From Thioalkalivibrio sp. ALJT (lineage in GTDB: Bacteria; Pseudomonadota; Gammaproteobacteria; Ectothiorhodospirales; Ectothiorhodospiraceae): 64,000 nt of DNA. The stretch is from positions 1-64,000 of the forward strand of contig NZ_KB907129.1 in NCBI RefSeq assembly GCF_000381825.1, in the 5' to 3' direction. The notes beneath the pieces were generated by a model, which had not been told where the DNA came from, ran no database searches, and saw only the letters and a program-made list of their open reading frames with translations. Position 1 is the first letter of the stretch, and each line of letters starts with the position of its first letter. The translations under genes were made by a program, and so were the position numbers. Positions 1-64,000 of the stretch are shown piece after piece.

Positions 1-1191
<1,191 letters not shown>

Positions 1192-1259
1192 CTCTCGTTT
1201 CCCCGGATCGTGACGCTAAAACACAGTAGCGACGCAGGTTGTTACGCTGACATTGAATA

Positions 1260-1335
<76 letters not shown>

Positions 1336-1390
1336 CAGTACTGCTGCCAGGGCCTTTCCCGCCTGCTTACAGGCCAGAATGGACCCGCTC

Positions 1391-1464
<74 letters not shown>

Positions 1465-1522
1465 AGAACCCTGGCTTGCTGAACCACCGCCCAAGTAACT
1501 GGCCGCTGGCTTAAAAAACTGA

Positions 1523-1607
1523 TGGTGGAGGGAGGAGGATTCGAACCTCCGAAGGCTGAGCCAGCAGATTTACAGTCTGCCCCCGTTGACCGCTTGGGTA
1601 TCCCTCC
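1523..1607 (-). tRNA. tRNA-Tyr (anticodon GTA)
   Basis: An 85-nt class II tRNA on the minus strand with a long variable arm (TGGCTCAGCC), acceptor stem GGAGGGA/TCCCTCC, T-loop GGTTCGAATCC and anticodon GTA flanked by GCAGACT...AATCTGC. CCA is encoded. It is the first gene of the tRNA-tuf transcript. Confidence 0.97.
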
Positions 1608-1622
1608 TCGATCAAGCCGCAT

Positions 1623-1652
1623 ATTCTGGACCAGCACGAACGGCAGCGTCAA
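1623..1652 (-). promoter_or_regulatory. Probable promoter of the tRNA-tuf operon
   Basis: On the minus strand TTGACG (1652-1647) is followed after 18 bp by CAGAAT (1628-1623), a near-consensus sigma-70 -35 box with a fair -10 box. The next bases are GC-rich (ATGCGGC), a discriminator type common at stable-RNA promoters under stringent control. The tRNA-Tyr 5' end is 16 bases downstream. Confidence 0.6.
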
Positions 1653-2137
1653 GGGAAACACCGGACAATATCGGGATCCGGGTCGCACGCATGGAATCCT
1701 CTGAGGTAAAGGTGCCAGGCGCGCACCGCCGAGGGCTCGAAGCAAAAGCGCCATGGCATTGATGCCGGGGGAAAATCGCCGCAGGCACCCGTCAGAACCG
1801 ACCAGCGGGCACGAGCAGACCGCCCGACCGCAGGGACGGGACCATCATGACGATCGCCTTCCTGACCGTTGGCAAGCAGCTCTGTAGGCAACTGGCGAGG
1901 GTGCCGGGCGCCTGTCATCCGCAGGGCCGAACGCAGATCGGGGTCACGACGCGGGCCGCCAGAACGGACTTGTGCGGCGTGGGGCGGCTTCCTATGATCC
2001 GGGTACAGCCGTGAACCGGTTGGTGTTGTGTGGCAGCAACAGACGCCTGAAGAACGGTCAGCATTATCGACGCGTTTCCCTTCCTTGACGGACGCACGTA
2101 GAGTGGGACGGACCAACGAGGTTTGACGCAGAGATCC
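1653..2137. other. Intergenic region between the tRNA-tuf unit and pilB
   Basis: About 485 bases with no convincing gene. At 1655 the string GGAAACACCGG resembles the first bases of the repeat element found at 3854 and elsewhere, but the similarity stops after about 10 bases. A TTGACG hexamer near 2090 might be a -35 box for pilB, but no good -10 box follows. Nothing else is recognisable. Confidence 0.4.
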
Positions 2138-3853
2138 ATGGCGAACTCCACTACGACACCGCGGCTCCCCGGGCTGGCAAAGCGTCTGGTCGAGGCCGAC
2201 CTGATTGCAGAAGACATTGCGTCGCAACTGGTCGAGGAGTCCCTGTCCAAACAGACACCTCTGACCCACTTGCTCGCCACCAAGGGTGGCGTAGCCGAGG
2301 CACGCCTGGCAGAGGCAGCCGCCGAGGAGTTCGGTCTGCCCGTTCTGGACCTGGCCAGCTTCGACCACGAACTGCTGCCGAAGGAACACCTCAACGAGAA
2401 GCTGATCCAGAAGCACCACGCGCTGCCCCTGATCGTACGCGGCAACCGGCTTTATATCGCAGTCTCGGATCCCACGAACCTGGGTGCCACGGACGAATTC
2501 AAGTTCGCCACCGGAATGCCAACGGAGGCGGTACTGGTCGAGCCGCGCAAGCTCGACCGCATGATCGACCGCGCCCTGAGCGCTGCCACCTCGTTACTCG
2601 GCGATCTTGGCGATGAAGGCCTGGACAGTCTGGCGATTGATTCCGGCGAGGAGGACAAGGAAACCACGCAACCGACTGACGGCGTCGACGACGCTCCGGT
2701 CGTGCGCTTCGTCAACAAACTTCTGGTGGATGCAATCAATCGCAAGGCCTCGGACATTCATCTCGAACCGTTCGAGAAGGATTTCCGGGTGCGCTTCCGT
2801 ATCGATGGCGTGCTGCATGAAGTGGCCCACCCGCCGAATTCGCTGGCCCCGCGTATCACCGCCCGGGTAAAGGTCATGTCGCGAATGGACATTGCCGAGC
2901 GCCGGGTACCACAGGACGGCCGGATCAAGCTTAAGCTGTCGCGTACCCGTGCCATCGATTTCCGGGTCAGTACCCTGCCAACGCTGTACGGCGAAAAGAT
3001 CGTGATGCGTATTCTGGACCCGAGCAGCACGTCTCTTGGTATCGACCAACTGGGCTATGAGGAGCACCAGAAGGAGGCCTACCTCAATGCCCTCAAACGG
3101 CCCTACGGCATGATCCTGGTGACCGGGCCGACGGGCTCGGGGAAAACGGTGTCGCTGTACACCGGCCTTGGCATCCTGAACACGGCGGACCGCAACATCT
3201 CCACCGCCGAAGATCCTTCAGAAATCAATATGCCCGGGGTCAACCAGGTCAACGTCAACCCGAAGGTGGGCCTGACCTTCGCCAGCGCCCTGCGCGCCTT
3301 CCTGCGCCAGGATCCGGACGTCATCATGGTCGGGGAAATCCGCGACCTCGAAACGGCCGAGATCGCAATCAAAGCCGCCCAGACCGGGCACCTCGTGCTG
3401 TCAACGCTACACACCAATGACGCACCACAAACCCTGACACGCCTCGCCAACATGGGCGTCCCCCCCTACAACATCGCATCCTCCATCCTGCTGATCATCG
3501 CCCAGCGCCTGGCGCGGCGGTTGTGTCCAAACTGCAAGGAACCGGAGGACCTCCCCGAAGAGGTCCTGCGCAAGGAGGGCTTTACCGATGCCGACATCCA
3601 GGCCGGGGTCTCGGCCTATCGGGCCGTCGGCTGCGACCAGTGTACGAACGGCTACAAGGGCCGACTGGGCATTTACCAGGTCTTGCCAATCAGCGAAGAG
3701 ATGCAGCGCGGCATCCTGGAGGGTTACAACTCTATGCAGCTTGCGGAGCAGGCAAGAAAGGAAGGAATCGAGGACCTGCGCCGCGCCGGTCTGATGAAGG
3801 TAATGAAGGGGCTGACCAGCCTCGAGGAAGTCAATCGCGTGACCAAGGACTAG
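2138..3853 (+). CDS. pilB: Type IV pilus assembly ATPase PilB
   Basis: PilB is the hexameric cytoplasmic ATPase that powers pilus extension. The 571-residue protein has an N-terminal T2SSE_N domain (about 10-150) and the secretion ATPase core. Walker A GPTGSGKT is at 330-337, the Asp box TAEDPSEIN follows, then the His-box region GHLVLSTLHTND (418-429), and the zinc-binding CPNC (463-466) and CDQC (499-502). I chose the ATG at 2138 because the in-frame TTG at 2123 lacks a spaced ribosome site and the protein then aligns with known PilB N-termini. The TAG stop is part of a CTAG that borders the repeat element at 3854. pilC and pilD follow; no pilin gene is nearby. Confidence 0.96.
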   Translation: MANSTTTPRLPGLAKRLVEADLIAEDIASQLVEESLSKQTPLTHLLATKGGVAEARLAEAAAEEFGLPVLDLASFDHELLPKEHLNEKLIQKHHALPLIVRGNRLYIAVSDPTNLGATDEFKFATGMPTEAVLVEPRKLDRMIDRALSAATSLLGDLGDEGLDSLAIDSGEEDKETTQPTDGVDDAPVVRFVNKLLVDAINRKASDIHLEPFEKDFRVRFRIDGVLHEVAHPPNSLAPRITARVKVMSRMDIAERRVPQDGRIKLKLSRTRAIDFRVSTLPTLYGEKIVMRILDPSSTSLGIDQLGYEEHQKEAYLNALKRPYGMILVTGPTGSGKTVSLYTGLGILNTADRNISTAEDPSEINMPGVNQVNVNPKVGLTFASALRAFLRQDPDVIMVGEIRDLETAEIAIKAAQTGHLVLSTLHTNDAPQTLTRLANMGVPPYNIASSILLIIAQRLARRLCPNCKEPEDLPEEVLRKEGFTDADIQAGVSAYRAVGCDQCTNGYKGRLGIYQVLPISEEMQRGILEGYNSMQLAEQARKEGIEDLRRAGLMKVMKGLTSLEEVNRVTKD

Positions 3854-4134
3854 GGAAACACGGATCCATGTACTCACTCGCGCTGGTACCCCGGTTGTCC
3901 CGAGACCAGGCGCATCCTGCAGCGGGCAGAGCTTCTACCCGCACGCGACGCAACGCAGGACCGGGGAACCCGGGGAGCCAGCCCCGAAGGGCTCTGCCTC
4001 CCGTTGTTGATCGAAATCGGGCGGGTGTGTGGCGTTGCAGTTCCTGTGTGCAGAACGACTGCACGCCAGTCACCGCACACGAAACGCACGCAAAGGCAAC
4101 GCAGCAGCGAGCGCGTACAGTAATCAGTGTTTCG
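3854..4134. mobile_element. MITE-like inverted-repeat element, copy 1
   Basis: A 281-bp non-coding element between pilB and pilC. Its ends are imperfect inverted repeats (22 of 29 positions), left end GGAAACACGGATCCATGTAC. The left flank is CTAG (3850-3853, containing the pilB stop codon) and the right flank is CTGG (4135-4138). Inside, GTGCAG-AACGA-CTGCAC (4048-4064) and GCGGG...CCCGC (3922-3942) form hairpins. It matches copies at 40378 and 46694 but in reverse orientation. It ends 32 bases before the pilC start, so it lies within the pil transcript. No transposase is encoded. Confidence 0.85.
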
Positions 4135-4166
4135 CTGGAGGTCACCAGCTACAGGGGGACAGGGGG

Positions 4167-5378
4167 ATGGCCGATTCCGGGACCGTTTACACATGGGAAG
4201 GGCTGAACAAGCATGGCAACCGGGTAAAGGGCGAAATACCCGCCGACAACGAGGCCAACGCACGTGCCGAATTACGGCGTAACGGCATCAATGTCACCAG
4301 GATCCGCAAAAAGCCGAAATCGCTGTTCTCCGGCAGCGGCAAGAAGATCGTGCCGGCGGATATCGCCTACTTCCTGCGTCAGATGACCACCATGCTGCAA
4401 TCCGGCGTGCCGCTGGTACAGGCCTTCGAGATCGTCGGACGCGGCAATGAAAAACCCGCGATGCGCGATCTCGTGCTCAAGCTGAAAGCGGACGTAGAAG
4501 GCGGCGAGACCTTCGCCAAGGCGTTGAGCAACCAGCCAAAATACTTCGATGACCTGGTAATTAACCTGGTCGAGGCTGGCGAACAGGCGGGGACACTGGA
4601 GACCCTGCTGGACAAGGTCGCGACCTACAAGGAGAAGACCGAGGCCCTGAAGGCCAAGATCAAGAAGGCCCTGTTCTATCCGGCAGCGGTCATCGTCGTC
4701 GCGATCGTGGTGACGGCCATCCTGCTGATCTACGTAGTCCCGCAGTTCGAGGCCCTTTTCCGGGGCTTTGGGGCCGACCTCCCGGTCTTCACCCGCATGG
4801 TGGTCGAGCTTTCGGAATTCACTCAGCGCTGGTGGTGGGCCATCCTCGGGGCCATGGTGGCGCTCGGGTTCATCTTCGTGCAGGTCAAGCGCCGGTCACC
4901 ACGCTTCGCGCGATTCCTCGACATTGTCAGCCTGAAGATCCCGGCCTTCGGCCCCATCCTGCGCAAGGCTGCGATTGCACGCTTCGCACGCACCCTCTCC
5001 ACCATGTTCTCGGCCGGGGTCCCGCTGGTGGATGCCCTGACCTCGGTCTCCGGCGCTACCGGCAACGCCGTCTACCGCGAGGCCACGCTGCGCATGCGTG
5101 ACGAGACCGAGGCCGGGGGGCAGCTGCAGTGGTCCATGCGCAACACGGCCGTCTTTCCCAATATGGTGGTGCAGATGGTGGCCATCGGTGAAGAGTCCGG
5201 TTCCCTGGACGCCATGCTCTCGAAGGTCGCCGACTTCTACGAGGAAGAGGTAGACAACGCCGTGGACAGCCTGTCCAGCCTGCTGGAACCGTTGATCATG
5301 GTGGTCCTGGGCGTGCTGGTGGGCGGCCTGGTCATTGCCATGTATCTGCCGATCTTCCAGATGGGCCAGGTGATTTAG
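4167..5378 (+). CDS. pilC: Type IV pilus inner-membrane platform protein PilC
   Basis: PilC is the polytopic inner-membrane protein that couples PilB to pilin assembly. The 403-residue product has two T2SSF repeats: the first (about 70-195) leads into the membrane segment AAVIVVAIVVTAILLIYVV, the second (about 270-395) ends with the hydrophobic LIMVVLGVLVGGLVIAMYL. The chosen ATG at 4167 follows a strong GGGGGACAGGGGG ribosome site; the frame is open further upstream only because it runs into the repeat element. It lies between pilB and pilD. Confidence 0.95.
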   Translation: MADSGTVYTWEGLNKHGNRVKGEIPADNEANARAELRRNGINVTRIRKKPKSLFSGSGKKIVPADIAYFLRQMTTMLQSGVPLVQAFEIVGRGNEKPAMRDLVLKLKADVEGGETFAKALSNQPKYFDDLVINLVEAGEQAGTLETLLDKVATYKEKTEALKAKIKKALFYPAAVIVVAIVVTAILLIYVVPQFEALFRGFGADLPVFTRMVVELSEFTQRWWWAILGAMVALGFIFVQVKRRSPRFARFLDIVSLKIPAFGPILRKAAIARFARTLSTMFSAGVPLVDALTSVSGATGNAVYREATLRMRDETEAGGQLQWSMRNTAVFPNMVVQMVAIGEESGSLDAMLSKVADFYEEEVDNAVDSLSSLLEPLIMVVLGVLVGGLVIAMYLPIFQMGQVI

Positions 5379-5705
5379 GGGCCAGCGGAGCGATGAACAC
5401 ATTCGAGTCATCCCCCCGGGGGCCCCAGGGCAGGGCCCACCACGCAGCGGGTCGCGCATCTGCGCGCGCGTTCGAGATGGATTCATGGCACCACGCCGGA
5501 GCGGATAGCCGGCCCCACGGGCGACTCCAAGCCGGGACTCGGCCACCTGTCTGCAATGACACCGGCGACATCCAAACCGGGCGCACCCGAGGTATTGACG
5601 CCCCGTCTTTTTTGGGAGGAATCACCGCAGGGCACCCATCGCCCCCTGAACGCACGCCGAACGGATCCGACCCCGAACGTGCACATGGGTGGGTGGGTTC
5701 CTAGG
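5379..5705 (+). other. pilC-pilD spacer
   Basis: A 327-base gap. An open frame runs from an ATG at 5393 to a TAG at 5702-5704, but its product is rich in Arg, His, Gly and Pro with no domain or similarity I recognise, so I do not call it a gene. GC-rich inverted repeats near 5411-5440 (CCCCCCGGGGG and GGGCCC...GGGCCC) could form a hairpin that dampens read-through into pilD. Confidence 0.4.
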
Positions 5706-6575
5706 ATGCTTGCCGAGACGGCCGTCGTGCTGGAGGGCTGGGCCATACCGATCGCGGGGTTGCTGGGCCTGCTGATCGGCAGCTTCCTCAATGTCGTCAT
5801 CGCACGCCTGCCGGTGATGCTCGAACGCGGCTGGGAGCAGGAGGCGCGCGCGATCCTCGAACACCCGCCAACGGAGGCGGAGGACCGCGAACCCTTCGAT
5901 CTGCTGCGCCCCCGCTCGCGCTGCCCGCAATGCCAGCGCCCCATCCGAGCGCTGGAGAACATCCCTCTGCTGAGCATCCTGTTCCTGCGCGGGCGTTGTC
6001 CCGGCTGCGGCACCCGCATCAGCTGGCAATATCCTGCGGTGGAGGCGCTGACCGCTCTGCTGTTCATCGTCACAATCTGGCAACTGGGACCCAGTGCCGC
6101 AGGGCTGCTGGCGCTGGTCCTGACCGCAGTGCTGATCGCGGCCGCCGGCATCGATGCCCGCACCACCCTGCTACCCGATCAGCTCACCCTGCCGCTTCTA
6201 TGGCTGGGGCTACTGGTCAACATACCAGGCACCTTTACCGACCTGCAGTCCGCTGTCATCGGGGCCGCAGCCGGCTACCTGATCCTGTGGCTGGTCTTCC
6301 ATGGCTTCCGACTGCTGACCGGCAAGGAAGGCATGGGCTTCGGCGACTTCAAGCTCCTGGCCGCACTCGGCGCCTGGCTGGGCTGGCAGGCCCTGCCGGT
6401 CATCCTGTTGCTGGCCTCTCTGGTCGGAGCGGTGGTCGGGATCGCCCTGATCCTGCTGCGCGGGCGCGATCGCAATATCCCCATCCCGTTCGGCCCCTAC
6501 CTCGCCGCCGCCGGCTGGCTGACGCTGCTCTGGGGCGATCAGTTGGCGGTCCTCTATTTCCCGCAAGGTCTGTAG
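5706..6575 (+). CDS. pilD: Prepilin leader peptidase / N-methyltransferase PilD
   Basis: PilD is the bifunctional inner-membrane aspartyl protease that removes type III signal peptides from prepilins and methylates the new N-terminus. The 289-residue length is typical. Two zinc-type CxxC pairs (CPQC and CPGC) lie in the cytoplasmic loop of the N-terminal domain. The catalytic aspartates are in GIDARTTLLPDQL and GFGDFK, within a multi-span membrane protein. I placed the start at ATG 5706, where MLAETAVVLEG leads straight into the first membrane segment; the open upstream frame encodes a charged stretch not found in the family. coaE follows after 10 bases, as in Pseudomonas pilBCD loci. Confidence 0.95.
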   Translation: MLAETAVVLEGWAIPIAGLLGLLIGSFLNVVIARLPVMLERGWEQEARAILEHPPTEAEDREPFDLLRPRSRCPQCQRPIRALENIPLLSILFLRGRCPGCGTRISWQYPAVEALTALLFIVTIWQLGPSAAGLLALVLTAVLIAAAGIDARTTLLPDQLTLPLLWLGLLVNIPGTFTDLQSAVIGAAAGYLILWLVFHGFRLLTGKEGMGFGDFKLLAALGAWLGWQALPVILLLASLVGAVVGIALILLRGRDRNIPIPFGPYLAAAGWLTLLWGDQLAVLYFPQGL

Positions 6576-6585
6576 GGAGGCGGCC

Positions 6586-7200
6586 ATGCTGCGGGTCGGA
6601 CTCACCGGAGGGATCGGTTGCGGCAAGAGCCGGGTCGGCACTTTGTTTTCGAGCCTGGGGGTTCCGGTACTCGATGCCGACACGATCACCCGCGAACTGC
6701 AGGCCCCCGGGCACACACTCCACGCCGCCATCGTGCATCACTTCGGGCCCGGCGTTCTGGATGCTCGGGGGCACCTCGACCGCGGTGCCCTGCGCAGCAA
6801 AGTCTTTACCGACCCCGGCGAGCGCCAGGTCCTCGAAGGCCTCGTGCATCCGGCCGTCCGGGCCACAATCGAGGAACGCCTGGCGCAACTCCCGAACGAC
6901 ACCCCATATGCACTGGTCGTGGTGCCTCTGCTGTTCGAGGCCGGCTGGGAGACGCATTTCGACCATGTGATCGTGGTCGATTGCGACCCCTCCGAGCAGG
7001 TCGCGCGGGTACGCCAGCGTGACGGCCACAGCCAGGCCGATGTAGAGGCCATCATCGAGGCCCAGATGAACCGCGAAGAACGGCGCCGGCGTGCGGACCG
7101 CACCATCCACAACACGGGTACGATCACGGATACCGAGCTGGCGCAACAGGTCGCCGATTGCGACGCCGCCCTGCGCCGGCTGCACAACCAGGCCTTCTGA
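6586..7200 (+). CDS. coaE: Dephospho-CoA kinase
   Basis: CoaE phosphorylates the 3'-hydroxyl of dephospho-CoA, the last step of coenzyme A synthesis. The 204-residue protein begins with MLRVGLTGGIGCGKS, carrying the Walker A motif at residues 7-15, and then has the family motifs DADTITRELQAPG and VVPLLFEAGW. The position directly after pilD is conserved in gammaproteobacteria. The ATG follows GGAGGCGGCC. Confidence 0.96.
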   Translation: MLRVGLTGGIGCGKSRVGTLFSSLGVPVLDADTITRELQAPGHTLHAAIVHHFGPGVLDARGHLDRGALRSKVFTDPGERQVLEGLVHPAVRATIEERLAQLPNDTPYALVVVPLLFEAGWETHFDHVIVVDCDPSEQVARVRQRDGHSQADVEAIIEAQMNREERRRRADRTIHNTGTITDTELAQQVADCDAALRRLHNQAF

Positions 7201-7281
7201 CGGGTAGAAAACCTTCCCTCGAATCCCTGATACTGGGCGGATCTTCCGATTACCCAGCCCTCCTTCTCGTGCGGGAACGCC

Positions 7282-8052
7282 GTGAACCAGTCTCTGACCT
7301 TCGAACAACCGCTCCACGAACGCGTGCGCCTGCTGCTGCGGCTGGAGGCGCTGGGAGCGCGTTTTGGCGATGCCCTGGCGTCCGGAGGGCCGTTTGACCA
7401 TCACGAGGCCCTGGCCGCACTGGTCGACATCTATGCACTGGTCACGCGCGTCGACATCAAGCGTGAACTGATGGCCGAGATCGAGCGCCAGACCGCAAAC
7501 CTGAATCGACTGGCCAACCTGCCTGGCGTCGACGCCGAACGCTTCGACGAGACCATGGCCGCGCAGAAGCGCCTGCACGATGCCCTGGAGGCCCAGGCCG
7601 GCGCCCTCGACCATCGCGTCCGCGGCAGCGAGTTCTTTTCCAGCCTGCGCCAGCGTATGGCCCTCCCGGGCGGAGTCTTCGATTTCGACTTGCCGATCTA
7701 TCACTACTGGCTGGAACACCCGGAATCGACCCGCCGCGAGCTCCTGCTGGAGTGGTTCGAGCCGCTGAACACCGTCGCCGAAGCGACGACGCAGGTGCTG
7801 CACTTCATGCGCCAATCGGGGAGCACGGAAGCCGTCACCGCCGAGGGCGGCTACTTCCAGCGCACCCTGGACAACACACATGCCTGGCAACTCATTCGAG
7901 TCAGCGTGAACACGGAGCTGGGCGTCTATCCCGAGATCAGCGGGGGCCGCCAGCGCTTCACGGTTCGCTTTTTGATGCCCGGAGACTTCCGCGAACGCCC
8001 CGTACCGGCCAAGCACGATGTCCCGTTCCAGCTCTGCTGCTGCGCGCTCTGA
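7282..8052 (+). CDS. zapD: Cell division protein ZapD
   Basis: ZapD (formerly YacF, DUF1342) binds the C-terminal tail of FtsZ and bundles FtsZ protofilaments at mid-cell. The product is 256 residues with the family start LTFEQPLHERVRLLLRLE and the family end KHDVPFQLCCCAL. It starts with GTG behind GCGGGAAC. The coaE-zapD order is conserved. It converges on the Nudix-ThiE gene with 42 bases between stop codons. Confidence 0.93.
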   Translation: MNQSLTFEQPLHERVRLLLRLEALGARFGDALASGGPFDHHEALAALVDIYALVTRVDIKRELMAEIERQTANLNRLANLPGVDAERFDETMAAQKRLHDALEAQAGALDHRVRGSEFFSSLRQRMALPGGVFDFDLPIYHYWLEHPESTRRELLLEWFEPLNTVAEATTQVLHFMRQSGSTEAVTAEGGYFQRTLDNTHAWQLIRVSVNTELGVYPEISGGRQRFTVRFLMPGDFRERPVPAKHDVPFQLCCCAL

Positions 8053-8094
8053 GCCACCGAGCGCGGCAGCGCACGCGGCGGGTTCACATCCAAC

Positions 8095-9069
8095 TCAGCC
8101 TGCGAGCAGACCTCGTATCGCCGCGATGCCCTGCGCACCGGCTGCCTGCGCCCGGGACAAACTGGCGCAGTCCATCCCTCCCAGGGCGTACACCGGCAAT
8201 GCGGCGCCACGTACCAGCTGTGCAAAACGCTGCCAGCCCAGGGGGACGGCCGCAGGATGGGTCGCCGTCGCCCGGACCGGGCTCAATATCGCGAAGTCCG
8301 CACCCAGCGCCGCCGCGCGATCCAGCCCGGCACGATCATGTACCGCAAGCGCCACCCGACCGAAACCCGGCGGCCGGCGTTCCAGTTCGCGCCAGCGATG
8401 TTCAGGCAGATGCAGCCCGACCCGGGGAAACGCCGTCAACCACTGCGGCGGCGCATTCGCCAGCACCGGGATCGCACGCGGCTCGGCCCGCCCCAGCACG
8501 CCCGCCAGCAGCTCCAGGTAATCGTCGCGTTCCAGATGCGGCGCCCGCACCTGCACCATCCCGGCGCAGCCAGCCGCCAGGGCCTGTTCCACACGCTCAA
8601 TCACCTCGCCCATCGCGCCCGCCGAGCGGGGCGACGGCGTGATAAGGCACGTGCTCGGCAGCGTCAGCAGCGCCAGCATCGGCGCGTTGGCCGCCGGGAA
8701 ATCCGTCGCATCCAGGGCCGACGGTGGCCGCCACTCCAGCGGCTGCCCCTCGCGGCCCTCGGGATGTCCCGCCCATTTCGTCACCCGGAACACCCGCAGC
8801 ATTACACGTCGTTCAGGGTAGTCGTGAGGGATGGAAAGGCAATGGGTGGCCGCATCCACGCGGATGCCCAGCTCCTCATGGAGTTCGCGTGCAAGGGCCG
8901 CCGCGGCCGACTCGTGCGCAGCTACCTTGCCCCCAGGGAACTCCCACAACCCGGCCAGGTGCCCGCCGGCCCGGCGCCGCGTAACCAGGACACGACCCGC
9001 CGCATCCCGGATCAGACCGACGGCGACCTCGACGAGCTCCGCGGCCGGATCAGGAGCGGTACTCGGCAT
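8095..9069 (-). CDS. Nudix hydrolase fused to a ThiE/TenI-like domain
   Basis: A 324-residue two-domain protein. The N-terminal half is a MutT-type Nudix domain with the box GGKVAAHESAAAALARELHE followed by ELG, the motif that hydrolyses oxidised nucleotides such as 8-oxo-dGTP. The C-terminal half (about 140-324) has the thiamine phosphate synthase/TenI barrel pattern, with VQVRAPHL, AILSPV and YALGGMD. Such fusions are known beside argJ in Pseudomonas and relatives. The function of the second half is not established. The ATG at 9069 overlaps the end of argJ by 20 bases; the upstream frame is antisense-like and was not used. Confidence 0.88.
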   Translation of the reverse strand: MPSTAPDPAAELVEVAVGLIRDAAGRVLVTRRRAGGHLAGLWEFPGGKVAAHESAAAALARELHEELGIRVDAATHCLSIPHDYPERRVMLRVFRVTKWAGHPEGREGQPLEWRPPSALDATDFPAANAPMLALLTLPSTCLITPSPRSAGAMGEVIERVEQALAAGCAGMVQVRAPHLERDDYLELLAGVLGRAEPRAIPVLANAPPQWLTAFPRVGLHLPEHRWRELERRPPGFGRVALAVHDRAGLDRAAALGADFAILSPVRATATHPAAVPLGWQRFAQLVRGAALPVYALGGMDCASLSRAQAAGAQGIAAIRGLLAG

Positions 9070-10261
9070 TGATGCGCACGTACTCGTGGGAAAAGTCGCA
9101 GGTGTACTTGCGCGCGCAGGCATTGCCCCGACCGAGGTCGATGGCGATATGGATCTCCTCGGCGGCGAAGGCCTCCTGACCTGCGGTCTCTGCATAGTCG
9201 GGCGCACGGCCGCCATCACATACGATGTCGACGTCATTCACCCGGATCGCAATCCGCTCGATCACGAGGTCGGGGACACCCGCCCGGCCCACGGCGGCCA
9301 GGATGCGTCCCCAGTTCGGATCCGAGGCAAACAGCGCGGTCTTGACCAGCGGCGACAGCGCAACGGTCTCGGCGACCGCCGCGGCCTCGCCACGGGTTCT
9401 CGCGCCCATGACCTCCACCGTCACAAACTTGGTCGCCCCCTCGCCATCGCGGACGATCGCCTGAGCCAGCTCCAGGCAAACCGTGTCCAGTGCTGCAGCG
9501 AAGGCGGCACGGTCCGCCGCCGTGGCCAGTCCGGCGCCGCTTGCGCCACTGGCCATGCAGACCACCGCATCGTTGGTCGAGGTGTCGCCATCCACGGTGA
9601 TGGCATTGAAGCTCTCGGCATTCGCCTGACGCAGCAGGTCCGTGAGGGTCTCCGTGTCGATCGCCAGGTCGGTGCCGATGAAGGCCAGCATGGTGGCCAT
9701 ATCGGGGTGAATCATCCCCGACCCCTTCGCAATCCCGGTCAGCGTGACCTCCCCGGTGGACAGGGCCACGCGGCGACTCGCACCCTTGACCACGGTATCG
9801 GTGGTCATGATCGCGTGCGCTGCCTGCATCCAGGCATCCGGAGCCAGGGCGGCATCCAGGGCCGGCAACGCGTGGGTGATGCGCTCCACCGGCAGGGGCT
9901 CGCCGATTACCCCGGTGGAGAACGGCAGGACCGCAGCAGGCCTGCCGCCGGTCACCGCAGCAAGGGCGTCGCAGCAGGCACGCGCCGCATCCAGGCCGGG
10001 TGCGCCCGTCCCGGCATTGGCGTTGCCGGCGTTAATCAGTAACCAGCGTGGTTGCCCAGCCGCCTGATGCTCCGCCGCCACCACCACCGGGGCCGCCCGA
10101 AAGGCATTGGTGGTGTACAGCGCTGCGATCGCAGCATCCGCTCCCGCGTCGATCAGCACCAGGTCATCGCGCCCCGCATAGCGGATGCCGGCCGCCGTGG
10201 CGGCCAGGCGGATACCGGGTACCGGGTCCAGCGCCTCCGGCGCATGCAGTCCTACGGCCAT
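9050..10261 (-). CDS. argJ: Bifunctional glutamate N-acetyltransferase / ornithine acetyltransferase
   Basis: ArgJ recycles the acetyl group in arginine synthesis by moving it from N-acetylornithine to glutamate. The 403-residue precursor carries the autoproteolysis site GSGMIHPDMATMLAFIG, in which cleavage before Thr190 frees the nucleophilic threonine of the beta chain. It lies 27 bases downstream of secA and overlaps the Nudix-ThiE gene, so the three are probably co-transcribed. Confidence 0.96.
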   Translation of the reverse strand: MAVGLHAPEALDPVPGIRLAATAAGIRYAGRDDLVLIDAGADAAIAALYTTNAFRAAPVVVAAEHQAAGQPRWLLINAGNANAGTGAPGLDAARACCDALAAVTGGRPAAVLPFSTGVIGEPLPVERITHALPALDAALAPDAWMQAAHAIMTTDTVVKGASRRVALSTGEVTLTGIAKGSGMIHPDMATMLAFIGTDLAIDTETLTDLLRQANAESFNAITVDGDTSTNDAVVCMASGASGAGLATAADRAAFAAALDTVCLELAQAIVRDGEGATKFVTVEVMGARTRGEAAAVAETVALSPLVKTALFASDPNWGRILAAVGRAGVPDLVIERIAIRVNDVDIVCDGGRAPDYAETAGQEAFAAEEIHIAIDLGRGNACARKYTCDFSHEYVRINAEYRS

Positions 10262-10288
10262 GGGTCCGATTCCGTGGCAGGGCCCGGC

Positions 10289-13087
10289 CTACAGCTTGCC
10301 GTGGCAGTGCTTGAATTTTTTGCCCGAGCCGCACCAGCAGGGATCGTTGCGTCCCAGCTTGGGTTCCTCACGGCGATACGGGGCGTCGCCACCGTTCACC
10401 GGCTCGCGCGCGCCGGATTCAGCCCCGCTCTCGGCGGCAAGGGCACTGTCGGGATTCTGGTGCTGGAACTCCAGGTCGTCCTCGGCCGGCGCAGTCTTCT
10501 TCGGTTTCAGGGCCTCAAGCTCCTCCGGCGAACGCAGCTGCATGCGCAGCAGGAACTTCACGACATCATGCTTGATGCGTTCCAGCAACGACTGGAACAT
10601 CGCGAAGGCTTCCTTCTTGTATTCCTGCTTCGGGTTGCGCTGGGCATAGCCGCGCAGGCCAATACCCTGGCGCAGGTAGTCCATCGCAGCAAGATGTTCC
10701 TTCCACTGACTGTCGAGCACCTGCAGCATGACGTCGCGCTCCAGGCGGTGGATGGTCTCGTCACCCAACTGCTCGCGCTTGTCTCCGAGAATCTCCCGGG
10801 CATGCGCGACGATGCGTTCGCGCAGGGGCTCCTCGTGGAGGTCCTCCTCGTCATCCAGCCACTGCTGCAGCGGCAGATCGATGCCGAACTCGCCGTTGAG
10901 GGCCTGCTGCAGGCCCTCGATATCCCATTCGTCTTCAATCGAACCCGGCGGCAGATACAGGCTGATCTGGGCGTTGACGACATCTTCGACCAGGGTATCG
11001 ATGGTCTCGCTGATATCCTCGCTGGTCAGGAGTTCGGCGCGCTGATCATAAATCACCCGGCGCTGATCGTTGGCAACGTCGTCGTATTCCAGCAGCTGCT
11101 TGCGGATATCGAAGTTGTGCGCCTCGACCTTGCGCTGCGCATTCTCGATCGCCCGTGACACCCAGGCATTCTCGATCGCTTCGCCTTCTTTCATGCCCAG
11201 GCGCTGCATCAGCCCGCGGACGCGCTCGGATGCGAATACCCGCATCAGGTTGTCTTCCAGCGACAGGAAGAAGCGGCTGGAGCCGGGGTCCCCCTGACGC
11301 CCGGAACGGCCGCGCAGCTGGTTATCGATGCGGCGCGACTCGTGGCGTTCGGAACCGATAATGTGCAGGCCCCCGGCCTCCAGGACCTGATCGTGACGCT
11401 GTTGCCAGTCGGCCTTGATCTGGTCGCGCCGCGCGGTGTCGTCGGCATCGACGTCGGCAAGCTCTGCATCCAGCGAGCCCCCCAGTACGATGTCGGTACC
11501 ACGACCGGCCATATTGGTGGCCAGGGTCACCGCCTTCGGACGCCCGGCCTGGGCGATGATGGAAGCCTCGCGCTCATGCTGTTTGGCATTCAGCACTTCA
11601 AACGCGATCCCCGTCTTCTTCAGCGCAGCGGCCAGTTGCTCCGAGCTTTCAACCGAGGCCGTCCCCACCAGCACCGGCTGGCCACGATCCACGCACCACT
11701 GGATCTCCTTGATGATGGCCTCGTATTTCTCGGGCTGGGTGAGAAACACCAGATCCTGCATGTCATCACGCGCCAGCGGCTTGTTGCCGGGGATGACCAC
11801 CACTTCCAGGTCGTAGATGGTCTTGAACTCGTAGGCCTCGGTGTCGGCCGTGCCGGTCATGCCGGAAAGTTTTTCGTACAGCCGGAAATAGTTCTGGAAG
11901 GTGATCGAAGCCAGCGTCTGGTTCTCGCGCTGGATCGGCACCCCCTCCTTGGCCTCGATCGCCTGGTGCAGTCCCTCGGACCAGCGTCGGCCCGCCATGA
12001 TACGACCGGTAAACTCGTCGATGATCTGCACCTTGTTATCGCGTACCAGGTAGTCCACATCGCGATGGAACAACGCATGGGCGCGCAGCGCGGCGTTCAG
12101 GTGGTGCAGCACGGCGATACTGGCCGAGTCGTACAGGGTCTGGTGTTCCTCCAGCAGCCCCGCTGCGCGCAGCAGCTCCTCGGCCTTTTCGTGGCCCTCC
12201 TCACTGAGAAAGACCTGTTTGGCCTTCTCGTCCACAAAGTAATCGCCCGCGCCCTCCTCGTCCTCCTGGCGCACCAGCTGCGGCGGGATGGTGTTCAGGC
12301 GCTCGTACAGCTCGGAGCTGTCGCCACTGGGTCCGGAGATGATCAGCGGGGTACGCGCCTCGTCGATCAGGATGGAATCGACCTCGTCGACCACCGCGAA
12401 ATTGAGCGCGCGCTGGACCCGCTGATCGGCCGCGAAGGCCATGTTGTCGCGCAGATAATCGAAACCAAACTCGTTATTGGTGCCGTAGGTGATATCTGCC
12501 GCATAGGCCTCGCGCCGCGTCACCGGACGCAGGCGGTCAAAACCGCCCTCGGGGGCCTGGTAGTCGGGATCAAACATGAACGAGGCAGAGTCCACACCCA
12601 GCCCGCCGGAGCTGTTGACCACCCCCACCGACAGGCCGAGGGCGTGGTAGAGCTCCCCCATCCAGGCGGCGTCACGCCGGGCCAGGTAATCGTTCACCGT
12701 CACCACGTGTACGCCATCACCCGCCAGGGCGTTGAGATATGTGGGGAGGGTCGCGACCAGGGTCTTCCCTTCCCCGGTGCGCATCTCGGCGATCCGGCCG
12801 TCATTCAGGACCATGCCACCGATCAGCTGAACATCGAAGTGGCGCAGCCCCAGGACCCGGGCACTCATCGCACGGCAGACCGCGAAGGCCTCCGGCAACA
12901 GCTTCTCCAGATCCTCGCCTTCGCCCAGACGGCGCTGGAACTCCTGCGTCTTGTGCCGCAGTTCGTCTACCGCGAGGGCTTCGGTGGATTCGGCAAGGGC
13001 ATTGATACGCTCCACCGCACGGGTATAGCGCTTCAGGATGCGATCGTTACGACTGCCGAAAATCTTCTGTACGAGCTGCTTGACCAT
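10289..13087 (-). CDS. secA: Preprotein translocase ATPase SecA
   Basis: SecA is the motor ATPase that drives preproteins through SecYEG. The 932-residue length is usual. Walker [10 protein letters not shown] is at 102-110, the DEAD-type [15 protein letters not shown] region follows, helicase motif 2 contains [12 protein letters not shown], and the protein ends with the zinc and SecB-binding tail [16 protein letters not shown]. It lies downstream of the M23 peptidase gene, with a diverged repeat element in the intergenic gap, and upstream of argJ. Confidence 0.98.
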
Positions 13088-13121
13088 GGGGATCCGGGAA
13101 GGGTTGCTGAAACTGATCTAG

Positions 13122-13431
13122 GGAAACACGAGATGAATGTGCACGCTCGCTGCTGCGTCGCTTGCGCGCGTCGAATGCACAGTGACGGCACTTGCAGTCA
13201 TTCTGCTGAAGGTGGACCGCAACGCCGCAGTGTGTCCGTTTGTATCCGAAGCCCAATCCGCAACGGGCTGACAAACCCCTTCTTGCGATGGGCCGGAGGG
13301 ATTGGCACCGCAGGTACTCCGATCCGGCGCTGCGCTGCTAGCGCAGCAGGACCACGATCCGCTGCACGACGCATCCGGCCGCGGGCAACCCGAGTACGCA
13401 CCTCGAGCATGCATATTCATCGGCAATTTCC
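13122..13431. mobile_element. MITE-like inverted-repeat element, copy 4 (diverged)
   Basis: A 310-bp element in the gap between the M23 peptidase gene and secA. The left end GGAAACACGAGATGAATGTG and the right end match as inverted repeats at 21 of 29 positions. The left flank is CTAG (13118-13121), the right flank CAAG (13432-13435). It keeps the hairpin with loop TCATT (GCAG/CTGC near 13193-13206) and a strong hairpin CTGCGCTGCTAGCGCAGCAG near 13331-13350. It is the most decayed of the four copies and begins 34 bases upstream of the secA start, so it lies in the secA leader. The remaining gap (13432-13519) holds nothing I recognise. Confidence 0.7.
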
Positions 13432-13519
13432 CAAGCATAAACGATCCGCAGGGGAAACGCTGCGAACCCGTCACCGGAACGGGGAACGTGCCCGGGCACA
13501 AGGCCCGAGGACCCGACTC

Positions 13520-14410
13520 TCAGTCCTCCGGCGGCAGGAACGGACGAGGATTCAGGGCCTCGCCGGCCTCGACAACTTCGTAGTGCAGGTGAGTGCCGGT
13601 CGCGCGTCCGGTACGGCCCATCGCCGCAATCACCTCGCCCGCCTCGACCCGCTGGCCGGACTCGACCAGGAGCTCGGAGTTGTGCGCATAGCGCGTATTC
13701 AAGCCACCGCCGTGGGCAATCTCGACCAGCTTGCCATAACCGCCACGACGTCCGGCGAAGACCACCAGGCCGCCGCCTGCGGCGCGAATCTCCGAGCCCT
13801 CGGGCCCGGCAAAATCGATGCCGGAGTGGAAACGACGCGCGCCGGTGAACGGGTCCTCGCGGTAACCGAACGAGGAACTGATCCAGGTGTCGTCTTCCAC
13901 CGGGCGATGCCGGGGCTGCAGTGCCTCGCGGGCTGCGTCCTGACGCAGCTCGGAGTCGATCAGGCCCACCTTCGAACGGTGCTGCTCCAGCAGGTCTTCA
14001 AGGGCCAGGAGCCGTTCGTACAGGTCCTGAGGCGAATCGGGGGCGTTCAGCAGAGGACCGCCCTGCCCGCCCATATCCGGTTCCAGGTCTGCGACATCCA
14101 CTCCAAGATTGTCCCCGACCGACCGAATCCGCAGATCCACACGCGCCAGCTTCCGCTCCAGCGTGACCACCCGTTGCGTCAGCTGGCTCAGGCCCGCGCG
14201 CGCGGCCTCGCGGTCGACCGTCTCGAGAAAAGGTCCGTCCAGCGTCCCACCCACCGGGATCTTGACAATCTCGCGCTGCTGCTGCCCGGCCATGTAGGCC
14301 GCCATCACCACCGACGCGGCCAGCAACGCGGCCAGCACAGCCATCAATCCGACCCCCCAGAACGGGACCCGTGCGCAACGGCCATCCTGTCGTAGTACGA
14401 TCAGCTGCAT
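13520..14410 (-). CDS. M23 family membrane-anchored endopeptidase
   Basis: A 296-residue protein with one N-terminal membrane segment (about 18-45), a coiled-coil stretch (about 60-160) and a C-terminal LytM/M23 domain. The zinc-binding motifs HSGIDFAGP and HLHYEV are intact, which points to an active peptidoglycan endopeptidase rather than a NlpD/EnvC-type activator. The start ATG at 14410 gives a sensible transmembrane N-terminus; the upstream open frame runs antisense to dciA. The order peptidase-secA is conserved in Pseudomonas and relatives. dciA is divergent. Confidence 0.9.
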   Translation of the reverse strand: MQLIVLRQDGRCARVPFWGVGLMAVLAALLAASVVMAAYMAGQQQREIVKIPVGGTLDGPFLETVDREAARAGLSQLTQRVVTLERKLARVDLRIRSVGDNLGVDVADLEPDMGGQGGPLLNAPDSPQDLYERLLALEDLLEQHRSKVGLIDSELRQDAAREALQPRHRPVEDDTWISSSFGYREDPFTGARRFHSGIDFAGPEGSEIRAAGGGLVVFAGRRGGYGKLVEIAHGGGLNTRYAHNSELLVESGQRVEAGEVIAAMGRTGRATGTHLHYEVVEAGEALNPRPFLPPED

Positions 14411-14455
14411 GCAAAACCTCTTGTCCTGTTCCTGCCACAACCAGCGGGGCCGGGG

Positions 14456-14893
14456 ATGACACCACAACGTATCACCCGCTTCATTGCCCGCGAATGGTCC
14501 GAATATTCGGATCGCGACCGCCGCGTAGAGCGCGCGCTGGAGGGGCTGACGGGCGCTGCCTTGAAGGCCGGCCGTCTGGCCCTCAGCGTGCGCGACGACA
14601 CCCTGGTCGCGATCTGCGCGGAGCGCGGGCTCGCAACCGAGCTGAGGTTCCAGCAGCGCGAGCTGCTGAAAACCCTGGCCGCTGCGGGTTTCGACGGCGT
14701 CACCCAGATGCGAATCCGGCTCAGCCAGACTCCAAGGGCGCCGGAACCCGTGGCACCACTGGAGCGCCGCGAGATCCCGGATACGGCACGACGCATCCTG
14801 TCCGAAACGGCCGCCCGCGTGACCGACCCCACCCTGGCAAGCGCCCTGGAACGGCTGGCTCGAGCCGCCCGACACTCGGCCCGGGACGACTGA
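14456..14893 (+). CDS. dciA: DciA-like DUF721 protein
   Basis: A 145-residue protein of the DUF721 family. DciA proteins load the replicative helicase DnaB in bacteria that lack DnaC. The N-terminal half has the KH-like pattern ALKAGRLALSVRDDTLVAICAERG and ELRFQQRELLKTL typical of the family; the C-terminal half is charged and probably disordered. It is transcribed divergently from the M23 peptidase gene, 45 bases apart, as in other gammaproteobacteria. The name rests on domain and context. Confidence 0.8.
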   Translation: MTPQRITRFIAREWSEYSDRDRRVERALEGLTGAALKAGRLALSVRDDTLVAICAERGLATELRFQQRELLKTLAAAGFDGVTQMRIRLSQTPRAPEPVAPLERREIPDTARRILSETAARVTDPTLASALERLARAARHSARDD

Positions 14894-15239
14894 CGCACAA
14901 AGCCCCCCGGCACCAGATCAACGCCCCGTGTGATCAGGAAGATCCCGGAGGCCATCTGCGCTCGCTTTGCCCTGCGTGTCTTGTCTGCGTGCGGCGAGCA
15001 TACATCGACGCCGCCAGCCCACCTGCTGCTGGCCGCCCGCAATGTGCTCCCGTGACTGCTACGGATCCCCGACAATCAGGCCAACGAGTCTTCATCGAAC
15101 AGGCTGCACCGCTCCGGACTGCCGGTAACGACTCAGGCGCGCTCCCGCATTTTTCCGGAAACCGGACGTAACCGCCCCCAGGCCTTCCTGGTCCAACTCC
15201 TGGGTACAACCAGGCCGACCGGCCTCGAACCCGGCAGGC
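14894..15239. other. Convergent spacer between dciA and lpxC
   Basis: A 346-base gap between the 3' ends of dciA (plus) and lpxC (minus). No gene, no clear U-tract terminator and no full repeat element is visible. Stretches such as GCGCTCGCTTTGCC (14957-14970) and GCGAGCATACATC (14994-15006) faintly recall the internal ends of the MITE-like family, but the match is too weak to call. Confidence 0.35.
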
Positions 15240-16160
15240 TCAACTGGCCGGGGTCGGCGCCAGTTGCCCAAAAGAGATCGGCAGCCGTTCATCCGGCCCC
15301 TCGAAGGTGACCTTCTCCCAGGCCGTCTCGTCCGCAACGAGCTTGCGGATCAACTGGTTGTTCAGCGCGTGGCCGGACTTGTGGCCGGTAAACGCCCCGA
15401 TCAGGCTGTGCCCCAGAAGGTACAGGTCCCCAACGACATCCAGGATCTTGTGCTTGACCAGCTCGTTGTCGTAACGCAAGCCGTTTTCGTTGAGGATCTT
15501 GTAGTCGTCCAGGACCACCGCGTTGTCGAGACTGCCGCCCAGCGCCAGCTGGTTCGCCCGCAGGGCCTCGATGTCACGCATGAACCCGAAGGTACGGGCC
15601 CGCGAGACCTCTTTCACAAAAGACGTGGAAGAGAAGTCCAGCTCGGCTACCTGGCTGCCATCCGTAAACATGGGGTGTTCAAAGTCGATACAGAAACCGA
15701 CCTTGAACCCGTCGTAGGGATCGAAGCGCACCCATTTGTCGCCCTCGCGGACTTCAACACTGCGCTTCACCCGGATGAATTCCTTGGGTGCATCCTGCTC
15801 CTTCAGCCCGGCGGACTGCAGCAGAAACACGAAGGGACCGGCACTGCCGTCCATGATCGGCACCTCGGCGGCGCTGACATCAACGTGCAGATTATCGATT
15901 CCCAAGCCCGCGATCGCGGAGAGCAGATGCTCCACCGTCGATACCCGGACATCGCCGCTGACCAGCGTCGTGGACAGACGCGTGTCGCCAACATTGTCGG
16001 CACAGGCGCGCAGCTCCACGGACGGATCAAGATCGCAGCGGTGGAACACGATCCCGGTGTTGACCGGGGCCGGGCGCAGGGTCAGTACGACCTTCTCACC
16101 GGTGTGCAGACCAACACCGGTTGCCCGAATGCTGTTCTTGAGCGTTCTTTGCCTGATCAA
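15240..16160 (-). CDS. lpxC: UDP-3-O-acyl-N-acetylglucosamine deacetylase
   Basis: LpxC is the zinc enzyme of the committed step of lipid A synthesis. The zinc ligands appear in [12 protein letters not shown] and in HKILDVVGD (His and Asp), and the catalytic His in [12 protein letters not shown] start at TTG 16160, giving 306 residues that begin [15 protein letters not shown], the usual family start, with an AGAGAGG ribosome site 9 bases before; the open frame further upstream runs into the ftsZ-lpxC hairpin. It is the last gene of the dcw cluster. Confidence 0.95.
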
Positions 16161-16190
16161 CGACTTGAGCCTCTCTACTTGCAGGAGGGC

Positions 16191-16226
16191 GCATAGAGGA
16201 GCCCGGGGCCCTCCCGGGCTCCTATG
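16191..16226 (-). promoter_or_regulatory. Strong hairpin between ftsZ and lpxC
   Basis: GCATAG-A-GGAGCCCGGG pairs with CCCGGGCTCCTATGC around a five-base loop, giving about 16 base pairs with one bulge. No U-tract follows on the minus strand, so it is not a classical intrinsic terminator. It lies about 30 bases ahead of the lpxC TTG start and could act as an mRNA processing or stability site that sets lpxC output apart from ftsZ. Confidence 0.55.
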
Positions 16227-16283
16227 CACACAACGATTGCATCATTATTGCAGGATTCCGCGCATCCTGCATGGACCGACGTC

Positions 16284-17441
16284 TCAGTCCGCCTGCTTGC
16301 GCAGAAAGGCCGGAATATCCAGCACATCAATGCCTTGCTCCTGGTGATGCTCCACCGACAGGTCATCGCCCACTCGCCGCTTGATGGTCGGTTGATCCAG
16401 ATCCACCTCGACATCGGAGCCCACGGCCCTCTTCGGCTGCGCATCCACCACCCGCACCGCCGGACGCTCCGACTGGGTCGCCGCGGAACCGAGCCCGGTG
16501 GCCACCAGGGTCACACGCAGTTCGTCGCTCATCTCGGGGTCGATCACGGTGCCCACCACCACGTTGGCATCCTCCGAAGTCAGGGCCTTCACCGCCTCGC
16601 CGACCTCCTCGAACTCGCCAATACCGACATCCATGCCGCCGGTGACGTTCACCAGGATGCCGCGCGCACCGGAGATATCGATGTCCTCGAGCAACGGGCT
16701 GGCAATCGCGGCCTCCGCAGCCTGGCGGGCACGGTCCTCGCCGGTGCCGGACCCGGTGCCCATCATGGCCATGCCCATCTCGCGCATCACATTGCGCACG
16801 TCGGCGAAGTCGACGTTGATCAGGCCGGGACGGGTGATCAATTCGGCGATCCCCTGGACGGCACCAAACAGCACGTCATTGGCGGCCTTGAAGGCATCCA
16901 GCAGGGTGGTGTTCTTGCCCAGCACCGTCAGCAGCTTCTCGTTGGGGATGGTAATCAGGGAATCGACCTGCTCGGTCAACGCCTTGATGCCCGACATCGC
17001 GATCTGCATGCGGCGCTTGCCCTCGAACGGGAACGGCTTGGTAACGACCGCCACCGTCAGGATGTTCATCTCCTTGGCAATCTGCGCCACGACCGGCGCG
17101 GCCCCGGTACCGGTACCACCCCCCATGCCGGCGGTAATGAAGACCATATCGGCCCCCTGAAGCAGGTCCTGAATGCGCTCGCGATCCTCCAGGGCTGCCT
17201 CGCGGCCAACGGCCGGGTCCGCCCCGGCACCCAGGCCCTTGGTGATATCACCACCCAGTTGCAGGAGCGTCTTGGAATCCAGGCTCTTCAGCGCCTGGGC
17301 ATCGGTGTTGGCGCAGATGAAATCGACGCCATCCAGTTGCGCGTTGACCATGTGCTGCACGGCATTGCCGCCACCACCCCCAACACCTACGACCTTGATC
17401 GTGGCGCTCTGGCTATAGGTATCCATCAGTTCAAACGTCAT
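16284..17441 (-). CDS. ftsZ: Cell division GTPase FtsZ
   Basis: FtsZ is the tubulin-like GTPase that forms the Z ring. The 385-residue protein has the tubulin signature GGGTGTG at 107-113, the T7-loop region [11 protein letters not shown], a disordered linker and the conserved C-terminal peptide [12 protein letters not shown] that binds FtsA, ZipA and ZapD. It lies 96 bases downstream of ftsA, the largest gap inside the cluster, leaving room for an ftsZ-specific promoter. Confidence 0.98.
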
Positions 17442-17537
17442 GGCTGCGTCCTCTCGTTGCGTGTGTGCGTAAACCGCAATTACCTGCGTAGTGACCGGAG
17501 AGCGGTCCGGCCTCCTCGACCCTGGCGGTCCCGAAAG

Positions 17538-18773
17538 TCAGAACTGCCCGGAAAACCAGCGCTTCATGCGCGCCCATACGCCCTGGAATCCGCTATTCAC
17601 GGGCCAGGTCTCCTGCTCGGCACGCGACTGACGGGCATAGAGCAACAGCCCCACCCCTGTCGCGTGGATCGGATTCTTCACCACATCCAGGAGCCCGGTG
17701 ACGCGCTGCGGCACCCCCAGGCGTACGGGCATGTGGAAGACCTCTTCGGCAAGATCCACCACACCTTCCATTCGGGAAGAGCCACCAGTGAGCACCACCC
17801 CGGCGGCAATCATTTCCTCGGTACCGCTGCGGCGCAGTTCCGCCTGCACCAACTGCAGCAGTTCCTCGTAACGCGGCTCGACCACGGAGGCGAGCGTCTG
17901 CCGCGACAGCCGACGCGCGGGGCGATCACCAACACCGGGGACCTCGATGGTCTCGCTCGGATCCGCCAGCGAACGCAGCGCGCAGGCGTACTTGATCTTG
18001 AGCTCGTCGGCGTACTGGGTCGGCGTACGCAGGGCCACCGCGATGTCGTTGGTCACCTGGTCCCCGGCAATCGGAATCACCGCGGTGTGCAGGATCGCGC
18101 CGTGGGCAAATACCGCGATGTCGGTGGTCCCGCCGCCAACATCCACCAGGCAGACACCCAGATCCTTCTCGTCCTCGGTGAGCACGGAATAACTGGAGGC
18201 CAGCTGTTCCAGGATGATGTCGTCCACCCGCAGCCCGCAGCGCTCCACGCACTTGACGATATTCTGTGCCGCCGACACCGCTCCGGTGACCAGGTGCACC
18301 TTCGCCTCCAGCCGCACGCCGGACATCCCGATCGGCTCGCGGATGCCCTCCTGCTCGTCGATGATGTATTCCTGCGGCAGCACGTGGAGGATGCGCTGAT
18401 CGGCCGGAATGGCGATCGCACGCGCGGCATCGATCACCCGATCAACATCGCCGGCCACGACCTCGCCATCCTTGATCGCCACCACGCCGGTGGAGTTGTA
18501 ACTCTTGATATGCGAGCCGGCGATCCCGGTGTAGACCGAATGGATCTCGCAACCGGCCATCAGCTCGGCCTCCTCGACCGCGCGCTGAATCGACTGGACC
18601 GTGGACTCGATGTTCACAACCACGCCCTTCTTCAACCCGCGCGAGGGCGACGAACCGATCCCGATCACCTCGATCTCGCCCTCCTCGGTCAGTTCCCCGA
18701 CCACGGCCTCGATCTTCGTCGTCCCGACATCCAGGCCGACGATCAAACCGGGTTCCGACTTCTTTGCCATCAT
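17538..18773 (-). CDS. ftsA: Cell division protein FtsA
   Basis: FtsA is the actin-like protein that anchors FtsZ to the membrane. The 411-residue product has the ATP-binding patterns GLDVGTTKIEAVVG and VDVGGGTTDIAVF, and ends in the amphipathic membrane-targeting helix GVWARMKRWFSGQF. I start at ATG 18773, where AGGA lies about 9 bases upstream; ATG 18770 is equally possible. It follows ftsQ after 23 bases. Confidence 0.96.
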   Translation of the reverse strand: MMAKKSEPGLIVGLDVGTTKIEAVVGELTEEGEIEVIGIGSSPSRGLKKGVVVNIESTVQSIQRAVEEAELMAGCEIHSVYTGIAGSHIKSYNSTGVVAIKDGEVVAGDVDRVIDAARAIAIPADQRILHVLPQEYIIDEQEGIREPIGMSGVRLEAKVHLVTGAVSAAQNIVKCVERCGLRVDDIILEQLASSYSVLTEDEKDLGVCLVDVGGGTTDIAVFAHGAILHTAVIPIAGDQVTNDIAVALRTPTQYADELKIKYACALRSLADPSETIEVPGVGDRPARRLSRQTLASVVEPRYEELLQLVQAELRRSGTEEMIAAGVVLTGGSSRMEGVVDLAEEVFHMPVRLGVPQRVTGLLDVVKNPIHATGVGLLLYARQSRAEQETWPVNSGFQGVWARMKRWFSGQF

Positions 18774-18796
18774 CTTTATGCGTCCTGTCGTTCGTA

Positions 18797-19588
18797 TCAT
18801 CGGGCTTCTGCCGCCCCGTCATCCGCGGCATCCGCCCAGGCCACCGCAAGCCCGTGCGGATAGCGCATGTCAATCCGTTCCACCGGTGCCTCGCGGTATT
18901 CCCGAATCGCCGAGGCCGCACGCACCAGTTGTCCGAGGCGGGACAGGTCCTCATCGCGCCCCATCAGCACGCGCACGCCATCGGACAAGTGAATGCTCCA
19001 GTCATGGCGCGCACCCTCCTCCAGTCCCACCACCTCCAGGCCGCCATCGGCCAGCCGCGCGGAGACCTCCAGATAGCGATGCATCAGCACCACCTGGCGG
19101 CCATCGGTACCGGCCAGCGCCGGCAGACCGGCCCATGGTTCCAGGTCCACCGGGCCGAACAGGCGACCGCGCCGGTCCACCAGGTGATCACCGCCCCACT
19201 GCGCCACGGGTACCGGCTCGCGAATCTCCACTACCAGGGTGTCCGGCCACTGCCGGCGCAGCCGTACACTGTCAATCCAGGGGTAGCCCTCCAGAACCGC
19301 GCGCAGCGACTCCAGCTCGACACCGACGAATCCCCTGGCATGCCCCCGGACAAGCTCGCGCACGGCATCCACATCCGCATGCCGAGGATCGCCACCAATC
19401 TCGATGCGTTCGATCGGCAGCAACGCATCGGCATCGAACTGGACCCATGCCAGCGTGCCCAGCACCAGCACCCCGGCCAGACCCATGCCCGCCAACAGAC
19501 GCAGGCCCGGCCCGGCCAGCTGGCGCAGGGGCGAAGGTCCCTGACGCTGCTGCCGGCGCGTGCGTCGCGTTGTACGACGTGCGTTCAA
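18797..19588 (-). CDS. ftsQ: Cell division protein FtsQ
   Basis: FtsQ is the single-span scaffold protein that recruits FtsB and FtsL to the divisome. The sequence shows a basic cytoplasmic tail, one membrane segment (LLAGMGLAGVLVLGTLAWV), a POTRA domain starting IERIEIGGDPRHADVDAV and the FtsQ beta domain. I start at TTG 19588, which overlaps the ddlB TGA as TTGA and follows GGAGGG by 5 bases; a GTG five codons upstream would lack that spacing. The product is then 263 residues. Confidence 0.92.
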   Translation of the reverse strand: MNARRTTRRTRRQQRQGPSPLRQLAGPGLRLLAGMGLAGVLVLGTLAWVQFDADALLPIERIEIGGDPRHADVDAVRELVRGHARGFVGVELESLRAVLEGYPWIDSVRLRRQWPDTLVVEIREPVPVAQWGGDHLVDRRGRLFGPVDLEPWAGLPALAGTDGRQVVLMHRYLEVSARLADGGLEVVGLEEGARHDWSIHLSDGVRVLMGRDEDLSRLGQLVRAASAIREYREAPVERIDMRYPHGLAVAWADAADDGAAEAR

Positions 19589-20523
19589 CGCAGCCCTCCA
19601 CACTCGAAGCTGGAATCAAGAATGCGCAGGCACAGCGCATCGAAGTCGATCCCGGCGGCCGCCGCGGCCTTGGGCACCAGCGAGTGGTCGGTCATCCCCG
19701 GGATGGTGTTGACCTCGATCAGGAAATTGTCCCCGTGTTCATCCTGCAGGATGTCCACCCGGCCCCAGCCACAACCTTCCAGCGTCGCGAAGGCCGCGAT
19801 CGCCAGCGACTGCAGCTCCAGTAATGCGCTGGAATCCAGCGGCGGCGGGCAGACATACCCGGTATCGTCCGCCTCGTATTTCGCGTGGTAGTCGTAGAAA
19901 CCTCCGGCCGCCCGGATCTCGACCACCGGCAACGGCTCGTTCCCGAGGATGGCAACGGTGTACTCGCGCCCGCTGATCCACTGCTCCGCAAACACCTGGC
20001 CCGGCTGCAGGCGCGCGGCCTCATAGGCCGCCGGGAGATCGGCCACACGATCGACACGGGTAATGCCCAGGCTGGAACCGCCCCGGGCCGGTTTCACGAT
20101 CAGCGGCAGACCCAGGGCATCGGCGACCGCTTCCGGATCGAACCCCGGGGTCAGCAGGCGGTAAGGCGCGCTGGGCAGGTTACTGCCCGCCCAGAGACGC
20201 TTGCAGGCGAGTTTGTCCATACCCAGGGCAGAGCCCAGCACGCCGGTGCCGGTGTAGGGCAGCCCCGCCATGTCCAGGCAGCCCTGCAACATGCCGTCCT
20301 CGCCACACTCTCCGTGGAGCACGATGAACACGCGGTCGAAACCCTCCAGATCCAGACTACGCGCGCGCTCGCGGGTCAGATCCACCGCGTGGGCGTCCAC
20401 ACCCTGACGCTGCAGGGCCGCCAGCACGGCCTGGCCGCTGTGCAACGAGACCTCGCGCTCGCCCGACCAGCCGCCCATCAGGACCGCAACCCGGCCGTAG
20501 TCATGTGCCATTCGCTTGCTCAT
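19585..20523 (-). CDS. ddlB: D-alanine--D-alanine ligase
   Basis: Ddl joins two D-alanines for the peptidoglycan stem peptide, using ATP. The 312-residue ATP-grasp protein begins near GRVAVLMGGWSGEREVSL, contains the loop RGGSSLGI and the magnesium-binding end EVNTIPGMTDHSLVP. The ATG at 20523 overlaps the murB TGA by four bases and replaces a longer, implausible Arg-rich start. The order murB-ddlB-ftsQ is the standard gammaproteobacterial one. Confidence 0.96.
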   Translation of the reverse strand: MSKRMAHDYGRVAVLMGGWSGEREVSLHSGQAVLAALQRQGVDAHAVDLTRERARSLDLEGFDRVFIVLHGECGEDGMLQGCLDMAGLPYTGTGVLGSALGMDKLACKRLWAGSNLPSAPYRLLTPGFDPEAVADALGLPLIVKPARGGSSLGITRVDRVADLPAAYEAARLQPGQVFAEQWISGREYTVAILGNEPLPVVEIRAAGGFYDYHAKYEADDTGYVCPPPLDSSALLELQSLAIAAFATLEGCGWGRVDILQDEHGDNFLIEVNTIPGMTDHSLVPKAAAAAGIDFDALCLRILDSSFECGGLR

Positions 20524-21482
20524 GCCATTCCCTCGCTTTCCTCGTTCGCGCCCGCGTGCCGTCCGAGGACGCGCACCTCCGGCTTCAGCCGGATGCCGAA
20601 CTGGCGCTGCACCACATCCCGGGCGTAGCGCAACAGCCACTCGATGTCGGCGGCCCGAGCATGGCCGTCATGGGTAATGAAATTGGCGTGCTTGGACGAG
20701 ATCTCGGCGCTGCCGCGACGCAACCCCTTCAGGCCGGCTGCCTCGATCAGGCGCGCGGCGTGATCACCCTCCGGATTGCGAAACACCGAGCCGCAGGACG
20801 GCAGGCCCAGCGGCTGACGATCCGCACGTTCGCGCAGCAGTTCGCGGATGCGCCGGGTCCCGGTCGCGGAATCACCGGCCGCCAGTTGCAGGATGCAGCC
20901 GGTAAACCATTCGCCCTCGGGACCGTGCACACTGCGATAGCCAATGCGGTAGTCGGCCGGGTTGCGGGTGTGCAGGTTGCCGCGCCCGTCGATCGTCGTG
21001 ACCGATTCCACCAGCGGCCAGATCTCGCCGCCCCAGGCCCCGGCGTTCATGCGCAGCGCGCCACCCACCGTGCCCGGGATACCGGCCAGGAACTCGGCCC
21101 CGACCAGCCCCTCGCGGGCCCCGAAACGCGCGGCCTGGGCACAGGCCAGCCCCGCTCCCAGCAGCAGGCGATCGCCGTCCAGATGACAGCGATCATTGAG
21201 GACCCCGGAAAGGTGCACCACCAGCCCCTCGATCCCGCCGTCCCGGATCAGCACGTTGCTGCCGAGGCCGAGAAAGGTCACCGGCATCGCCGGTGCATGG
21301 GTTGCGTGGTCCCGCAGGGCCGCGACCAGATCATCGAGATCGGCCGGCTGGTACAGCCAGTCGGCCGGACCGCCCACCCGCCAGGAGGTCAGGCCCGCGA
21401 GCGGAACGCGCGCCTCCAGGCGCCCCCGCGGGACACCGGCGAACGGACCGGGGGCGCTGTCCATTACCCGCTCCGCCATCAT
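20520..21482 (-). CDS. murB: UDP-N-acetylenolpyruvoylglucosamine reductase
   Basis: MurB reduces UDP-GlcNAc-enolpyruvate to UDP-MurNAc with NADPH and FAD. The 320-residue protein shows the FAD-binding [12 protein letters not shown], the glycine-rich [18 protein letters not shown], and the catalytic serine region [11 protein letters not shown]. Length and motifs fit a type II MurB. The start overlaps the murC stop as ATGA. Confidence 0.96.
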
Positions 21483-22909
21483 GATGCCCCCCCGTCGCTG
21501 GCCAGCAGATGTTGCGGCAACAACCCCGCCAGGCGCCCGATATCGCCGGCACCCTGGGCAATCACCACGTCACCCGCGCGCAACATGCGGCCGAGGACAT
21601 CCACAACGTCGTCCGCACGTTCGACGAACACCGGCTCGACCTGACCGCGCAGGCGAATCGCCCGCGCGAGACTGCGACCGTCGGCGCTGGGGATCGGATC
21701 CTCGCCCGCCGCATACACCTCCAGCAGGATCAGGACATCGGTCTCCGACAGTGCCTCGACAAAATCCTCGAACAGATCGCGGGTCCGGGTATAACGGTGC
21801 GGCTGAAAGATGGTGATGCGCCGCCGATCCGGCCAGGCATCGCGCGCCGCCGTCTGAGTCGCGCTGATCTCGCGCGGGTGATGGCCGTAGTCATCCACCA
21901 GGGTCACCGGGCCGCTGGGCGCCTGCCAGGTCTGCACCTGGAAGCGCCGGCCGATGCCCTGGAAGCGCTCCAGGGCGGCCTGGATTGCGGCCGGCCCCAC
22001 CCCCAGTTCATGGGCCACGGTGGCAGCTGCCAGGGCATTGAGCACGTTGTGGCGGCCGGGCAGATTCAGCGTGACCGGGAACGCGGCCTGCCCCGGCAGT
22101 TCCAGGTCGAAGAACATGCGCACGCCTTCCTGGCGCACGCGGCGCGCGCGCACGTCAGCGGCCTGTTCAATGCCGTAGGTCAGACGCGGGCGCTCCAGCT
22201 CCGGACACAGCGCGTGCACCTGCGGATCATCCACGCACAGCACCGCCAGCCCGTAGAAAGGCAGGTGATGCAAAAACTCCAGGAAGGTGGTCCGGAGCTG
22301 CTGGAAGTCATTGCCATAGGTCCCGAGATGGTCAGCATCGATATTGGTGACCACGCTGACCATGGGCTGCAGATGCAGGAAGGAGGCATCGCTCTCGTCG
22401 GCCTCGGCCACGAGGTAATCGCCGGCGCCCAGGTTCGAGTGGCTCGCCGTGCTGTTCAGACGACCGCCGATCACAAAGGTCGGGTCCATCCCCGCCTCCG
22501 CGAGCACGCTGGCAATCAGGCTGGTCGTGGTGGTCTTGCCGTGGGTACCGGCTACCGCGATGCCGTAGCGAAACCGCATCAGCTCGGCCAGCATCTCGGC
22601 CCGTCGCACGATCGGGATGCCACGCCGGCGTGCCTCCTGCACCTCCGGGTTCGAAGGATTGATTGCGCTGGAGACCACCAGCACGTCGGCATCGGCCACA
22701 TTGGCCTCGGTATGGGCCGATACCACCGGCACCCCCATCCCCTGCAGGCGCTGGACCATCGGCGACTGCCCGAGATCGGAGCCCGACACCTGATAGCCCA
22801 GCTGATGCAGGACCTCGGCGATACCGCTCATGCCGGACCCGCCGATCCCGACACAGTGGATGCGACGGATGCGACGCATCGCGTGATGTGGCAGCCGCGT
22901 CGCGCTCAT
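21479..22909 (-). CDS. murC: UDP-N-acetylmuramate--L-alanine ligase
   Basis: MurC adds L-alanine to UDP-MurNAc. The 476-residue protein starts with a Rossmann motif, [13 protein letters not shown], then the Mur ligase P-loop [11 protein letters not shown], and the central [13 protein letters not shown]. The start ATG at 22909 overlaps the murG stop by four bases. A longer open frame upstream lies antiparallel in frame to murG and is not coding. Confidence 0.97.
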
Positions 22910-24000
22910 CCCGTCCCCTCCTGGCGGACACCCGCCATCTCCATGCAGGCATCCGCCAGTCGCCGCGCCGTATCCGGATACGCCTGCTCGCGCGCACGCA
23001 CGGCCCGGGTCCTCAGGGTCTCGCGATCCAGCGGCGCCACCAGCTCGTACACCCGCTCGGCCTCCAGCTCCGCGTCCGCGATGAGCCAGGCGGCGTCGGC
23101 CCGCACCAGCGCCTCCGCGTTCGCGGTCTGGTGATCGTCCACCGCATGCGGATACGGGACAAAGATCGCCGCCACCCCGGCGGCAGCGACCTCGGCAACC
23201 GTCAGCGCCCCGGCCCGACAGATCACCAGATCCGCCCAGGCATAGGCTGCCGCCATGTCGTCGATGAAGGCATTGATCTCGGCCTCGAGCCCCGCCTCGG
23301 CATAGGCAGCGCGGGCCTCGTCCAGGGTCCGCTCGCCAGCCTGGTGGCGAACCTGCAACGGCTGTTGCGCGGCCACACGTGCCAGCGCACCCGGCAGGGT
23401 GCGATTCAGCGAACGCGCCCCCAGGCTGCCACCGAGAATCAGGATATTCAGCGGGCCCTCGCGCTCGTCGTAACGCGCCTCGGGCGCCGGCAACGCGGCG
23501 ATCGCGGCGCGTACCGGATTGCCCACCACGGTCATCGTCACGCGTTCGGGGAAACTGTTTTCGAAGCCGGCGTAGACGCGATCGGCGACCTTCGCCAGCC
23601 AGCGATTGGTCAGACCCGCTACCGCATTCTGCTCGTGGATCGCGAGGGGGCGCCCCAGGGCCGCCGCCATCAGCCCGCCGGGACCGGCAGCAAACCCGCC
23701 AAAGCCGATCACGGCATCCGGGCGCAGGCGGGTCATCAGGCCCAGGGCGGCCCACAGCGACAGCCCGACGCGCCAGGGTGCCAGGGCCAGCCCCACCAGC
23801 CCCTTGCCACGAACCCCGGCAATAGGAAGCGTGTGCAGTTCGATGCCGGCCTCCGGCACCAGGCGGGACTCCACCCCGCGCGCGCTACCCAGCCAGAGCA
23901 GCTCGGCTCCGCGGGCGTGCAGGAGCTCGGCTACCGCCAGCCCCGGGAACACGTGGCCGCCGGTGCCGCCGGCCATGATCAGGATGCGCGGCGGCTTCAT
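22906..24000 (-). CDS. murG: Lipid II synthase MurG
   Basis: MurG is the GT-B glycosyltransferase at the inner face of the membrane that adds GlcNAc to lipid I to make lipid II. The 364-residue protein has [12 protein letters not shown] near the N-terminus, the hydrophobic patch [15 protein letters not shown], and the UDP-GlcNAc site [11 protein letters not shown]. The ATG at 24000 overlaps the ftsW stop as ATGA. Confidence 0.97.
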
Positions 24001-25196
24001 GTCAGCCCTCCACGGCGGCGACGCGGCGCAACCCGCGGAGCCGGGACCTGCGCCTCGCGATAGACACGCATCACCAGCCCGATCGCCGCCAGCGACACAA
24101 TCAGCGAACTCCCGCCGTAACTGAGAAACGGCAGGGTCAGTCCCTTGGTGGGCAACAGCCCCATGTTGACCGCAAGGTTCAGGAAGGCCTGCAGGCCCAT
24201 CCAGATCGCCACCCCGAAGGCCAGATGCGAGGCGAAGGCGTGGCCGCCGCGTTCCGCCATCAGTCCGATCCGGATGCAGCGCCACACGAGCACCGCGAAC
24301 AGGGCAATCAGGGCGACCACCCCGACAAACCCGAATTCCTCCGCAAACACAGCGAACAGGAAATCGTTGTGCGCCTCCGGCAGGTAGAACAGCTTTTGCA
24401 CGCTGTTGCCCAGCCCGGCACCAAACCAGCCACCCGAACCGATCGCGATCAGCGACTGGGTCAGCTGGAAACCGGTCGCGAAGGGGTCCTGCCAGGGATC
24501 CAGGAAGGCGGTCAGGCGCGCGACCCGGTAGGGCGCTGCCACTGCCACGATGGCCATGCCGACCGCGATGGTGCCGCCCAGCGCCGCGAACTGCCACAGC
24601 TTCGCGCCGGCCAGGAACAGCATCCCCATGCCGATGGCCAGCATGATGGCGGCCCCGCCGAAGTCCGGTTGCAACAGCATCAGGATCGTACCCACTCCGA
24701 GGACGATCAGCGGCCGGATAAAGCCGAGGAAGCTCAGCCTCAGGGTCGAATAGTGGCGCACGATATAGCCGGCCAGGTACATCACCACCAGCAACTTGAC
24801 CAGCTCGGCCACCTGCAGATTGAACATACCCAGCGGGATCCAGCGTGTAGCCCCGTTGACGGTACGGCCCACGCCGGGAATCAGGACCGCAATCAGCAGC
24901 AGCATCACCAGGATCAGCAGCCAGGGGCCGGCACGTTCCCAGCGCTCGAGCGGGACCGACCACAGGAAGGTCGCAACCGCAAGACCGATGGCGGCAAAGA
25001 TCACCTGGCGCTGAAAGAAGTGCCAGGTGTTGCCAAAGTAACGTTCGCCCAGCCCCATGGAGGCCGAGGCAACCATCACCAGGCCGATACCCAGGAGGAT
25101 GCTGGCCACCGCCAGCAGCGGCAGATCGACCTGATCACGCAGACCGGCGATCAGGCTGCGTTCCTGTTGCGCGATGCGGGAGCTGGACACACTCAT
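23997..25196 (-). CDS. ftsW: Septal peptidoglycan polymerase FtsW (SEDS family)
   Basis: FtsW is the polytopic SEDS glycosyltransferase that polymerises septal glycan with FtsI. The 399-residue protein has about ten hydrophobic segments and the family motifs VGRTVNGATRWIPLG, QPDFGGAAIM and the C-terminal FLSYGGSSLIVSL. The N-terminus carries the ASASMG pattern after the first span. Its start overlaps murD by four bases. Confidence 0.96.
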   Translation of the reverse strand: MSVSSSRIAQQERSLIAGLRDQVDLPLLAVASILLGIGLVMVASASMGLGERYFGNTWHFFQRQVIFAAIGLAVATFLWSVPLERWERAGPWLLILVMLLLIAVLIPGVGRTVNGATRWIPLGMFNLQVAELVKLLVVMYLAGYIVRHYSTLRLSFLGFIRPLIVLGVGTILMLLQPDFGGAAIMLAIGMGMLFLAGAKLWQFAALGGTIAVGMAIVAVAAPYRVARLTAFLDPWQDPFATGFQLTQSLIAIGSGGWFGAGLGNSVQKLFYLPEAHNDFLFAVFAEEFGFVGVVALIALFAVLVWRCIRIGLMAERGGHAFASHLAFGVAIWMGLQAFLNLAVNMGLLPTKGLTLPFLSYGGSSLIVSLAAIGLVMRVYREAQVPAPRVAPRRRRGGLT

Positions 25197-26539
25197 GCCG
25201 TCAGCCTCCGAACCGCGCGCACGAAGTCGTCCCCGCGCGCCTGATAATCGGGATACAGATCAAGGCTGGCGCAGCCCGGTGACAGCAGCACGGTATCGCC
25301 GGGTTCGGCCCAGTCCGCCGCCTGCGTCACCGCGGCATCCATATCCTCCACCCGCTGCACCGGCACCACCGAGGCCAGGGCCCGGGCGATCAGCGGCGCA
25401 TCCTCGCCCAGGAGGACCACCCCGCGCACCTTGCCGGGCACATAATCCGCCAGCGGGGAGAAATCCTGGCCCTTGCCCTGCCCGCCGGCGATCAGGACCA
25501 GCGGCCCCGGCGTGCCGCGCAGGGCCGCCAGGGTCGCGCCCACGTTGGTGCCTTTGGAGTCATTGATGTAGTCAACGCCGTCGACCGCGGCGATCCACTG
25601 CGAGCGATGCGGCAGACCAGCGAAATCGGCGAGCGCGGCAAGGGCCCGGGTCCGCGCGTCCGGCTGCTCCAGCCAGGGCCACGCGAGGGCCAGCGCAGCG
25701 AGTGCATTGGCCCAGTTGTGCTGCCCGCACAGACGCAAGCGGGCGGTGGTCAACAGATGCTCCTCGCCGCGGACCAGATCCGGCGCAGTTACGCCCGGGG
25801 CCACGCCAAAGTCGCGGGTCGTCCGCGGTGCATCCAGCCCGAACGAGGCCACGTCCAGCCCGGCCGGCAGCGCAAGCGAGCATAACCAGGCGTCGTCACG
25901 GTTGAGAACGCCGCGCTCGGCGCGATCCAGGATGCGCGCCTTGGCACGCACATAGGCCTCCAGATCCGCATAGCGATCCAGATGATCCGGCGAGATGTTC
26001 AGGATGGCAGCCGCCGCCGGCGCCAATACGGTGCTGCGTTCGAGCTGGAAGCTGGACAACTCCAGCACATAAAGCTGCGGCGCCTGCTCCAGCAGGTCCA
26101 GCGCCGGGGTGCCGAAGTTGCCGCCCACCGCCACCTCCCAGCCGGCAGCGCCCAGCAGCTCGGCGACCAGCGCGGTCACCGTGCTCTTGCCATTGGAACC
26201 GGTAATCGCGATCACCGGCACGGCTGCCACGGCGGCGAACAGGTCGATATCGCCAGTCAACTGCACCCCGGCGGCGCGCGCCCGCTGCAGGACCGGGTGT
26301 TCCAGGGCCACACCGGGGGAGACGATCACGCGCGCGAACCCGCTCGCGTCCAGAGCATCGAGCGGGCCGGCCCAGGAATCGGCCAGCCATGCGGCAGGCG
26401 CGCCCGGCTCCAGCGCCGACGGACGGGCACGGGTGTCAGTCACCGCGAACGTCTGCCCCTGCGCATGCAGATAGCGGGCAACCGACTGTCCGGTTGCCCC
26501 CAGGCCTACGATCAGGTTGTCGGCGGTGGCTCGAGTCAT
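25193..26539 (-). CDS. murD: UDP-N-acetylmuramoylalanine--D-glutamate ligase
   Basis: MurD adds D-glutamate to UDP-MurNAc-L-Ala. The 448-residue enzyme has the N-terminal UDP-binding LIVGLGATGQSVARYL, the P-loop ITGSNGKSTVTAL and the loop ELSSFQLERS, all diagnostic of MurD. It lies 4 bases after mraY. Confidence 0.96.
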   Translation of the reverse strand: MTRATADNLIVGLGATGQSVARYLHAQGQTFAVTDTRARPSALEPGAPAAWLADSWAGPLDALDASGFARVIVSPGVALEHPVLQRARAAGVQLTGDIDLFAAVAAVPVIAITGSNGKSTVTALVAELLGAAGWEVAVGGNFGTPALDLLEQAPQLYVLELSSFQLERSTVLAPAAAAILNISPDHLDRYADLEAYVRAKARILDRAERGVLNRDDAWLCSLALPAGLDVASFGLDAPRTTRDFGVAPGVTAPDLVRGEEHLLTTARLRLCGQHNWANALAALALAWPWLEQPDARTRALAALADFAGLPHRSQWIAAVDGVDYINDSKGTNVGATLAALRGTPGPLVLIAGGQGKGQDFSPLADYVPGKVRGVVLLGEDAPLIARALASVVPVQRVEDMDAAVTQAADWAEPGDTVLLSPGCASLDLYPDYQARGDDFVRAVRRLTA

Positions 26540-26543
26540 GGCG

Positions 26544-27626
26544 TCAGCGCACCTTCAGGGTCGCGAGACCGATCAGCACGAACACCACGGTCAGGATCCA
26601 GAAACGCACGATCACGCGCGGCTCCGGCCACCCCTTGAGTTCGAAGTGATGATGCAACGGCGCCATGCGGAAGATACGCCGTCCGGTCAGCTTGAACGAC
26701 GCGACCTGGAGCATCACCGAAAGGGTCTCCAGCACAAAGATGCCGCCCATGATCAGCAGCACGATCTCCTGCCGCGTCAGGATGGCCAGCATCCCCAGCG
26801 CAGCGCCCAGGGCCAGTGCGCCGACATCGCCCATGAACACCTGCGCGGGATAGGTGTTGAACCACAGAAAACCAAGCCCGGCGCCAACCAGTGCCGCCGC
26901 AAAGATCACGACCTCGCCGACGCCGGGCACGGCCGGGATGCCGAGATATTCGGCAAATACGGCATGACCGGCCGCATAGGCAAACACCCCCAGGGCCCCC
27001 GCCACCAGCACCGCCGGCATGATCGCCAGGCCATCCAGGCCATCGGTCAGGTTCACCGCGTTGGAGGCGCCCACCACCACCAGCCACACCAGCGGGATGA
27101 ACAGCCAGCCCAGACTGAACTCGACATCCTTGAAGACCGGCAGATAGAACGTCGTCTCCACCGGGCTCTGGGCGGTATACATGATCACCCCGGCGGCAAT
27201 CAGCGCGAACAGCGTCTGCCACAGGATCTTGGCGCGGGCCGAAAGCCCCTTGCTGTTGCCATAACGAAGTTTCAGGTAATCGTCCCAGCCGCCGACGGCT
27301 CCGAAGGCCAGGGTGGTCAGCAGGACAATCCAGACGAAGCGGTTGGTCAGATCACTCCACAGCAACGTAGCCACCGCGACCGCGACCAGGATCAGGGCAC
27401 CGCCCATGGTCGGCGTGCCGGCCTTGCTCAGGTGCGACTCGGGGCCATCATCACGAACCTGCTGACCCACCTTGCCAACAGTCAGCCGACGGATCACCGC
27501 CGGCCCGATCAGGAGCGCGATCGCCAGCGCCGTGACCACGCCGAGGATGGCGCGGACGGTCAGGTACTGGAAGACCGAAAAGCCGGAATGGAACTGCGTC
27601 AGATACTCAGTCAGCGCGTACAGCAT
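26544..27626 (-). CDS. mraY: Phospho-N-acetylmuramoyl-pentapeptide transferase
   Basis: MraY makes lipid I on the cytoplasmic face of the inner membrane by transferring phospho-MurNAc-pentapeptide to undecaprenyl phosphate. The 360-residue protein is the same length as the E. coli enzyme, has ten hydrophobic segments, the catalytic [13 protein letters not shown], and the C-terminal [11 protein letters not shown]. It overlaps the murF end by 20 bases. Confidence 0.97.
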
Positions 27627-28977
27627 TCGCTACCCCCGGCGCTGACGCGGCCAGATCCAGCCTCTCGAGAATCTGCTCCATGTGCTGACTGCGCGAGCCT
27701 TTCACCAGCACGGTCGTACCGGTGGCCAGCAGTGGCTCCAAGCGTGCGCGCAGGGCGTCATGGTCGGCAAACCACTCGCCACCCTCACCAAAGGCATCGG
27801 CGCTCTCGCGCGCGGCCTCGCCCAGGGCGAGGCACCGGTCAATGCCCATCGCACGGGCCAGTTCACCGGTCTCGCGGTGCAGATCGCGGTCGGCGGCCCC
27901 CAGCTCGCCCATCGCACCCAGGACCAGGATGCGCCGTCCGGGCATGGCGGCCAGCACTTCCAGTCCAGCTCGCAGGGAATCCGGATTGGCGTTGTAGCTG
28001 TCATCCCAGACCCGCGCCCCACTGGCATGCCACAGCTCCTGCAGACGACCGCGCACCGGCTCCCAGCGCGCGAGGCCCTCAACAATGCGATCGATCCCGA
28101 TCCCGACGGCATTCGCGGCCGCCGCGGCCGCGACGGCGTTGGCTGCAAGATGGCGTCCGGGACCGGCCAGGCGCAGGTCGCGCCCGGCGCCAAGGATGGC
28201 CAGATGCAGCCGATCCGGGGCCTGCCACATGCCCTCGACCTCGCCACCCCCCTCCAGCGAGAAGCGCTGGCAGTGGTGGTGCTCGTTCAATGACAACCAG
28301 TAGTCGGCGAACGGATCGTCCAGATTAATGACCGCGGTGCCGCCCTGTGCCGGCAGCCCCGTGTAGATCTCGGCCTTGGCATGGGCAACACCCTCGAGGC
28401 TGCCAAAGCCTTCCAGATGCGCGCGCCCGGCATTGGTAATCAATGCCACCTGCGGTTCCACCCAGCGCACCATGCGACCGATCTCGCCGGCGTGGTTGGC
28501 ACCGAGTTCGATCACTGCGTAATCCACGTCCTGCGGCATCGCCAGCAGGGTCAGCGGCGTGCCGATCTCGTTATTCAGATTGCCCGCAGTGGCATGTACC
28601 GAACCCACGCCCTCGAGGATGCAACGCAGCATCTCCTTGGTAGTGGTCTTGCCGTTGGAACCGGTCAGCGCGATCACGCGCGCGCGGCTGCGGCGACGCC
28701 ACTCGCAGCCCAGGCGTCCCAGGGCCTCGCGGGTATCGGGCACGACCACCTGTGGCTGTGGCAGATCCAGCGCACGTTCCACCAGCAGGACCGCCGCCGG
28801 CAGGTCCGCGCTCAGCTTCTCGTGGGCATCGAAGTTCGGACCGCGCAGGGCCACGAAAAGCCCCCCGGAACGCGGGTCGCGCGTGTCCGTGAAGACCCCC
28901 GAAAAGTTCGCATCCGGCGCACCCTGAAGGCGGCCCTGAACGGCCGTCGCCAGTTCCTGGCTGGTCATCTGGATCAT
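27607..28977 (-). CDS. murF: UDP-N-acetylmuramoyl-tripeptide--D-Ala-D-Ala ligase
   Basis: MurF adds the D-Ala-D-Ala dipeptide to the UDP-MurNAc-tripeptide. The 456-residue enzyme has the P-loop [14 protein letters not shown], the motif [11 protein letters not shown] and the late [12 protein letters not shown], all MurF-specific. The start overlaps murE by four bases and the end overlaps mraY. Confidence 0.96.
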
Positions 28978-30482
28978 GTCTCCCCCATGCCCTTCAGGCC
29001 GCTGGCACTGACCTGTTCACGATCGCTGAACGGGTACCGCATGCCGTGGATTTCCTGCGTGGTTTCATGCCCCTTGCCGGCCACCAGGACCACATCGCCG
29101 GCATCGGCCTCGGCCAGGGCGCTGGCGATCGCGGTGGCGCGATCACCGATCTCGTGGCTCTCGGCCGCGTCGACACAGCCTGCGAGGATCTCGGCGCGAA
29201 TCGCGGCAGGGTCCTCCCCGCGCGGATTGTCGTCGGTCACAAACACCACATCCGCCAGCCGGCAGGCAGCTGCACCCATCGCCGGTCGCTTGCCGCGGTC
29301 GCGCTCGCCGCCACAGCCGAACACCACACTCAGGCGCCCGCGGGTATGCGCGCGCAGCGCCTCCAGCGCGGCCGCCAGCGCCTCTGCGGTATGGGCGTAG
29401 TCCACCACCGCCAGCGCACCACCGGGTTGCGGGAACCGTTCCATTCGCCCGGGCACACCGGGCAGTTCCGCCACCGCTGCAACAGCGGCATCGAGTTCAA
29501 CGCCCAGGGCCTGCAGGGCCGCCAGCGTGGCCAGCAGGTTCGCGACCTGGAAGCGGCCGAACAATGGCGAGTTCACCGTCAGGGTTCGGTCACCGGCCGC
29601 GAGCACGAAGCGCAGCCCCTCGGGCGTCGCCGCGATGTCTTGCGCGCGCAGGTCGGCATCGGGACAGCCGGCAGCGCTGTAAGTCCGTGCACGTACACCG
29701 TCAGGCAGGTGCGTCAGCATCTGACGCCCGAAGGGGTCGTCGAGGTTCAGTACCGCATGCTGCAGCCCCGGCCAGGCGAACAGGCGTGCCTTGGCCGCGG
29801 CATAGGCCTCGCGGGTACCGTGGAAGTCGAGGTGATCGGAACTCAGATGGGTCAGCACGGCCACCGAGATCGGGGCCGCGGCGAGACGCCCCTGGGCCAG
29901 CCCATGCGAAGACGCCTCGAGGACCACGGCCCGGCAGCCGGAACCCGCGAGCTCGGCCAGGTGGCGCTGCAGATCCAATACGCCGGGGGTCGTATGGCCG
30001 GTGTCCACCAGATGCCCCGGACGGCCCACACCCAGGGTGCCAATCAGTCCGGACGGGCGGCCCAGGCGCTCCAGCGCCAGTGCAATCAGGTGGGTCACCG
30101 AGGTCTTGCCATCGGTACCGGTCACGGCGACCACCGGATCGGCGGCCGGCCAGACACCGAACAGGGCCTGCGCCATCCGGGGCAGGCGTTCGCGCAGCCC
30201 CGGGACGCGCACCCGGGGCACCGTCAGGGTCAGCTCCGGTTCCGGCCCCTCATCCCACAGGATGACACCGGCACCCCGGGCCGCCGCCTCGGCGGCATGA
30301 GTCAAACCGTGCTCCCGGGTTCCGGTCAGCGCCACGAAGGCACTACCGGGGCGCACGCGGCGGCTGTCCTGAACCAGGTCGCTCACCGGCAGCTGTTCCA
30401 GCCCGGCAGGCAGCCAACCGGATGGCAGGAGCTCGCCCAGCAGGACCGGCGGCGGCAGGAGGGTCTCGCGGGCGGCCATCAT
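28974..30482 (-). CDS. murE: UDP-MurNAc-L-Ala-D-Glu--2,6-diaminopimelate ligase
   Basis: MurE adds the third stem residue. The 502-residue enzyme has the P-loop VTGTDGKTSVTHL, the carbamylated-lysine region EASSHGLAQGRL and the DNPRGEDP motif that selects meso-diaminopimelate. The start ATG overlaps the ftsI TGA. Confidence 0.96.
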   Translation of the reverse strand: MMAARETLLPPPVLLGELLPSGWLPAGLEQLPVSDLVQDSRRVRPGSAFVALTGTREHGLTHAAEAAARGAGVILWDEGPEPELTLTVPRVRVPGLRERLPRMAQALFGVWPAADPVVAVTGTDGKTSVTHLIALALERLGRPSGLIGTLGVGRPGHLVDTGHTTPGVLDLQRHLAELAGSGCRAVVLEASSHGLAQGRLAAAPISVAVLTHLSSDHLDFHGTREAYAAAKARLFAWPGLQHAVLNLDDPFGRQMLTHLPDGVRARTYSAAGCPDADLRAQDIAATPEGLRFVLAAGDRTLTVNSPLFGRFQVANLLATLAALQALGVELDAAVAAVAELPGVPGRMERFPQPGGALAVVDYAHTAEALAAALEALRAHTRGRLSVVFGCGGERDRGKRPAMGAAACRLADVVFVTDDNPRGEDPAAIRAEILAGCVDAAESHEIGDRATAIASALAEADAGDVVLVAGKGHETTQEIHGMRYPFSDREQVSASGLKGMGET

Positions 30483-32194
30483 GTCGTCCCCTCGCGTTCT
30501 GCAGCCAGACGCATGGGGATTTCCGGCATTGCATCCGGGCGCACATTGAACATGCGCAGGGCCGAGGCCATCACACGCTGGAACACCGGAGCCGCCACGG
30601 CGCCGCCGTAGTACACGCCGGCGCGCGGCTCGTCGATCACCACGGCCATCACGAAGCGCGGGTCGGAGGCCGGCGCAAGGCCCACAAAGTTGGAGTAATA
30701 GCGATCCTCGGTATAACCACCCGGCCCGCTCTTGCGGCTGGTACCGGTCTTGCCGGCCACGCGGTAGCCGTCAATCGCGGCCTGGCGAGCGGTTCCCTCG
30801 GTACCGATGACGTGCTCCATCATCGCCAGGACCTGTTGCGCCGTCTCCGGCGCCATTACCCGAGCGGGTTCTCGCAGGTCATCGGCCGTGCGTACCAGGC
30901 GCACCGGGATGCGTTTGCCGTTGTTGGCAAACGCGGTGTACGCGGCGGCCATCTGCAGGGTCGAGGCCGACAGGCCGTAGCCATAGGCAAGCGTGGCCTG
31001 CTCGACCTCGCGCCAGGTGGTGAAATCACGCAGACGGCCCGAGGCCTCGCCCGGAAAATGGGTGCCCGGTGCCTGCCCGAAGCCGGCCTGATGCAGGGTC
31101 TGCCACAAGCGATCGGCCGGGGTTGCCAGGGCTAACTGGGTCGCCCCCACGTTGCTGGAACGGGCAATCAGCGTGGTAAGGTCAATGGTCCCGTAATCGC
31201 GCAGGTCGCGTACGGTCAGACGCCCGACCCGCATGGTGCCCGGCCCGGTGTCCAGGGTGGCATTCGGGTCCACTGCCCCTGCATCCAGGGCCGCGGCGAC
31301 GGTAAACGGCTTCATCACCGAACCCGGCTCCAGGGTATCGGTGATCGCCCGGTTGCGGGCGCGATCGGAACGGATTGCCCCGCGATTATTCGGGTTGAAC
31401 CCGGGCTGGTTGACCAGCGCCAGGACCTCCCCGCTACGCGCATCCAGCAGGACCGCGGAACCACCGCGTGCATTGTGCTCGGTGACCGCGGCCTTCAATT
31501 CGCGGTAGGCCAGGTACTGCAGGCGCTGATCGAGGGTCAGGGCCAGCGTGTGGCCGTCGCGTGCCGGGCGGATACTGGCGACATCGCGAATGGTGCGTCC
31601 GTGGCGGTCACGCAGCACACGCTTGGACCCGGGCTGGCCCGACAGCCAGTAATCGAAGGCCAGTTCCACACCCTCCTGGCCCTGATCATCGATATTGGTG
31701 TAGCCCAGCACATGCGAGGTCGCCGCGCCGTGCGGATAATAACGTCGGAATTCCCGGTTCAGGCCGACGCCCTGCACACGCAGGGCGGCCACCCGCTCGG
31801 CCTGCGCCGGCAACATATGCCGACGCAGATAAATGAACTCGCGCTCGGCACGCGACTCGATCCGTTCGGCCAGCCAGTCGGGCTCGACTTCAAGGACCGC
31901 CGCCAGCTCGTCCCAGCGGTCACGCTGGTCCAGCAGGTCCTGCGGATTGGCCCAGGCGGTCTGCACGGGCGCCGAGATCGCCAGCGGTTCGCCTTCACGA
32001 TCGGTGATCATGCCGCGATGAGCCGATTCAATCAGGGTCCGTACCTGGCGCTGTTCCCCCTGCTGGGTCAGGAAATCGCGCTCCAGGACCTGCAGGTCGA
32101 TGGCGCGCAGCAACAATGCGGCGCTTGCGATCGCAAAGACCCCGATCACGACTTTCAGTCGTCCGCCACTGATCTGCCGCTTCAGCGCGCCCAT
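30479..32194 (-). CDS. ftsI: Septal transpeptidase FtsI (PBP3)
   Basis: FtsI is the class B penicillin-binding protein that cross-links septal peptidoglycan with FtsW. The 571-residue protein has one N-terminal membrane span (about 13-32), the pedestal domain, and the transpeptidase domain with SVMK (nucleophile Ser292), SSN near residue 350 and KTGTS near 480. The start overlaps the ftsL end by 13 bases. Confidence 0.97.
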   Translation of the reverse strand: MGALKRQISGGRLKVVIGVFAIASAALLLRAIDLQVLERDFLTQQGEQRQVRTLIESAHRGMITDREGEPLAISAPVQTAWANPQDLLDQRDRWDELAAVLEVEPDWLAERIESRAEREFIYLRRHMLPAQAERVAALRVQGVGLNREFRRYYPHGAATSHVLGYTNIDDQGQEGVELAFDYWLSGQPGSKRVLRDRHGRTIRDVASIRPARDGHTLALTLDQRLQYLAYRELKAAVTEHNARGGSAVLLDARSGEVLALVNQPGFNPNNRGAIRSDRARNRAITDTLEPGSVMKPFTVAAALDAGAVDPNATLDTGPGTMRVGRLTVRDLRDYGTIDLTTLIARSSNVGATQLALATPADRLWQTLHQAGFGQAPGTHFPGEASGRLRDFTTWREVEQATLAYGYGLSASTLQMAAAYTAFANNGKRIPVRLVRTADDLREPARVMAPETAQQVLAMMEHVIGTEGTARQAAIDGYRVAGKTGTSRKSGPGGYTEDRYYSNFVGLAPASDPRFVMAVVIDEPRAGVYYGGAVAAPVFQRVMASALRMFNVRPDAMPEIPMRLAAEREGTT

Positions 32195-32466
32195 GCGTCA
32201 CCTCCGATCACAACGACCCGCTCGGAGTCCGGAGGGAACATCCCCAGGTGTTCGCGCGCCCGCTCTTCGACTCGGCCCTGGGTTGCCCAGGTGGACTGCT
32301 CGATCTGCAGCTGGGTCCAGTCGAGGTTGAGGGCATCGCGCTGCGCCAGCGCCTGCTGGTGATCGATGAATGCCTGGCGCGCCTCGTGCTTGGCGGTCAC
32401 AACGCCAATGGCGGAGGCAAACACGCCCGTCGCCAGCACCACGGCCAGGAGCCCGCGCAAAACCAT
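32182..32466 (-). CDS. ftsL: Cell division protein FtsL
   Basis: FtsL is a short bitopic divisome protein that pairs with FtsB through a periplasmic coiled coil. The 94-residue product has a short cytoplasmic tail, one membrane span (LRGLLAVVLATGVFASAIGV) and a heptad-rich segment to about residue 75. Start choice: the ATG at 32466, eight bases after GGGGAG; a GTG directly before it, overlapping the rsmH stop, is also possible. Confidence 0.9.
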   Translation of the reverse strand: MVLRGLLAVVLATGVFASAIGVVTAKHEARQAFIDHQQALAQRDALNLDWTQLQIEQSTWATQGRVEERAREHLGMFPPDSERVVVIGGDAWAR

Positions 32467-33401
32467 CACAGCCGCTCCCCGATGCGCAGCACCGCAGAGC
32501 GCGACCGCGGATTGCGGCGCTGTTCATCGCGATCCGCATGGATCGGCTTGCCGACCGGGCGCAGCTTGCGTTCCGGCTCCTCCGGCATCACCGGCAGACC
32601 GCGCGGCAGGCGTACATCCGCAACCGGCTTGCGCAGGGCCTGCTTGACCATGCGATCTTCCAGCGAATGGAAGCTGATCACCACCAGACGGGCGCCCGGC
32701 GCCAGCACGTCGGGGATCGTGGCCAGCCATTGCTCCAGCTCGGCCAGCTCCTGGTTCACGAAGATGCGCAGGGCCTGAAAGCTGCGGGTGGCCGGATGCT
32801 TGCCGGGTTCACGCCTCGGCACCGCGCGGCTGACGAGGTCGGCCAGTTGTCCCGTGCGCGTGATCGGGGCCTCGCGTCGCGCCGCCACGATCGCGCGCGC
32901 GATGCGCCGCGAGTGGCGTTCCTCGCCATAGCGATAAATCACGTCCGCGATTTCGGTCTCGTCGGCCCGGGCCAGCCAGTCCGACGCACTCTCGCCACAG
33001 GTGGGGTCCATGCGCATATCCAGCGGGCCGTCGTGCTGAAAGCTGAAACCGCGCTCGGGGGTATCCAGCTGTGGCGAGGACACGCCCAGGTCAAGGAACA
33101 CCCCGTCCGCCGGACGATCGGGGAAATGCCGACGCAGGGTCGCGGCCATGGTCGAGAACGCGGCTGGCTCGAAGGTGAAACGGGGGTCTTCGCTCAGTGC
33201 TGCGGCGGCCACAGCGGCCTCCGGGTCCCGGTCCATCGCCAGCAAATGGCCCTCCGGACCGAGGCCCTCGAGGATCGCGCGGCTGTGTCCACCCCGGCCG
33301 AAGGTACCGTCGACATACAGCCCGTCAGCGCACATGGCGAGACCCTCCAGCACTGCATCGCGCAGCACCGGGATATGTGAACCGGCATCCATGGTTGTCA
33401 C
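32466..33401 (-). CDS. rsmH: 16S rRNA (cytosine1402-N4)-methyltransferase
   Basis: RsmH (MraW) methylates N4 of C1402 in the 16S decoding site, the partner modification to the 2'-O-methylation made by RsmI, which is also encoded in this window. The 311-residue protein begins SHIPVLRDAVLEGL, has the SAM motif VDGTFGRGGHS and the family end SRSAVLRIGERL. A GTG start overlapping the mraZ TGA (33401) or the ATG at 33392 are both possible. Confidence 0.96.
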   Translation of the reverse strand: MTTMDAGSHIPVLRDAVLEGLAMCADGLYVDGTFGRGGHSRAILEGLGPEGHLLAMDRDPEAAVAAAALSEDPRFTFEPAAFSTMAATLRRHFPDRPADGVFLDLGVSSPQLDTPERGFSFQHDGPLDMRMDPTCGESASDWLARADETEIADVIYRYGEERHSRRIARAIVAARREAPITRTGQLADLVSRAVPRREPGKHPATRSFQALRIFVNQELAELEQWLATIPDVLAPGARLVVISFHSLEDRMVKQALRKPVADVRLPRGLPVMPEEPERKLRPVGKPIHADRDEQRRNPRSRSAVLRIGERL

Positions 33402-33838
33402 AACGCAATGGACTCGAGCGCTTCATCATCCACGTCGCCCCCCAGCACCTGGGCACAGGTCTCTTCCCAGGTGGCTTCGTCCCAGATCTCGAACTTCTTG
33501 CCCTGCCCCAGCAGGACGACCCGCTTCTCCAGGCCGGCGTACCGCCGCAGCGGTGTCGGCAGCAACAGACGACCGCTGCCGTCGAGTTCACATTCGGTGG
33601 CGTGGCCCACCAGCAGGCGCTGCAGGTTGCGCACCTTGGGGTTCATGTTGGGACGGGACATCAGGTTCTGCTCGATGCGCTCCCATTCCGGAAACGGGTA
33701 GAGAAGGAGGCAGCGGGAGGGGTCAACGGTAATCACCAGCTGGCTGTTGCAGCTCGCAGCGAGGTCGTCGCGATACCGCGCCGGCATACCCAAGCGGCCC
33801 TTCGCATCCAGATTGAGCTGGCTGACGCCTCGAAACAT
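33398..33838 (-). CDS. mraZ: Transcriptional regulator MraZ
   Basis: MraZ is an AbrB-fold, ring-forming DNA-binding protein that represses the dcw operon. The 146-residue product has two SpoVT/AbrB-like repeats, beginning MFRGVSQLNLDAKGRLGMP and CELDGSGRLLLP, each with the DxxGR motif. It is the first gene of the cluster, and its likely operator lies directly upstream (33857-33881). Confidence 0.96.
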   Translation of the reverse strand: MFRGVSQLNLDAKGRLGMPARYRDDLAASCNSQLVITVDPSRCLLLYPFPEWERIEQNLMSRPNMNPKVRNLQRLLVGHATECELDGSGRLLLPTPLRRYAGLEKRVVLLGQGKKFEIWDEATWEETCAQVLGGDVDDEALESIAL

Positions 33839-33856
33839 GACTGGTAGCGGCGGTTA

Positions 33857-33881
33857 CCCACCTTTCCCCACTTTGCCCCAC
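33857..33881 (-). promoter_or_regulatory. MraZ operator: three GTGGG boxes
   Basis: On the minus strand GTGGG occurs three times with exact 10-bp spacing (33881-33877, 33871-33867, 33861-33857), each in the context AAAGTGGGG or a close variant. Known MraZ sites are direct GTGGG repeats spaced by one helical turn in the mraZ leader, so this is the expected autoregulatory operator. The boxes lie between the -10 box and the mraZ ATG. Confidence 0.85.
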
Positions 33882-33889
33882 TTTTCGAC

Positions 33890-33919
33890 ACTATAGGTAC
33901 GGACATCCTCGCGAGTCAA
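33890..33919 (-). promoter_or_regulatory. Main dcw promoter upstream of mraZ
   Basis: On the minus strand TTGACT (33919-33914) and TATAGT (33895-33890) are separated by 18 bp, each matching sigma-70 consensus at five of six positions. Farther upstream (about 33930-33960) the strand is rich in T runs, resembling an UP element. The predicted transcription start falls just before the first MraZ box, so bound MraZ would block initiation or escape. Confidence 0.75.
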
Positions 33920-34126
33920 GAAATTTGACCCTGAAAAACAAAAAATAAACCTTGAATCACAGAGACTTAGCGCAACCCGCTCGAGCACGCCGAAAGGACT
34001 GAAGGAAGGGCATAAAAAGCCGGACCTTGAGGGCTACACTTAAGAAATTACTTCACGAGTTTTCGGCAGGAACCGCCGAGCTGGCGACACGCCGGCCCGC
34101 GGGTGGGGCCGCAACGGTGGGAAAAA

Positions 34127-34474
<348 letters not shown>

Positions 34475-34478
34475 GCCC

Positions 34479-34507
34479 CTTGTACGCCGCCCGGCCCCCG
34501 AACGCAA
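34479..34507 (-). promoter_or_regulatory. rnpB promoter
   Basis: On the minus strand TTGCGT (34507-34502), a 17-bp spacer and TACAAG (34484-34479) lie 5-7 bases before the inferred RNA 5' end, followed by a GC-rich discriminator (GGGCGCG) typical of stable RNA promoters. Confidence 0.65.
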
Positions 34508-34748
34508 GGCTTTGCCAGGTCCCGGCGAACAACGGCCTGGCCCGCCATCCGCGCGACCGGGTCAGGGTCAATAGCGATTCACCAAAAGGCACGAAGACCG
34601 GAAGCAGCTCAACCGGATTCCGGACACCATGCCCCGGGCGACACGACAACCCCCAGCCCCCGCCGACCATGCTCTTTCCCCACTTCAAGCCGCCCTGTCA
34701 GCCGCCCTCCCAACACGCTCGCGACGATCAGCCAGACCCGACAGGCGC

Positions 34749-35633
34749 CTACTCGGCGGCGTTCTTGAGGGCCAGGGCTCGGGCGTAGACGCGGTTGCGC
34801 GGGAGGTCGGTGGCATCGCAGAGCAGACGTGCGGCCCGCTTGAGGGGCAGCTCCTGCAGGAGCGCCGCCAGCAGGCGCTCGTGTTCGGCCGCCAGCGGTT
34901 CGTCGGCCGCAGCGCCGGTTGCCACAACCGGCGCGGGTGCGAAGATCAGCACAAACTCGCCGCGCGTGCGATTGCCGTCCGCATCCAGCCAGGCCGGGAG
35001 ACCCGCGGCCGCCCCCCGATAGTGCTCTTCGAACTGCTTGGTCAGCTCACGCGCCAGGAATACCTCGCGCTCCGGGGCCAGCCCGGCGAGGTCCGTGGCC
35101 GCCGCCCGTATACGATGGGAGGATTCGAACACAATGGTCGTGACGGGTTGAGCCAGGAGCCCTTCCAGCTGCCGCAGGCGCGCCCCGGCCGCGTGCGGCA
35201 GAAAGCCTTCAAAGCAGAAGCGATCCGACGGCAACCCTGCGACCGCAAGCGCCGCGAGGGGCGCGCTGGCCCCCGGCACCGCACGCACCGGCAATCCAGC
35301 GTCGCACGCGGCGCGCACCAGACGATAACCGGGATCGGAGACCAGCGGGGTGCCGGCATCCGAGACCAGGGCGACCGACTCCCCCGCCTGCAGGGCCTGC
35401 AACAACACGGGGACACGCTCGGACTCGTTGTGTTCATGCAGGCTGACCAGTGGAGTGCGAACCCCCAGGTGCGCGAGCAGCCCGGCACTGTGTCGCGTAT
35501 CCTCCGCTGCGATGCGCGCGACCTGCCCCAGGACCTCTCCGGCCCGGGGACTCAAATCCCCGAGATTGCCAATCGGGGTGGCAACTACCCATAACGTGCC
35601 CCAGTTCGTTGACACGGCCTGATGCGCTTTCAA
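34749..35633 (-). CDS. rsmI: 16S rRNA (cytidine1402-2'-O)-methyltransferase
   Basis: RsmI adds the 2'-O-methyl group to C1402 of 16S rRNA. The product is 294 residues with TP-methylase motifs WVVATPIGNLGDLSPRA, EDTRHSAGLL and ALVSDAGTPLVSDPG. I start at TTG 35633, six bases after GAGGAG; a GTG six codons further in is the alternative, while the longer upstream frame is antisense to lpoA. It is divergent from lpoA, the usual rsmI/lpoA arrangement. Confidence 0.93.
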   Translation of the reverse strand: MKAHQAVSTNWGTLWVVATPIGNLGDLSPRAGEVLGQVARIAAEDTRHSAGLLAHLGVRTPLVSLHEHNESERVPVLLQALQAGESVALVSDAGTPLVSDPGYRLVRAACDAGLPVRAVPGASAPLAALAVAGLPSDRFCFEGFLPHAAGARLRQLEGLLAQPVTTIVFESSHRIRAAATDLAGLAPEREVFLARELTKQFEEHYRGAAAGLPAWLDADGNRTRGEFVLIFAPAPVVATGAAADEPLAAEHERLLAALLQELPLKRAARLLCDATDLPRNRVYARALALKNAAE

Positions 35634-35663
35634 TACTGACTCCTCATTCGCCAGGGAAACCTC

Positions 35664-37550
35664 GTGACCACCATCGTGCCCCGATCTCAGCACCGCGCCG
35701 GCCATGCCCGGCTGCCGTCCCGCCTTGCCCTGTTGTTGCTGACCGCGACCATCGTGGCGGGCTGCGCAACGCCGCGTCCGGATCCGCTCCCCGACCCCGA
35801 GCCAGAGCCCGAGGAACGCCCGGATCTGGTCGAGCTCGCACCCGAGGTGCGCGCCAGCCTGCTGCTGAACGAGGCCCGTGCGCGCCCGCAACCGGACGCC
35901 ATTCGCGAGGCCCTCACCGCCGTGCTGGCCCTGGACACGCCCAGCGCGAACCAGCTGGAACAGGCCGACCAGCTCTGGAACGCGCTGCCCGCTGCCGAAC
36001 GCGCCCCGCAGGCCACCCGCCTGCTCGGGGCCCAACTGGCCGCGGCCCGGCGCGACTGGGAACAGGCGCGCGAACGCCTGGGCGGAGATGACCCGGATGA
36101 TCCGACGCGCACGCCCTCGGTCTACCGCCAGGGGCTATCCCTGCACGCCAGACTGCTGGAACACGAGGGTCAATGGTATCAGGCCCTGGACAGCCGTCTG
36201 CTGCTGGACGGCCAGCTCGTCATGGAACCGGACCTGCATGCGGAGAACCAGCAGCGCATCTGGGGCGTGCTGGCCGCACTGCGCCCCGCTCAGCGGGAGC
36301 AGCTGCTGGGCACCCGCTCGCCCGACAGCGATGCCTGGGTGCGCCTGTTCATGGCATTGCGCAGTGCAGACTCACAAGACCAGGCGCGGCAGGCCGCCGC
36401 CCAGTGGCGCGAACGCAACCCCTCCCATCCGGCCAACAGCCTGCTCCCCGACCTGCTGGCCAGTTTCCCGCTTGCAACCGACCACGAGGGCGACACCCTG
36501 GTCCTGCTGCCCCTGTCCGGCGACCTTGCCGAGCTGGGCCACTCCGTCCTCGACGGCATCACACGCGCCTACTACGCCGAGCATACCGGCGGCGGCCGCC
36601 TGATCGTGCGCGATACGCACGGCGCGCCGGAGACTGCGGCCGCCCTGTACCGCAACGGGGTCGAAGCGGGGGTCTCGCGCATCATTGGTCCGTTGCGCCG
36701 CGAATCCGTGCAAGCGGTGGCCGCCCGAGAACAGACGCGCCCCACGGTCCTGCTCAACCGTACCGATGTCCGCGCCCACGATGACATCACCACTCTGGCA
36801 CTGAATCCGGAAGAAGATGCACGGGCCGTTGCCGACCGTTCTGCCCGTGCCGGGTGGCGCCACGCCCTGGTGATCCTGCCCGAGGGGACGTTCGGGGATC
36901 GTGTGGCCCGGGCCCATCAGGCCGCGCTCGCCGAGCTGGATCTGCAGGCGCGCACAGTAGTCCGGGTGGACCCCATGGCGGATGATCTGAACGCCACCAT
37001 CGGCAACGCCGTGGGCATCCCGCAAAGCGAAGGGCGGATCCGCGAACTGGCTCGCCGCACCGGGCTGGAGCTGGAGGCGGATCCGCAGGTACGCGCCGAC
37101 ATCGACCATCTGTTCGTGGCCGGTGCGGCAACCCAGGTGCGGCGTATCGTGCCGCACCTGCACTTTCATCGGGCCACTCAGCTCCCGATCATGGCCACCT
37201 CCCATGTATACGCCGGTGACCCGGATTCCCGACGCGATGCGGATCTGAACGCCATCGTATTCCCCGACGCACCGCACCTGTTCGACCGCATCCAGCCGCT
37301 CGACGCAAATGGCGCGGCCATCGCGACCCCGACCCTGCCCCGCTTCGTGGCCCTGGGAATGGACGCGCTGCGCCTGAGCCTGCGCCAGGACGCCGTGCGA
37401 GCGGCACCCCATCACCAGATGCCGGGCGGCACCGGGACCTGGAGACTGAACCCGCTCACCCACGAATGGGTGCGCGAACCGGCCTGGGCGCGCTTCGAGC
37501 GCGGCGAACCGCAGCGCATCGACCGACCTGCGGCCAGCGGGGACTCCTGA
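35664..37550 (+). CDS. lpoA: Penicillin-binding protein activator LpoA
   Basis: LpoA is an outer-membrane lipoprotein that reaches through the periplasm to activate PBP1A. The 628-residue precursor has a type II signal peptide ending in the lipobox ATIVAGC, then a Pro/Glu/Asp-rich linker, an N-terminal helical TPR-like domain, and a C-terminal periplasmic-binding-fold domain beginning near LVLLPLSGDLAELGHSVLDG. It starts with GTG behind CAGGGAAAC. Assignment rests on fold pattern and on its place between rsmI and yraN. Confidence 0.88.
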   Translation: MTTIVPRSQHRAGHARLPSRLALLLLTATIVAGCATPRPDPLPDPEPEPEERPDLVELAPEVRASLLLNEARARPQPDAIREALTAVLALDTPSANQLEQADQLWNALPAAERAPQATRLLGAQLAAARRDWEQARERLGGDDPDDPTRTPSVYRQGLSLHARLLEHEGQWYQALDSRLLLDGQLVMEPDLHAENQQRIWGVLAALRPAQREQLLGTRSPDSDAWVRLFMALRSADSQDQARQAAAQWRERNPSHPANSLLPDLLASFPLATDHEGDTLVLLPLSGDLAELGHSVLDGITRAYYAEHTGGGRLIVRDTHGAPETAAALYRNGVEAGVSRIIGPLRRESVQAVAAREQTRPTVLLNRTDVRAHDDITTLALNPEEDARAVADRSARAGWRHALVILPEGTFGDRVARAHQAALAELDLQARTVVRVDPMADDLNATIGNAVGIPQSEGRIRELARRTGLELEADPQVRADIDHLFVAGAATQVRRIVPHLHFHRATQLPIMATSHVYAGDPDSRRDADLNAIVFPDAPHLFDRIQPLDANGAAIATPTLPRFVALGMDALRLSLRQDAVRAAPHHQMPGGTGTWRLNPLTHEWVREPAWARFERGEPQRIDRPAASGDS

Positions 37551-37551
37551 C

Positions 37552-37908
37552 GTGTTCCGTCCGGGCGCGGCCGGCCAGGCCGCCGAGCGCCTCGCGGCGA
37601 ACTACCTCGAAAGCCGCGGCCTGCGCCTGCGCGCCCGCAACGTGCGTCGCCCCTACGGCGAGCTGGACCTGGTGGCGGTTGAGGGCGACACCCTGGTGCT
37701 GGTGGAGGTGCGCAAACGCAGCCATCCGGGCTTTGGAGGTGGCGCCGAGAGCATCGACCGACGCAAACAGGATCGCTTGTTGCGGGTCGCCGAGGCCTAC
37801 CTGCAGGAAAGTCGCTGGACCGGGCCTGTTCGGTTCGACGTGATCACCCTGGACGGGAACGATCACATCGAATGGCTGCAGGACGCGATCCAGGGGCGCG
37901 TGTCGTGA
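37552..37908 (+). CDS. yraN: YraN/UPF0102 nuclease-fold protein
   Basis: A 118-residue UPF0102 protein with a restriction-endonuclease-like fold. The PD-(D/E)xK-type residues are visible in RRPYGELDLVAVE and LVLVEVRKRSH. The biochemical role of the family is not settled. It starts with GTG one base after the lpoA stop and is followed by a GlcD-like oxidase, whereas in E. coli the next gene is diaA. Confidence 0.9.
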   Translation: MFRPGAAGQAAERLAANYLESRGLRLRARNVRRPYGELDLVAVEGDTLVLVEVRKRSHPGFGGGAESIDRRKQDRLLRVAEAYLQESRWTGPVRFDVITLDGNDHIEWLQDAIQGRVS

Positions 37909-37918
37909 GTCGCCCGGC

Positions 37919-39313
37919 ATGACGCCGCTGCAACGCGAACTGGAACGCCTGCTGCCGGCTGGCGACCACCTGGTCGACCCGGCGGACTGCTGGAGCTACG
38001 GGGCCGACAACTCCAAACTGCATGCGGTACCGGAGGCGGTCGCCTTCCCGCGCGATGCGACAACCGTGCGTGAACTGGTGCGGCTGTGCCGCACGCTGGG
38101 TGTTGCCCTCACCAGCCGTGGGCGCGGGACCGGGACCACGGGAGCCGCCGTCCCGGACCATGGTGGCCTGGTCGTCTCCTTCGAGCACATGAACCGAATC
38201 GTCGACGTCGACCCGGCCAACCGCTGGTTGATCGCCGAACCCGGCGTAACCAACGGCGCGATTCAACAGGCGGCGGGCCAGGAGGGCTTCTTCTGGCCGC
38301 CGGACCCCACCAGCAGCGCCTACTGCACCCTCGGTGGCAACCTGGCCTATAACTCGGCAGGCCCGCATGCCGTGAAGTACGGCACACCCCGGGACAACAC
38401 CCTCGGCCTGGCCGGCGTGGCCGGCACCGGGGAGGCATTCCGTACCGGCGTCCACACCACCAAGGGCGTGGTCGGCTACGACCTCACCCGCTTGCTGATC
38501 GGCTCCGAAGGCACGCTCGCCGTCCTCACCGAGGCCACCCTGCGCCTGACCCCGAGGCCGGAGGCCACGCGGCTGATCCAGGCGGTCTATCGCAACGTCG
38601 ACGCGGCCGCCCGCGCCGTGTCGCGCCTCATGGCGCGCGCGGAGGTCCCGTCGGCGCTCGAGTTCATGGATCACTCCGCGATCGCGATGATCCGGGACTA
38701 CGCCGCCGACTGCCCACTGCCGGCAGATGCCGGGGCCATCCTGATGATCGAAACCGACGGCACGGAGGCCGGCATCGAGGCGACCACCGCCGGCGTGCGC
38801 CGCGCGGCTGAAGGCGAAGGTTGCCTCGAGACCGTAAGTGCCGACACCCCGGAAGCAACACAGGCATTGTGGGCGGTGCGCAAGGCACTCTCGCCCGCGC
38901 TGCGCACGGTGGCGCCGAAAAAGATCAACGAAGATGTCGTGGTCCCGGTGTCGCGCATCCCGGATCTGATCGCCGGCCTCGACCGCCTGGCGGCCGAGCA
39001 CGGGATCCGGATCGTGAATTTCGGGCACGCCGGCAACGGCAATATCCATGTCAATCTGCTGGTCAACCCGGACGACCCGCAGGAGCTTGCAGCCGCGCAA
39101 CGCTGCCTGGACGCGGTGTTCTCACTGGTGCTGGGGCTGGGCGGCACGTTGTCCGGCGAACACGGTATCGGCCTGGTCAAACGCGGCTTTGTCGGGCGCG
39201 AGCTTGATCCGGTAGCGTTGAACCTGATGGCCGGGATCAAACAACAGTTTGACCCCGACAACATCCTCAACCCCGGCAAGGCACCGGGGCCGAATATCCG
39301 TCCAGTTACTTGA
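37919..39313 (+). CDS. FAD-linked 2-hydroxyacid oxidoreductase (GlcD/D-lactate dehydrogenase type)
   Basis: A 464-residue flavoprotein of the GlcD/DLD family. The N-terminal FAD_binding_4 domain shows LTSRGRGTGTTGAAVP and LGGNLAYNSAGPHAVKYG; the C-terminal oxidase domain shows NFGHAGNGNIHVNLL and GTLSGEHGIGLVKR, which include the usual substrate and metal ligands. It probably oxidises glycolate, D-lactate or a related hydroxyacid; motifs do not separate these. No partner iron-sulfur gene (glcF) is adjacent, so a single-subunit enzyme is likely. Its 3' end overlaps the convergent sspB end by 8 bases. Confidence 0.88.
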   Translation: MTPLQRELERLLPAGDHLVDPADCWSYGADNSKLHAVPEAVAFPRDATTVRELVRLCRTLGVALTSRGRGTGTTGAAVPDHGGLVVSFEHMNRIVDVDPANRWLIAEPGVTNGAIQQAAGQEGFFWPPDPTSSAYCTLGGNLAYNSAGPHAVKYGTPRDNTLGLAGVAGTGEAFRTGVHTTKGVVGYDLTRLLIGSEGTLAVLTEATLRLTPRPEATRLIQAVYRNVDAAARAVSRLMARAEVPSALEFMDHSAIAMIRDYAADCPLPADAGAILMIETDGTEAGIEATTAGVRRAAEGEGCLETVSADTPEATQALWAVRKALSPALRTVAPKKINEDVVVPVSRIPDLIAGLDRLAAEHGIRIVNFGHAGNGNIHVNLLVNPDDPQELAAAQRCLDAVFSLVLGLGGTLSGEHGIGLVKRGFVGRELDPVALNLMAGIKQQFDPDNILNPGKAPGPNIRPVT

Positions 39314-39740
39314 CGACCTTCAGTGCCGGCCCCTTGCGACGGGCGGCTGGCTTTGCGTTACCTTCTCCGGAACCGGAGGGGCCCGAATCATCCGGCCCGT
39401 CACCGCCGGGACCATCCTCCGGCCCCGGGCCCGGCTCGCTTCCGAACATCATCCCCTGCCCGTTTTCGCGCGCGTAGATGGCCAGCACCGCCGGCATGGG
39501 CACGTACACATCCATTGGGTTACCGGCAAAGCGCGCCGAGAAGGCCACGGCATCATCCCCGAGATTCAAGGCCTGCACGGCCGATGGCCCCACGTTCAGG
39601 GTAATCTTGCCCTGCTCGACAAATGCCGGCGGCACGGCGACCCCTTCCACCGTGGCGTCGACCAGGATATGCGGCGTGAAGCCGTTATCCGTGACCCACT
39701 CCCAGAGTGCACGCAGCAGATAGGGACGCGACGAAGTCAC
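39306..39740 (-). CDS. sspB: ClpXP adaptor SspB
   Basis: SspB tethers ssrA-tagged proteins to ClpXP. The 144-residue product has the ssrA-binding domain (SSRPYLLRALWEWVTDNG through YARENGQGMMF), a flexible acidic Gly/Pro-rich linker, and the short C-terminal ClpX-binding module ending PALKVVK, which matches the LRVVK-type tail of the family. It starts with GTG overlapping the sspA stop as GTGA. Confidence 0.93.
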   Translation of the reverse strand: MTSSRPYLLRALWEWVTDNGFTPHILVDATVEGVAVPPAFVEQGKITLNVGPSAVQALNLGDDAVAFSARFAGNPMDVYVPMPAVLAIYARENGQGMMFGSEPGPGPEDGPGGDGPDDSGPSGSGEGNAKPAARRKGPALKVVK

Positions 39741-40363
39741 AGGCGCAGCTCGCGCTCGGCCTCGGTCAAACTTACCTGGAACGACTCGCGCCGGCACACC
39801 CGATCGGCGTACTCCTGGATCGCCTCGGGCAACGATGTGATATCGATACCGACCGCCGGAAGCCGCCACATCACCGGGGCAATCGCACAATCGACGATCG
39901 AGAACTCGTCGCTCAGGAAATACGGCTTGAGTTCGAAGATCTCCGCCGAGCTCACCAGACTCTCGCGCAGGATCTTGCGCGCCTTGGTCAGCCCGTTCCC
40001 CGAGGCCTGATAGACCGCATCCAGACCGTCGTACCAGTCACGTTCGACGCGATAAAGCGCCAGGCGCGCGGCCGCACGGGAAACCGGGTCCACCGGCATC
40101 AGGGGCGGGTGCGGAAAACGTTCATCCAGGTATTCGGTAATGACGTGCGTCCCGTACAGGGCGAGATCCCGGTCCACCAACGTGGGAACCTCGTTGTACG
40201 GATTCAGGTCGGAGAGATCCTCGGGCAGCTCGTCAGGCCCGAGGTTCACAACATCGACTGCGATATCCTTCTCCGCAAGGATGATGCGCACCCGGTGGCA
40301 ACGCACACAGTCGTGAGCGGAAAACAGGGTCATAACGGAACGACGATTGGCGACCAGCGCCAT
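39737..40363 (-). CDS. sspA: Stringent starvation protein SspA (GST fold) with a CxxC motif
   Basis: SspA is a glutathione-transferase-fold protein that binds RNA polymerase and alters promoter use in stationary phase. The 208-residue product contains the diagnostic YLDERFPHPPLMPVDP and KPYFLSDEFSIVDCAIAPVMWRLP. Unusually, the first helix region reads SAHDCVRCHRVRI, with a glutaredoxin-like CxxC in the place where E. coli SspA has no cysteine. The ATG at 40363 follows GGGAGAAAGCC, 11 bases after the flank of a repeat element. It lies downstream of petABC and overlaps sspB. Confidence 0.93.
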   Translation of the reverse strand: MALVANRRSVMTLFSAHDCVRCHRVRIILAEKDIAVDVVNLGPDELPEDLSDLNPYNEVPTLVDRDLALYGTHVITEYLDERFPHPPLMPVDPVSRAAARLALYRVERDWYDGLDAVYQASGNGLTKARKILRESLVSSAEIFELKPYFLSDEFSIVDCAIAPVMWRLPAVGIDITSLPEAIQEYADRVCRRESFQVSLTEAERELRL

Positions 40364-40377
40364 GGCTTTCTCCCTAG

Positions 40378-40657
40378 GGAAACACTGATTGATGTACACG
40401 CTCGCGCTCGAGTCGCTTTTGCGTGCGAACAAGGCGCGGTGACTGCCGTGCAGTCATTTTGCACCCAGAAGGCGCAACGCCGTTCCCACGCCCGTATCTG
40501 ATACCAACCGTCGGCCGAGCCCCTTGGGGTTGGTACCCCGGGTTCCCCGATCCCGCGTTGCGGCACTTTCCGGTAGAACCACTACCGGCTGTGTGCGGCG
40601 CCTTGTCTCGGAAAACCTGGGGTACCAACGCAAGTGTGTACATTAATCAGCGTTTCC
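40378..40657. mobile_element. MITE-like inverted-repeat element, copy 2
   Basis: A 280-bp non-coding element between petC and sspA. The ends are inverted repeats that match at 25 of 29 positions, left end GGAAACACTGATTGATGTAC. Flanks are CTAG (40374-40377) and CTAC (40658-40661). Internal hairpins: GTGCA-GTCATTT-TGCAC (40448-40464) and CCGGTAG-AACCA-CTACCGG (40570-40588). Same orientation as the copy at 46694. The sspA ribosome site begins immediately beyond the CTAG flank, so the element forms the 5' leader of sspA and the spacer behind petC. Confidence 0.9.
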
Positions 40658-40749
40658 CTACCCCGGTCGGTTTCCCGCGCCGGGCAGACGGTCAATAACA
40701 CCGGCACCCGATCGTCCCTGATCAGTGCGCCGGCGACGGTTCAGGCCGC

Positions 40750-41493
40750 CTAGTGTACGTCTTTCCAGTACTCCTTTTTCAAGAAGTAGGCAAGGATCGT
40801 GAAGATCCCGAGGAAAATCAGGACGTACAGGCCGATCCGCTGGCGGTCCAGCTGCATCGGCTCACCCATGTAGGAGAGGTAAGTGACGATATCGCGCACG
40901 GCCCGGTCATACTCGCTCGGGGTCATCTTGCCCGAACGGACCAGCTCCAGGCGCTCGTTACCATCCTCGTCCACCACCTTCTCCTGCCAGCCCTGCAATT
41001 CCCACAGGATGTGCGGCATACCGACATTGCTGAACTGGGTGTTGTTGGCGCCCAGCGGACGCGATTCGTCCACATAGAAGCTCTTCAGGAAGGTGTAGAC
41101 CCAGTCCTCACCGTGGATGCGGGTGGTCATGGTCAGGTCGGGCGGGACCACGCCGAAGGCCTCTTCGCCATAGGCCTCGCCCATCGCGTTCTTCATGAGC
41201 GAGCCGACACCCACCGGGTCGCCATCTTCATCGGTAATAAAGATGAAGTTGTCTTCCATGTGCTGGTCGGTCAGCCCGATGTCGCGTGCCACACGGTTAT
41301 AACGCATGTACTCGGTGCTGTGACAGCCCATGCAGTAGTTCATGTACAGGTTGGCGCCGCGCTGCAGCGCAGCCTGGTCGGTTACGTCGATGTTGGCCTT
41401 CTGCAGCTCGCCGCTACCCCCGGCCGCCGAAGCGGCCGGGACGGTGAACAGGGCCGCGGCGGCCAGGAACGTAGTTGCAATCAGCGTTTTCAT
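40750..41493 (-). CDS. petC: Cytochrome c1 of the bc1 complex
   Basis: Cytochrome c1 passes electrons from the Rieske centre to soluble cytochrome c. The 247-residue protein has a cleavable signal peptide (LIATTFLAAAALFTVPAASA), the haem site CMGCH, and a C-terminal anchor helix (IGLYVLIFLGIFTILAYFL) followed by a basic tail. Its ATG overlaps the petB stop as ATGA-type coupling. It ends about 92 bases before the repeat element that separates it from sspA. Confidence 0.96.
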   Translation of the reverse strand: MKTLIATTFLAAAALFTVPAASAAGGSGELQKANIDVTDQAALQRGANLYMNYCMGCHSTEYMRYNRVARDIGLTDQHMEDNFIFITDEDGDPVGVGSLMKNAMGEAYGEEAFGVVPPDLTMTTRIHGEDWVYTFLKSFYVDESRPLGANNTQFSNVGMPHILWELQGWQEKVVDEDGNERLELVRSGKMTPSEYDRAVRDIVTYLSYMGEPMQLDRQRIGLYVLIFLGIFTILAYFLKKEYWKDVH

Positions 41494-42902
41494 TACGAAG
41501 TCACCCTTTCCGGAACGGCACGGTCACGGCCCAGGCCACGCGCAAAGGCGGGGGCCACCATGGTCACGAATAGATACACGGTCGGAATCAGCCAGGACCA
41601 CATGATCAGACTCGCGTCACTCGGATCGAAACGCAGGATGTCGTAGATCGTGTAGATACCCACCACCACGGCGAATGCGATCAGGCTGAAGACCACGGAG
41701 CGCTCCTTGCTGAGGAACCACAGCAGGAAGAAGAACGCGAAGTAGACCGTGGACCAGCGCAGGCTCATCTCGCTAACCTCGGTGGTGGCCTGCTGCAGAC
41801 CCAGCCAGCCGAGGATCACGAAGGCCACCACGAACACGCCCAGGTTGAACTTGGCCGCGAACGAACGGTAGCGCATCGACAGTACCGGGTTGCGATCCAG
41901 CCAGGGGATAAAGAACAGCATCATCACCGCGGCACCCATGGCCACAACGCCGAGGAACGGGTCCGGGACCGAACGCAGCACCGAGTACATCGAGGTGAAG
42001 TACCAGACCGGCGGGATCAGATCCGGGGTCACCAGCGGGTCGGCCGGAATCATGTTGTCCGGCTTCAGGAACAGGCCACCACCGGTCGGGAAGAAGAACA
42101 TGATCACGGCGAAGACCATCAGGAACACGCCGACGCCGACCAGATCCTTCACCGAGTAGTACGGGTGGAACGGGATACCATCCTTCGGGATGCCGTTCTC
42201 GTCCTTGTTCTCCTTGATGTTGATGCCGTCCGGGTTGTTGGAGCCCACTTCGTGCAGCGCAATGATATGCGCGGCCACCAGCAGGATCAGCACCAGCGGC
42301 AGGGCAATCACGTGCAGTGCGAAGAAGCGGTTCAGCGTGGCATCGGAGAGCAGGAAGTCACCGCGAATCCAGGTCACCAGATCCGGCCCGATGTACGGGA
42401 TGGTCTGGAACAGGTTCACAATCACCTGGGCGCCCCAGTAGGACATCTGACCCCACGGCAGCAGGTAGCCGGCGAAGGCCTCGGCCATCAGCACCAGGTA
42501 GATCAGCACACCGAAGATCCAGATCAACTCGCGCGGCTTCTTGTAGGAGCCATACATGAGTGCCCGGAACATGTGCAGATAGACGACCACGAAGAACATC
42601 GAGGCGCCGGTGGAATGCATGTAGCGAATCAACCAGCCCCACTCCACGTCGCGCATGATGTACTCAACCGACGCGAACGCGAGTTCCGCATCAGGTTTGT
42701 AGAACATGGTCAGGAAAATGCCGGATACGATCTGGATGACCAGCACCAGCAGGGCCAGCGAGCCGAAGAAATACCAGAAATTGAAGTTCTTCGGTGCATA
42801 GTACTGAGCCAGATGTTCGTTCCACATCTGGGAGAGCGGGAAGCGGGCGTCGACCCAGCCCAGCAGACCGCCCTGGATCTTGGTATCAGGATTGCTGGCC
42901 AT
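41493..42902 (-). CDS. petB: Cytochrome b of the bc1 complex
   Basis: The integral quinol-oxidising subunit with two b haems. The 469-residue protein has the haem-ligand helices with HSTGASMFFVVVYLHMFRAL and LHVIALPLVLILLVAAHIIALH, the Qo-site motif DPLVTPDLIPPVWYF (a PDLIPPVWY version of PEWY) and about ten hydrophobic segments. The C-terminal part is longer than in mitochondrial cytochrome b, with two extra hydrophobic helices. It overlaps petC and petA. Confidence 0.96.
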   Translation of the reverse strand: MASNPDTKIQGGLLGWVDARFPLSQMWNEHLAQYYAPKNFNFWYFFGSLALLVLVIQIVSGIFLTMFYKPDAELAFASVEYIMRDVEWGWLIRYMHSTGASMFFVVVYLHMFRALMYGSYKKPRELIWIFGVLIYLVLMAEAFAGYLLPWGQMSYWGAQVIVNLFQTIPYIGPDLVTWIRGDFLLSDATLNRFFALHVIALPLVLILLVAAHIIALHEVGSNNPDGINIKENKDENGIPKDGIPFHPYYSVKDLVGVGVFLMVFAVIMFFFPTGGGLFLKPDNMIPADPLVTPDLIPPVWYFTSMYSVLRSVPDPFLGVVAMGAAVMMLFFIPWLDRNPVLSMRYRSFAAKFNLGVFVVAFVILGWLGLQQATTEVSEMSLRWSTVYFAFFFLLWFLSKERSVVFSLIAFAVVVGIYTIYDILRFDPSDASLIMWSWLIPTVYLFVTMVAPAFARGLGRDRAVPERVTS

Positions 42903-43504
42903 TAGATCGCCTCCCCGTCTTCGTCTTCACCAACGACAAGCAAGGTGTCCGTGCGGTACATGTGCCGCGGCACCACCAGGTTGGTGGCCGCCGGCATGTT
43001 GCGGTAAACGCGCCCGGCAAGGTCGAAACGCGAGCCGTGGCAACCGCACAGCCAGCCGCCCTGCCAGTCAGCGCCCATCTCGGGGTCACCAATCTCGGGA
43101 CGGTAGCTCGGCGAGCAGCCCAGATGGGTACAGATACCGATCACGACCAGGATCTCCGGCTTGCGCGAACGGAATTCGTTCTGCGCGTATTCCGGCTGCT
43201 GGCTCTCCACTTCGGAGTCGGGGTCACGCAGGCGATCGGCCACTTCGGCCAAACCGGCGATCATCTCATCGGTACGCCGCACCACCCAGATCGGCTGACC
43301 GCGCCATTCGACGCTGACACGCTGACCGGGCTCGACAGCGGACACGTCGAACTCGACAGGGGCCCCGGCTGCCTGAGCGCGTGCGCTGGGCTGCAAGGAC
43401 GCCAGGAACGGGGCCGCAACTGCGGCGACCCCGGCTCCGCCTACGACGGATGTCGCGGCGACGAGGAACCGGCGACGGCCTCGGTTTACGCCTTGGTTTG
43501 CCAT
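42902..43504 (-). CDS. petA: Rieske iron-sulfur subunit of the bc1 complex
   Basis: The Rieske protein carries the mobile 2Fe-2S centre. The 200-residue product starts with a Tat-type N-terminus (NRGRRRFLVAATS plus a hydrophobic anchor), and the cluster ligands are in CTHLGC and CGCHGS. I chose ATG 43504, behind GGAGAGAC, because the open frame upstream adds an unrelated stretch. First gene of petABC. Confidence 0.96.
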   Translation of the reverse strand: MANQGVNRGRRRFLVAATSVVGGAGVAAVAAPFLASLQPSARAQAAGAPVEFDVSAVEPGQRVSVEWRGQPIWVVRRTDEMIAGLAEVADRLRDPDSEVESQQPEYAQNEFRSRKPEILVVIGICTHLGCSPSYRPEIGDPEMGADWQGGWLCGCHGSRFDLAGRVYRNMPAATNLVVPRHMYRTDTLLVVGEDEDGEAI

Positions 43505-43751
43505 GTTTGTCTCTCCAAACAACGTGTTGAAATCGTGGTACCGCGACCGCACAGCAATCGTGCAGCCGGCACGAGAAGGCCTGCGGCATCCGCGCGCGGG
43601 CCCATCTGGGCGAGCTGTAAAATCCGATAGAATTCCCGAACACGCTAATAAGGTCAAGTAGATTACTGCCTTAAAACCGGGCGCCGCACACGGGAAGGAA
43701 ACCGGAAAAACCCTATAAGTATATGATTATTAATACACTTGTGCTGGGGCC
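43505..43751 (-). promoter_or_regulatory. petABC leader and probable promoter region
   Basis: A 247-base gap that includes a markedly AT-rich stretch (about 43713-43742), unusual in this GC-rich window. On the minus strand it contains TATACT (43723-43718) as a -10 candidate and, closer to petA, TTGACC (near 43645) as a -35 candidate without a good -10 box. The start point cannot be fixed by eye, but this is the only space for a pet promoter. Confidence 0.45.
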
Positions 43752-43770
43752 AAAAAAGCCCTGACAGGGC
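43752..43770 (-). terminator. Intrinsic terminator behind the NIF3/YbgI gene
   Basis: On the minus strand GCCCTGTCAGGGC (43770-43758) forms a short stem-loop followed directly by six T residues (43757-43752). It lies 90 bases past the stop codon of the NIF3-like gene and ahead of the petABC promoter region. Confidence 0.7.
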
Positions 43771-43837
43771 ACAGCCTGCACCGCCATGAGCCAAAGGCCC
43801 GCGTGCCCGTTCAGGAAGCCGGGCGGGCAGACTTCAG

Positions 43838-43854
43838 GGAGACACGGATCCGCA
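43838..43854. repeat. Solitary MITE-type end
   Basis: GGAGACACGGATCC matches the left end of copy 1 (GGAAACACGGATCC) at 13 of 14 positions. No second end is visible within 350 bases. It lies just past the stop codon of the NIF3-like gene, preceded by TCAG. Could be a relic of a deleted element or chance. Confidence 0.4.
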
Positions 43855-43859
43855 TTCCT

Positions 43860-44609
43860 TCAGGCGGGGTTGTCGATATCGATGAACTGGTGCTCGAGAT
43901 CGAAACGTTCGGCACACCAGCGCCCGAGGGCCTGCACGCCGTAGCGTTCGGTGGCGTGGTGCCCGGCGGCAAAGTAATGCACGCCCAGTTCCCGCGCCTC
44001 ATGGGTCGTCTGTTCGGAGATCTCCCCACTCAGGTAAGCATCCACGCCCAGCGCAGCCGCCGAGGTGAGCAGCGACTGAGCACCCCCGGTGCACCAGGCA
44101 ATGCGACGGATCGGGTGATCGCCCGCCTCCACACAGAGGGCCTCGCGTCCGAGGACCTGTCCAAGCTGCGTCTGCAGATCGCCGGTGCTCATCGGCCGCA
44201 CCGGGAAACCGACCTGACCAACCCCGTCCTCGCGCAACGGGGCCTCCACCGTGAAACCCAGGCGCTCGGCAAGCTGGGCGTTGTTTCCCAGCACCGGGTG
44301 GGCATCCAGCGGCAGATGGTAGGCCACGAGATTGATGTCGTGCGCGAGCAGCTGGCGCATCCGCTCGCGCTTCATGCCGGTAATCACCTGCGGCTCGCCC
44401 TTCCAGAAGTAACCATGGTGGACCAGAATCAGGTCAGCGTCGGCCGCCACCGCAGCCTCCACCAGCGCCCGCGATGCGGTCACCCCGCTGATAATCCGAC
44501 GGATTTCCCGGCGTCCCTCCACCTGCAGACCATTCGGGCAGTAGTCGCGGAATGCCTCCGGCTGCAACTCCGCATTCATTGCCTGCATCAGTTCATTGCG
44601 ATCGACCAC
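43860..44609 (-). CDS. NIF3/YbgI family dinuclear-metal protein
   Basis: A 249-residue member of the NIF3/YbgI family, toroidal hexamers with a dinuclear metal site. The metal-binding histidines appear in LVHHGYFWKG and HLPLDAHPVLGNNAQL, and late in GHHATERYG. It matches E. coli YbgI in length and motifs. Annotated elsewhere as GTP cyclohydrolase I type 2, but the substrate is unsettled. GTG at 44609 is my start, giving VVDRNELMQAMNAEL; the longer open frame runs into the divergent protease gene. Confidence 0.9.
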   Translation of the reverse strand: MVDRNELMQAMNAELQPEAFRDYCPNGLQVEGRREIRRIISGVTASRALVEAAVAADADLILVHHGYFWKGEPQVITGMKRERMRQLLAHDINLVAYHLPLDAHPVLGNNAQLAERLGFTVEAPLREDGVGQVGFPVRPMSTGDLQTQLGQVLGREALCVEAGDHPIRRIAWCTGGAQSLLTSAAALGVDAYLSGEISEQTTHEARELGVHYFAAGHHATERYGVQALGRWCAERFDLEHQFIDIDNPA

Positions 44610-44653
44610 GTCCGAAACCCCCGATTGGATCCATGATTCGGTATATTCGGCAT

Positions 44654-45766
<1,113 letters not shown>

Positions 45767-45778
45767 CGCCCGCGCCGG

Positions 45779-46687
45779 TTACCCGCTGGCCGGCGAACTC
45801 ACTGTGGTCAGCACTGCGGTCAACAGGAGGATGCCGGCGACGAGGACTCCCTCGAGCGCGATACTGCGCCGCAGTCGCGGCGGGGCCAGCGGCTCGCCCC
45901 GCTCGAACGCCGGCACCAGGCGCCACTTGTTCGCGGCCGCCAGCAGCAGGAGCAATCCCACAATCAGGACCTTGCCGATCAGGAACTGCCCATAGCCCGT
46001 GGTGAGCAATGGCGTAACACCGCCCAGCAGCAAGGCCGCCAGCACCACACCGGCCAGCACCAGCAGCCCGACCCCGAACACCGCCACCTGGCCAAAGCGC
46101 GCCAGGATGCGCGCGGCATCACGACCCGCCGGCGGGTGCCCCGCCAGGCGATACAGCGGCCACAACGAACCGATCCAGAAGGCCGCGGCCAGCAGATGAA
46201 ACACCAGCAGACCACCCAGCAGGACACGCGGCTCGTCGACCGTGTGCCCGACCTGCACGAAGGCGAGCATCACCAGCAATACGCCGGCAAGGCTGAGACC
46301 GTAGCCCAGCCCCGGCAGCCGCCGGGCATCCAGCAGGATCGCCTGCACCAGCAACAAACCGGTCACGGCCAGGATTAGCCGGGTTCCCTGCGCCCCCTCG
46401 AACACCATGCCGAGCAGCATCGGGTCGAAGGCGGCCGCACCATTGCCACCCCCGAGGTATCCGGCCTGCAGTGGCCACTGGACCAGGGCCAGCACGATCG
46501 CGACCCAGGCCGCGATCGCACCCATGCGGCTGGCCGCCCGACGCTCCGGATCGGGCAGATCCGGAAATGCCAGGCGAAACAGCACCGCCCCGGCCGCCAG
46601 CAGGGCACCGGCATAGAATCCGGTCGCCACCAGGATCATGGCGACCGTCCAGGCATCCACACCGGTCAGCGCGGACAACCAGGCCAC
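45779..46687 (-). CDS. copD: CopD-family copper import/resistance membrane protein
   Basis: A polytopic inner-membrane protein of about 302 residues with eight or so hydrophobic segments, starting with WTVAMILVATGFYAGALLAAG and including the conserved FHLLAAAFWIGSLWPLYRL helix. CopD works with CopC in copper uptake or resistance. The open frame extends into a repeat element at 46694, which borders the coding region, so the true start is unclear: GTG 46687 lies two bases beyond the CTAG flank, GTG 46660 gives VDAWTVAM, closer to relatives. No good ribosome site is visible for either. Confidence 0.82.
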   Translation of the reverse strand: MAWLSALTGVDAWTVAMILVATGFYAGALLAAGAVLFRLAFPDLPDPERRAASRMGAIAAWVAIVLALVQWPLQAGYLGGGNGAAAFDPMLLGMVFEGAQGTRLILAVTGLLLVQAILLDARRLPGLGYGLSLAGVLLVMLAFVQVGHTVDEPRVLLGGLLVFHLLAAAFWIGSLWPLYRLAGHPPAGRDAARILARFGQVAVFGVGLLVLAGVVLAALLLGGVTPLLTTGYGQFLIGKVLIVGLLLLLAAANKWRLVPAFERGEPLAPPRLRRSIALEGVLVAGILLLTAVLTTVSSPASG

Positions 46688-46693
46688 GGCTAG

Positions 46694-46960
46694 GGAAACA
46701 CTGATCCATGTACACGCTCGCGCTCGAGTCGCTTTTGCGTGTGAACAAGGCGCGGCGACCGCCGTGCAGTCATTCTGCACAAGGGAGTCGCAACGCCGTG
46801 CGCGCGCAAAAGCGGCCGAGCCCCTTGGGGGTTGGCACCCCAGGTTCCCCGATCCTGCGTTGCGCCGCTTGACCGTAGAATGGCTACGGCGCTGCACGCC
46901 GCGCCTTGTATCGGAAAACCTGGGGTACCAACGCGAGCGTGTACATGGATCAGTGTTTCC
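46694..46960. mobile_element. MITE-like inverted-repeat element, copy 3 (best preserved)
   Basis: A 267-bp non-coding element filling the whole space between copC and copD. The first 29 bases at each end are perfect inverted repeats (starting GGAAACACTGATCCATGTAC), flanked by identical CTAG on both sides (46690-46693 and 46961-46964), a textbook 4-bp target duplication. The right CTAG contains the copC stop codon. Hairpins GTGCAG-TCATT-CTGCAC (46764-46780) and CCGTAG-AATGG-CTACGG (46873-46889). CGCTTTTGCG/CGCAAAAGCG and AAGGCGCGGCG/CGCCGCGCCTT also pair across the element. No coding capacity; the end perfection suggests recent movement. Confidence 0.92.
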
Positions 46961-47329
46961 CTAGTCCTCCACCGTGAAGCGGAAGCTCCCGGACATCATG
47001 TGGCCGTCGCGGGCCAGGCCGCGCCAGCGCACCTCGTAACGACCTGGTTCCAGGTCGCCGGCCGGGCGCACATGGTATTCCTCGGTCGGATCATTGCCGG
47101 GCTGGTCTGCCAGAGAGACCCGACCACGCGGGCCGATCACGTCGAACTGGGTAATGCGCATCGCGCCATCGAAGTGGATCCCGATCTCCTGCGGGGTGCC
47201 CTGCACCGTGGAGCCGTCCTCCGGGACATTCCCCATCTCGCCTTCGTGGGCCAGCAGAGGGGCGGCGAAGGCCAGCAGCAGGGCTGCAAGGGCGGAACGC
47301 AGGGTATCGCGGGTAAAAATCGTCATCAT
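46961..47329 (-). CDS. copC: Copper-binding periplasmic protein CopC
   Basis: CopC is a small periplasmic beta-sandwich that binds copper and hands it to CopD. The 122-residue precursor has a signal peptide ending in LLAH, a CopC domain with IGIHFDGAMRITQFDVIGP, and the C-terminal HMMSGSFRFTVED, the usual family end. The stop codon TAG is the first part of the CTAG next to the repeat element. ATG follows AGAGG. The multicopper oxidase gene lies 106 bases upstream. Confidence 0.9.
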   Translation of the reverse strand: MMTIFTRDTLRSALAALLLAFAAPLLAHEGEMGNVPEDGSTVQGTPQEIGIHFDGAMRITQFDVIGPRGRVSLADQPGNDPTEEYHVRPAGDLEPGRYEVRWRGLARDGHMMSGSFRFTVED

Positions 47330-47435
47330 GTAAGCCTCTAGTTGCTCAAGTGCAGTCGTGTCGTCTGAGAGCCCGCCGGCCGCAGGTCACCGGGGGCCGC
47401 CTTGCGGCGGTCCCGGCACCTGCACCGGTGGAAAC

Positions 47436-48878
47436 TCAGTGGTTGTGGCCGCCGTGGCCGTTGTGTCCTCCATGCCCCCCGTGGCCACCATGGCCGCCGT
47501 GGCCTCCATGCCCGCCATGGGCATCGCGGCTGGGGGTCGGGAGCCGGTCGGAATCCGCATCCGCGACCTTGCCGCGGCGCACCGGATTGCCGAAATCCGG
47601 ATCGCTGCTCACACGGCGGGCCACCTCCCCGTCCGGGTGCCAGTACCAGCCCGGGTCACGGAAGTCCCCGGGCTCGAGGTCGTCGCGGACCTTGATCAGG
47701 GTGAACATGCCGCCCATGCCAATGTTGCCGAACGGCCCGTGGCCCATGCCCATCGCCAGGGTGTTTTCCGGGCCCGGCATGTGGCCACCGTCGGTGTGGT
47801 CCTGGTGATCCGCCATGCCGTGCTCGCCCATGGCCATGTAGCCCGGCAGGATGCTGCGGATCTCTTCCTCGATACCGGACTGATCGACCCCCAGCGGGTT
47901 GGCGATGCCGTGCCCCATCGGGTTCATGGTGTGGTGGGTCATGTGGCAGTGGAACGCCCAGTCGCCCGGCGGTGCCGTGAACTCGATATCGCGGGTCTGG
48001 CCGACCGCGACGATCTCGGTTGTCTCCTTGCGCCACTGCTCGCGCGGCCAGCGCCCGCCATCGGAGCCGGTCACCTCGAACGACACCCCGTGCACATGCA
48101 TCGGGTGGTTCCACATCGAAAGGTTGCCCATGCGGATGCGGACCCGCTCGCCGGTCTTCGCCACCAGCGAGTCGATGGCCGGGAACACCTTGGAGTTCAT
48201 CGACCACAGATCGAAGTCCACCATGATCGACGGATCGGGCGTGCGGGTACCGGGATGCAGGCCCCAGTTGTGCAGCAGGATCGCGTAGTCACGATCCACC
48301 GGTTCGATCTCGCCGTCCTTCGGGTGGATGATGAACATCCCCATCATCCCCATCGCCATCTGCACCATCTCGTCGGCATGCGGGTGGTACATGTGCGTGC
48401 CGTGCTGGTTCAGCTCGAACTCGTAGACGAAGGTCTCGCCCGGGTGGATCGGCGGCTGGGTCACGCCCTTTACGCCGTCCATGCCCGAGGGCAGATGGAT
48501 GCCGTGCCAGTGCACCGAGGTGTATTCCGGCAGGCGGTTGGTCACATAGATGCGGACCTTGTCGCCCTCCACCGCCTCGATGGTCGGCCCCGGCGTGGTG
48601 CCGTTGTAGCCCCAGCACTTGGCCATCGAGCCGGGCGCGAACTCGTGCTCGATCTCCTCGGCGACCAGGTGGAACTCCTTCACGCCGTTGTTCATCTCGT
48701 ACGGCAGGGTCCAGCCGTTCGGCGTATGCACCGGCATGTAGCCCTGTTCGGTGCGCTCGCCGGGCGTGGTTTCGCCCTGGTTGTGGTGCTCGTGACCCGT
48801 TTCGGCCATCACCCGGGTCAGGGTGGTTGCCGGCAGCATTGCCGCGCCGGCGGCCAGCAGGAAATTACGCCGTTTCAT
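47436..48878 (-). CDS. CopA-like multicopper oxidase with a Gly-His tail
   Basis: A periplasmic multicopper oxidase of 480 residues with a Tat-like start (MKRRNFLLAAGAAML). All four copper-ligand motifs are present: HWHGIH, YHPHAD, HPMHVHG and HCHMTHHTMNPM. The C-terminus is a Gly-Gly-His repeat (about six units, then GHNGHGGHNH) likely to bind copper. It probably oxidises Cu(I) in the periplasm. Its ATG overlaps the upstream TolC-like stop as TGATG, implying translational coupling. Confidence 0.92.
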   Translation of the reverse strand: MKRRNFLLAAGAAMLPATTLTRVMAETGHEHHNQGETTPGERTEQGYMPVHTPNGWTLPYEMNNGVKEFHLVAEEIEHEFAPGSMAKCWGYNGTTPGPTIEAVEGDKVRIYVTNRLPEYTSVHWHGIHLPSGMDGVKGVTQPPIHPGETFVYEFELNQHGTHMYHPHADEMVQMAMGMMGMFIIHPKDGEIEPVDRDYAILLHNWGLHPGTRTPDPSIMVDFDLWSMNSKVFPAIDSLVAKTGERVRIRMGNLSMWNHPMHVHGVSFEVTGSDGGRWPREQWRKETTEIVAVGQTRDIEFTAPPGDWAFHCHMTHHTMNPMGHGIANPLGVDQSGIEEEIRSILPGYMAMGEHGMADHQDHTDGGHMPGPENTLAMGMGHGPFGNIGMGGMFTLIKVRDDLEPGDFRDPGWYWHPDGEVARRVSSDPDFGNPVRRGKVADADSDRLPTPSRDAHGGHGGHGGHGGHGGHGGHNGHGGHNH

Positions 48879-50455
48879 CAGTGATGCCCTCCGTGACCGT
48901 CGTCGCCGTGGTCACCGTGATCGCCATGGTCATGATCCTCGTGATCTCCGTGATCCCCGTGATCTCCGTGATCCCCGTGATCCCCGTGATCCCCGTGGTC
49001 ACCGTGATCCCCGTGGTCACCGTGGTCACCGTGGTCACCGTGGTCACCGTGGTCACCGTGGCCATGATGGTCGTGATCCATCGCCGACGGGTCATGCTCC
49101 AGCGCATCGGTGTCGAGATAGCCCTCGTCACCCGGCGCCCCGCCCGGCAGCTCGCCGGCCACCGTAAAGGCCAGATCCACCCGGGCCCGCCAGTAGTCAC
49201 CCAGCGCGGCCACCGCGCGCTGCCAGTCGGCCAGTTCTTCCTGCTTGGTCACCAGCAGGTCGAAGACATCGTCGAACATGAAGTTCACGCGCTCCTGCAT
49301 GCGCTCCTGCTCGATCTCGCGGGCCGGCAGCAGTTCGTAGCGCTTGGTGCCGAACTTGTCGCGGTGATGGGCCAGGCGCACGTAGTGCTGGTGCACATCG
49401 GCGGTGACCGCCTGCTCCAGCCGGGCCCGGCGGGCCTCGCCGTCCGAAAGCCGCGCCTCGGCGCGGGCGATGCCGGCCTGGTTCTGGCTGAAGATCGGCA
49501 GGGTGAAGGAGATGCCACCGCCCCACAGGCGGGTGCCGTCGCTCTCGCGCTCGAACTCGATACCGGGCTCGATGTCACCCAGCCAGCGATAGCGCCGCAC
49601 CAGGGCCACGCCCTCGGTGAGCCCCTCCAGGGCGTGATCCAGGGCGCGCAGATCCAGACGCTGTTCCAGGGCCTGCTCGACCAGGGAGTCGCGATCCTCC
49701 ACGCCGGCCAGCGGCAGCGGCAGCTTGCCGGGGACCTCCCAGCCATCCACCTGGCCGGGCAGCCCCATCAGGTGGGCCAGGCGCAGACGGGTCTCGCGCT
49801 CGCGCTGCCGCGCATCCTCGAGCTTCAGCCGGGCCTCGGCCGCACGGATGCGCAACTGGGCCCGCTTCAGGTCGGGGATGTTGCCGGCGTCATAGAAGCG
49901 CTCGCCCAGCAGCGCACCGAGATCCGCGGCACGGGTCTCCAGCGCCTGCACATGGGCCCGCTGGCGTGCAGCCACCGCGTCATACCAGGCACGCTCGGTG
50001 TCCGAGGCCAGGGCCACCATCCCCTCGGCCAGTTGCAGACGAGTGGATTCCCAGTGGGATTCGGCAATCTCCTGACGCGCACTACGCATCAGCAGACCGG
50101 AAATGCCCCAGGCCAGGCCAACCCCCGTCTCGTTGCCGCCACCACCCTCGGGACGCATCACCGACAGCGACAGAGAGGGGTTGGAGAACTGGGCCGCCTC
50201 GACCACGTCGGCAGCCGTCAGATCCAGCTTGGCGTAGGCCTGCTGCATGCGCGGGTTGCGCCACAGGGCCTGGTGAATGGCCGCCTCGAGCGTCAGCTCG
50301 CCGGAGGGTCGGGGCATCTCCGACCCGGGCAGGTCGATCCCCTGTACCGAGATGTCCTCCGCCAGCTCGGAGCGGTCCAGCTCGGGCGCGGTGACCGCGC
50401 AACCGGCGAGGAACAGCACCGATACGACGGGGAGCAGCAATCGGGTTGCTCGCAT
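48878..50455 (-). CDS. TolC-like outer-membrane lipoprotein with a His-rich C-terminal tail
   Basis: A 525-residue outer-membrane efflux-type protein. It has a lipoprotein signal ending LFLAGC, followed by the two-fold TolC repeat (from LTLEAAIHQALWRNP and again from ALEGLTEGVALVRRY) with long heptad helices. The last 75 or so residues are Asp, Gly and His only, with about a dozen GDH units. Such tails are typical of copper- or nickel-binding proteins. No RND pump or adaptor gene is adjacent; the partner appears to be the coupled multicopper oxidase. ATG 50455 follows GGAG. Confidence 0.88.
   Translation of the reverse strand: MRATRLLLPVVSVLFLAGCAVTAPELDRSELAEDISVQGIDLPGSEMPRPSGELTLEAAIHQALWRNPRMQQAYAKLDLTAADVVEAAQFSNPSLSLSVMRPEGGGGNETGVGLAWGISGLLMRSARQEIAESHWESTRLQLAEGMVALASDTERAWYDAVAARQRAHVQALETRAADLGALLGERFYDAGNIPDLKRAQLRIRAAEARLKLEDARQRERETRLRLAHLMGLPGQVDGWEVPGKLPLPLAGVEDRDSLVEQALEQRLDLRALDHALEGLTEGVALVRRYRWLGDIEPGIEFERESDGTRLWGGGISFTLPIFSQNQAGIARAEARLSDGEARRARLEQAVTADVHQHYVRLAHHRDKFGTKRYELLPAREIEQERMQERVNFMFDDVFDLLVTKQEELADWQRAVAALGDYWRARVDLAFTVAGELPGGAPGDEGYLDTDALEHDPSAMDHDHHGHGDHGDHGDHGDHGDHGDHGDHGDHGDHGDHGDHGDHGDHEDHDHGDHGDHGDDGHGGHH
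48941..49060. repeat. Nine-base tandem repeat coding for the GDH tail
   Basis: About 13 copies of a 9-bp unit inside the TolC-like gene, in two sub-blocks: GTGATCCCC-type units (left) and GTGGTCACC-type units (right). The blocks encode the same Gly-Asp-His tripeptide with different codons, so the array grew by separate local expansions. Length changes by slippage would add or remove whole GDH units without a frameshift. Confidence 0.9.
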
Positions 50456-50586
50456 CGTGAAAATCTCCTTGATCGGACTTCGATTCCGCATCCCGCGCGA
50501 ACGCGCGACACGGCCTTGCCGTCCGCCCGTGCCGGGTGGAACCCGGACGCGCGGACAGCCCCGGCGCTCGGGCCGGTACAGTCAGA

Positions 50587-51108
50587 TCAGGAGAGGATCG
50601 GGGGTCGGTATATCGCGGCCGCAGGCGGACCGCTCTGGAACGAATACAGGCGCATGGCCTGCCTCACCAGGGCCGGAAAACCGGTTCCGGACGAAACTGG
50701 CATGCCCTGGCAATGGCCGCAGGCGGAACAGCTGGCCAGACAGGAAGCATCCACGCAGTCGGCGTGCCCAAGCGGGTCGCCGAGATGAGAAGTGTCGGAA
50801 CTTACGGGGCCATGGTGGTCGTGGTGCGAATCAGCGGCGTGCCCGGCGTGCTGACCATGCCTATGGTGGTCGTGCCGGGCGGCGCCCTGGTCATGGTCCC
50901 GTCCATGGTGGTACCGGTCAGCACCATGGGCATGGGTCTGAGCATGACGCACGTGCGAATCGTCGGCGGACGGAGTTCCGTGCATCGCCGCGTGACCGGC
51001 GTGACCGCCTTCCATGCCCACTGCCGCAGCCACCGCCGGCAGACCGGCAATCGCCGCCACCAGCATCCAGCACAGCAGTTGTCGGAAGACCCGTTTCACA
51101 TCAGACAT
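50587..51108 (-). CDS. CopL-like His-rich secreted protein
   Basis: A 173-residue exported protein: signal peptide (LLCWMLVAAIAGLPAVAAA), a central region with more than 25 histidines (GGHAGHAAMHG, HHGRDHDQGAARHDHHRHG), a cysteine cluster CVDASCLASCSACGHCQG and the C-terminal pattern PPAAAIYRPPILS. This layout resembles CopL and related small copper-responsive proteins that precede copA genes. It is the first gene of the copper cluster. Family assignment is by pattern and context; only metal binding and export are directly supported. ATG 51108 is the chosen start. Confidence 0.7.
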   Translation of the reverse strand: MSDVKRVFRQLLCWMLVAAIAGLPAVAAAVGMEGGHAGHAAMHGTPSADDSHVRHAQTHAHGADRYHHGRDHDQGAARHDHHRHGQHAGHAADSHHDHHGPVSSDTSHLGDPLGHADCVDASCLASCSACGHCQGMPVSSGTGFPALVRQAMRLYSFQSGPPAAAIYRPPILS

Positions 51109-51263
51109 CCCGCAAGCGGGCACCCCGGCCCGACATGAACACGCAAAATACCACATCCCGTCACAACCACCGCAGGGGCCTGCTCGCAGGCGAAGCCTCT
51201 GCCCGCGTCCGACTGTGACGGGACATTTGCCTGCAAGCAGACTCCTGCAAATCAACCCTCCTG

Positions 51264-51281
51264 GGAGACACTGATTCAGGT
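51264..51281. repeat. Solitary MITE-type end overlapping the pepN stop codon
   Basis: GGAGACACTGATTCAGGT matches the consensus element end (GGAAACACTGATTCATGT) at 16 of 18 positions. It spans the pepN stop codon (51276-51278). No second end lies within the 167-base pepN-copL gap. The gap otherwise contains a nested inverted repeat TTTGC...GCAAA / CTGC-TT-GCAG near 51228-51255, without a U-tract. Confidence 0.45.
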
Positions 51282-53918
51282 GTCGGCCAGCGCGCGCTCG
51301 ATCACGTCGCGCAGGTCGCGTGACAGTTCGAGCGCGGCGAGGCGCTCGAGTTCCGCGCGCATCTGCTCGCCGCGGGCGCTGTCCACCTTCTGCCAGCGCG
51401 TCAGCGGCTGGGCCAGGCGCGCGGCGGTCTGCGGGTTCATCGCGTCCAGCTTCTCGACGAAGCCGCCCATACGGCGGTAGCCCGCGCCGTCTTCCTGGTG
51501 GAAGTGGCGTTCGTTGCGCGCCATGAACGGCCCGAGCACCGCACGCACCCGGTTCGGGTTGGTCCAGCGAAAGCCTGGATGCTCCAGCAGCGCCTCCAGG
51601 CGCTCGAAGCCGCCCGGGACCTGACTGCCGGCCTGCAGGCCGAAGTACTTGTCCAGCACCAGCGGGTCGTCGCGGTAGCGCTGCTCGAAGTCCGTCAGCA
51701 GCACCTGACGGGCCTCGTGATCCAGCTCGTTCACCGCATTCAGCGCGCCCATGCGCATGGTCATGCTGCGCGCCTTCTGGTACTGCGCCAGGGCCTCGGG
51801 CACCGCGGCCTGGTCGCCGGCCGCCACACGCAGCGCCAGCAGGCGGTTGCGCAGCTGGCGCCGACCCATCGCCTCGGCGGTGAAGGCCCCGTTGTCCACA
51901 TCGTCCAGCTTCGGCTGGATCTGCTGCATCGCACCCGCCAGCGGGGCATAGAGCCGCTTCTCCAGGTCGTCGCGCTCCATGCGCAGGCGCACCGGATCGA
52001 CGCGCTCGAACAGCTCGGCCAGCTCGCGCGTGGGCGGCAGCTGCAGGATGGTCGCCAGCAGCACCGGCTCGATCGCCGGGTCCTCGATCAGGGCACGCAG
52101 GGCGTGCTCGGTGGCGGCCTCCAGCGCGGAGTCCGCAGCGTCGTGCTCGATACGCGCGCGGATGGCACGGCGGAACAGGGTCTGCGCGGCCTCCCAGCGG
52201 GCGAAGGCATCGTCGTCATGCGCCAGCAGGTGGGCCAGCTCGTCCACGCCCTGGTTGGCGTTCAGGATCACCGGGGCGGAGAAGCCGCGCAGCCAGGAGA
52301 TCGCGACCGGCTCGGCGGACAGATCTTCGAAGCAGAAGGTGTGCTCGGCGGCATCCAGCTCCAGCACCCATTCGTCGCGCGCGGCGTCGTCGCCTTCCCG
52401 GCGCGCGCGGATGCGCTGGCCGTCGGCGCCGAGGAAGGCGACCCGCACCGGGATCACCACCGGCTCCTTGTGCGCCTGGCCCGGGGTCGGCGGGGTCTCC
52501 TGCGCCAGCGTGATGCGGGCGGGGCCACCGGGGCCGTCAAAGGCGGTACTCGCGGTCACATGCGGGGTGCCGGCCTGGGTGTACCAGCGCTTGAAGCGGG
52601 CGAGATCGCGCCCGCTGGCCTCGGCCATTACCGCGACAAAGTCGTCCGTCGTCACGGCCTGGCCGTCGAAGCGCTTGAAGTAGAGATCCAGCCCGCGGCG
52701 GAAGGTCTCGCGCCCGATCAGGGTGCGCAGCATGCGGATCAGCTCCGCGCCCTTCTCGTAGACCGTCAGGGTGTAGAAGTTATTGATCTCGGCGTAGTGG
52801 TCCGGGCGCACCGGGTGCGCCAGCGGGCCCGCGTCCTCCGGGAACTGGAAGGCGCGCAGCATGGCGACATCGTCGATGCGCTTGACCCCGAACAGCGTGC
52901 AGTCGGTGGTGAACTCCTGATCGCGGAAGACCGTGAGCCCTTCCTTCAGCGACAGCTGGAACCAGTCGCGGCAGGTCACGCGGTTGCCCGACCAGTTGTG
53001 GAAGTACTCGTGGGCGATCACCGACTCGATGGCGACAAAGTCACTGTCGGTGGCGGTGTCGGGGCTGGCCAGCACGAACTTGGCGTTGAAAAGGTTCAGC
53101 CCCTTGTTCTCCATCGCCCCCATGTTGAAGTCGTCCACCGCAACGATCATGTACACGTCCAGATCGTATTCGCGGCCGAAGGCCTCCTCGTCATAACGCA
53201 TCGCGCGCTTCAGCGAGGCCAGCGCGTGATCGCAGCGATCGGCGTTGTGCGCCTCGACATACAGTTCCAGCGCCACCTCGCGCCCGGACATGGTGGTGAA
53301 GGTGTCGCGCTGGCAGGCCAGATCCCCGGCGACCAGCGCAAACAGGTACGACGGCTTGGGGAACGGGTCCTCCCACACCGCGTAGTGGCGCCCGCCGTCC
53401 AGCTCGCCGGCCTCCACACGGTTGCCATTCGCCAGCAGCACCGGGTACTGCGCCCGGTCCGCCTCCAGCCGCACGCGGTAGGTGGTCAACACATCCGGGC
53501 GGTCGGGGAAGAACGTGATGCGGCGAAAGCCCTCCGGCTCGCACTGCGTGCACAGGTTCCCGCTGGAGGCGTACAGGCCCTCCAGCGCGGTGTTCTGCTC
53601 CGGGTGGCAGCGGCTGACGATCTCCAGCCGCGCCGCCTCCGGCAGGCCGTGCAGCAGCAGGCCCTCGCCATCCTGCTCCAGAAGGCCCTCGCCCGGCTCC
53701 GCGCCATCCACGGTCAGCGACACCAGCTCCACACCATCACCGTAGAGCCGCAGCGCCCCGTTCGGCTCCGCCGCCTGCGGGTTGCGCCGCACCGCCATGC
53801 GCGTGGTCACCTCGGTGGTCGCCGCGGCCAGATCAAAGTCCAGCTCCAGGCTCTCCACCACAAACGCCGGCGGCTGGTACTCGCTCAGGTAAACCGCCCG
53901 GGTATTCGCATCACGCAT
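51276..53918 (-). CDS. pepN: Aminopeptidase N
   Basis: PepN is the main cytosolic M1 zinc aminopeptidase for peptide turnover. The 880-residue length fits the family. The exopeptidase signature GAMEN is at 267-271 and the zinc motif HEYFHNW starts at His303, with the third ligand in [16 protein letters not shown] 53918 starts directly in family sequence. It is divergent from tatD. Confidence 0.97.
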
Positions 53919-54076
53919 TCCAGACTCCAGATCAAAAACATTGCCGAAGATTTAACACGCCGCCGCGCTACCGACGTCAAACCCGGACGCCAGCGCCGTC
54001 ATTGCAACCACCGGGTTTCCGTCACAACAGAGCCGTTGATCTGGCGCTGCGCGTCCAATCCGTTAGCATACCGCGC

Positions 54077-54898
54077 ATGGAATGGATCGATATCTGCTTC
54101 AACCTCACCCACGAGTCCTTCAAAAAGGAACGCGCCGAGGTCCTCGAGCGCGCCCGCGAGGCCGGCGTCTCCTGGATGCTGATCACCGGCGCCGACGCCC
54201 ACCAGAGCGAGAAATGCCTGGAGATCGCCGACCAGTACCCGGACTGCTGCCGCGCCACCCTGGGCGTGCACCCGCACCTGGCAAAGCAGTGGACCGACGC
54301 GACCGCCGCGCGGTTCAGTGACCTCGCCCGCGCGGACGAAAACGTCGTCGCCATGGGCGAGATGGGGCTGGACTACAACCGCGACCACTCGCCGCGCCCG
54401 CAGCAGCGCATCGCCTTCGAGGCCCAGCTGGAGCTGGCCGCCGATCTCGGCCTGCCGGTGTTCCTGCACGAGCGCGACGCCCACCACGACTTCGCGCAGA
54501 TCCTGCGCCGCTGGCGCGACAAGCTGCCGGCCGCCGTGGTGCACTGCTTTACCGGCGAGGCCGACGCCCTGGCCGAATACCTCGACCTCGACTGCCACAT
54601 CGGCATCACTGGCTGGGTCTGCGACGAACGCCGCGGCACCCACCTGCACCCGCTGGTCCCGCGCATCCCGCGCGGCCGCCTGATGATCGAGACCGACGCC
54701 CCCTACCTCCTGCCACGCACCCTGCCCAAGGGCAGCGGCAAGAAGATCGGCAACGGTCGGCGCAACGAGCCCGCCTTTCTCCCCCACATCGGCGAATACG
54801 TGGCCCGGCTCCGCGACGAGACCCCGGAAGACCTCGCCGCCCACACCACCGCCACCGCCCGCGCCTTCTACAACCTGCCGTCCGGCACCCGCGGGTGA
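54077..54898 (+). CDS. tatD: TatD-family 3'-5' DNase
   Basis: TatD is a metal-dependent 3'-5' exonuclease of the amidohydrolase superfamily linked to DNA repair after oxidative damage. The 273-residue product closely follows E. coli Tat[75 protein letters not shown] and [14 protein letters not shown] 54077 starts at the conserved N-terminus; the longer open frame overlaps the pepN upstream region. Behind it lies an inverted repeat AGTTG...CAACT (54914-54938) with an A7 loop. Confidence 0.94.
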
Positions 54899-55055
54899 AG
54901 CCCGAGGCGATTGAGTTGGTGCAAAAAAAGCAACAACTGCCGCAGACGTCACGACCTGCCAGACCGGATACTTCAACCTCAACGCCGTTATCTCGGTCGG
55001 CTATCGAGTTCATTTCCGGGGGAGAGGTCCACGGGACCATCCGGCATCCGTGATT

Positions 55056-55167
55056 CCCGATCGGTAATAAATCCGCCGAATAAGGCTTGCACGGCACACT
55101 TTTTACCGAACGGGATCATATTTGTTGTGACGGAGCCAGAATCGTGCGATTCTTCCCGATCGGTACT
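55056..55167 (+). promoter_or_regulatory. Three operator repeats before hipB
   Basis: CCCGATCGGTAAT (55056-55068), its near-reverse complement TTACCGAACGGGA (55103-55115) and CCCGATCGGTACT (55155-55167) lie in the hipB leader, the last ending six bases before the hipB ATG. Centres are about 47-52 bp apart, close to five helical turns. HipB dimers in E. coli bind several palindromes in their own promoter and bend the DNA, so these are the likely autoregulatory sites. The core CCGATCGG is palindromic. Confidence 0.7.
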
Positions 55168-55173
55168 ATCGGC

Positions 55174-55428
55174 ATGAACCGCATGACACCCGACCTCACG
55201 CCATTGCAGATTCGCAGCCCGGCGGATCTGGGTCACCAGATCCGGACCGCTCGCAAGGCACAGGGCCTGACACAGGCCCAGCTGGCCGAAACGGCCGGCG
55301 TCGGCACACGCTTCGTCTCGGAACTGGAACGGGGCAAGGAAACCGCGCGGCTGGGGCTGTCCCTGGAGATCGCGCGTCTCGTCGGCATCGACATCCTGGC
55401 CCGGCCGCGAGGCGCCGCAAGACCGTGA
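55174..55428 (+). CDS. hipB: HipB-like antitoxin, XRE-type DNA-binding protein
   Basis: An 84-residue helix-turn-helix protein: LGHQIRTARKAQGLTQAQLAETAGVGTR... carries the XRE fold, with SELERGKETARLGLSLEIARLVGID downstream, the usual HipB pattern. It should bind the operators upstream and neutralise HipA. Start ATG 55174; ATG 55183 is in frame. Its TGA overlaps the hipA GTG, so the two are translationally coupled. Confidence 0.9.
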   Translation: MNRMTPDLTPLQIRSPADLGHQIRTARKAQGLTQAQLAETAGVGTRFVSELERGKETARLGLSLEIARLVGIDILARPRGAARP

Positions 55429-56681
55429 CCAGCGCACTGTGCGTCTGGTACGGGCAGCAGCCTGTCGGCCGCCTGCTCCTCACCCCAGGCCGGCAAATGG
55501 CCTTTTGCTACGATAGCGACTGGCTCACCGATGGCTGGCCGATCTCCTGCAGCCTGCCGCTGACCGAAACCGGGGACTTCGTCCCGCCGGACATGCGCGG
55601 TCACCACTTCTTTGCCAATCTGTTGCCGGAGGGTGGCGCCCGGGACCGCCTGGTGCGCTGGCTGGGCATCGCCGACGATGATTTTCTGCTTCTGGAACGG
55701 CTCGGGGCCGATTGCGCCGGCGCCCTGCAGATCCTCCCGGAAGGCGAGCCGCCAGACGCCACCAGCGAAATCTGCCATGCGCTGGAGAACGAGCATCTGC
55801 TACGTACCATCGGCAGCGGGCAGAGCCACTGGACGGGACATGACGAGCCCCCGCGCCTCTCGCTCGCCGGCGCCCAGGACAAGCTGGCCGTCCGGGCCGG
55901 GCGGCAAGAGAACCGTTGGCAATTCTTTCTGCCGGCGCCGGGCACGGCCTCCACCCACATCCTCAAGCTTCCGGTACCGGATCTGCGGCATATCCCGCTG
56001 TTCGAGGCCTTCACCACCTTTCTCGCTCGAGAGCTCGACCTGCCCGCCGCCCCCGTCGAACCGGTACTCCTGAACCAGGAGACTCTATCCCTGAGCGAAC
56101 GCTTCGATCGCCGGACGGAGGGCAAGCGCGTCGTGCGCCTTCATCAAGAAGATCTTTGCCAGGCACAAGGGCTTTCCCGTGCGGACAAGTACAGCCGATC
56201 CCCTGCCACCTTCTCCACCATCACCGACATCCTTCGCGAGCACTCGACCCGGCCCGCGCGCGACATTCAGACCCTGGCCGCATGGCAAATCTTCAACGCC
56301 CTTGCGGGCAACACCGATGGTCACCTGAAGAACCTCTCCCTGCTTGCCACATCCGGCGGCGGATGGGCATTGGCCCCCTGGTACGATCTGGTAAGCACGC
56401 TCGCCATACCCCGCATCAGCCATCGCATGGCACTGCCAATCGGCGCCGCCGAGGACCCGCAGAACCTGCATCGCAATCACTGGGAGGCCTTCGCCCACCA
56501 ACTCGGCGTATCCCCTCGCCTGGTCCAGCGCCTGATCCGCTCCCAGGCCGAGCGCCTGCAGGAAAACGCCGATGCCTGGCACGACGCCTTTCAGGACCGT
56601 CACGGCGAATTTCCCGCGCTGCAGCGAGTCCGGACCGTCATCCGGCGCCAGACCCGAAAGGCCCTGCGCGACTGGCTATAG
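55425..56681 (+). CDS. hipA: HipA-like serine/threonine kinase toxin
   Basis: HipA toxins phosphorylate a target such as glutamyl-tRNA synthetase and induce growth arrest and persistence. The 418-residue protein has the autophosphorylation loop LSLAGAQDKLAV with Ser147, the ATP-site Lys181 in HILKLP, the catalytic NTDGHLKN (Asp298, Asn303) and the metal Asp321 in APWYDL, so it appears catalytically intact. GTG start, overlapping hipB by four bases. Converges on the large PEP-synthase-like gene. The target cannot be deduced from sequence. Confidence 0.92.
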   Translation: MTSALCVWYGQQPVGRLLLTPGRQMAFCYDSDWLTDGWPISCSLPLTETGDFVPPDMRGHHFFANLLPEGGARDRLVRWLGIADDDFLLLERLGADCAGALQILPEGEPPDATSEICHALENEHLLRTIGSGQSHWTGHDEPPRLSLAGAQDKLAVRAGRQENRWQFFLPAPGTASTHILKLPVPDLRHIPLFEAFTTFLARELDLPAAPVEPVLLNQETLSLSERFDRRTEGKRVVRLHQEDLCQAQGLSRADKYSRSPATFSTITDILREHSTRPARDIQTLAAWQIFNALAGNTDGHLKNLSLLATSGGGWALAPWYDLVSTLAIPRISHRMALPIGAAEDPQNLHRNHWEAFAHQLGVSPRLVQRLIRSQAERLQENADAWHDAFQDRHGEFPALQRVRTVIRRQTRKALRDWL

Positions 56682-56746
56682 CCCGTGGCCGACCACGCCG
56701 TCCTGCCCCGCTCCAGCTCGGAACCGGCGCCGGCGAGCGACGGGGT

Positions 56747-59371
56747 TCAGCCGTTGCCGGGCTGACAGGCGAGCAGGCGCTGCTGCACCACGTCGGCGAT
56801 GACCCGCAGGGGGGCGTCGCGGGTGTCGTGGAGCTGCACGGTTGCGAGGACGGCGGGGTCGATGGACTCGCCGAGGTCGACCTCGAGCGTGTGCGCGGGG
56901 CACTGGTCGAGCCAGGCCGGGTAGTACTCGCAGCGGGGCTCGGTGGGGAACAGCGCGGCATAGGCGATCCGGGCCTCGACCAGGTCCTGGAAGAAGTGGC
57001 TGCCGAACGAGAGGTCCGGGACCATGCCGGCCTCGAGGTCAGCCACCTCCACCAGCATGCGGATGCGGTCGATATCGGCAAAGCGTACCGGGACGCCGAG
57101 TTCCGGGGTGCTGGTGCCCCAGCGGCCGGGGCCGATCAGGAGGGTCGTGGCATCTTCGAGTGCGCGGAGCTGGCGGTTGAGTGCGCCCACCAGGCGGGCC
57201 ACGGCGTACTTCTGCGCGCGGGACAGCGCCGCGTAGCGGGCGGCGTCCACGCGGATCACGCGCTCGATGGCCAGGTCCATGTTGCCGCCCATGAAGCAGC
57301 CGTCGCTGGCGAAGAACAGGCGCTGCGGGTCGACCCGGTGCGGCAGTTCGACCGGCTGGTCGCTGCCGAGGGTGGCGAGCGGGCGGCACTGCACCAGGTT
57401 CACGCCGGCGTTGCCGTCGGCGTCCAGGTGCACGGTGAACTCGACGTCCACCGGGTGGGCGTAGGCGGCCTCCAGGGTCTTGAGCAGCTCGCGCATCAGC
57501 GGGGCGAAATCGGTGCGCTGCAGCAGCGGGATGAAGGTCACCCGCCACAGGCGCTCCTCGCGCCCCTGCTCGCGGGCGCGGCGGGCGGCCTCGCGGTCGA
57601 TCTCGCCGAGCAGGTGGAGCGGCAGGGCCGGCGCGGCCTCGGCCAGTTGCTGGACGGGGACGGCGGCCTCGCGGTTGGCCTCGATGTCGAGTACGTCGGC
57701 GGCGTGCTGGGAGTAGCGGTAGGCCTCGTCCCGACTGTGGAACGGTCGCCGTTCGGGCTGATCCAGCGCCACCACGCAGGCGTGGTCGCGCGCGACCCGG
57801 TCCACCGCGCGAGTGCCCAGCCCCAGCACCAGGCGCAGCATCCCGGCGGACGGATCCAGCGCGCCGTCCCACACGAAGGTATTCCAGGAGACCCCGACGC
57901 CGGCGGCGTCCGGCAGGTAGCGGGAGCCGTGGTAGCGCCCGTTGACCCGCTGCAGCAGCAGCGCCATGGGCTCTTCCCGGTCCATCAGCCCGCGCTGCTG
58001 GCGGTAACTCAGCGCATCATCACTCATGGTCGAGGCATAGACCCGGCGGATGGCGTCCTCCAGCCGCGCCAGGCGCTCGCCGGGGCTGCCCTGGTTCACG
58101 CAGAACACGCTCTCGTACTTGCCGGCAAAGGCGTTGCCGAAGCCGTCTTCCAGCAGGCTGCTGGAACGCACCAGGATCGGGTACTGCCCGTAGTGGTCGA
58201 GCACCCGCTCCAGTTCGCGGCGCACCTCCGGCGGGATCTCGCCGTGCAGCATGTCTTGGCGCAGGCTGCGCGCCTCGTCGAAGTAGCCTTCCGGGGTGCG
58301 CTGGCGCATCAGCCGCGGCCACCAGCCATTGTGTACCAGATAGGCGTAGTACACATCCGCGCCGATGAAGTGCGAGTCGTGCGGTTCCAGCGCCCGCCCC
58401 CAGCGCTGCGGGTCCTGCGCGAGCAGGATGCGCCGCGCCAGCAGCATACCCGCGGCCTTGCCGCCGATGTAGCCGCTGCCGACCATGCGTTCGCGGATCG
58501 CCAGCAGCTCCTCCAGCCCGAGGTGGCGCCGCGCCAGTTCCAGCATGCGCTCGTCGCGGCCGATCAGCACCCGCAGGATGTCGTCCTGCACCCGGGCGCG
58601 GTCGGCCGCCGGCGTGCCCTCCGCCAGCGCGTCGGAGGCCGCGAGGAACAGGCGGTCCCAGTAGTCCAGCAACTGCCGCCCGTGCGGCTGGCCGGGGCGC
58701 TGTTCCTCCAGCAGCGCCTGCAGCCGCGTGGCCTCGCTGCTGTCCACCACCGGTTCGAACTGCATGCCGCACTGGCGGTGCGGCAGGAACATGGTCGGCG
58801 AGCTGCGCTGCCACACCTTCACCGGCTGCACGTGCACCGCGTCGCCGGCGCGGCGCACGTCGATCAGTACCTGCGTGGTCTCGCGGATGCGCGCCAGCGT
58901 GGTATGCGAATGGCTGTGCGGATGCAGTGCGAACCAAGCCACCGTATCCATCTCGTACAGATACGGACAGATGGCGCGGAAGAAGTTGCCCACCATGTGG
59001 TCGGTGGCCCAGGCCTCCAGCAGATCCGACAGGCAGTCGCACAGATAAAAGGCGCCGCGGCCATGCTCGGTGATCAGGCGGAACACGTGGCGGGTGAACG
59101 GCTCGAAGCCGCGCAGGGCGTCGATGGCCACCACCTTGACCCCCGGCCCCGGCTCCACCAGCGGCACATGGCGGCCGAAGCGCAGGTAGATAATGGTACG
59201 CCCTCGGGCACGAGCTGCCGCCACGAATGGCTCGACGAAGCGGCGGTAGTCCTCGATCGCGTCGACCCGCCAGACCACGTTATCGCCGACCCGCAGTCCG
59301 TCAAGCACATGGTCCAGGCCTTCCAGCCCGGTGGAGACGGCTGCCTGCTGCGCCTGCGGATCATGGGTCAT
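56747..59371 (-). CDS. PEP-synthase/PPDK N-terminal domain protein with a degenerate RecA/KaiC-like domain
   Basis: An 874-residue protein. Residues 1-200 resemble a RecA/KaiC-type core (STGLEGLDHVLDGLRVGDNVVW, Walker B-like FYLCDCLSDLLEAW), but the P-loop GxxxxGKT is absent. From about 290 it has the ATP-grasp PPDK_N domain: YIGGKAAGM (301-309), VRSSSLLEDGFGNAFAGKYES (from 401) and LVQCRPLA near 690; a further segment carries GPGRWGTSTPELGVP. The phosphohistidine swivel and PEP-binding domains of real PEP synthase are missing. It may phosphorylate or bind a partner; the reaction is unknown. It is divergent from a GcvR-like gene. Confidence 0.82.
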   Translation of the reverse strand: MTHDPQAQQAAVSTGLEGLDHVLDGLRVGDNVVWRVDAIEDYRRFVEPFVAAARARGRTIIYLRFGRHVPLVEPGPGVKVVAIDALRGFEPFTRHVFRLITEHGRGAFYLCDCLSDLLEAWATDHMVGNFFRAICPYLYEMDTVAWFALHPHSHSHTTLARIRETTQVLIDVRRAGDAVHVQPVKVWQRSSPTMFLPHRQCGMQFEPVVDSSEATRLQALLEEQRPGQPHGRQLLDYWDRLFLAASDALAEGTPAADRARVQDDILRVLIGRDERMLELARRHLGLEELLAIRERMVGSGYIGGKAAGMLLARRILLAQDPQRWGRALEPHDSHFIGADVYYAYLVHNGWWPRLMRQRTPEGYFDEARSLRQDMLHGEIPPEVRRELERVLDHYGQYPILVRSSSLLEDGFGNAFAGKYESVFCVNQGSPGERLARLEDAIRRVYASTMSDDALSYRQQRGLMDREEPMALLLQRVNGRYHGSRYLPDAAGVGVSWNTFVWDGALDPSAGMLRLVLGLGTRAVDRVARDHACVVALDQPERRPFHSRDEAYRYSQHAADVLDIEANREAAVPVQQLAEAAPALPLHLLGEIDREAARRAREQGREERLWRVTFIPLLQRTDFAPLMRELLKTLEAAYAHPVDVEFTVHLDADGNAGVNLVQCRPLATLGSDQPVELPHRVDPQRLFFASDGCFMGGNMDLAIERVIRVDAARYAALSRAQKYAVARLVGALNRQLRALEDATTLLIGPGRWGTSTPELGVPVRFADIDRIRMLVEVADLEAGMVPDLSFGSHFFQDLVEARIAYAALFPTEPRCEYYPAWLDQCPAHTLEVDLGESIDPAVLATVQLHDTRDAPLRVIADVVQQRLLACQPGNG

Positions 59372-59390
59372 GGCGTGCCCGTGCGGTCAG

Positions 59391-59424
59391 GGAAATCGGC
59401 TCAATGTACCTGTTTACGCTCGCC
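59391..59424. repeat. Solitary MITE-type end, decayed
   Basis: GGAAATCGGCTCAATGTACC, then TGTTTACGCTCGCC, aligns with both blocks of the element end (GGAAACAC...ATGTAC and ACGCTCGCG) with a short insertion between. It lies 19 bases upstream of the PEP-synthase-like start and 78 bases before the GcvR-like start. No partner end is seen in the 130-base gap. Confidence 0.4.
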
Positions 59425-59501
59425 AGACACCACGATACCCCCGGAGGCTTTCTTTCCGTACGATGGTGGGCCGCGCGCTGCAGCGACACAGGAGACTGAC
59501 C

Positions 59502-60047
59502 ATGAAGACTTCGCTCATTCTGACGCTGGTAGGACCGGACTCTCCGGGGCTTGTCAGTACGGTGGCGGCCCGCGCCCGGGCGGCTGGCGGCAACTGGCTG
59601 GAGAGCCGGATGGCGCAGCTCGCCGGGCAGTTTGCCGGGGTCGTGCTACTGGAGGTAGATGCAGACAAGGCCGACACGCTAGAGGCCGCGCTGCGCGAGC
59701 TGGAAGGCGACGGGCTGCAGGTGCAACTCCAGCGCGGCAGCGAACGGCCGGCGGCGGCGCAGCATCCGGTGGTACTGGATCTGGTCGGGCACGACCGACC
59801 GGGGATCGTGCAGGACATCACCGCCGTACTCTCGCGCCACGGTGTGAGTGTCGAGACCCTGGAAACCGCCTGCGAGCCGGGCTCGATGAATGGAGAACCG
59901 ATGTTCCGCGCAAAGGCCCGGCTGGGCGTTCCCGAGGGTCTGGACCTGCATACCGTACAGGACGACCTGGAGGCCCTGGCCAACGAGCTAATGGTCGACC
60001 TCGAACTCCACGACCCACTACAGGAACCACCCGAGGCCGTGGCCTGA
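59502..60047 (+). CDS. GcvR-like tandem ACT-domain regulatory protein
   Basis: A 181-residue protein with two ACT domains (about 4-80 and 90-172), the arrangement of GcvR, which antagonises GcvA at the glycine-cleavage promoter. The ligand-contact loops appear as LVGPDSPGLVSTVAA and LVGHDRPGIVQDITAVL. No DNA-binding domain is present, so it must act through another protein or bind a small ligand. ATG 59502 follows GGAG. bolA follows after 185 bases. Confidence 0.85.
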   Translation: MKTSLILTLVGPDSPGLVSTVAARARAAGGNWLESRMAQLAGQFAGVVLLEVDADKADTLEAALRELEGDGLQVQLQRGSERPAAAQHPVVLDLVGHDRPGIVQDITAVLSRHGVSVETLETACEPGSMNGEPMFRAKARLGVPEGLDLHTVQDDLEALANELMVDLELHDPLQEPPEAVA

Positions 60048-60232
60048 CCCTGACTGCAGCCCGCGATCAGCCCTGGAGTGCCGCCCGGCTACTGAAGGGA
60101 GCGCACGCGCGGCGAACGATGACTGCTCCGCCGGGCAGCGGCAGCCATGCGGCTGGCCAAGGATCTGGACATGCGGGTACGACACGGCACACTGAGTGCG
60201 ATGTCCCGTTAATCGAAGCACTGGAGTCGTCG

Positions 60233-60553
60233 ATGACCATGCAGGAGACCATTACCCGGAAGCTGGAGGAGCGCTTTGCGCCCGAGCATCTGGAGGTGGT
60301 GAACGAGAGCCACATGCACAACGTGCCCCCGGGTTCGGAGTCGCATTTCAAGGTGACGGTGGTATCCGAGGCCTTTCGCGACCAGAAGCTGATCGCGCGG
60401 CATCGGCTGGTGAACCAGGCCCTGGCCGACGAGCTGGCCGGCGGCATCCACGCCCTGGCGCTGCACACGCTGGACCCGGACCAGTGGTTCGAGCGTGCCG
60501 GCAAGGTGGCGGACTCCCCGCCCTGCATGGGTGGCGACGGCGGCAAGGCCTGA
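60233..60553 (+). CDS. BolA-family protein
   Basis: A 106-residue BolA protein. These proteins form 2Fe-2S complexes with monothiol glutaredoxins and some act as transcription factors in stationary phase. The class II KH-like fold is visible in ITRKLEERFAPEHLEVVNES, the ligand histidine in IARHRLVNQALADEL, and IHALALHTLDPDQW is characteristic, as is the C-terminal PPCMGG. The ATG at 60233 follows GGAG by seven bases; ATG 60239 is in frame. Confidence 0.93.
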   Translation: MTMQETITRKLEERFAPEHLEVVNESHMHNVPPGSESHFKVTVVSEAFRDQKLIARHRLVNQALADELAGGIHALALHTLDPDQWFERAGKVADSPPCMGGDGGKA

Positions 60554-60557
60554 TCCC

Positions 60558-61769
60558 TTGCCGCTAACGGATATCCCCGCGGCCGGCTCGGCCGTGGATG
60601 CCGTCCTGCGCGCCCGGCTGGAAGCACCCGGGCTGATGGATCTGCTCGGCCCCATCGAGGCCAGCCTGAATCCGGCGGCCAGCCACCCGCCGCTGCCGGG
60701 CGTATCCGAGCACCTGGGGCCGGACCGCCACATCGTGCTGTGGCTGATCGACGGCTTCGCCACCCGCTATCGCCGCCACACGCCGCTGCTGGGCGCGGAC
60801 TACGTAACCGACCTCGAGACCGTGTTCCCCAGCACCACGGCCACCGCGATCACCAGCATCCTGACCGGACGTGCGCCCGCGCAGCACGGCCTGCTCGGCT
60901 GGAACACCCGCCTGCCGTCCGCCGAGCGCACGCTGACGGTACTGATGGGCCAGGAGCGCGACACCGAGGACCGCCCGGCCACACTCGGCTACCGCGAGCT
61001 GACCGGGCGCGTACAGCCGGACCGCCTGGTCGACCGGCTCGGCTGCCACACGACCATGATCGGACCGGACTGGATCGGCGGCACGCCGTACAACCGGATG
61101 ATGAACAGCTCGGCCGCATTCATCGGTTTCGAGGACCTGTCCGAACTGCCGGCGCGGGTGGCCGCGCACGTGAACGCGACACCGGGACCGCATTTCACCT
61201 ACGTCTACTGGTCGGAGCTCGACCACCTGGGCCACGCCTACGGCCCGGAGAGCCCGGAGGTGGAGCGCCACCTGAAGCAGCTGGACCTGGCCTACACCGC
61301 GACCTGCGCGCAGATCCAGCGCCCGGAAAGCATCTTCCTGACCACCGCCGACCACGGCATGCGCACCATGGAGCGCCGCCTGGACCTGCGCGAACACCCG
61401 GCGGTGCAGGCCTGCCTGCGCCACCGCCTGACCGGCGAGCCACGCGCGGCCATCGCCCATGTGCGCGAAGGACGCGACACGGACTTCCTGACGGCCCTGG
61501 ACGCCGCCTTCGGCGCAGACGTAGCCGCCATCCCCGCCGCCGACTGGCTGGGGCCCGGCACGCTGGGCCTGCCCCCAGGGCATCACCGTGAGCACCCCGA
61601 GCTGCGGGCACGCGCCGGCGACTACCTGCTGCTGCCCGCGGAGGACGCCTACCTGGTGGACCCGCCGGACGACGACGAGGGGCCGTTCTTCGTCGGTGCC
61701 CACGGCGGATTGTCCCCGGAGGAGCGGCATATTCCCCTGTTTCTTCGGAATATCGGCCAGTCGCGGTAA
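60558..61769 (+). CDS. Type I phosphodiesterase / nucleotide pyrophosphatase family protein
   Basis: A 403-residue alkaline-phosphatase-superfamily hydrolase. The metal-site aspartate is in LWLIDGFATR, the threonine nucleophile in FPSTTATAITSILTGRAP, and further ligands in SELDHLGHAYGP and TTADHGM, all characteristic of nucleotide pyrophosphatases and phosphodiesterases. No signal peptide is visible, so it should act in the cytoplasm. It starts four bases after the bolA stop at a TTG (60558), with a weak ribosome site. Substrate unknown. Confidence 0.85.
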   Translation: MPLTDIPAAGSAVDAVLRARLEAPGLMDLLGPIEASLNPAASHPPLPGVSEHLGPDRHIVLWLIDGFATRYRRHTPLLGADYVTDLETVFPSTTATAITSILTGRAPAQHGLLGWNTRLPSAERTLTVLMGQERDTEDRPATLGYRELTGRVQPDRLVDRLGCHTTMIGPDWIGGTPYNRMMNSSAAFIGFEDLSELPARVAAHVNATPGPHFTYVYWSELDHLGHAYGPESPEVERHLKQLDLAYTATCAQIQRPESIFLTTADHGMRTMERRLDLREHPAVQACLRHRLTGEPRAAIAHVREGRDTDFLTALDAAFGADVAAIPAADWLGPGTLGLPPGHHREHPELRARAGDYLLLPAEDAYLVDPPDDDEGPFFVGAHGGLSPEERHIPLFLRNIGQSR

Positions 61770-61830
61770 ACTGCCGGGTTCGTTCGCGGTCGAAGGATCG
61801 CGGCTAGCTGAAAACCGATTTCGAGAACCC

Positions 61831-62133
61831 ATGAACGACACCGCCGACCAGACCTACAACAATGCCGCCCAGCACCTGATCGAGCTGGCGAACCGGCTTG
61901 CCGATGACGGCCAGGCCGCCGAAACCGGCGACGTCGCCGACGGCCTGCTGGCCGGTGCCGTGCACTTCTGGCTGTACAGCCGCCAACCCTGCGGCGATCC
62001 GTTGTGCAAGGACTGCGCCCCGTTCGCGGACGCCGAGAGCCGTCTGGCCATGCTGCACGAGCTGATCGACGAGCTGGCGCGCGACAGCGACTACTTCCAC
62101 GCCACCACCGACACCACCGTCGGCCACGCCTGA
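61831..62133 (+). CDS. Small conserved-looking protein of unknown function with a Cys cluster
   Basis: A 100-residue acidic, Ala-rich, mostly helical protein that I do not recognise. The core HFWLYSRQPCGDPLCKDCAPFADAES carries C-x4-C-x2-C, suggesting metal or iron-sulfur binding, followed by MLHELIDELARDSDYFH. ATG 61831 follows GAGAACCC. Codon positions look coding, with the GC bias at third positions seen in its neighbours. It lies 61 bases behind the phosphodiesterase and 18 before the Lhr-like helicase. Confidence 0.7.
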   Translation: MNDTADQTYNNAAQHLIELANRLADDGQAAETGDVADGLLAGAVHFWLYSRQPCGDPLCKDCAPFADAESRLAMLHELIDELARDSDYFHATTDTTVGHA

Positions 62134-62151
62134 CCCGCCACGCCCGAGCCG

Positions 62152-64000
62152 ATGCCGGTCACGCCCTTTCGCCCCGCGACCGACACCTGGTTCGGCGAGG
62201 CCTTCGGGCAGGCGACCGCGATCCAGTCGCGCGGCTGGCCCGCGATCCGGGCCGGCCACCACTGCCTGCTGATCGCCCCCACCGGGAGCGGCAAGACCCT
62301 CGCCGCGTTCCTGAGCGCCATTGATCGCCTGACCGACGAGCCCCCGCCGGATGCCCGTCGCGGCTACTCGGTGCTCTACATCTCGCCGTTGAAGGCGCTG
62401 GCCACCGACATCGAGCGCAACCTGCGCGCCCCGCTGACCGGCATCGCGCAGACCGCCGCGCGTCTGGGCCAGACCACGGGCCAGATCGTGGACGAAAACG
62501 CAAGCGAACCGGTGGTACACATCCGCACCGGCGACACCCCGCAGGCCGAGCGCCGCGCGCAGGCCCGCGAACCCGGCGACATCCTGGTGACCACGCCGGA
62601 ATCGCTGTACCTGCTGCTGGGCTCAAAGGCCGCGGAGAACCTCGAGTCCATCCACACGGTGATCATCGACGAGGTGCATGCGCTGGCCGGCAACAAGCGC
62701 GGCGCGCATCTCGCCCTGTCGCTGGAACGCCTGGCCGAGCGCTGCGGCGAGGACCCGCAGCGCATCGGGCTGTCCGCCACCGTGCATCCGATGGAGGTGG
62801 CGCGCGGCTTCCTCGGCGGTGATCGCGAGGTGGAGGTGATCGACGCCGCCGAGCCACCGCGCCTGGACCTCGAGATCCTCGCCCCCGAGGAGCCGCCCGC
62901 CGAACACGCACCCGCCACCGTCGAGGCCACGGAGGCGCAAAGCCACATCCCGTCCGGCTCCATCCTCGGCACGGTGTACGGCCAGGGCACCGGGCAGCTC
63001 CCCACCGCTGGCGGCAACCGCGCCGCAAGGCTGGAGCCGCGCCTGCTGGCCGCGATCCTGGAGCACCGTTCCACCATCGTGTTCGTGAACAGCCGCGGGC
63101 TGTGCGAGCGCCTGGTCCAGCGCATCAACGAGGCCTGGCGCGAACAGCAGCCGGAGGATGCCGAACCGGTGGAGGACCTGGTCGCCGCCCACCACGGCAG
63201 CGTATCCCACGAGCGCCGCGCCGAGATCGAGGGCCGGCTGAAGACCGGGCGCCTGCGCGGCATCGTCGCGACCAGCTCGCTGGAGCTGGGCATCGACATG
63301 GGCGCGGTGGATCTGGTGATCATGGTCGAATCCCCCGGCGCGGTCGCCCGCGGGCTGCAGCGCGCCGGGCGTGCCGGGCACGGCGTGGGCCAGGTCTCGC
63401 GCTCGCTGCTGCTGCCGCGCTTTCGCGGCGACCTGCTCGAATGCGCGGTGATCGGCGAGCGCATGCAGGCCGGCGCGCTGGAACCGATCCACGCCCCGCA
63501 CAACCCGCTGGACGTGCTGGCCCAGCAGCTCGTCGCGATGGTCTGCGAACGCCCGCGCACAGTGGACGAACTGCACGCGCTGGTCCGCCGCGCCGCGCCC
63601 TGGCGCGAGCTGTCGCGCCCGCTGCTCGAGGCCACGCTGGACATGCTCTCCGGCCATTATCCGAGCACCGACTTCGCCGACCTGCGCCCCTGGCTCGCCT
63701 GGGACCGCGCCCGCGACGAGCTGACCCCGCGACGGGGGGCGGCGCTGGCCGCGCGCCTGAACGCCGGGACCATCCCCGACCGCGGGCTATACGGCGTACA
63801 TGTCGGCGAGGGCGGGCCGCGCATCGGCGAACTGGACGAGGAGATGGTGTTCGAGCTGAAGACCGGGGAGAACGTGACCCTGGGCGCCAGCACCTGGCAC
63901 GTGGAGGCGATCACCCGCGACCGCGTGCTGGTCTCCCCCGCCCCCGGCGAGGTCGGCAAGCTGCCGTTCTGGCATGGCGACGGCCCTGGCCGCCCGATCC
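62152..64000 (+). CDS. Lhr-like DEAD/DEAH helicase (cut by the window end)
   Basis: A large superfamily 2 helicase of the Lhr type, of which the first 616 codons are visible. Walker A is APTGSGKTLAAFLSAI, motif II is IIDEVHALAG, motif III contains LSATVHP, motif IV IVFVNSRG, and motifs V-VI ATSSLELGIDMG and QRAGRAGHG. The winged-helix region characteristic of Lhr starts near PHNPLDVLAQQLVAMV. Lhr proteins act on RNA-DNA hybrids and in DNA damage responses. The frame continues past base 64000. Start ATG 62152. Confidence 0.93.
   Translation, partial: MPVTPFRPATDTWFGEAFGQATAIQSRGWPAIRAGHHCLLIAPTGSGKTLAAFLSAIDRLTDEPPPDARRGYSVLYISPLKALATDIERNLRAPLTGIAQTAARLGQTTGQIVDENASEPVVHIRTGDTPQAERRAQAREPGDILVTTPESLYLLLGSKAAENLESIHTVIIDEVHALAGNKRGAHLALSLERLAERCGEDPQRIGLSATVHPMEVARGFLGGDREVEVIDAAEPPRLDLEILAPEEPPAEHAPATVEATEAQSHIPSGSILGTVYGQGTGQLPTAGGNRAARLEPRLLAAILEHRSTIVFVNSRGLCERLVQRINEAWREQQPEDAEPVEDLVAAHHGSVSHERRAEIEGRLKTGRLRGIVATSSLELGIDMGAVDLVIMVESPGAVARGLQRAGRAGHGVGQVSRSLLLPRFRGDLLECAVIGERMQAGALEPIHAPHNPLDVLAQQLVAMVCERPRTVDELHALVRRAAPWRELSRPLLEATLDMLSGHYPSTDFADLRPWLAWDRARDELTPRRGAALAARLNAGTIPDRGLYGVHVGEGGPRIGELDEEMVFELKTGENVTLGASTWHVEAITRDRVLVSPAPGEVGKLPFWHGDGPGRPI

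Follow-up and report, generated by a model that had tools for sequence, protein, structure and literature searches.

An 874-aa protein of Thioalkalivibrio sp. ALJT joins an N-terminal KaiC-like module without a P-loop to a PPDK_N-type ATP-grasp domain and a C-terminal domain that likely carries a histidine for phosphotransfer. Its gene family is linked to glutamate dehydrogenase (GDH), and that link is well supported. We propose, with a probability of roughly 45%, that the protein is a dikinase-like phosphotransferase, coupled to a sensor, which works with GDH and would act on it. Its parts are of known kinds, as REC-PPDK response regulators and inactivated KaiC-like domains are in print; a search of the openly licensed literature found no description of the domain combination, of the C-terminal signature or of the link between the core and GDH.

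Domain organization of the 874-aa protein

The gene occupies positions 56747..59371 of the reverse strand, stop codon included, in the window, i.e. the whole 64,000-nucleotide stretch of DNA that was analysed, and was recognised as an open reading frame with homologues. It is conserved: 79 homologues, 46-91% identical over 700 residues or more, were aligned, the partial homologue L056 being left out, and the nearest named ones are those of T. sp. ALJ24 and T. halophilus (91%). Structure prediction used 67 rows of this alignment of 79 homologues plus the window protein, and the AlphaFold model of the whole protein reached a mean pLDDT of 87 and a pTM of 0.89. The only Pfam domain is PPDK_N (PF01326; residues 300-674, E 4.8e-45), and an NCBIfam scan of the protein found no equivalog of the PPDK type near its own cut-off. 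The gene converges with a HipB-like and HipA-like pair of the toxin-antitoxin type (window 55129-56681, forward strand) and is flanked on its other side by a divergent gene with two ACT domains. A scan for promoters and terminators found none; four loose GG-N10-GC matches lie upstream. Also in the window are two open reading frames rich in His, Asp and Gly (48878-50491 and 50587-51255, both reverse strand), the first ending in a long HGDHGDH repeat tail that perhaps binds metal. Homologue rows marked as holding one TGA inside had prompted the idea of selenocysteine; it was dropped when tblastn with one homologue against the fetched loci gave matches free of internal stops, and the TGA codons are therefore taken as terminal stops.

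Residues 6-224 (58700..59356, reverse strand) of the predicted model correspond to the second domain of KaiC (best row: Z 20.2, 195 residues, 2.7 A). This part contains STGLEGLD. None of the 80 rows has the Walker A motif GxxxxGK[ST] within its first 120 residues, L023 being truncated ahead of the region. In the region of the KaiC P-loop stands G29-D30-N31-V32-V33 (59273..59287, reverse strand), invariant in 67 rows. The original prediction had described a RecA-like N-terminus that keeps STGLEGLD and has lost GxxxxGKT, and both statements hold; no canonical P-loop had been missed. Model and sequence together fit a KaiC-like module of the inactive type. Inactivated KaiC-like domains (iKaiC) of archaeal signalling proteins are described in PMC5847659, and the present module resembles them as a KaiC fold without a P-loop in a multidomain protein; it differs from that published archaeal form in being bacterial and fused to an ATP-grasp core.

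The PPDK_N-type ATP-grasp domain, residues 265-666 (57374..58579, reverse strand), was assigned from PF01326 and from its match to 5hv6_A, the ATP-binding domain of rifampin phosphotransferase (Z 22.8, 287 aligned residues, 3.2 A). The whole-protein model matches PEP synthase 2ols over residues 266-872 (Z 24.6, 368 aligned), a match that extends past the ATP-grasp domain. In an alignment of ten family members with seven other PPDK_N proteins, K305, R402, S403, S404, E408, D409, D642, E644, Q661 and R663 are the same in all 17 rows. They include the lysine of GGK (K305; 58457..58459), the first three residues of R402-S403-S404-S405 in VRSSS (58157..58168), the D and E of D642-V643-E644, the DxE of the ATP site (57440..57448), and the Q and R of Q661-C662-R663-P664 (57380..57391), all on the reverse strand. 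S405 is replaced by Ala in the seven other PPDK_N proteins, and C662 is particular to the window protein's family among the rows compared. As judged from this alignment, the ATP-site residues compared are intact, which confirms the earlier claim of an ATP-grasp half with unbroken VRSSS and GGK motifs. By alignment, we take K305 and R402 to correspond to Lys22 and Arg117 of rifampin phosphotransferase. According to PMC4844700, loss of either Lys22 or Arg117 destroys rifampin resistance, His825 is the phosphate carrier, and Glu297 can be replaced without loss, which counts against a catalytic need for the Glu.

The C-terminal domain, residues 668-874 (56750..57370, reverse strand), has a predicted swivel-like fold. 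Folded alone it gave a confident model (pLDDT 91.6, pTM 0.90). The rows returned by the structural aligner were headed by a DRTGG domain (Z 6.4) and included the extra domain of pyruvate kinase (3t05 of S. aureus, Z 6.0; 2e28, Z 5.2), a metal-dependent hydrolase (5.5) and the swivel domains of PPDK (5lu4 and 5jvj, Z 5.4; 2r82, Z 5.3), with chaperonin apical domains, an LD-carboxypeptidase, RraA and a transferrin-receptor mimic among further low-Z rows; by the aligner's own note, models without a clear match usually top out at Z 7 to 8, and a Z of 5-6 lies below that. Many of these matches are members of a single SCOP fold, that of the 'swivelling' beta/beta/alpha domain. A Foldseek search with the model of the C-terminal domain returned nothing at E 0.001, the C-terminal profile had no match at E 1 among PDB sequences, and hhalign against swivel domains of the PEP-synthase type gave local P values of 0.093 and 0.26, the global matches being meaningless. 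The PEP/pyruvate barrel, which had been reported as missing, is indeed absent: the window protein has no Pfam match to it at E 0.1, and the roughly 200 residues after the ATP-grasp domain are modelled as a single domain of another fold.

This domain carries two signatures. The first is G747-P-G-R-W-G-T753 (57113..57133, reverse strand); G749, R750, G752, G759 and E775 are present in 101 of 101 rows spanning three architecture classes. The second, S-x-G-[ST]-H-F-F, contains H792 (56996..56998, reverse strand), our candidate phosphocarrier histidine. Of 128 rows, among which no fewer than four genes appear twice, 126 have it, and the remaining two, L197 and L211, end before it; this is the fair count, as the 101 rows were picked by the motif S.G[STC]HFF and its letters are invariant there by construction. 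In the model a strand (770-776) is followed by the loop with S-x-G-S-H792, a helix (792-799) and another strand (803-807). PEP synthase has its motif GGRTSH at the equivalent place, again followed by a helix, and the order of elements agrees with that of PPDK. Since the model is confident and its swivel matches are of low Z, with Foldseek and profile searches not significant, a His domain in the C-terminal third is likely on the model, and H792 stands as a candidate only. That the domain works as a phosphocarrier is, on the same predicted structure, somewhat probable. The original prediction had held that the protein has no phosphohistidine domain, which now appears doubtful given a predicted swivel-like fold (Z 5-6) with H792 invariant. 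The comparison with KaiC and PEP synthase that it had proposed bore out the KaiC fold and gave the 2ols match over 266-872, the swivel likeness of the C-terminus resting at low Z.

The protein shares some features with known enzymes and departs from them in others. Like PEP synthase and PPDK it has an ATP-grasp domain with the same ATP-site residues, and its predicted C-terminal domain, with a histidine at the start of a helix, resembles the PPDK swivel domains at low Z (5.3-5.4); unlike them it lacks the PEP/pyruvate barrel, has a C-terminal domain unrecognisable by sequence, and possesses a KaiC-like N-terminus and a linkage to GDH. Rifampin phosphotransferases are its first-ranked structural matches and likewise have their phosphocarrier domain at the C-terminal end, as stated in PMC4844700. 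The window protein, in contrast, scores 35.9 bits against a cut-off of 999 (NCBIfam) and has no stretch for a rifampin-binding domain between the ATP-grasp and C-terminal domains.

Genomic linkage to glutamate dehydrogenase

The commonest neighbour family is NADP-specific glutamate dehydrogenase (gdhA), three neighbouring copies of which scored 768-784 bits against an NCBIfam cut-off of 536. At 56 of the 79 loci a gdhA gene is no more than 5 kb away (55 from the main count plus L042, added later; several copies, at L027, L038, L059 and L076, are partial at contig ends), convergent downstream in 37 and upstream on the same strand in 19. Marinobacter daqiaonensis and Malonomonas rubra (L029, L057) are among the species with gdhA immediately upstream. 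The remaining 23 loci, 24 before L042 was added, show no gdhA, some of them at contig ends. The two arrangements switch at least four times on the protein tree (FastTree), so the link has outlived rearrangement. The gene-neighbourhood survey that had been proposed for this gene thus pointed to GDH as the likely partner, which had gone unseen in the original prediction. With overlapping gdhA frames excluded, the next neighbour families occur in 11 and 10 loci: the former is gltB, which encodes the large glutamate synthase subunit (1798 bits; cut-off 1047), and the latter resembles the small subunit at scores below the cut-offs. By a stricter count gltB is near in 9 of 79 loci; in eight of these it is separated from gdhA by the 874-aa-type gene. 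Two clusters of neighbours, from 46 and 24 loci, proved to be other frames of gdhA and were not used. At two further loci a 136-aa C-terminal remnant is all that remains beside gdhA (L159, 4733-5143, reverse strand; L160, 2063-2473, forward strand).

In the genome that holds the window, gdhA is on contig C1 and the 874-aa gene on C9, so the two are not linked. GDH was found in 38 of 41 gene-bearing genomes searched, 26 of which had been picked because no adjacent gdhA was seen; the three misses are L038 and L076, both with a partial gdhA beside the gene, and L012. In a sample of the window's class the gene is rare: counting the window's genome, 5 of 276 have it (4 of the 275 others), too few for a co-occurrence test. 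Within the genus, 14 of 24 other genomes have full or partial copies, and GDH was found in 14 of the 15 gene-bearing genomes versus 4 of the 10 that lack the gene.

In Desulfuromonadia the gene or a relative is found in 83 of 226 genomes; the 83 were chosen from 100 listed genomes by dropping 17 with only weak PEP-synthase-like matches, and include the decayed remnants G416 and G417 and the second-class relatives G514 and G549. GDH is present in 80 of these 83 and in 92 of the 143 others, and the three GDH-negative gene-bearing genomes have a partial gdhA beside the gene. The co-occurrence p-values, 4.5e-9 and 0.007, are uncorrected for relatedness, as there was no species tree. The distance to gdhA was tested at 66 places rather than in all 83 genomes: it is at most 500 bp at 39, at most 6 kb at nine more and greater on the same contig at three, and at 15 gdhA is not on the same contig.

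For more distant relatives, a GDH was counted where tblastn showed similarity to one or two reference GDHs. In a clade that has diverged deeply (41-45% identity to L057), 9 of 11 fetched loci have gdhA, and this gdhA is of another subfamily, only 58-60% identical. Among Planctomycetota proteins of the window's type, gdhA is in the fetched stretch of only one of nine loci. Two homologues from genomes titled Opitutales and Opitutia (L008 and L033) are placed by the tree within the gammaproteobacterial clade, owing either to transfer or to an error in binning.

Architectures sharing the core

A profile search of 294 genomes from the phylum of L079, which is a Phycisphaerae record and hence places it in Planctomycetota, gave matches in 46 and three kinds of architecture. 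The first is the full KaiC-like type of the window protein. In the second, the N-termini had no Pfam match in eight proteins scanned (two of them from Desulfuromonadia), and two of the eight have a nucleotidyltransferase at the C-terminus, NTP_transf_2 lying behind the core in L203 (86-3292, reverse strand) and L226 (1166-4678, forward strand). Third-class proteins are about 1000 aa long and share the C-terminal motifs; two that were scanned have weak receiver matches below cut-off.

A GDH-like gene is near 16 of 20 second-class loci and 10 of 17 third-class loci (18 rows, the G610 row not being counted apart), again by tblastn. The one GDH checked against NCBIfam in the diverged-clade, Planctomycetota and other-architecture counts, beside L156, is best matched by the archaeal-type GdhA model at 484 bits, below its cut-off of 750. 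Near other PPDK_N genes no GDH was found in 20 control windows, which come from a different phylum than most of the 37 test loci, include two shorter than 12 kb and represent three genomes without GDH. Because GDH accompanies the second and third classes and is absent from these controls, the link goes with the core and not with the KaiC-like module.

The L158 locus (2159-6666) holds a tandem pair in which the copy without a KaiC-like domain keeps VRSSS and GPGRWGT and its partner with a KaiC-like domain has the altered motifs VRLSS and APGRIGT. At L161 (1510-5931, reverse strand) a similar pair is fused into 1473 aa, the altered motif taking the form APGR(I/L)GT across the two loci. This division of motifs between copies suggests, at the level of sequence, that a separate protein can provide the KaiC-like part, and that VRSSS and GPGRWGT may serve one activity.

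Fusions of a signalling module to a PPDK core have precedent in the REC-PPDK response regulators and in fusions of PPDK with a receiver lacking the aspartate, as given in PMC5847659 and PMC4395418. The likeness is that a signalling module stands ahead of the PPDK_N core, as it may in the two scanned proteins of about 1000 aa; the window protein differs in that its module is KaiC-like, and its Pfam scan gave no Response_reg match. Variable N-terminal modules, together with these published fusions, would argue for regulation.

Proposed mechanism and alternative explanations

As we infer it, the ATP-grasp domain would bind ATP and hand the beta-phosphate to H792, carried by a C-terminal domain that can move; AMP and phosphate would leave, in the manner of PEP synthase and rifampin phosphotransferase. 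Since the protein itself lacks an acceptor domain, H792 would then pass the phosphoryl group to an external target. This would most likely be GDH, whose activity phosphorylation would switch, and the P-loop-less KaiC-like domain may serve for docking or sensing. Each step has its own ground: the ATP site and likely His domain point to the first half-reaction of a dikinase, the missing acceptor domain to a partner protein, the exchanged N-termini to regulation and the genomic company to GDH as the partner. The original prediction, that the protein is no metabolic enzyme but a regulator that transfers phosphate or binds nucleotides, is thus partly supported, by the inactive KaiC-like module, the intact ATP site, the swapped N-termini and the GDH linkage; its stated ground, a missing His domain, is the doubtful part. 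Against our explanation stand the unlinked gdhA of the window's genome, the one in nine among Planctomycetota, the loci of the 79 that show no gdhA, and the swivel likeness at Z 5-6 with no significant Foldseek or profile match. GDH without the core protein is common, as in the 92 Desulfuromonadia genomes.

The same intact ATP site and predicted swivel-like domain would also suit a metabolic enzyme of the GDH pathway that phosphorylates a small molecule (2-oxoglutarate, glutamate or a derivative), just as pyruvate is phosphorylated by PEP synthase, with the N-terminal modules regulating the enzyme. The linked GDHs, being of several subfamilies, share a reaction more than a surface, which favours such an enzyme. 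We consider it unlikely, however, as the protein has no known substrate domain, no PEP barrel by Pfam and no PPDK-type equivalog near cut-off, and the GDH link stays while the N-terminal modules vary. Slightly less likely is that the C-terminal domain is no phosphocarrier and the protein serves GDH as an ATP-driven assembly, ligase or remodelling factor, H792 having a binding or structural role. The lack of a significant sequence or Foldseek link to phosphohistidine domains and the chaperonin apical domains among the low-Z rows fit this; the swivel domains of PPDK and pyruvate kinase among the top rows, a histidine where the order of elements would place it and the motif in every row that reaches the region speak against it. 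That the link reflects co-regulation only, the gene belonging to a nitrogen regulon and the protein acting elsewhere, e.g. on glutamate synthase, is improbable: gltB is nearby in some loci, the window's copy is not beside gdhA and convergent pairs share no promoter, but gdhA is far the commoner neighbour (56 versus 9 of 79) and the link holds across three architecture classes and several GDH types.

Under the phosphotransferase explanation the protein would have a role comparable to that of mycobacterial GarA, which is linked to GDH. To our knowledge few dedicated protein regulators of bacterial GDH exist, GarA in actinobacteria being one. GarA regulates glutamate metabolism by nutrient state, according to PMC5448819. 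From gene linkage and co-occurrence, the window protein would be a putative regulator of glutamate metabolism in the same sense, though it is unrelated to GarA, which exerts its effect through binding and is in turn the substrate of a kinase.

More tentatively, the window protein may belong to a widespread and undescribed superfamily of sensor-coupled histidyl-phosphotransfer enzymes dedicated to GDH. Its core would consist of the PPDK-type ATP-grasp domain and a swivel-type His domain of a new kind, marked by GPGRWG and SxG[ST]HFF, its swappable modules would be inactive KaiC, receiver-like or other domains, and it would switch several GDH types by phosphorylation. GDH fixes ammonium into glutamate and is a meeting point of carbon and nitrogen metabolism, and the adjacency of its gene suggests an unrecognised control of nitrogen use. 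If the superfamily exists as described, it would determine how ammonium assimilation is shared between GDH and glutamate synthase. It would also give a role to PPDK_N proteins claimed by no NCBIfam model and would show the P-loop-less KaiC fold as a working module in bacteria. As a conserved partner of several GDH subfamilies in Gammaproteobacteria, Desulfuromonadia and Planctomycetota, the core protein would be a general control point.
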